DNA of 24,416 nucleotides, from the IMG/VR virus record IMGVR_UViG_3300046818_000011, positions 1 through 24,416 of that record; one strand, 5' to 3'. The stretch comes from a virus. This document shows positions 1 through 24,416 of this stretch, one piece after another; positions within the stretch are counted from its first letter, which is position 1, and each line of letters opens with the position of its first letter. The translations under genes and the position numbers were made by a program. The notes beneath the pieces were generated by a model. It ran no database searches. It was not told the origin of the DNA and saw only the letters and a list, made by a program, of their open reading frames with translations.

Positions 1-158
1 TCGAGGTATAGGTCTCCGACGACCGCGCCGACCACAATGGACGGTGGGCCGGTGTCGACCCAGATGCGGTAGCCGTCCGGGGTCAACGTGACCTGCTCAG
101 GCTCACCGACGGTCAGCCAGCTCAGGACGACTGGGTCTTCCACGATGGGCGTGCTCAT
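1..158 (-). CDS. Partial small phage protein, cut by left window edge
   Basis: A minus-strand reading frame starts with ATG at 156-158 and stays open to the first base of the window, giving 52 full codons. Its start overlaps the stop of the preceding gene (ATGA), so it belongs to the same operon. Visible residues begin MSTPIVEDPV and include PDGYRIWVDTGPP and a final GDLYL. No signal peptide or membrane segment is seen. The GDLYL-type ending resembles segments of small tail-fibre-like or tail-tip accessory proteins, but this is only an impression. The function is unknown and the C-terminus lies outside the window. Confidence 0.6.
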   Translation of the reverse strand, partial: MSTPIVEDPVVLSWLTVGEPEQVTLTPDGYRIWVDTGPPSIVVGAVVGDLYL

Positions 159-490
159 CGGGTGACCTCCGGGGAGACCTTGACGTGACCCTCGGAGATG
201 CGGGCCACCCGTCCCAGCAGGTCGGTCAGTTCCACGTCGTAGACCCCGCGCCGCCAGGTCCAGGCCGTGGACTCGATGGGGCGCACGGTGATCACCACTC
301 GCCCGGCATCGATGGTGGCATTGCCCAGGGCGGTGGAGAACTCGTGCAAAACGACGGGCGAGGCGATCGCGGCGCGGATCTGGGAGCGGATCGTCCAGTC
401 GGTCATGTCGATGGGCTGGCCGTTCGCATCGGTGATCGGCCAGGCCACACTGAACGTGGCGCCTTGGATGATGGTCAGGTTGTGTGCCAC
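155..490 (-). CDS. Hypothetical phage protein, 111 aa, beta-rich
   Basis: The GTG start at 488-490 shares one base with the endolysin stop (TAGTG), and the stop overlaps the next ATG, so translational coupling is likely on both sides. The protein begins VAHNLTIIQGATFSVAW and continues with PIDMTDWTIRSQIR and a late GVYDVELTD segment, ending KVSPEVTR. This looks like a compact beta-sandwich of the kind found as N-terminal or stand-alone domains in phage tail-fibre accessory proteins (family resemblance by pattern only). It has no signal peptide or membrane helix. Its place after the endolysin fits the small, variable genes at the end of actinophage late operons. The exact function is unknown. 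Confidence 0.75.
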   Translation of the reverse strand: MAHNLTIIQGATFSVAWPITDANGQPIDMTDWTIRSQIRAAIASPVVLHEFSTALGNATIDAGRVVITVRPIESTAWTWRRGVYDVELTDLLGRVARISEGHVKVSPEVTR

Positions 491-1443
491 TACGTCCCCA
501 GGTGGGCCAGGACGGCATCGAGCTTGGTGACCAGCTCGGCGAGCACGGCCTTGTCCTCGAACGTCCACTTGGCACTGTCGAAGGCCAGGTCGTGCATGGT
601 GGTCTTGTTCGTGTCCCCCGTGATGTGGCTGGCCTCGAAGGCTCGCAGGGACTCGTAGATGCCCTGGATCATCGCGGTGACTGTTTTGGACTCATCCGTC
701 GGGCCGGGCGCGGTGGCATGCAGCGGCCAGCCAGGCGTCTTGCCCGCGACTGGTTTCCAGGTCAGGTCCAGGGTGGGGTTGCCTTGCGGATCGCCAGTCA
801 GTTCGCGCAAGATGCTGCGCACGTTCTGCTCAATGAGCTTGAGCCGGTTGTCCTGCTCGCCGTCCATGTCGTCGTCCTTCGCGCTCATGTTGAACGGGAT
901 CGCGCCCTGGTTGAGGTCGACCGTGCCGCGCACGCCAGGCACACGACCGGCATCGGAGTACTGCCACACGTCGTGGTCCACGGTGGGATTCGCGCCGTAG
1001 CGGGCGGCCCAGACCAGCACGCTTGGCACCGCCGTGCGCACCGCCGGCAGGATCACCGACAGCATCGCGTTGTTGGCGTAGAGGCACGGCCGATGTCCCC
1101 GCTCGGTGACCTGGCGCAGGAATGCGACGGCAAACTGGGCGGCCTGCCCGCTGGGCTGGAACGGGGATTCGAGGTCTAGAGCGGGTGCGAGGTCAGTCAG
1201 GTGTGCGGCTTCGACACGGTCACACAGCAGGTTCGCTTGTGCGACGGCGTTACCGGGTTGTCCATAATGGTAGCCACCAGTCGCTACCCCGGCAGCGCGG
1301 GCAGCGGAGCCGTAGCCGCCGTCGTCGCGAATAGTGGTGCCGTCGGAGACCTTGACGTAGCAGAACTCGAATCCGGCCGCGCGCACGGCGCGCCAGTCGG
1401 TCACGGTCTGATAGGCGGTGAAGACGTCGAGGCCGTGTGCCAT
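490..1443 (-). CDS. Endolysin, glycoside hydrolase family 25 lysozyme
   Basis: This 317-residue protein should cleave the glycan strand of host peptidoglycan at the end of infection. Residues 1-185 carry the GH25 hallmarks in order: HGLDVF with Asp6, YVKVSDG (29-35), GGYHYGQPG (56-64), ALDLES with the Asp90-x-Glu92 catalytic pair, LYAN (121-124), WAARYG (145-150), VWQYSD (159-164) and Asp176 in TVDLNQ. Residues 186-317 form a hydrophilic linker and helical tail with no cell-wall binding domain that I recognise. There is no signal peptide, so export would need a holin. ATG at 1441-1443 was chosen because the GH25 fold begins immediately; it lies five bases after the upstream membrane-protein stop. 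The assignment is strong; the cleavage specificity (muramidase) comes from family knowledge. Confidence 0.93.
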   Translation of the reverse strand: MAHGLDVFTAYQTVTDWRAVRAAGFEFCYVKVSDGTTIRDDGGYGSAARAAGVATGGYHYGQPGNAVAQANLLCDRVEAAHLTDLAPALDLESPFQPSGQAAQFAVAFLRQVTERGHRPCLYANNAMLSVILPAVRTAVPSVLVWAARYGANPTVDHDVWQYSDAGRVPGVRGTVDLNQGAIPFNMSAKDDDMDGEQDNRLKLIEQNVRSILRELTGDPQGNPTLDLTWKPVAGKTPGWPLHATAPGPTDESKTVTAMIQGIYESLRAFEASHITGDTNKTTMHDLAFDSAKWTFEDKAVLAELVTKLDAVLAHLGT

Positions 1444-1448
1444 GTGCG

Positions 1449-1865
1449 TCACTTCCCGGCTTGCGCGCAGTCGCGGGGCGCATAGGCGGCGGTCATGTAG
1501 GTGCGGAAGTCCTGAATCTGCTTCTGCTTGTCGGGGGCAGCATTCGCGGGACTCTTCTGCGAGAGGTCCAGGACGTAGGTCCACAACTGCACGGACACAC
1601 CGCGGGCCTGGTTGCCCGCCTCACAGGAGGTGATGGCGGCATTGCGGTTCTGCTGGGCCTGCGAGCTGGCATTGTTCGCCTGTACGGCAACGACGGCGAC
1701 CACGACGGACAGCACGACGTCCAGCACGATGGACACCACCAGGCCCCAGATCATGCGGCGGTTGCGGTGGCCGTAGTGGCGCAGCGCGGCCAGCTGTGCG
1801 GCAAGGTCGCGCATGGACCCTTCCAGCCGGGCAGCGGCGGCCAGGGTGTCGTCGGGAGTGCTCAT
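1449..1865 (-). CDS. Single-pass membrane protein of the lysis region
   Basis: A 138-residue protein with a short amphipathic N-terminal half, basic residues HRNRR just before one long hydrophobic helix (about residues 39-61), and a C-terminal domain with two cysteines (81 and 133) that could pair outside the cell. The basic cluster before the helix predicts N-in, C-out topology. It lies directly upstream of the endolysin and its ATG overlaps the stop of the preceding 47-residue gene. Proteins of this shape are common beside lysins in actinobacterial phages and are candidates for holin, antiholin or other lysis helpers. That role is inferred from position and topology, not from a recognised motif. 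Confidence 0.78.
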   Translation of the reverse strand: MSTPDDTLAAAARLEGSMRDLAAQLAALRHYGHRNRRMIWGLVVSIVLDVVLSVVVAVVAVQANNASSQAQQNRNAAITSCEAGNQARGVSVQLWTYVLDLSQKSPANAAPDKQKQIQDFRTYMTAAYAPRDCAQAGK

Positions 1866-2005
1866 TTTTCGGTGTCCTCCCGGAGTTTCGCGGACATCTG
1901 CTTGACCACCAGGTTCAGCTCGGCGAGGATCGCGTCGGCCTGCGCGGCGAGGCGAGCCACCTCCGCGTCGGGGGATGTGCGCCGCTTCCAGGGGAGCCAG
2001 TTCAT
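1862..2005 (-). CDS. Small coiled-coil protein, 47 aa
   Basis: The ATG at 2003-2005 follows the preceding TAG with no gap, and the TGA overlaps the next ATG (ATGA). The product begins MNWLPWKRR, an amphipathic, possibly membrane-touching start, and continues as a predicted helix rich in Ala, Leu and Glu (EVARLAAQADAILAEL). It ends LREDTEK. Codon use matches its neighbours, and the coupling on both sides supports a real gene despite its size. The Trp-rich start before a lysis-region membrane protein could indicate an accessory in lysis or membrane attachment, but no function is recognisable. Confidence 0.65.
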   Translation of the reverse strand: MNWLPWKRRTSPDAEVARLAAQADAILAELNLVVKQMSAKLREDTEK

Positions 2006-2176
2006 CTACTCGCCCTCGTTTCCGGCCAGTGACTGCAAACGGTCGGCCATCTCGCCGAGCACCTCGTGGAGTTGGTCAAGCAGTTCTTCCGCACGGGTGG
2101 TCAACGTCTCGACTTCCTCGTCCGTATACTCAGGCTCGCTTCCGGGGCGCTTTGCTCGGCGGTGGCGCACGATCAC
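2006..2176 (-). CDS. Small acidic helical protein, 56 aa
   Basis: This frame ends in TAG (2006-2008), immediately followed by the ATG of the next gene. The most upstream plausible start is GTG at 2174-2176, with AAGGG just before it; a second GTG two codons later is also possible. The start would overlap the end of the preceding membrane protein by 47 bases. The product has a basic beginning (RHRRAKRPG) and then an acidic predicted helix (EYTDEEVETL, RAEELLDQLHEVL). It has no membrane segment. The end is certain from the junction, but the start is not. The function is unknown; it may act with the adjacent helical and membrane proteins. Confidence 0.6.
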   Translation of the reverse strand: MIVRHRRAKRPGSEPEYTDEEVETLTTRAEELLDQLHEVLGEMADRLQSLAGNEGE

Positions 2177-2477
2177 CCGCCCTTGCCAGTTCTTGAAGCG
2201 TCGGGAGAAGCTGCTGGAGAACCTGGAGTTGTTGCAAAACCGGGAGAAGCGTGCGCGTGGTGGCGATAAACTCCGAGATCACGGGCAAGAGCTTGTCTTG
2301 CAACACAGCGGCCATCGCGTCGCGCTGCGCCTCGGCCTTCTCCTTGTCGGCCAGGGCGCGCTCCTTGTCCTGCTGGAGCTTGTCAACCGAAGGCTTCGTC
2401 CATAGCAGCCCCGTAAACAGGGCCACCACAACGACACCCAAAATTCCATAGTTCAGGATGGGCGCGAGAACATCCAC
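2130..2477 (-). CDS. Membrane-anchored coiled-coil protein, holin-like candidate
   Basis: A 115-residue protein with one N-terminal membrane helix (about residues 7-25), a charged coiled-coil (KLQQDKERALADKEKAEAQR and onward) and a leucine-rich helix (LLPVLQQLQVLQQLL) before a basic, proline-rich tail ending PRKRA. The GTG start at 2475-2477 directly follows the TGA of the tail-fibre-like gene. Similar one-helix proteins sit between tail-tip genes and endolysin in many actinobacterial siphoviruses and are often labelled holin or membrane protein. No experimentally defined motif is visible, so holin is only a positional guess. Confidence 0.75.
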   Translation of the reverse strand: MDVLAPILNYGILGVVVVALFTGLLWTKPSVDKLQQDKERALADKEKAEAQRDAMAAVLQDKLLPVISEFIATTRTLLPVLQQLQVLQQLLPTLQELARAGDRAPPPSKAPRKRA

Positions 2478-3368
2478 TCAGGTCGCTATCCCGTACTTGG
2501 TGGCGAAGTACTGGCGGGCGGCGGTCAGCGCGGCATCGGTCAGCCCGGTCAGATATACCTTGGTCTCCCATAGCTTGGCCGACGTGCCGTGGGTGCCCAC
2601 TCCGAGCAGCCTGACACCGCGCATCACGAAGTCCGAGAGGTGCAGTCCGGTCAGCTCGTCGAGTGTCCGGGGCAACTCGACGCCGCCAATGCGTACCGAC
2701 CAGCTGTCGTCCTCCGCCTGGTAGCGGACCTCGATCAGTTGTGCCGCACCCGAAAAGGTCGGCGTGACCTGAATCGCCTTGAAGTCGGCACCCGCACCGT
2801 CGATGAGCACGGTCAGCTGGGCATGGTTCAGTGTGACGTTGACGAACGGGTCGTAGCTGAAAACCCCATCAACGAAGGCGTCTGGCCGGAACATGCCGAC
2901 GTCGGGGCCGCTGGACGGCGGGATCGCGGCCACGATGAACACGGTGAACCCATGTGCCAGTCCGTTGTAGACATATTCGGTGTCCGGGTCCACGACGAAG
3001 ATGTCTTCGTGGTAGTGGGTCGGGTTTCCCACGCCGGTGAATTCCAGGGCCGGGATGGCATCGGCGGACAGGATGCAGCGGGGTGTGGGCACGCCGAGAA
3101 AGCTGTCCGGCCGATAGATCAGCGACGGCCCGAAGCGGGCCGGGATGGGGTCTACCACGGTGCCTGCCGCTCCGGCGTCGGCCGCGACGTACCACAGCCC
3201 GCCCGGTCCCTCGGTGGACACGACACGCCAGCTACCGTCGGGCTGCTTCTGCTTGAGCGGCACACCGAAGCCGCCGCCATAGAGACGCCAGCTACCGTCC
3301 GGCATCCGAATCCTGACCGGCCAGTCCGGAGTGCCGATCTTGCGCCAGGACGGCGTGGCGATCTTCAC
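2478..3368 (-). CDS. Minor tail protein, probable lectin-like receptor-binding protein
   Basis: The 296-residue product starts with GTG overlapping the TGA of the preceding 59-residue gene. Near the N-terminus the hexamer PDGSWR occurs twice, in a short tandem-like region (residues about 20-50) that could be a trimer or attachment segment. The rest is beta-rich with aromatic and aspartate-rich stretches and ends LTDAALTAARQYFATKYG. That ending resembles the closing helix of concanavalin/LamG-like jelly-roll modules often found in phage adhesins. Its place after the tail-tip proteins and before the lysis genes fits a receptor-binding or fibre protein. The fold call is from pattern alone. Confidence 0.72.
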   Translation of the reverse strand: MKIATPSWRKIGTPDWPVRIRMPDGSWRLYGGGFGVPLKQKQPDGSWRVVSTEGPGGLWYVAADAGAAGTVVDPIPARFGPSLIYRPDSFLGVPTPRCILSADAIPALEFTGVGNPTHYHEDIFVVDPDTEYVYNGLAHGFTVFIVAAIPPSSGPDVGMFRPDAFVDGVFSYDPFVNVTLNHAQLTVLIDGAGADFKAIQVTPTFSGAAQLIEVRYQAEDDSWSVRIGGVELPRTLDELTGLHLSDFVMRGVRLLGVGTHGTSAKLWETKVYLTGLTDAALTAARQYFATKYGIAT

Positions 3369-3544
3369 GGCGGACTCGTCGCCGGGGTCCAGAGATCCCC
3401 GATCTTCGGGTCAGTGGGTTCCTCGTCCTGGATGAAGACGGCAATCCCGCCGCCGCCCGCCTTGCGGGTCAGCTCGTCGAGTTTGCGTTGCAGGGCAACG
3501 ACCTGCTCGGCGAGACCACCGCTGCCGGGAGGCTGGGGGGCCAT
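3365..3544 (-). CDS. Small tail-tip accessory protein, 59 aa
   Basis: The ATG at 3542-3544 follows the preceding TAG with no gap, and the TGA overlaps the next GTG. The product begins MAPQPPGSGG, has a short heptad-like helix (VVALQRKLDELTRK), a Gly-rich hinge (KAGGGG), and then IAVFIQDEEPTDP followed by GDLW. That last arrangement, a beta strand with D-E-P-T-D-P and GDLW, is frequent in small actinophage tail-fibre segments. The coiled-coil suggests oligomerisation next to the lectin-like protein. The reading frame is well supported by both junctions; the role is inferred from context. Confidence 0.75.
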   Translation of the reverse strand: MAPQPPGSGGLAEQVVALQRKLDELTRKAGGGGIAVFIQDEEPTDPKIGDLWTPATSPP

Positions 3545-4708
3545 CTAGATCACCTCGACGGTGGGCTGGACGATGAGATTGACGATGGCGTCGGAGCCGG
3601 CGGACGAGGTGCCGCCGGTGGCCCCGTCGGTGTAGCCGAGGATGCGCCGCCGGTAGGAGCCATCGGTGATCCACGGGTGCCCGGACATCGCGAACACGGG
3701 CTGATCCCCCAGCGCCCAGAAGCCCAGCGCGGGCGAGACCGCGGCGCCGGTGGTGGTGGTGCCGTCGATGCGCACCGCGCAGGTCCAGGTCTCGGTGGGT
3801 CCGGCGAACGCGGTCAGGTCGGCTTTGGCATAGCCGGTGAGCGTGTCCAGCACGGTCACCGCGGAGTGGTCGTTGTTCACGAAGTCGGTCGGCGGGAAGC
3901 CCAGCGCGATCGGGGCGGCATTCTCCGCATAGCCGATCAGCGAGTCACGCTCGGAGCCGGAGCCCTTGGCGAAGGCCCGGGTGGTGGGCGCGACCGAGCC
4001 GTTGACGTCCACGTTGATCTGCCCGAGTGCGCCGCCGTAGTCCCACACGGCATTGGAGTTCTGGTCGCCCAGCAGCGGGTTGCCGATGAGCATCTCCCAG
4101 CGGATGCGGTTGGCCCCGGCGAAGTAGGGCCGGAAGTCCAGTTCCGGGCCATTCTCCACTTTGGACAGCTCGTCGAGCCGGGTCCAGGCGGTGGCCAGAT
4201 CGTAGCCCTGGTAGGTGCGGGTGTTGGTGCCGGACTCGGAGGCGGGCAGGTCCAGCGGCAGGTAGTAGCCGGGCTGCTCGATGTTGGCGCCGACGATCCG
4301 GCGGGCGACGCCGCGCAGCGAGACGCCGGTGATCACCAGGTCGTTGCTGGCGTCGGCCATGGCGGCGATGGTGCCGGTCGGATTGCGCACGATCCGCACG
4401 TCGAACAGGCCCTGGATGCCGCAGCCGGCGACAGACAGGTTGCGGGTCGAGTCGTCCCACTGGAAGGTCCTGACCGGCCCGGCCTGGACGATGAACTCGT
4501 CGTAGGCCACCACCCAGCAGTAGCGCCCGGATGCGGTGTAGGCATGCAGGTCGAGGCTGGCGTTGGCCTTGTCCTCGGGGAGGACGTTGACCGTCCAGGA
4601 GCCTTTGTCGGTGAGGTGGCGGGAGAAGCTGGGCAGGTCGCGAGGTCCGATGTCGGCCACGATGGTGCCGGTGATGGTCTCCGCGACGAGCACCCGCCAC
4701 TGACCCAT
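3545..4708 (-). CDS. Tail-tip protein, siphovirus Gp37-like family
   Basis: This 387-residue protein begins MGQWRVLVAETITG and has an early beta-domain (LPSFSRHLTDKGSWTVNV), a WVVAYDEFIVQAGPV segment typical of the Gp37-like minor tail family (Siphovirus ReqiPepy6 Gp37-like), a central TYQGYDLATAW region and a long beta-rich C-terminal part. These proteins sit at the tail tip below the distal tail protein and are the actinophage counterparts of tail-associated hub proteins. The ATG at 4706-4708 directly follows the TGA of the preceding gene. It has no membrane helix and I see no peptidase motif. The family call rests on overall resemblance and position. Confidence 0.83.
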   Translation of the reverse strand: MGQWRVLVAETITGTIVADIGPRDLPSFSRHLTDKGSWTVNVLPEDKANASLDLHAYTASGRYCWVVAYDEFIVQAGPVRTFQWDDSTRNLSVAGCGIQGLFDVRIVRNPTGTIAAMADASNDLVITGVSLRGVARRIVGANIEQPGYYLPLDLPASESGTNTRTYQGYDLATAWTRLDELSKVENGPELDFRPYFAGANRIRWEMLIGNPLLGDQNSNAVWDYGGALGQINVDVNGSVAPTTRAFAKGSGSERDSLIGYAENAAPIALGFPPTDFVNNDHSAVTVLDTLTGYAKADLTAFAGPTETWTCAVRIDGTTTTGAAVSPALGFWALGDQPVFAMSGHPWITDGSYRRRILGYTDGATGGTSSAGSDAIVNLIVQPTVEVI

Positions 4709-5908
4709 TCAGACCGCCGGGGGCTGCACGACGGACGGGTACACGCACACCGAGAGCTGGGTGGCATCCACGTCATCGCCCTGATAGCCGAAGCCGCCGA
4801 AGGGGCCGGGGGTTTCCCGCACGATGCCGGTCAGGCGCACGGTGAGCGTGTCGGTCCAGGGTCCCCACATCTTCGGCGGCACGGTCGGCACCATGATGTG
4901 ATCGACGGTCTCGCCGAAGTTGTTGACCCTGGTCCAGTTCACCGGCAGTTCGGAGCCGGTGACCAGTTCGATGGACAGGTCCACCGCGCAGCCGGGCGAG
5001 ACGGTGAGGAAGCCCCGCGCGGTCGGGTAGATCATGAACGGCGTGCCGGGGTAGGGGATCGTGGTCTCGCACAGCACCCGCCGGGCATTCAGTCCTCTGG
5101 TCCAGAGCATCCCGCCCGGCGCCGGGGACACGTCGTAGACCATGCAGTTGTGCACCCCGCGCCAGCCGGAGTTGCGCGGGTCGCTGCCCGCGCCGTAGTA
5201 CACCTGGTGCTGGAATCCGTTGGTGTGCACCCAGCGCTGATCGCCGGGATAGGCACCCGCTTCGGCGAACGCGCCCGACCCTGGTACGGCGTCGGCACCG
5301 TAGAGCCCGCGCATCCCGCCCCTGGCCACCAATCCGGGTCCCCGCAGATCCTGGATGTTGGCGGTGGTCAGTGTGGCGGCGTCCCTGCCGACGGTCACCG
5401 CCGCCAGCGGATGCCATCCGGCGGTCGGGGTCGGGGTGGGCACGGTGGGGGTGCCGGTGGCCGGGTCGCCCTCCCACACCTCCACCACGAACTTGCGCAC
5501 GCCGACGTCGCTGGCGATCGCGGAGTTGAGGTCGTCATAGACCCGGGCCACGATCAGGTCGATCCGGTTGGTGGTGCTGCTGGAGGCGGACAGCATCAGG
5601 GTTTTCACCGAGTCCAGCACGCACATGTAGGCCCCCTCGGAGGGGGTGTTGATCACGGCGTTGCCCATCTCCACGGTCACCGCGAGCGAACCGGAGACGG
5701 GCTTGACCCGCATCGCCATGTGGCTGGAGCCACCCACCCCGGCGGTGTCGCCGGAGGCCATCACGCCGGAGCGGTAGTCGATGTAGGACAGGTTGGGCCG
5801 CGGCATCAGCACCGAGTCCAGCGCGAGGCGGGCATCGGCCAGCCCGATCCGCTTCTGCACCGCCCACGGCGCGTAGGCCGAGGGCACGGAGGCACCCAGT
5901 GCAACCAA
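4709..5908 (-). CDS. Minor tail protein, baseplate-like
   Basis: A TTG start at 5906-5908 with AAGGGG six bases upstream gives a 399-residue protein beginning LVALGASVPSAYAPW. The reading frame is open much further upstream, but that part lies antisense to or out of frame with the distal tail genes and has no family resemblance. Early residues include LMPRPNLSYIDYRSGVM, and the middle contains a Pro-Thr linker (TPTVPTPTPTAGW) that separates two beta-rich halves. The C-terminal half has PGDQRWVHTNGF and several aromatic strands. Such two-domain proteins occur between the distal tail protein and the Gp37-like protein in actinophages and probably form part of the baseplate. The exact role is not known. 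Confidence 0.78.
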   Translation of the reverse strand: MVALGASVPSAYAPWAVQKRIGLADARLALDSVLMPRPNLSYIDYRSGVMASGDTAGVGGSSHMAMRVKPVSGSLAVTVEMGNAVINTPSEGAYMCVLDSVKTLMLSASSSTTNRIDLIVARVYDDLNSAIASDVGVRKFVVEVWEGDPATGTPTVPTPTPTAGWHPLAAVTVGRDAATLTTANIQDLRGPGLVARGGMRGLYGADAVPGSGAFAEAGAYPGDQRWVHTNGFQHQVYYGAGSDPRNSGWRGVHNCMVYDVSPAPGGMLWTRGLNARRVLCETTIPYPGTPFMIYPTARGFLTVSPGCAVDLSIELVTGSELPVNWTRVNNFGETVDHIMVPTVPPKMWGPWTDTLTVRLTGIVRETPGPFGGFGYQGDDVDATQLSVCVYPSVVQPPAV

Positions 5909-5922
5909 TGGTTTCCCCTTCT

Positions 5923-6471
5923 CTAGAACCAGGCGGCCCGGTAGCGCGCCTCGACGCGGCCGGTGTAGGTGACCGGCCCGGCGTGGGACAGCCCCACGGT
6001 CAACGTGCCGGGGGTGCCATCGGGTGCGGCGGCCGGAATGCTGAACGCCTCGAAGTTGGCCGGATACAACAACTCCCGCCGGGTGGCGGTGCCGCCCAGG
6101 AGCACGCTGGGCACGGACGGGTCGATCACCACGAACTGGTGCGGACCAATCCAGGTGTTGTAGTGCAGGGTGCCCTTCGCGGTGGTCAGGCTCGGATTGA
6201 TCAGCGGCCCGTAGAGGGTGAACACCGGCATCGTCGGCGCGGTGCCCCGGTTGGTCAGCCGCATCAGCCCCGAGGCGTGGGTGGAGCCGAAGTCCAGGCC
6301 GTCGTCGACGGCTCCGGTGCCGAAGTCCAGGCCGTCGTCGAAGTCGAGCCCAGAGTCGATCTCGGGCGGGACGTTGGATTCGGTACCGGTGGCGGTGTCG
6401 TCGTCGGCCTGCTCGACGGCCAGATCGTCGAGGTCGACGGCCAGCGCGGTGTCGTCGTCGGCAAGGTCCAT
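5923..6471 (-). CDS. Distal tail protein, C-terminal part with acidic linker
   Basis: The ATG at 6469-6471 directly follows the TAG of the preceding gene. The first 62 residues are strongly acidic (MDLADDDTALAVDLDDLAVE and following) and contain GLDF three times. From about residue 68 (SGLMRLTNRGTAPTMPVF) the sequence matches the C-terminal domain of actinophage distal tail proteins, including PSVPSVLLGGTATRRELL and a final EARYRAAWF. In relatives this domain normally continues from the N-terminal one in a single polypeptide, so this gene and 6472-6975 look like two halves of one Dit-type protein. The two parts might be made separately and assemble, or be joined by amber readthrough. The acidic linker is unusual. 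Confidence 0.75.
   Translation of the reverse strand: MDLADDDTALAVDLDDLAVEQADDDTATGTESNVPPEIDSGLDFDDGLDFGTGAVDDGLDFGSTHASGLMRLTNRGTAPTMPVFTLYGPLINPSLTTAKGTLHYNTWIGPHQFVVIDPSVPSVLLGGTATRRELLYPANFEAFSIPAAAPDGTPGTLTVGLSHAGPVTYTGRVEARYRAAWF
6286..6341. repeat. Two 23-bp perfect direct repeats in distal tail linker
   Basis: The same 23-base sequence (starting GCCGAAGTCCAGGCC on the plus strand) occurs at 6286-6308 and 6319-6341, ten bases apart. It encodes the duplicated DDGLDFG unit of the acidic linker on the minus strand, in the same frame, so the linker appears to have grown by tandem duplication. Confidence 0.85.
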
Positions 6472-6975
6472 CTAGAGCACCCCGATCGCGGTGCCGCCGG
6501 GAAGACCGGTCTGCTGCACCTGTTCCTCCACCGAATACTTTCTGGGATCGGGTGCCACCACTTGGATCGAGAACTCGATGCCGGGTTCGGACACCACATT
6601 GAGCGGGGTGCATAGGATGTCGCCGTCCAGGTGCACCGCCAGGGTCAGCGCGCCGATCTCCGAGTAGCACGTCAGGGTGCCCGCAGCCGTGGGGTCGGAC
6701 AGCAGTCCCAATACGACGGCCTCGGCATGACGCAACACCGCATAGTCGAAGGCGTAACACCGCGCGGTGAGGCTGACGATGCGTTCCTTCTTCCAGCCCG
6801 GGGTGCGGAAGGCACCGTGCCGGTTGAGTCGGGGCGAGAGGGTGGCCCCGGTGGCGGGGCTGCCCCAGAATCCTTTCTCGGCGATGAGAATCCACTGCAC
6901 CCCGGCGGCGTCGCGCTCATCCTGCTGGGGGCTGAAGGTGATCTCCTCCAGCTGCCACACCTGGGCTCCGTACAT
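6472..6975 (-). CDS. Distal tail protein, N-terminal part
   Basis: ATG at 6973-6975 is preceded by GGAGGGAC, a good ribosome binding site, 10 bases after the tape-measure stop. The 167-residue product begins MYGAQVWQLEEITFSP, includes KERIVSLTARCYA (typical of the strand that frames the Dit ring domain) and ends near PDPRKYSVEEQ, followed by GLPGGTAIGVL and TAG. The PDPRKYS segment with a Gly-rich turn is the standard hinge between the two domains of siphovirus distal tail proteins. Translation stops exactly at this hinge, with the C-terminal domain in the next gene. Position after the tape measure supports the Dit call. Confidence 0.78.
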   Translation of the reverse strand: MYGAQVWQLEEITFSPQQDERDAAGVQWILIAEKGFWGSPATGATLSPRLNRHGAFRTPGWKKERIVSLTARCYAFDYAVLRHAEAVVLGLLSDPTAAGTLTCYSEIGALTLAVHLDGDILCTPLNVVSEPGIEFSIQVVAPDPRKYSVEEQVQQTGLPGGTAIGVL

Positions 6976-6985
6976 GTCCCTCCCC

Positions 6986-9900
6986 CTACAACCGGGTAGC
7001 CCGCGCGAGATGCCGGTCGATGGTGTGCGCGATGTGTTCCGGCGACGCCTCGGTGCGGGCGTTAACGATGATGCTGATGGAGCGCGACGAGGACGGGCCG
7101 GGTAGGGAGTCCCACTGGGCGGAGCGCACCGGGGTGCCGACAGGGGCGCTGGTGCTGTAGCCCGGAGGCAGGGCCACGCCCCCCTCGGCATAGGGCGTGG
7201 CGTCGAAGATGCCGCCGAGTGCGAGCGGTTCGATCTGGAAGCCCATCCGCGTCGCGGTTTCGGCGAGAACCGCGACGGAGCGCGAATCCCGGTTGATCGG
7301 GATGTATGCCTCGTCGTCCCGGCTGCGGTCGCCGATTACCCGCAATGTATTGGGCGGTACCACCGCCGCCACTCCGGCACTCATCGGCTGACTGAATCCG
7401 CCGCCCGCAAAGAACTTGACGATGCCACCCATCGCCTTGGCGACGGTGAGTCTGCCGAGCGTGTGCAGGGCACCGGAGGTATCGGTCCAGTTAATGACGG
7501 GCGTGCCCTGGGTGGTCACATTGAGCATTGCCGTCATGCCGACGATGGCGTTGTCGGCCTTGAACTGGTCCAGTTTGCGCTGGGCCGCCGAGACGTGCAC
7601 GTCGACCAGGGTTTGGATGCCGGGCGGGATCAGGCCCAGCTGCACCAGGTAGTCGTACGCCTTCTGCTTGGAGATGCCCAACGACGCGGCCACGTTGTCG
7701 ACGGCCGTCTGCCATTGCTCCATTCTCGGCTTTCCAGTCTTCTGGATCGCGTCCCACAGGCCGTAGATCTGCGTGATGTTCTCCTGGCCCGCCTTGGTGT
7801 TGGCATCAATGGACCGGGATGCTTTGTCCTGGGCATCGCGCAGCTTGTCCTTGGCGGAACTGAGGTTCTCGCTGGAGATGCGTTCCTGGTCCTGCGCGTC
7901 CCGCACCGCCTGGTGTGCCTTCTGGAGGGCATAGGAGGCGTCGGCGACGCCCCGGTGGGCAGCATCCAGCGCGAGGTCGGCTTGCTGGACACCCCATTCT
8001 GCGGTTTTTACGGCATCGTGCGCCTTGGCAAGGGCAGTGGTGGCGGATGCCACTTGGTCCTGGGCGGACTGCAATGCCTTCTGTGCCGAGACGACCACCG
8101 AGGACCCGGCGACCCCGGCGGCGTCGGCGTCGGCGACCTGCTTGCGCAGCTTCACTCCGGAGTTGAGCGAGTCGTTGACACCGTTCTGTGCCGACACGAT
8201 GTCGAAGGCGGCCTTGACCTGGGACTCGTTGGCAGTGGTCACCCGCTGGGCAGCAATGGCCTTCGCGTTGTTCCCGGTCACCCCGAGCGCGGCGCCTGCG
8301 GTCTCTGCGTCGAAGAGCCGAGCCTGTGCCTGCTCCTCGGAGAGGACTTGGTCCTCCAGTTGCAGGTGCAGGTCTTTAAGATCCTGCACTGCCTGTTCGC
8401 GGGCACGGTTCAAGGCCACCTGTGCGGCTCGGGCATCGCCCTGGGCCTTGGTCAGGTTGTTCTCGGCGACGGTGATGCCCGTATAGGAGTCCCGGAGGGT
8501 CTGCTGTGCCTGCGCCTGGGCGTGGGTCGCATTGGCCTCACCCTGCCGGGCGGAGGCCACGCCCTGTGCGGCCTGGGCCTCGGAGTGCTGCGCGTCGGCG
8601 ACACCCTCGATCGACTTCTGGTGGGAGCGCTCAGCCGAGGCAACGGCGGTGGTGGCCTGGACCACTGCCTCGTCGGCCTGCACGAAGTGATCGGCCATCG
8701 CGGTCGCAGCCTGATGCACCCCGAGGTTCAGCTTGCCGAATTGCTCCGCCACCGCCGCCACGGTGGCGTTGGCCCCGCCTGCGGCGGGGATGATGGCCTG
8801 GAATCCCCGGGTGACATCGCCAATGCCGAGTCCCAGGGTGTGCGCGACCCCGGCCGCAGCCTGCTGGAACTGAGAGGAGTTGGCCATTGCGCTGGCGACT
8901 CTGTCCTGCGATGCGGCGGAGGCGTTGGCCGTAGATGTGGACTTGCCGACCTCGGCAGCGAGCTGATTCAGGATGCCGAGTCCCGACTGAGCCGACTGCC
9001 CAACCTTGTCCAGACCGGAAGCGACTCCAGTGAAAATATCCTTCGCGGAACCGATCCGCGTGAACGCGTCTCCCACTGTTTCGGGATGGGCAGCGATGAC
9101 GTCCTGGATGCGCTTGCGTATCTCGTCCAGCGCCGGGCCGCCTTGGGCAAGCGCGGTCGCAAGATCATCGGCCGAGATTCCGAATTCGGATAGCTGGCTG
9201 GCGGCAGCCTTGAAGTCAGGGGACGCCTTGAGCGCGTCCATCGCCGCGACTGTGAACGCGCCGTGTTCGCGCTCCAGCGCCGCAGTGAGATCATCGGTAT
9301 TGCCAGTCAACTGGGTCGTCGCGGTCGACCACCCGGCCCACTTCGCGGCCATGTCGCCGAGCATCACGAGGACTATTCCGGCCGCGACGGCGATACCGAT
9401 CGGTCCGGCCAGAGATGCTGCAAGTGAGGCAAACCCGATCGACGCGCCCGCCGCCGAGCTGCCTGCGGCGGTGACGGCCAGGGCCGTGGACGTGACGGCC
9501 TCGGTGGCGACCGCCGATTCGGCGGCGACTCCCTGGAGGGTGAGGATCTGCGCTGCGCCCTGGACGCTGGCGGTCTCCATGCTGACACCGAGACTCAACA
9601 CCCCGCCGGCCAAGGCGTTCACCCCGGCCGTCACCAACGGCGCCAGCTTGAACGCGCCGAACGCCACCAGTGCGGTGCCGCCCAGTGCGCCCAGTGCCGG
9701 GGCGATCGGGCCGAGGACGGTAAAGACGGCCTGGAGGGTTCCCGCGACGATCTTCAGCGCCGACGTCAGTGGGCCCAGCGCGCCTTGGGTCAGCCCGGTC
9801 GCCGCACTGAAGATCTTGCCGATGGCCCCGACGATCGGCGTGTCGGCGGCAGCCCAGACCTCGGCCAGTTGGTTGACCAGGGTGACCACGGTGGTGAGCA

Positions 9901-11053
9901 CGGTGTTGAACAATTGGCCTAGGGTGATCAGAGCTTCCCCGTAGGCGACGCTGTGCTGCGACATGGAGTTAAACGCGGCACTGACGGCGCTGCCCACCTC
10001 GCCAAGGAACGTGGCCAGGCCCTGGAACACGGGCAGGCTGTTCTGCATGGCAGTGGTCAGGCCAGGCATGGCATTGGTCGCCAAGTTGTCGATGCCACGG
10101 GTGAGCGCGACGACATCGGGTCCGGCGAAGGACATGGCCTTCGCAATGTCCGGGCCGAGCTTCTGCACGCTCGCGTCGATCTGGTTGATCGCACCGACAA
10201 AAGCCGGAACCAGTTGATCGGCTCCAGCCTGAGCGGTGGCTTTGATCTCCTGCTCAAGTCCCTTGAACGACGCCTTGATCTGCGCGTTCGACTTCTCCGC
10301 CAGCAGCGCGACCGTGATGAATCCCAGCCCCAGTCCACTGATCAGCGCGGACCCGGCCAGCGGCGCACCGATGACGACGGCGGCGAACACGGCCTGTGCC
10401 TGACTGCGGGCAGTGAACATGCCGCTGACGAAGGATCCGGCGTCGATGTCCAGCTTGGGCTTGATGGTCTTGCGTCTAAGATCGTCCGCAGCGGCATTGG
10501 CCGCAGCCATTTTCGCGATGTACTCGGCGATGTCGGCATCGATCTTGACTTTAATGTCGTGAAGTTCGGCCTTTTTCGCCTCGATGTCTTCGTTCAGCCG
10601 GGCGAAATCGGCCTCCAGCCTGACCCGGACCTCTTCCGGTTGCGCCTTCAGTGCGGCGAGTTCGGCCTCGTAGCCAGCAAGGTCGGCTTCAATCTTGATC
10701 TTCTTCTCGACGTCGGCGGCCGTGATCTCGGCCAACCTCGTCGCCAGAGGGCGGTCGTCACCGCCGATCTTCACCGTCGCGGAGGTATGCCCCACCTCGT
10801 CGATGGCTTTCGCGACATCCCCGGTGAACTTGGTGGTGTCGCCAGTGACGTCGACAGAGACCCAATCCCCTTTTTCGGCCTCCCGAATGCCCTTCTCGAC
10901 TTCCTCGCTGAACTGCCGCTCGTCCAGCTTGGCCTTGACGGAAACGGTGAGGTCGCTGACCCGGGCGAAGGCGGCGGCGACGTCCTCTTGGAACTTGTCG
11001 AACGACGCGACGACCTGCACGAACGCGTCGCCGACCTTGTAGCCGCCCGGCAT
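6986..11053 (-). CDS. Tape measure protein
   Basis: The longest gene of the window encodes 1355 residues, begins MPGGYKVGDAFVQVV, and starts three bases after the chaperone stop. Tape measures set tail length and pass through the tube during DNA injection. Residues about 1-200 are charged predicted helices. Hydrophobic stretches lie near 218-245 and 549-565 (GPIGIAVAAGIVLVML) and could enter the host membrane. From about 790 to 1085 the protein is an Ala/Gln-rich coiled-coil with many VADAQ- and DAQDK-like units. The C-terminal part includes GISKQKAYDYLVQLGLIPP, often seen in actinophage tape measures. At roughly 1.5 angstrom per residue (general knowledge) the tail would be near 200 nm. I see no peptidase or lysozyme domain. 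Confidence 0.95.
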   Translation of the reverse strand: MPGGYKVGDAFVQVVASFDKFQEDVAAAFARVSDLTVSVKAKLDERQFSEEVEKGIREAEKGDWVSVDVTGDTTKFTGDVAKAIDEVGHTSATVKIGGDDRPLATRLAEITAADVEKKIKIEADLAGYEAELAALKAQPEEVRVRLEADFARLNEDIEAKKAELHDIKVKIDADIAEYIAKMAAANAAADDLRRKTIKPKLDIDAGSFVSGMFTARSQAQAVFAAVVIGAPLAGSALISGLGLGFITVALLAEKSNAQIKASFKGLEQEIKATAQAGADQLVPAFVGAINQIDASVQKLGPDIAKAMSFAGPDVVALTRGIDNLATNAMPGLTTAMQNSLPVFQGLATFLGEVGSAVSAAFNSMSQHSVAYGEALITLGQLFNTVLTTVVTLVNQLAEVWAAADTPIVGAIGKIFSAATGLTQGALGPLTSALKIVAGTLQAVFTVLGPIAPALGALGGTALVAFGAFKLAPLVTAGVNALAGGVLSLGVSMETASVQGAAQILTLQGVAAESAVATEAVTSTALAVTAAGSSAAGASIGFASLAASLAGPIGIAVAAGIVLVMLGDMAAKWAGWSTATTQLTGNTDDLTAALEREHGAFTVAAMDALKASPDFKAAASQLSEFGISADDLATALAQGGPALDEIRKRIQDVIAAHPETVGDAFTRIGSAKDIFTGVASGLDKVGQSAQSGLGILNQLAAEVGKSTSTANASAASQDRVASAMANSSQFQQAAAGVAHTLGLGIGDVTRGFQAIIPAAGGANATVAAVAEQFGKLNLGVHQAATAMADHFVQADEAVVQATTAVASAERSHQKSIEGVADAQHSEAQAAQGVASARQGEANATHAQAQAQQTLRDSYTGITVAENNLTKAQGDARAAQVALNRAREQAVQDLKDLHLQLEDQVLSEEQAQARLFDAETAGAALGVTGNNAKAIAAQRVTTANESQVKAAFDIVSAQNGVNDSLNSGVKLRKQVADADAAGVAGSSVVVSAQKALQSAQDQVASATTALAKAHDAVKTAEWGVQQADLALDAAHRGVADASYALQKAHQAVRDAQDQERISSENLSSAKDKLRDAQDKASRSIDANTKAGQENITQIYGLWDAIQKTGKPRMEQWQTAVDNVAASLGISKQKAYDYLVQLGLIPPGIQTLVDVHVSAAQRKLDQFKADNAIVGMTAMLNVTTQGTPVINWTDTSGALHTLGRLTVAKAMGGIVKFFAGGGFSQPMSAGVAAVVPPNTLRVIGDRSRDDEAYIPINRDSRSVAVLAETATRMGFQIEPLALGGIFDATPYAEGGVALPPGYSTSAPVGTPVRSAQWDSLPGPSSSRSISIIVNARTEASPEHIAHTIDRHLARATRL

Positions 11054-11056
11054 AGC

Positions 11057-11542
11057 TCACCGTCCCCCGGTCAGTTGGTGTTCCATCTGGAGAAGTCGTT
11101 GGCGGGACTCGGTTTCCTTGAGTCGCTGAAGGGCAGTCCTGGGTCGCGGGGCACGGTTGGGTCGGGGCCGCGAGCTGGAGTGGATCGCGATGAGGGTCTC
11201 GTTGACCGCATTCATCACGTCGAACAGATTGTCCAGCCGCAGCGCGATCTCGGAATAGCCGACCAACGGCACCTCGGCGGGGACGTCGGCGGGGACGAGG
11301 GCGGCGACCACCTTCGCGTAGTCCTCGTCGCCGTCGAGGGCGGCGCGGTAGGCCGAATGCCGGGGAAGTCGTTGCAGCAGCCGGGTCAGCTGCGCCCAGG
11401 GACGCCGTCCGCGGAAGTAGTCCAGGAAATCCACACCGCGCTCGAACAGGTCGTACTCGATCTCGTCGCCGAAACGGTCGAGAAGGTCTATGCGGCGGAC
11501 GAGGTCCGCGCACGCCCGCCACGTGTGCGGGAGCGGCGCGAT
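11057..11542 (-). CDS. Tail assembly chaperone 2, reached by -1 frameshift
   Basis: This frame has no convincing start of its own. It is open from the slippery site at 11542-11548 to TGA at 11057-11059, adding 161 residues to the first 111 of the upstream chaperone, for a 272-residue fusion. After the slip the sequence reads IAPLPHTWRACADLV, then RRIDLLDRFGDEIEYDL, RGRRPWAQLTRLLQRLP and a basic, proline-rich end. The EYDL...RGRRPW...LPRHSAYRAAL pattern is that of the second chaperone of siphovirus tails (the gpG-gpT type). Fusion and short forms bind the tape measure and recruit tube subunits (family knowledge). A GTG at 11432-11434 could start a shorter protein, but it lacks a good ribosome binding site. 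Confidence 0.85.
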   Translation of the reverse strand: MAPLPHTWRACADLVRRIDLLDRFGDEIEYDLFERGVDFLDYFRGRRPWAQLTRLLQRLPRHSAYRAALDGDEDYAKVVAALVPADVPAEVPLVGYSEIALRLDNLFDVMNAVNETLIAIHSSSRPRPNRAPRPRTALQRLKETESRQRLLQMEHQLTGGR

Positions 11543-11874
11543 TTTCCCTCCTCCACCTCGCCTTCGATGGCCTTCTCGACCTCGGCGGCGAATCCGAAGG
11601 ACCGCAGCACGTCGAGCACGAACGCGTCGAGCACATAGCCGGGCTGGTCGTCGGAGAGTTCCACGACACGACGGCCGGCGTCCTCGCCGAGCAACGCGAT
11701 CAGCAGCGCGTCGACGTCACCCCTAGCCTGCGCGGCGGCGATGGCCTTGCCCTGCGCACGAGTCGGGTAGCGAATCAGGTAGACCTCGTCCTCGGTGAGC
11801 GGCAGTTCCAGAATGTCCCGCTCGGGGTCGGCCGTGTCGGCGACGTAGGCATCCCAGCCCTTCAACTGCTTCAT
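11488..11874 (-). CDS. Tail assembly chaperone 1
   Basis: ATG at 11872-11874 has AAGGAGA five bases upstream, a strong ribosome binding site. The 128-residue product begins MKQLKGWDAYVADT and has a helical core (EDEVYLIRYPTRAQGKAI, LLIALLGEDAGRRVVEL), then an acidic-to-basic tail ending RARTSSAA. Position between tail tube and tape measure, with a second frame downstream reached by -1 frameshifting at codon 111 (Lys), identifies the short form of the two-protein chaperone pair. The short form is expected in excess over the fusion in this family. Confidence 0.9.
   Translation of the reverse strand: MKQLKGWDAYVADTADPERDILELPLTEDEVYLIRYPTRAQGKAIAAAQARGDVDALLIALLGEDAGRRVVELSDDQPGYVLDAFVLDVLRSFGFAAEVEKAIEGEVEEGKSRRSRTRGGRARTSSAA
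11542..11548 (-). promoter_or_regulatory. Programmed -1 frameshift site, G GGA AAA
   Basis: On the minus strand the zero-frame codons GAG GGA AAA TCG contain the heptamer G GGA AAA, which fits the X XXY YYZ rule for -1 slippage. Ten bases downstream, CCCGC and GCGGG (11515-11519 and 11527-11531) can form a short stem that may stimulate pausing. The -1 frame is open from here through the second chaperone, while the zero frame ends in TAG at 11488. Confidence 0.85.
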
Positions 11875-11897
11875 GCAGTCTCCTTCCGTCCAGGGTT

Positions 11898-11931
11898 GGT
11901 TGGGGCACCCGCAAGCCCTGATGCCCCAACC
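11898..11931 (-). terminator. Stem-loop after tail tube gene
   Basis: GGTTGGGGCA (11898-11907) and TGCCCCAACC (11922-11931) form a perfect 10-bp stem with a 14-base loop, 11 bases after the tail tube stop codon. No T-run follows on the minus strand; the ribosome binding site of the next gene comes instead. It is therefore more likely an attenuator or mRNA-stability element than a full terminator. Confidence 0.6.
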
Positions 11932-11942
11932 AGTTCGGGGAT

Positions 11943-12614
11943 TTAGGCGGTGTAGCCCATGTCGGTCAACAAGTCCGCGATGCCGGGGCCGCCCCACATT
12001 TCGCGCATCGCAAATCCCAGGGTGTCGTCCACGTAGCCCGTGAATGTGAATTCATAGCGCAGCTCCTCGCCCTTTTTCCACGGCTGCGGACCGAAGTTGG
12101 TCACGCTGGCTCGCGGGCAGAAGCGGGCGAAGTAGATCAGGTTGTCGTCCCGGCCGTCGCTGGCAATCGCGAGCAGCCGGTAGTAGGTAGTGGAGGCCAC
12201 CACTGCCCGCTCGAAGCCGATCTCGTGCGTGGTGGCGTCCGGCGCGACGGCGGACAGGTCGACCGAGTGGAAGATCTCCGACGTCATCCGCTTGCTCTCC
12301 TGGGCCAGCACCTTCAGATCGGTGACGTCCTCGGTGATGTCCCGGCGGGTGGGCTGGGACGAACCGTGGCTCTTGACATCGAAGGTGGTGACCTTGCGGG
12401 TCCAGTCGATGCCGTCGGACTCGGTGTGGTGACCGAGGCTGCCCCACCCGGTCGGCAGCGGATTGAGGTCACCGCCGGCCCCCGTGGTCAGCGCGATGAT
12501 CGGGTCGGCGCTCAGCGGCGCGGCGAACAGCGCCGCATCCTGCGCGACGCGGATCAGGCCCTGCTTGCGGGCGGCCAGCGCGGCAACGGAGGAGTAGGAA
12601 GTGGGTGCGGTCAT
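11943..12614 (-). CDS. Major tail (tube) protein
   Basis: The 223-residue product starts at ATG 12612-12614 with AAAGGGG about 11 bases upstream, begins MTAPTSYSSVAAL, and is beta-rich. It includes a WTRKVTTFDVKS segment and a C-terminal ELRYEFTFTGYVDD strand, as in tube proteins of actinobacterial siphoviruses. Position after the tail terminator and before the chaperones supports the call. Many copies would polymerise around the tape measure. It is bracketed by stem-loops on both sides, consistent with separate control of a highly expressed gene. I see no immunoglobulin-like extension. Confidence 0.88.
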   Translation of the reverse strand: MTAPTSYSSVAALAARKQGLIRVAQDAALFAAPLSADPIIALTTGAGGDLNPLPTGWGSLGHHTESDGIDWTRKVTTFDVKSHGSSQPTRRDITEDVTDLKVLAQESKRMTSEIFHSVDLSAVAPDATTHEIGFERAVVASTTYYRLLAIASDGRDDNLIYFARFCPRASVTNFGPQPWKKGEELRYEFTFTGYVDDTLGFAMREMWGGPGIADLLTDMGYTA

Positions 12615-12654
12615 GAGTGATTCGCCCCTTTCACATCGGGCTTATCGAAGGGAA

Positions 12655-12672
12655 AGCCCCTTGCGTGGGGCT
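12655..12672 (-). terminator. Stem-loop between tail terminator and tail tube genes
   Basis: On the minus strand AGCCCC, a six-base loop and GGGGCT form a perfect 6-bp stem, eight bases after the TGA at 12681, followed by TTTCCCTT. The short T/C-rich tail makes it a weak candidate terminator or attenuator in front of the tail tube gene. Confidence 0.5.
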
Positions 12673-12680
12673 GACTGCGC

Positions 12681-13058
12681 TCAGCGGGGTCGGCGCAGCG
12701 CGATCCGGTAGGTGGCGACGAAGCACTGGACGGTTTTGTCGCCCCAGTCGTGGAAGATCGGGGCGGTCTCGGTCCAGGCGTTGTCGATGGAATCACTGCC
12801 CACCCCGTCGGCCGGGGAGGCAAGGATGAGCTGACGGCATGCCTCGGCCAGTGCCGCCGTCTGTGCCCGGTTCGCGCCGAAGGTATGGACCTGAAGCCGG
12901 GGCACGTCGGTGAGATAGGTGTCGCCGCCACCGACCCGGCGGATCACGATCAGCGGCGGTGTGATCGTGGCGGGCGTGGTGAGCGACGTCGTGCCCGCCG
13001 ACGCGAGCAGGTCCAGGGCGAGCAGTTCGACGTCCGGGAAGGCGGGCAGGAGTTCCAT
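12681..13058 (-). CDS. Tail terminator protein
   Basis: ATG at 13056-13058 follows the preceding TAG with no gap. The 125-residue protein begins MELLPAFPDVELLALDLL and has an IVIRRVGGGDTYLTDVPRLQVHTFG core, then a helix (ANRAQTAALAEACRQLIL). This layout of a short alpha-beta domain with a buried helix is typical of tail terminators and neck proteins that cap the tube. The order connector, stopper, neck, terminator, tube is kept here. The call rests on order and pattern. Confidence 0.82.
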   Translation of the reverse strand: MELLPAFPDVELLALDLLASAGTTSLTTPATITPPLIVIRRVGGGDTYLTDVPRLQVHTFGANRAQTAALAEACRQLILASPADGVGSDSIDNAWTETAPIFHDWGDKTVQCFVATYRIALRRPR

Positions 13059-13433
13059 CTAGCCCTCCCGTTTCCGGGCCGCCTTGCGCACGACATTGGG
13101 GTCTGCCGCATCCACAATGTCCAGTAGCCTGGTCAGCGGCCGGGGTGGGTTGGGCACGGTGGCCGAGCCGACTTCCAGGACGGTGGCATAGGGGACGGGT
13201 GCCACGATGTCCGCCGCCCAGCGGGGACCGTAGGGCAGGTGAACGATCTCGGTGTCGGTCTCGATGCTGGCCTTGTACAGGCCGGGGTGCTTGTCCTGCG
13301 GCGGCGTGCCGACGGGGGCGATGGAACGCAGGACGTCGGCATAGAACTCGCCGACCTCGTGGGCAAAACCGTGCACCTCGGACGAGATCGCCAGCAGGTC
13401 GAAACCCTTGTCGTCGCGCACGTAGCGAGCCAT
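13059..13433 (-). CDS. Neck protein, HK97 gp10-like
   Basis: ATG at 13431-13433 lies one base after the stop of the head-tail stopper. The 124-residue protein begins MARYVRDDKGFDLLA, includes a helix (EVHGFAHEVGEFYADVLRSI), and ends in a basic stretch VRKAARKREG. HK97 gp10-like proteins occupy this slot between stopper and tail terminator in many siphoviruses and help join head and tail. The sequence is not diagnostic by itself, so family assignment is by position and general shape. Confidence 0.72.
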   Translation of the reverse strand: MARYVRDDKGFDLLAISSEVHGFAHEVGEFYADVLRSIAPVGTPPQDKHPGLYKASIETDTEIVHLPYGPRWAADIVAPVPYATVLEVGSATVPNPPRPLTRLLDIVDAADPNVVRKAARKREG

Positions 13434-13434
13434 G

Positions 13435-13758
13435 TCACCCCGTCACCTTGGTCAACAGCACGACCCCGCCCGGGTGCCAGCCGGTGAGCGGGTTGACCCA
13501 GCGCTGCGGGTCGCCGGTCACCTCCCAGCGGCTGCCGTCGGCGAGTTCGATCACGTCCTGGGGGCCGATGTCGGCACCCGTGGGGGTGTACAACTCGGCG
13601 GTGGCAGTGACCTGCTCGGCCCGGTCGGTGTTCTCGGTGGACACCCGAGGCGCGAACCCGCAGCCCGCCACGGTGTGGTGCTCGGTCTCGGCACGGTCAC
13701 CGAGTCGGTCCAGCGCGTAGCGGTGCACCGTGACCGTCTGTCCGAACGGGAAGCTCAC
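13435..13758 (-). CDS. Head-tail stopper
   Basis: The GTG start at 13756-13758 overlaps the stop of the upstream connector (GTGA), giving a 107-residue protein beginning VSFPFGQTVTVHRYAL. It has an SH3-like beta layout (TVTVHR, VTATAELYTP, DVIELADGSRWEVTG) and ends near WHPGGVVLLTKV. This resembles the small beta-barrel stoppers that close the portal channel after packaging. A longer open frame upstream lies inside the connector gene and is not used. Confidence 0.8.
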   Translation of the reverse strand: MSFPFGQTVTVHRYALDRLGDRAETEHHTVAGCGFAPRVSTENTDRAEQVTATAELYTPTGADIGPQDVIELADGSRWEVTGDPQRWVNPLTGWHPGGVVLLTKVTG

Positions 13759-14357
13759 CGCAGCTCCACCGTCCTCGAACCGGGACGGTAGCTGTTCAGG
13801 ATGTCCCGGTCCGACGGGGTGAGCGCCACGATGCCCTGAATCGCCGCATCGGAGAGCCGCTGGGAGAACGGGCCTGCCGACTGGCTTTGGATCGAGCCGT
13901 AGCCGGGCGTGGCCAGGGAGCGGATCACCATGCCGCACACCACGGTCACGATGTCATCGGGAATGACGTCGTAGCCGTGCGTGTAGTCCACCTGGCACAG
14001 GGGCGTATTGAACCGGAACAGGTCCCGGATGCCCTCGGCGAGGTTGATCACGGTCTCGCCGACCATCAGCCAGACTTCCTGACCGCCGTCCCACATCCAC
14101 CCGACGATCGTGACCAGGTTTTCGTTGTAGTCGAACACCTTCACCGAAGTGACTCCGGTGACTGGCCGCTGCGGCAGGATCAGTCGGCCACCGATGGGAC
14201 GGATGCGGGCCACCGTGTCGGTGAGGGTGAAGTCCTGCTTGGTGTAGGACCGGACCACTGCCGAGGCATCCTGAAGCAGGGTCTCCACCCGGTCTTCATC
14301 GGCGGCGGCAACCGGGAACCGCGCCTGCACATCGTCGAGGAAGGCCAGGGGGTCCAC
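13755..14357 (-). CDS. Head-tail connector (adaptor) protein
   Basis: A GTG start at 14355-14357 with GGAAGGAGA upstream gives 200 residues beginning VDPLAFLDDVQARF. The N-terminal helices (VETLLQDASAVVRSYT) with FTLTD and a LILPQRPVTGVTSVKV segment are the usual pattern of the gp6/gp15-type adaptors that dock under the portal. The later helix DDIVTVVCGMVIRSL and a C-terminal helix near LTPSDRDILNSYR complete the expected fold. Position after the major capsid protein agrees. Confidence 0.86.
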   Translation of the reverse strand: MDPLAFLDDVQARFPVAAADEDRVETLLQDASAVVRSYTKQDFTLTDTVARIRPIGGRLILPQRPVTGVTSVKVFDYNENLVTIVGWMWDGGQEVWLMVGETVINLAEGIRDLFRFNTPLCQVDYTHGYDVIPDDIVTVVCGMVIRSLATPGYGSIQSQSAGPFSQRLSDAAIQGIVALTPSDRDILNSYRPGSRTVELR

Positions 14358-14394
14358 GTCTCTCCTTCCCGGTCGGGGGAAATAGTGGGAAGGG

Positions 14395-14433
14395 CTCAGG
14401 CCCCGCAGGGTCGGGGCACCTGCGGGGGCTGAG
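14395..14433 (-). terminator. Strong stem-loop after major capsid gene
   Basis: Arms 14395-14409 (CTCAGGCCCCGCAGG) and 14419-14433 pair over 15 bp with one mismatch and a nine-base loop. The stem starts two bases after the TAA of the capsid gene on the minus strand. Downstream bases are CCCTTCCCACTATTT, only weakly T-rich. It probably reduces read-through or protects the abundant capsid mRNA. Confidence 0.7.
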
Positions 14434-14435
14434 GC

Positions 14436-15377
14436 TTACGCCGTCTTGAGCACGCCGAACGGGTAGCGCGTGGCAGAGTCGGCATTCAGCTCGGTGACCG
14501 GGTTGGCAGTGGCGAAGGCCACGCGCATGGTCACCCGCATCGCCACCGAGTCCTGCTGCATCAGGTTCAGGATGACCGCACCGGAGTCGTCGGAGATGAC
14601 GCCCTCGGTGAAGATCTTGAACGAGATGTCCGCACGCAGACCGAGCAACGCGTTGCTCCAGTCACCCGCGATGAGTTCCGCCTCGGAGGCGTTCCACGAT
14701 CCGTTGTCCACTTCGGACAGCCCGTAGCCGTAGAGCGTCTTGCCCTGGGTGCCCTGCATGTCCGGGTTGTAGATCGGGATGCCCTGCGCGGAACGCATCG
14801 AGATCAGCTTCCAGCCCAGACCGGGCCGGGCGATGAAACCGTTGACGGAATAGCCGTCCAGGGCGAGCGTCTCGCCGAGGCTGGCGACGTCCACGCCGAG
14901 ATCCGGCCCGGTGCCGGAGGTGACGGTGTTGGTCGCCGTGTTCGCGCCCTCGTAGATGGACGGGGACCACGTGGAGGGACGGTTCAGTCCGAACAGCGCG
15001 GCCTCATCGAGCTTGCGGCCGATCGCCTCGGCCAGTCGGGGACGGACCTCGTCCCAGATCGGCACGTCCGCATCCGCCAGGTACGCCTCGGGGATCGGCA
15101 CGATGGTGGCGAGTTCCTCGGCCACCAGCACGACGTTCTTCCACTGCTGGCGGGTGGTGGACTTCAGGCCCGTGTCGCCGCCGACCCAGTACGCGACCGG
15201 CAGGACGTCGAGGACCGGCAGGCGGTTCGTCTTGGTGGACATCGGGACGCTTTTGGCGCGCTGCAAGATCGCGCACTGCGTCGGGAGCATCTGAATGATG
15301 TCGGTGGACACCGGTTCGGGCACGAGCGGGTCGGAACCGCTGCCCGCCCGGGAAATGAGCTGATCGTAGGCAGTCAC
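14436..15377 (-). CDS. Major capsid protein, HK97 fold
   Basis: A GTG start (15375-15377) with AGGAGA about 11 bases upstream gives 313 residues beginning VTAYDQLISRAGSGSD. The pattern matches HK97-type capsids: an N-terminal arm, an E-loop region (TGLKSTTRQQWKNVVL), the AEELATIVPIPEAYL spine-helix start, and a P-domain helix (RPRLAEAIGRKLDEAALFG). The A-domain strand SVNGFIARPGLGW and the C-terminal strand AVAMRV-like MRVTMRVAFATANP follow. There is no N-terminal protease delta domain; a separate scaffold precedes it. It is the main shell subunit. Confidence 0.93.
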   Translation of the reverse strand: MTAYDQLISRAGSGSDPLVPEPVSTDIIQMLPTQCAILQRAKSVPMSTKTNRLPVLDVLPVAYWVGGDTGLKSTTRQQWKNVVLVAEELATIVPIPEAYLADADVPIWDEVRPRLAEAIGRKLDEAALFGLNRPSTWSPSIYEGANTATNTVTSGTGPDLGVDVASLGETLALDGYSVNGFIARPGLGWKLISMRSAQGIPIYNPDMQGTQGKTLYGYGLSEVDNGSWNASEAELIAGDWSNALLGLRADISFKIFTEGVISDDSGAVILNLMQQDSVAMRVTMRVAFATANPVTELNADSATRYPFGVLKTA

Positions 15378-15438
15378 GGTGAGGATTTCTCCTTACGGTC
15401 GGGCAGACCGGGCCGCGACTACGTCCGGTACTGCGGGG

Positions 15439-15960
15439 TCAGGAACGGCCGGACGCGGAGCGAATCCAGTCGTCGACCGAGGCTGCGGGTTTCGCCGGCT
15501 GGCGCACGCCCTGGCGGAGGTCGGCCGATTTTGGGGCCTTCGGGGTGAGGCGTTCGGCCAGCCGCTTCGCCTGCGAGAGTGCTTCGTCGGGATCGGCGGC
15601 CGTGATGTACTCGGCAAGTTCGGGATCGAGCCCGGCGTCACGGGCGGCCTGAGCGCGGATCTTCTCCACGCGCAGCGTCTGCAATTCGACTTGCGCAGAC
15701 GACAGTTGGTCGTTGAGCTTCTGCGTCTCGCTCTTGTTGGCGTCTTCAAGTTCGGCGAGCTTCTTCGCTGCCGCGGCATTCTCTTTGGCAGCCTTTTCGT
15801 GGCGGCGAGCCATGGCCTTCCAGCGCTCGGCATCGGCCTGAAGTTTGGCTTGGGGATCATCCGTGTCGGATTCGCCCGCATCGCCTTCCTTTGTGGCCTC
15901 GCCCTGCTTCTGCTCGGCTTCAGCATCGTCGCCGTCAGTGGCGGTGTTCTCGTCGGTCAT
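15439..15960 (-). CDS. Scaffolding protein
   Basis: ATG at 15958-15960 with GGGAGA upstream gives 173 residues. The first 45 are acidic and low-complexity (DENTATDGDDAEAEQ), then comes a long coiled-coil (ERWKAMARRHEKAAKENAAA and LAELEDANKSETQKL) and a C-terminal Lys/Arg-containing tail ending VDDWIRSASGRS. This acidic head, central coil and basic tail are typical of scaffolds that shape the procapsid and leave before DNA entry. Position directly before the capsid gene supports the call. A longer frame upstream was rejected because it lacks the ribosome binding site. Confidence 0.9.
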   Translation of the reverse strand: MTDENTATDGDDAEAEQKQGEATKEGDAGESDTDDPQAKLQADAERWKAMARRHEKAAKENAAAAKKLAELEDANKSETQKLNDQLSSAQVELQTLRVEKIRAQAARDAGLDPELAEYITAADPDEALSQAKRLAERLTPKAPKSADLRQGVRQPAKPAASVDDWIRSASGRS

Positions 15961-16059
15961 TGCGGTCTCCCATGTCGGGAAATGTGTGCGCCTGTCGGCC
16001 CACGGGTGGTGTGACAATCCGGAATGCCATGTCGGCGTCCGGAAAACTCTGGAGGTGCT

Positions 16060-16287
16060 CTATGCCTCGATGACCTCGACGAACTGGAGGGTGTACGCCG
16101 TCCCTGCCTTGAACAGGTCGGCTGCCTTGTTGTTCAGCGTCATCTCCAGCGTCAGGCTGGGCGTGGCGGCAGCCCATTCGGCATTGCGGCCATCCTGGTA
16201 ATCGGGCTGGAAGCTCACCCGCGCCGTGCGGTTCTCGCCCTCGCCAGACTCGCTCTTGTAGCTACAGCGCACCTTGGCTGTGATCAC
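16060..16287 (-). CDS. Small conserved head-region protein, 75 aa
   Basis: The GTG start at 16285-16287 has an AGGAGGAG site a few bases upstream. The product begins VITAKVRCSYKSESGEGE, is beta-rich (RVSFQPDYQDGRNAEW, LTLEMTLNN) and ends TLQFVEVIEA. Small proteins of this type with a PDY.DGRN.EWA motif are frequent between the MuF-like protein and the scaffold of actinobacterial phages, but their role is unknown. A longer upstream frame lies inside the previous gene and lacks a ribosome binding site. The next gene begins 100 bases later; I see no further feature in that gap. Confidence 0.82.
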   Translation of the reverse strand: MITAKVRCSYKSESGEGENRTARVSFQPDYQDGRNAEWAAATPSLTLEMTLNNKAADLFKAGTAYTLQFVEVIEA

Positions 16288-16300
16288 GGACTCCTCCTCA

Positions 16301-16584
16301 TCAGGATTTGCTGCCGTGGCCCTTGTTTCCGCCGTTTTCGCCAAATTCACGGCCAGGCCACGCTCCGATTGCGCGGTGGTGCAAGTTCGCGCAGAGCCCG
16401 GGAACCACATCCGGGCCGACGTATTTCGACAGATGGGCGACGCAGCGATAGAAGTCGTTGGGTTCGCCCCAGCGGATCTTGGCTGCGCCCTCCCCCTCGG
16501 CCCAGTACTGCATCAAGCGGGTCTTCGCTCGGTGTCAGCCGCGTCCTTCGGGGAGGCTTCGCGTCCAGCAACCATGAGCGTCAT
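16301..16584 (-). pseudogene. Small conserved head-region protein, frameshifted
   Basis: A strong AAGGAGG precedes ATG at 16582-16584, and this frame reads MTLMVAGREASPKDAADTE before ending at TGA 16513-16515. The conserved remainder lies in the -1 frame, from about 16531: AKTRLMQYWAEGEGAAKIRW, then NDFYRCVAHLSKYV and CANLHHRAIGAWPG, ending at 16301. Actinophage relatives have the VAGRE start and the YW..GEGAAKIRW block in one chain. One missing base near 16527-16531 would restore D-T-E-A-K-T-R. No slippery heptamer is visible, so an inactivating mutation or a sequence error is more likely than recoding. If the second part is translated alone, TTG 16514-16516 or ATG 16511-16513 are the only nearby starts. 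Confidence 0.7.
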
Positions 16585-17567
16585 CACCTCCTTGCCGCAC
16601 GCCGCTCGTTCTCGGCATTGAAGTGGGCGATTTCGCGTTGGGTCAGGAAGTGCTGGTCCTTCACTGTCAGCACTGGGCCGAGTTCGCCGTGCTCGTGGGT
16701 GAGCATCACGTGCCGGTAGTCGATCCGCCCGGAGCCGCTGGCGCTGGAATGCCCGAAGCGCTCTTTGATCGCGTCGTGCACGGGCTGGACCAGATCACCG
16801 AGGTCCAACGTGGCATCCGGGCCGTAGATGTTCACCCCGTGCGGTGTCTGGCCGTGTGGATCACTACCAGTGAGCACGGCGGAGTTGATGCTGCGGCCGG
16901 GGTCCTTGTCGCCAACCACCTGAGCCACCGAACACGAACAGTTGGGATGGATCGGCATCAAGTCGCTGATGTGATATCGCTGCGTGGAGGCCAGGATGCA
17001 CAGCCCGCAGTGGTGCCCCGAGCCCGAGAGCACCCGGCGGTAGCCGACCACCTTCGGCTGCTGTGCCAGCACGGTGCGCGCGGTGTGCGTGGTGGCCAAC
17101 TGGAGATCGGTCTGGACCAGAGTGTCCAGTCGGCGTTCGGCGGTCTTCAGCGCTTCGGCAAAGGGCTTGCCGGTGGACAGATCCGTCCACAGCGTGTTAA
17201 ACGGCCGGCGGTAGACCTCACTGGCCGAAATGCCCCGCAGGGTCTGATCCGTCATGTCCCCGATCGGGGCCGTGGCGGAAACGGTGTCGCCGGTCAGCGC
17301 GCCGTAGAGCTGGGACAGGTAGGCGGCGGTGTAGGCGGCGGTCATCCGCTGGCCGGCGTCCATGGTGGCCACGGCGGTCGGGATGAAGGTCTCGGGATTC
17401 GAGTAGTTGCCGAGACTCGCGAACAGGCCCGCGAGGAAGGTCCGGATGCGGGCACGGATGGCGGCGACGGCCTGGGCATAGGTCTGAACCATCAGCGCGG
17501 CGGTGAGTGCTGCGGGCAGGCCAGTCAAGGGGGTCGGCGCGGGTTGCTGCTGGGTGGGCGCCGTCAT
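16584..17567 (-). CDS. MuF-like minor capsid protein
   Basis: ATG at 17565-17567 overlaps the portal stop (ATGA). The 327-residue protein begins MTAPTQQQPAPTPL and is mostly helical. Its centre has GHHCGLCILASTQRY and MPIHPNCSCSVAQV; the paired cysteines and HPNCSC are the MuF signature of proteins bound to the portal inside the capsid. The C-terminal part contains DYRHVMLTHEHGELGPVL and a final basic ERRAARR. No toxin domain is obvious, though the C-terminal DYRHVMLTHEHGE block resembles a conserved phage addition. Its last codons AAG GAG G serve as the ribosome binding site of the next gene. Confidence 0.88.
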   Translation of the reverse strand: MTAPTQQQPAPTPLTGLPAALTAALMVQTYAQAVAAIRARIRTFLAGLFASLGNYSNPETFIPTAVATMDAGQRMTAAYTAAYLSQLYGALTGDTVSATAPIGDMTDQTLRGISASEVYRRPFNTLWTDLSTGKPFAEALKTAERRLDTLVQTDLQLATTHTARTVLAQQPKVVGYRRVLSGSGHHCGLCILASTQRYHISDLMPIHPNCSCSVAQVVGDKDPGRSINSAVLTGSDPHGQTPHGVNIYGPDATLDLGDLVQPVHDAIKERFGHSSASGSGRIDYRHVMLTHEHGELGPVLTVKDQHFLTQREIAHFNAENERRAARR

Positions 17568-19108
17568 CGGCCAGGGGGCGCACCAGGACGCGGCGGCCGA
17601 ACGGTGGCCCCGGTCTGGTTGGCCTGCGAGGCGGGACCGCTGGGCGCGTCACGGGTGGCATTGGCATCGGTGGGCGGGCCGGTACCGCTCCAGGACACGC
17701 CGCGGGTGCCGACCTCGCCGCCTTCGGCCACGGACAGGGACGCGAGTTGCGCGGAGAGCAGGGCATCGTGGGCGCGCTCGGTCTCCATCCGGTCGATCTC
17801 CTGCGGGGACATGTCCAAAAAGCGCATCCGGGTCCGCCACGGCACACCGGCGTGCATCAGCTGCAACGCCGCACTGGCCATCTCGGTCAGGGTGCGGAAC
17901 TGCGGGTCCTTCCAGACCACCTCGCTGTCCACCGGGACGGTTTTCCCTTGCAGCGCACCGACCTGGCGGTAAACGCGCTCCCAGGACTCGCCGAACTCCG
18001 CCTCGCGCTCCAGCAGCTTGGACACCAGGCCAGACTCGGCGATACCCAGCGCGTCGCCGGATGCATTGACTATCGCGCCTAGTAGGTAGTGCGGCGGCGT
18101 CCTAGTGATGGCCGAGAGGTACTGCACGTCGGCCTCGGTGGACTTCACGATCGGCGTCACGTCGGTGGGGTGGAACTCACCGAACTGGGCGTTGTCGTCT
18201 TCCACCGCCCACAGCAGGTCCGCGCCCGGGTCGAACAAGGTCTGCGGATTGCCGCTCTCGTCGGTGGTGGAGATGCCCTTGGCCCAGCGCTGGCGATACG
18301 CCTGCATCGCAGACACCACGAGGCGGTCCAGGATGACCGTGTTGATCCGGTCCAGGATGTCCAGGACGTCCTCGAACTCCCCCAAGCCGTTGCCGGCCAG
18401 ATCCGGCCGGTTGATGAACGGGGTGACCGGGACTTCGCCCACCGGGTTGGTCCCGACGCCCTCGGGGAAGTCCGGGTCGGAGGTGTCGGTCTCCCAGCTG
18501 GCCTGTGCCCACACCTGGTCCGCGGTGGACTCGCGGGTGATCGTGGTGACGGTGGTGTAGTAGTGCACCGTGTCGGGCAGGTAGAGCACGGCTTTCTGGG
18601 CCTTGGCGATGTCGTCCCACCACGTCTTGAGCGCGGCCAGCACGTCGCGGCGGTTGGTGGGGCTGGACTCGTGGATCACCTGCCTGGGGTCTTCCCCGGT
18701 GACCAAGGGTTCGTCGGTCTTCGGGTCCTTGCCGACGATCACGTAGGAGCGGCTCATCATCACCGCGGCGCGGTGCACCAGGCCCTGATCGGCATCCAGG
18801 CAGTTGGCCTGCCACCAGTGCCAGGCGTCGCGGTCGGAGGTGTCGGTGCCGCCGGAGCCGTCCCGAAACGCCACCACCTTCATGCGCTCCAGCAGGGATT
18901 CCACGATGAGCGCGCCGAAGTTGGTGCGCGCTAGCCGCTGCAACCGCCGGTACGCCTCGCGCATCTTGCGATTGCCGTGCGGCATCGGCGGGTCGCCGCG
19001 CCAGTAGGACTCCAGCTTGTCGAAACGGCGGGATTCCTGGGCGAGTTGGGTGCCCAGGCGCAGCAGCCACCAGTCCGGGCTGTTCGGTGTCTTGGCGTCG
19101 TCGAGCAC
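17564..19108 (-). CDS. Portal protein, SPP1 gp6-like
   Basis: A GTG start at 19106-19108 with an exact AGGAGG four bases upstream gives 514 residues beginning VLDDAKTPNSPDW. The terminase TAG overlaps this ribosome binding site. Family features are LESYWRGDPP and RLARTNFGALIVESL near the N-terminus, AAVMMSRSYVIVG, PVTPFINRPDLAGNGLGEFED in the middle and TRTPPHYLLGAIVNASG before the C-terminal helices. The Pro/Gly-rich tail (PPRPGAPPGR) is unstructured. Portals form the 12-fold packaging ring at one capsid vertex. The frame is open further upstream, but that part is inside terminase. Confidence 0.93.
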   Translation of the reverse strand: MLDDAKTPNSPDWWLLRLGTQLAQESRRFDKLESYWRGDPPMPHGNRKMREAYRRLQRLARTNFGALIVESLLERMKVVAFRDGSGGTDTSDRDAWHWWQANCLDADQGLVHRAAVMMSRSYVIVGKDPKTDEPLVTGEDPRQVIHESSPTNRRDVLAALKTWWDDIAKAQKAVLYLPDTVHYYTTVTTITRESTADQVWAQASWETDTSDPDFPEGVGTNPVGEVPVTPFINRPDLAGNGLGEFEDVLDILDRINTVILDRLVVSAMQAYRQRWAKGISTTDESGNPQTLFDPGADLLWAVEDDNAQFGEFHPTDVTPIVKSTEADVQYLSAITRTPPHYLLGAIVNASGDALGIAESGLVSKLLEREAEFGESWERVYRQVGALQGKTVPVDSEVVWKDPQFRTLTEMASAALQLMHAGVPWRTRMRFLDMSPQEIDRMETERAHDALLSAQLASLSVAEGGEVGTRGVSWSGTGPPTDANATRDAPSGPASQANQTGATVRPPRPGAPPGR

Positions 19109-19116
19109 CGAACCTC

Positions 19117-21170
19117 CTAGAAGCGGTAGAGAACGCGGGACTTGCGCTGCTGACTGGTGGAGGCCACGCCGCCGGCGAGTGCGTCGATGCGGCACTGCCA
19201 GGCGAGGATCGCGGCGACGGCGGCGTCGATCTTGTGTGGGGAATCGGGGTGAGCCTTGGCGATCTGGATACCGGAGCGCCCAGGGCGGCGGCGGGCGTTG
19301 AGCACGTGCCGGGTCAGCACCGAGCCGCCGTCGTGGGTGAGATTCTTGTGCACGATCGCCGAGTGCAGCTGTTCGGTGGCGCGCACGGACTTGAGCGTGT
19401 TGTTGCCGCCCATCCACCATTCGATGGGATGGTCACGGGTGGACTGGACCTTCAGCCGGTCACCGTAGGCGGCTTCCCATTCGGCCACGAAGCTGCGCCA
19501 GTCCGAAGCGGGGTCGGCATAGAACCCCACCACGTGGTAGCGGCGGCAGGTCTCCGCGATCACCGCGGACACTTCCTGGGTCGGCACCCACCAGTCGTCG
19601 CCCAAGAGCCCGTCGGGCTGTTCCCAACATTCGATCAGGAACAGGTGCCCGTCCTCGACCCGGCAGCCCACCAGGGCGGTGGCGTCGGTGACGCCGCGGT
19701 TGCGGTGCCGTGAGCCGTCGAAGCCGAGCACGATCACGTCGCGGTCGGCCACCACTCTCAAGGGATCGGCACAGCCCGCCCATTCGGTCTGCGAGAGCCA
19801 GGAATCCGAAGCGTGGGTGATCTGGTTGAGGAAGTCGGCCCGCGCGGTCTGCGGATCGATGTCGGGGTCCCAGATCTCCGCGACGATCCGGTCCAGGTCC
19901 ACCCAGCCCTGCGGCTGTGCGGAGTCGCCGTAGACGAAGGACAGTCCGGCCAGCAGCGACTCGCGGTCGGTCATGTCCGTGTTCGGCGGGGCCTCGCGGT
20001 GGTCGTAGAGCAGGCCGTCGTCGCGGGCACGACCCTCGATCAGGGCCTTGTAGTACTCGGCGGACGCTTCCGCCACCGAGCCCATGCCGGGGATGAACGC
20101 GTTCGGCGACTCGATGGTGGACCCACCGAGCTTCGCGGCGTTGATCCGCATGGTCTCGGCCATCCGGATACCGCCGTTGGACTTGGTCCATTCTTCGGTG
20201 TTGTGGGTCAGGTGACCGCCTGGGCCGGCAGCGAAGAGATGGTCGTCGGCATCGACGGCGATGCACCGGACGCCGACGCGAGGGACTGGTTCGATGGCGG
20301 TGATGGCGATCCATCCCAGCCTCGGCGGGGCGATCGGGATGCGGAAGGTCCGCTCGTCTCGATACATCTCGCCAGTCGTGCGGATCGCGGAAGGCGAGCC
20401 CCATACGACGCTCTGCCACAGGTGGCCCTCGGACGCCACGATCGATGTGTCGTCCGCGAACGTGACCCGGAAGCAGTCGTGCTCAATCGACACTGGCTTG
20501 GCCGCGGTGACCGTCGTCGGCCCGTCCGAGCCGAGCACTAGATCCCCTGTGGACAGGGCACCCATCGTCGTCCAGCCGCCTGGCGTCGGGATCGGCGTGT
20601 CCAACGCGAGTGCCTGGTCCAGGATCGCGAAGACGGGCTTGTTGCCCTTAATGCTGGACGCCGAGCTGGTGACCGGCTCAATCTTGCCGCGGGGCAGGTT
20701 GACGAACGTGCCCAGCGGTTCCAGTCCGGGATAATTGTCTACAACCGGCCCAGAGAGCATTTCCAGCAGCGGCTGCCACGCGTTCTGAGTTTGAGTTTCA
20801 GATACGGCCGCGAGTTTCACGAATGGCGTGCGCACCGTGGACCACGGTTTACCAACTGGTTGACCGTCGGCGTTCCAGCCGTCGAACAGGACTGGTCCCA
20901 TGGCTTCGGCGATACCGATGGCGGCGAGAAAAGGTGACTTGCCATTCAACCCCAGCCGCGAGGCCGGGAGATCACCCCCCGCCGGATTTTGCGGCGTCCG
21001 GTACGCGGATCGAGGGCATAGAAGCGCAGGATGAACTCGGCCTGCTCGCGGGTGGGAATGAACGGCTCGTACTCCGCACGATCCGGTGCGGCCAGGTTGT
21101 CCACGATCCAGTCGATGACCTCCCACCCGAGAGTGGGCATCTCGCCGGGCTCGGAAGGGTGCCAGGGCAA
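19117..21170 (-). CDS. terL: Terminase large subunit, frameshifted and intein-containing
   Basis: The packaging ATPase and nuclease is spread over two frames. From TTG 21168-21170 (AAGGGG upstream) the first frame reads LPWHPSEPGEMPTLGWEV to RRGVISRPRGWG and stops at TGA 20946-20948. The second frame (-1) continues with NGKSPFLAA and runs to 19117. Relatives have RPRGWGKSP without a break, so the Walker A loop is hit by a net 8-nt insertion. A -1 slip at GGT-TGA would give G-W-G-L-N-G-K-S. Walker B is FAILDQ/TEEW, interrupted after Gln by a 138-residue intein. The C-terminal nuclease has Asp in LGFDGSRHRN, ADPASDW and HKIDAA. Without the intein the joined protein would be about 546 residues, a usual length. 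It may be non-functional as written. Confidence 0.85.
20200..20613 (-). other. Class 3 mini-intein in terminase
   Basis: A 138-residue insertion sits between LDQ and TEEW of terminase. It begins ALALDTPIPTPGGW (Ala at position 1 instead of Cys or Ser), has EGHLW (His64, Trp66), then VRCIAVDADDHLFAAG with Cys117, and ends HLTHN before Thr of the extein. Trp in block B, Cys in block F and Thr before His-Asn form the Trp-Cys-Thr set of class 3 inteins, which use the block F Cys as the first nucleophile (established family knowledge). The short distance between blocks B and F leaves no room for a homing endonuclease, so it is a mini-intein. Splicing would restore the Walker B region exactly. It can only be made if the upstream frame break is bypassed. 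Confidence 0.88.
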
Positions 21171-21261
21171 AGTTCACCCCTTCGGTGTTTAACGCTGGAC
21201 GCGTTCCGAGCGATCTAGGGGTAACCAAGCAACCCGGAACCCTCAGCAAGGGAGATCAACA
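21171..21261. promoter_or_regulatory. Divergent intergenic region, terminase / plus-strand block
   Basis: These 91 bases separate the minus-strand terminase start from the plus-strand block, so they must hold at least one promoter unless the block is read from far away. I see an inverted pair GTTCCG (21203-21208) and CGGAAC (21235-21240), and no convincing -35/-10 pair on either strand. The AAGGGG of terminase and the AAGGGAG of the first plus-strand gene mark the two ends. Confidence 0.5.
21236..21254 (+). promoter_or_regulatory. Leader element copy 1, hairpin with ribosome binding site
   Basis: GGAACCCTCAGCAAGGGAG precedes the first plus-strand gene and almost repeats at 22683-22702. CCCT and AGGG can pair around CAGCA, which places the AGGGAG ribosome binding site in a weak stem. 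The start codon follows seven bases later. Confidence 0.6.
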
Positions 21262-21735
21262 GTGAGCAACGTCTTGGCAATCGCATCCGTGAGCGGGATG
21301 GTGCTCCTCGTAGCGCTGTCCATGTTCTCTGGCGTCCAGGATGCGGCTCGCGGATACACGAGCACAGCACGGCTCCCGAAAGTTCATGACGGCATTGCAG
21401 GAACCACCACTGAGGACACGCGCGTGCCCCTGCAACACTTCGCCGCGGCGGTCGCGAAACACGAGGTGGCAGTCGGGAAGCTCGACGACTCGCGGCAGAG
21501 GCTCGCTGCGGCGCAGGCACGGCGGCAAGGCGGTCCCGTCGTGGACTACAGGACTGCCAGCGTGGCTACCCAGGTTGTGCCGACCCGTCCATCTGTCCTC
21601 AAACCGTTCGAGGCGTACTCCACCTGCCCGGACGGGCACTACGGCGTGCACCAGCTACGTCGCGTCGATGAGCGCTCGCTGGAACGGGCCTGCTTCTGGG
21701 ACGGCTGCGGGCAGACCTGGCGGGAACAGCCGTGA
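21262..21735 (+). CDS. Membrane-anchored protein with C-terminal Cys/His motif
   Basis: First gene of the plus-strand block, starting at GTG with AAGGGAG upstream. The 157-residue product has an N-terminal hydrophobic helix (about residues 4-22), a polar linker, a coiled region around residues 57-88 (AVAKHEVAVGKLDDSRQRL), and a C-terminal Cys/His unit: CPDGHYGVH (122-130), then C144, DGC149 and TWREQP. The next gene ends with nearly the same unit, so they are paralogues in tandem. The Cys/His spacing suggests a small metal-binding (probably zinc) fold. Its stop overlaps the next GTG. I do not recognise a characterised family. Confidence 0.78.
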   Translation: MSNVLAIASVSGMVLLVALSMFSGVQDAARGYTSTARLPKVHDGIAGTTTEDTRVPLQHFAAAVAKHEVAVGKLDDSRQRLAAAQARRQGGPVVDYRTASVATQVVPTRPSVLKPFEAYSTCPDGHYGVHQLRRVDERSLERACFWDGCGQTWREQP

Positions 21736-22088
21736 CGACTTCCGCCGATAACCCCAACGATGAGGCCCAGCAGCGTTTCGCTGCGGCGGAAAGGCATGCC
21801 AAGAAGGCGCAGACCCGCTTCGAGCAGGCAGAGGCTCGCCTTCACGCTGCAATACACGAGGGTGGGGCGTCCTTCGACCAGGCGCTTGCCGAATTCTCAC
21901 AAGCGAGCAACGAGCAAATCATGACACGCCAGGAGGTCCGACACGCCCAGCCGTTCACAGCGGTTGCCCAATGCCCAGACGGGCACTGGGGCGTGCACCT
22001 GATATACCGCGACAACGAGGACGACCGCCAAGTGTACCGACAGTGCACACACGACGGTTGCGAGCAGTGCTGGCGGCAGGCCCGTTAG
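21732..22088 (+). CDS. Soluble coiled-coil protein with C-terminal Cys/His motif
   Basis: The GTG start overlaps the upstream stop (GTGA), giving 118 residues. The first two thirds are a predicted helix or coiled-coil (RFAAAERHAKKAQTRFEQ and DQALAEFSQ). The end carries CPDGHWGVH (81-89), C105, HDGC110 and C113-W-R, the same pattern as the preceding protein but without its membrane helix and with one more Cys. It might pair with the anchored paralogue. Its TAG shares one base with the next GTG. Function unknown. Confidence 0.78.
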   Translation: MTTSADNPNDEAQQRFAAAERHAKKAQTRFEQAEARLHAAIHEGGASFDQALAEFSQASNEQIMTRQEVRHAQPFTAVAQCPDGHWGVHLIYRDNEDDRQVYRQCTHDGCEQCWRQAR

Positions 22089-22657
22089 TGAACGCTGCGA
22101 AGACGCTCTTGATGTTGGCTGCCGCGCTGGTCCTCGCGACCGGCTGCACGGCGATGGACGCGGGCCGTGCCGATCCAGTCCAGTCCAGCCTTCCGGTCGA
22201 GGACTCCTCGTCCCCGATGCCCGCAGTCGGCACGTGTCACGTGCGCAACGAGGGTGGCCAAGTGCTGCCAGATCCGGGCTGTACACCCGGCGCGCTCAAC
22301 CCGGACGTCACCCAGGACAACATCACTACGACGATCTGTCAGTCGGGCTGGACCGACACGGTGCGTCCCCCAGTGTCGGTGACGAACCAGTGGAAGGCCG
22401 CCTCAGCCCGCTCCTACGGCCTCAGTCCCCAGGTCAAAGGGGAGTATGACCACCTCGTTGCGCTGGAGCTGGGGGGAGCCCCGCTGGACCCGCGCAACCT
22501 GTGGATGGAGCTAGGCACGATCCCCAACCCGAAGGACGCGGTGGAGGGCACGCTAAAGCGTGCGGTCTGTGCCCATCGGATCACGCTCGCCGCCGCGCAG
22601 AACGCGATCGCGGCCGACTGGTCCACGGCCCTGCACGTCACTGGAGTGCGGCCCTAG
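22088..22657 (+). CDS. Probable lipoprotein with HNH-like nuclease motif
   Basis: GTG at 22088-22090 overlaps the upstream TAG (TAGTG). The 189-residue product starts with a signal peptide (AAKTLLMLAAALVLATGC) whose Cys20 could be lipidated, although the -3 residue is Ala, a slightly weak lipobox. Four further Cys (50, 65, 84, 161) may form disulfides outside the cell. Residues 119-140 carry EYDHLVALELGG and then PRNLWME, a D-H...N arrangement seen in secreted HNH-like proteins, followed by KDAVEGTLKRAVC and AQNAIAADW, conserved in the same proteins. It is likely a surface-attached nuclease-like protein; activity is not certain. A longer frame upstream lies inside the preceding gene. Confidence 0.8.
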   Translation: MNAAKTLLMLAAALVLATGCTAMDAGRADPVQSSLPVEDSSSPMPAVGTCHVRNEGGQVLPDPGCTPGALNPDVTQDNITTTICQSGWTDTVRPPVSVTNQWKAASARSYGLSPQVKGEYDHLVALELGGAPLDPRNLWMELGTIPNPKDAVEGTLKRAVCAHRITLAAAQNAIAADWSTALHVTGVRP

Positions 22658-22682
22658 ACGTTGCCCGCAGTTCGTTTAAGCT

Positions 22683-22702
22683 GGAAGCCCCCAGCAAGGG
22701 AG
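22683..22702 (+). promoter_or_regulatory. Leader element copy 2
   Basis: GGAAGCCCCCAGCAAGGGAG repeats the element at 21236-21254, including an exact 11-base CAGCAAGGGAG. It fills most of the 56-base gap before the fourth plus-strand gene, the only real gap inside the block besides the 10 bases before the HigA-like gene. The adjacent GGGAGCGCTTCCC is a near-palindrome that extends over the ribosome binding site. Confidence 0.6.
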
Positions 22703-22713
22703 CGCTTCCCCCC

Positions 22714-22983
22714 ATGGACGAAGACCTGATCGCCCTGCACGACGGCCGCGTATTGACCACCCACCCGCCAGAGGCTTGCGCCGGGCAGCCCTGCTGTATC
22801 CACAACCCCTCGAAGCACCCGCTGGACACCGCGCCGCTGTACTGGCGTAGCGATGTCTGGCTGATGGAGCGCACCTGCCCGCACGGCATCGGGCATCCCG
22901 ATCCGGACTCGGTCGCCTACCTGGAGCGAATCACCGGCGACGACGGCTGGGCGGTGCACGGCTGCGACGGGTGCTGCCAATGA
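22714..22983 (+). CDS. Cys-rich small protein, 89 aa
   Basis: ATG at 22714 follows an AAGGGAG site with an 11-base spacing. The product begins MDEDLIALHDGRVLTTHPPE and has seven cysteines in two groups: CAGQPCCIHNPSKHPL (22-37) and TCPHGIGHPDPDS (54-66) with a terminal HGCDGCC (82-88). The sequence layout suggests a metal-binding fold and is often present as a hypothetical protein in actinobacterial phages. Its C-P-H-G...G-C-D-G-C end is distantly like the CPDGH...DGC units upstream. The ATGA overlap with the next gene shows coupling. Function unknown. Confidence 0.8.
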   Translation: MDEDLIALHDGRVLTTHPPEACAGQPCCIHNPSKHPLDTAPLYWRSDVWLMERTCPHGIGHPDPDSVAYLERITGDDGWAVHGCDGCCQ

Positions 22984-23252
22984 CCACAGAGGACATTGAG
23001 CAGGCCGACGACTACCCCGGGGGCTGGTTCGGCGAGTCCTGGGGAGCGCCAGTGTGCGAGGAAGCCCGGCGCCGCGAGACGCCCATCGGCGAGCCCTGTT
23101 TCGACTGCGGCGTGCCGATCATCGAGGACGACCAGGGGATGCTGATACCGCACATCTTCGCCGAGGGACAGTGGCGTCTGACGGCAACGCACCGTACCTG
23201 CTTCCTGCGGCAGATCATCGGGATAGGACTCGACGCGACGGAGTCGCCATGA
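22980..23252 (+). CDS. Small zinc-finger-like protein, 90 aa
   Basis: The ATG overlaps the previous TGA (ATGA) and its own TGA overlaps the next ATG. The product begins MTTEDIEQADDYPGGWFG and carries CFDCG (C40, C43) with H71-x-x-C74 (THRTC), a C-x2-C...H-x2-C set fitting one zinc site. The rest is mixed, with a short C-terminal helix (FLRQIIGIGL). Similar small proteins occur in actinobacterial phages without known function. It is not clearly a DNA-binding protein: there is no basic helix next to the metal site. Confidence 0.78.
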   Translation: MTTEDIEQADDYPGGWFGESWGAPVCEEARRRETPIGEPCFDCGVPIIEDDQGMLIPHIFAEGQWRLTATHRTCFLRQIIGIGLDATESP

Positions 23253-23620
23253 GCTACGCCGAGAAGGCGCAGGCGCACCGCCAGGAGCATCTGGCCCGCG
23301 CCGAGCGGACCGAGGAGTTCGCCCGTCGCTTCTACGCCGACGACCCGGACAGCCGCGAGATGGTGGAACGGATGGCCCGCTGGGACCGGCGGCGGGCCAG
23401 GAAGCCGTACTGGCTGGTGGTAATCGAGAAAGCGCCCGGTCACTGGTCGGCCCCATTGCTCTGGGCGGCCTTCCTGTGGATCTACTACTGGGCCAGCGGC
23501 GCGCTGGACAGCTGGTTCATCTGGTGCCTCGGCATTGTGGTAACGGCCCTGCTCGTCGCGATGAGCGTCGTGCTGCGGAGGGTGGCTCTCAAGCGGCGTC
23601 CCGGGGCCGAGAAGCGGTGA
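23249..23620 (+). CDS. Two-helix membrane protein, 123 aa
   Basis: The ATG overlaps the previous stop. The N-terminal half is a charged cytoplasmic helix (EKAQAHRQEHLARAERTEEF, then RWDRRRARK), followed by two membrane helices (about residues 66-84 and 89-109) joined by a short loop, and a basic tail ending RRPGAEKR. By the positive-inside rule both ends should be in the cytoplasm. With the lipoprotein and the anchored protein it gives this block three envelope-directed products. No family is recognised. Confidence 0.8.
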   Translation: MSYAEKAQAHRQEHLARAERTEEFARRFYADDPDSREMVERMARWDRRRARKPYWLVVIEKAPGHWSAPLLWAAFLWIYYWASGALDSWFIWCLGIVVTALLVAMSVVLRRVALKRRPGAEKR

Positions 23621-23630
23621 TCCTCTGCCA

Positions 23631-23894
23631 ATGACCAACGAGATGCCCGTGCATCCCGGCGAGGTGATCGGCGACGAGATCGACGCGGCCGAGGGGGTTC
23701 GCGCCCAGCGGCAGATCGCGCTCCGGATGGGCGTCTCCGAGAAGCACCTCTGCCAGCTGCTCGCCGGACGGGTCCGCCTGTCGGCACAGATGGCGCTGCG
23801 CGTAGAGGACGCCCTGGGTATCTCGGCCGAGCTGCTGATGGTCCTCCAGGTCCGGTACGACCTGGCCCTCCTCCGTGCTGGCCAGTCCGCTTGA
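23631..23894 (+). CDS. HigA-like XRE-family regulator without visible toxin partner
   Basis: An 87-residue protein beginning MTNEMPVHPGEVIGDEID, the HPGE start of HigA-type antitoxins. A helix-turn-helix lies at about residues 27-48 (RQIALRMGVSEKHLCQLLAG), followed by LSAQMALRVEDALGISAELL and a VRYDLALL end, typical of the family. HigA proteins bind DNA and usually neutralise a HigB RelE-like toxin encoded next to them. The adjacent gene is a membrane protein, so this is either an orphan or a regulator of its own block, which is the simpler reading. ATG at 23631 has no strong ribosome binding site; it starts 10 bases after the previous stop. It ends 15 bases from the convergent HNH gene. Confidence 0.88.
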   Translation: MTNEMPVHPGEVIGDEIDAAEGVRAQRQIALRMGVSEKHLCQLLAGRVRLSAQMALRVEDALGISAELLMVLQVRYDLALLRAGQSA

Positions 23895-23909
23895 GGCCGG
23901 AAAGCGCTC

Positions 23910-24188
23910 TCAACGCAGCCCCGGGTGAGCTTCCCGCTCGCGGTGCAGCGGGGCCGGGCGGGGCCGCTGGGCATGGTTCTTGGCCGCATTGCAGTCTGAA
24001 CAGGCCGCCTGCAAATTGGCCAGGGAGTGATCGTCGCCGGGGACGATGTGATCCGCCTCGGTCGCGAGGCCGGTGCAGCAGGGCAGGCGAAGCTGGCAGA
24101 CAAAGCCATCCCGCTCAAGAATCGCCGTCCGCAGGCGCTTCCATCCCGGGGGGAGCCGGGAAGACCGCGTCGAACCTTCCCAGGCCAT
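23910..24188 (-). CDS. HNH endonuclease, packaging-associated type
   Basis: ATG at 24186-24188 with GGGAGA upstream gives a 92-residue protein. Residues 14-30 (PGWKRLRTAILERDGFVC) and C31, C37/C38, then ATEADHIVPGDDHSLANLQ (D46-H47, N58) and C63-SD-C66-N67-AAK form a standard HNH fold with a zinc site made by the two Cys pairs. The last catalytic position is Asn rather than His, an accepted HNN variant. Small HNH enzymes of this type stand next to terminase in many siphoviruses and assist DNA cleavage at packaging (family knowledge). Here a 2.6 kb block lies between it and terminase. It ends in a basic tail. Confidence 0.9.
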   Translation of the reverse strand: MAWEGSTRSSRLPPGWKRLRTAILERDGFVCQLRLPCCTGLATEADHIVPGDDHSLANLQAACSDCNAAKNHAQRPRPAPLHREREAHPGLR

Positions 24189-24197
24189 GCGATCTCC

Positions 24198-24416
24198 CTA
24201 GAGGTGGTCGTCGCCGAGCAGGCGGGCCATCACGTGGGTGATCAGGTCCAGCTCGGCATCCTCGGCGTGCCAGGTCTCCACGGCCCGGTCCGCTGCCATC
24301 CCAGCGTCGAGGGCGGTGACGTCCACCTCGCGGGCCTTCCCGGCGGCCGTGGCCAGCACGACGTGAAAGATCACGGCTTGAGCCAGTTCACCGTCGTGCG
24401 CTGCGGCTCGAATCCC
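24198..24416 (-). CDS. C-terminal part of an unknown phage protein, cut by right edge
   Basis: A minus-strand frame is open from the window end to TAG at 24198-24200, giving 72 codons. The visible part includes AHDGELAQAVIFHVVLATAAG, EVDVTALDAGMAADRAVETW and a final ARLLGDDHL. The stop lies nine bases before the HNH ATG, and the HNH ribosome binding site follows it directly, so both are in one transcript. It has no membrane segment. It does not look like a small terminase subunit, but too little is visible to exclude that. Confidence 0.6.
   Translation of the reverse strand, partial: GIRAAAHDGELAQAVIFHVVLATAAGKAREVDVTALDAGMAADRAVETWHAEDAELDLITHVMARLLGDDHL

Follow-up and report, generated by a model that had tools for sequence, protein, structure and literature searches.

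The large terminase subunit (TerL) gene of the virus record analysed here very probably carries a class 3 mini-intein of the TerL1-e type, that is, one of the class 3 inteins found at the Walker B site of TerL (Kelley et al., 2016; PMC5050341). Sequence comparison and a structure model suggest that this element derives from a full-length LAGLIDADG class 3 intein at the same LDQ/TEEW site of an actinophage-type TerL, by deletion of the endonuclease, and that it would splice by the Cys117 route. In this 24.4-kb record (24,416 nucleotides, hereafter the window) the terminase and portal genes both lie on the minus strand, with TerL extending from about position 21170 down to 19117. The relatives of this TerL are proteins of phages of Actinobacteria, among them the Streptomyces phages VWB and SF1/SF3, Gordonia phages, Rhodococcus ReT1v and Mycobacterium Cornie. 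An N-terminal piece of TerL (20946-21170, minus strand; phrog_9 terminase, E 6e-15) is in another frame and ends as RPRGWG-stop at Walker A, where relatives continue as GWGKS. The remainder is formed by the N-extein (20614-20946, minus strand), which covers the ATPase domain, starting at the lysine of Walker A and ending at the LDQ with the Walker B aspartate (66-77% in tblastn to many phage terminases that have no intein; phrog_19179 and phrog_9), by the intein itself (20200-20613, minus strand) and by the C-extein (19117-20199, minus strand), which starts at Thr+1 (TEEW) and includes the nuclease domain (PF20441 TerL_nuclease, E 1.2e-6; phrog_9, E 7e-42).

Translation of the minus strand at 20200-20613, a segment that the earlier note had delimited correctly while leaving the strand unstated, gave 138 residues that begin with ALALDTPIPTPGGW and end with LTHN. 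The segment is preceded by KGNKPVFAILDQ and followed by TEEWTKSNGGIR, so that the C-terminal flank reads TEEWTKSNGG. In about 20 intein-less relatives the flanks are contiguous with a gap of 0, nearly all of them reading LDQTEEW or MDQTEEW; the insertion is thus exactly 414 nucleotides long, it interrupts the terminase at the Walker B aspartate as had been proposed, and the glutamine after this aspartate is native to the terminase subfamily. Position 1 is Ala rather than Cys, Ser or Thr, as expected of class 3, and Trp66, Cys117 and Thr136 occupy positions B:12, F:4 and G:5 in blocks B, F and G, forming the WCT signature that the earlier note had recognised. These signature residues are invariant or nearly so (99-100%) across 106 relatives. 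The segment is an in-frame insertion absent from orthologues and ends in THN (Thr136, His137, Asn138) followed by Thr+1, as an intein should, and the 138 residues hold no homing endonuclease domain, as a mini-intein should. Because Pfam and NCBIfam gave no usable match to the 138-residue segment, its relatives were collected by tblastn and with PHROGs. The match to a solved class 3 intein (E 6e-24), together with 126 loci carrying the same type of element, excludes a chance resemblance.

A sequence search of the PDB matched the 138 residues over their full length to the class 3 mini-intein of Mycobacterium smegmatis DnaB (6bs8, E 6e-24), and further matches were the DnaB mini-inteins 6rix/6riy. 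An AlphaFold model built on an alignment of 24 sequences had a mean pLDDT of 97 and the same fold as the M. smegmatis intein; when it was used as a Foldseek query, class 3 DnaB inteins came out on top (6bs8/6rix, E about 1e-12). The Hedgehog/intein fold is thus predicted with high confidence. In M. smegmatis DnaB-1 the catalytic residues are His65, Trp67, Cys118, Thr137 and Asn139 (PMC5222942; PMC6195587), and these align with His64, Trp66, Cys117, Thr136 and Asn138 of the window intein. The alignment that had been suggested as a check accordingly places Trp66 and Cys117 in blocks B and F, and the numbering is off by one because the window intein misses one residue after Gly31. The two inteins share size (139 residues in DnaB-1), fold, WCT triplet and the cysteine known as a redox partner (Cys48 there, Cys47 here), but DnaB-1 interrupts the DnaB helicase at its P-loop, is followed by Ser+1 and is only about 43% identical to the window intein. 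Cys48 of DnaBi1, which pairs with the catalytic cysteine as its redox partner, was termed non-conserved (PMC6195587). Among 106 aligned class 3 inteins, the position of Cys47 (20473-20475 in the window) is Cys in 95%.

Phage, IMG/VR and bacterial genome loci yielded class 3 inteins of the same type, hosted by terminases, DnaB and other ATPases. Gaia gp2 of a mycobacteriophage, a TerL1-e intein that spliced in a reporter (PMC5050341), is inserted at the same junction as the window intein, which reads LNE/S there and LDQ/T here; it belongs to class 3 as well and has a homologous splicing domain (about 50% identity), but is 341 residues long against 138 residues without an endonuclease. Closer still are the inteins of four IMG/VR contigs (L115-L118), of 332-336 residues, in terminases of the same subfamily. 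They lie exactly at DQ/TEEW (DQ/TESW in L118), are 62-70% identical to the window intein over the aligned residues and carry LAGLIDADG motifs (YLLGLWLGDG and GLMDADG in L115, for example). Unlike in the window, their host frame is open across intein and terminase (890 residues in L115). When these inteins were aligned with that of the window, about 195 missing residues, including the LAGLIDADG region, fell between Arg98 and Trp101, which bears out the earlier reading that no homing endonuclease is present. Another prophage terminase (L009/L010) has, like the window, a 138-residue class 3 mini-intein without endonuclease at the same TerL site; since its host belongs to a different subfamily (DE/TH), its identity to the window intein is 44% and its lineage is separate, its endonuclease was probably lost independently. 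Mini-inteins also occur elsewhere. In a different phage protein, a terminase-like ATPase (L012, 746-1198; L013, 1199-1651), a class 3 mini-intein of 151 residues follows the GNGK of Walker A and groups with a 362-residue intein at the same GNGK/SP site (L017). A Marinobacter terminase gpA (plasmid NZ_CP045368.1, 21607-22026) contains a segment of about 140 residues that resembles a class 3 mini-intein.

A tree built quickly from 103 splicing domains, on few columns, gathered all e-site inteins of terminases into one group (SH-aLRT 81), inside which the window intein joined those of L115-L118 (SH-aLRT 94). Support for its exact sister is modest. Insertion at the Walker B site of TerL and grouping with the e-site inteins both point to membership of the TerL1-e lineage. 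In the terminase tree, which was built more carefully and where intein-bearing terminases sit on long branches and caution is needed, the window lies beside the intein-less L125 (97/97), the intein carriers are scattered and at least six changes of intein state are required; a single clade of the window and L115-L118 terminases was rejected (p-AU 0.0018). The disagreement between the intein and terminase trees argues for past horizontal spread at the Walker B site. As the closest same-site relatives also carry an internal LAGLIDADG region, we infer that spread at this site was driven by the endonuclease and that the endonuclease was lost on the lineage of the window. The view that an element of this kind depends on vertical inheritance or on another nuclease therefore fits the current copy, which has no endonuclease, but not its lineage, which was not always vertical.

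The intein would thus have arisen when a deletion between blocks B and F removed the endonuclease, of about 195 residues, and it would now be passed on vertically or travel along with recombining DNA. By analogy with class 3 inteins in the literature, Cys117 would attack the Gln-Ala1 bond to give a branched intermediate at block F, the acyl group would move to Thr+1, Asn138 would cyclise with the help of His137, and the exteins would be ligated as LDQTEEW. An unspliced insert directly after the Walker B aspartate would be expected to block ATP hydrolysis, so that catalysis should need splicing.

Several features bear on the state of the window copy. Over the N part of the window and L115 inteins, changes at the three codon positions numbered 18, 19 and 54 (third positions, 54 of 91), an excess compatible with purifying selection for the greater part of their history. 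The corresponding estimates (dN 0.25, dS 1.6) are rough, as dS is near saturation, and refer to all of the divergence separating the window from L115 rather than to the window's own branch. The window intein departs from conserved positions in 5 of 38 columns, as against 3-6 in its sister inteins, and strong decay was rejected on this count. Two substitutions are unusual, Gly55 to Asp (Gly in 103 of 106) and Pro114 to Gly (Pro in 101 of 106), and together with the residue lost after Gly31 they could weaken splicing.

The host gene is interrupted upstream of the intein, as had been seen before. Alignment with 15 relatives located the break to eight extra nucleotides (TGAATGGC on the minus strand) at plus-strand positions 20941-20948, inside the Walker A codons, a region where other terminase inteins (TerL1-a and TerL1-b) insert. 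None of the 15 aligned relatives has this insert, and nearly all read GWGKS. The extra nucleotides generate a stop codon, TGA, which overlaps with a TTG start of the downstream frame. Among the IMG/VR contigs searched, which may not include the window's own record, no second one with this 8-nucleotide insertion or with identical intein DNA was found. Because TerL from 20946 to 19117, intein included, is open and without a stop, the break is either a recent lesion or an assembly error. Unless it is an assembly error, splicing could act on a truncated product only.

The region upstream of TerL also deviates from that of its relatives. TerS, the small terminase gene, adjoins TerL in nearly all of them, and none was detected in the window (region 21171-23909, best E 0.74). 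A block of plus-strand ORFs (21262-23894) separates TerL from an HNH gene; it contains an XRE/HigA-like antitoxin homologue (23631-23894, phrog_1381) and, at 21262-22088, two neighbouring ORFs with similar endings (CPDGH..GVH...CGQTW and CEQCW) that look like tandem paralogues. As to whether the block is a simple insertion, flanking repeats were sought and none was convincing.

The broken Walker A and the missing TerS raise the possibility that the element is a decaying class 3 intein, no longer able to splice, in a terminase gene that is itself dead and belongs to a defective prophage. The substitutions at the near-invariant Gly55 and Pro114 point the same way, and the class 3 intein pseudogene of Arth_1007, where Cys F:4 and His B:10 are both missing, provides a precedent (PMC3196547). 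Unlike in Arth_1007, however, all catalytic residues are intact in the window; moreover, the intein and the remaining TerL are open, departures from conserved positions stay within the range of the sister inteins, and the portal and other late genes examined in the window are apparently intact. We regard this explanation as unlikely, although it deserves some weight. The overlap of TGA and TTG allows a quite different reading, in which the terminase is made as two pieces split at Walker A and the intein was kept after endonuclease loss because delayed splicing, possibly redox-gated through Cys47-Cys117, times assembly of the packaging ATPase. Such a regulated, split and spliced terminase seems to us very improbable.

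Nor do the other two readings fare better than the mini-intein with a lost endonuclease. The insertion shares its reading frame with the terminase downstream, which would agree with a natural terminase domain, but some 20 close relatives lack exactly the inserted segment and none was found to carry it as a domain, the same element occurs in DnaB and many other proteins, and the solved homologues are inteins; the empty sites already refute this idea, which we consider virtually without prospect. The earlier note had also conceived of the HNH gene (23910-24188; a phage HNH, best family phrog_333, E 2e-28) as a partner that mobilises the intein in trans by collaborative homing. The gene lies about 3 kb upstream and the intein has no nuclease of its own, both of which would suit such a role, yet at least 16 relatives without an intein have homologues of this HNH (36-48% identity) on the upstream side of TerL. 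Since these homologues precede TerL genes that have no intein, the HNH gene is a standard packaging-region gene with no support for a partnership with the intein, and mobilisation in trans appears highly unlikely.

We conclude that the window intein is a well-supported further example of the known TerL1-e family and involves no unexpected mechanism. Within a single terminase subfamily, one and the same site is found in three states, with an endonuclease-bearing intein (L115-L118), with an intein devoid of endonuclease (the window) and empty (L125 and others). This series supports, for class 3 inteins, the view of a homing cycle of gain, endonuclease loss and erosion. In addition, the window offers a splicing domain of 138 residues placed at the Walker B acid, a candidate block on ATPase activity.
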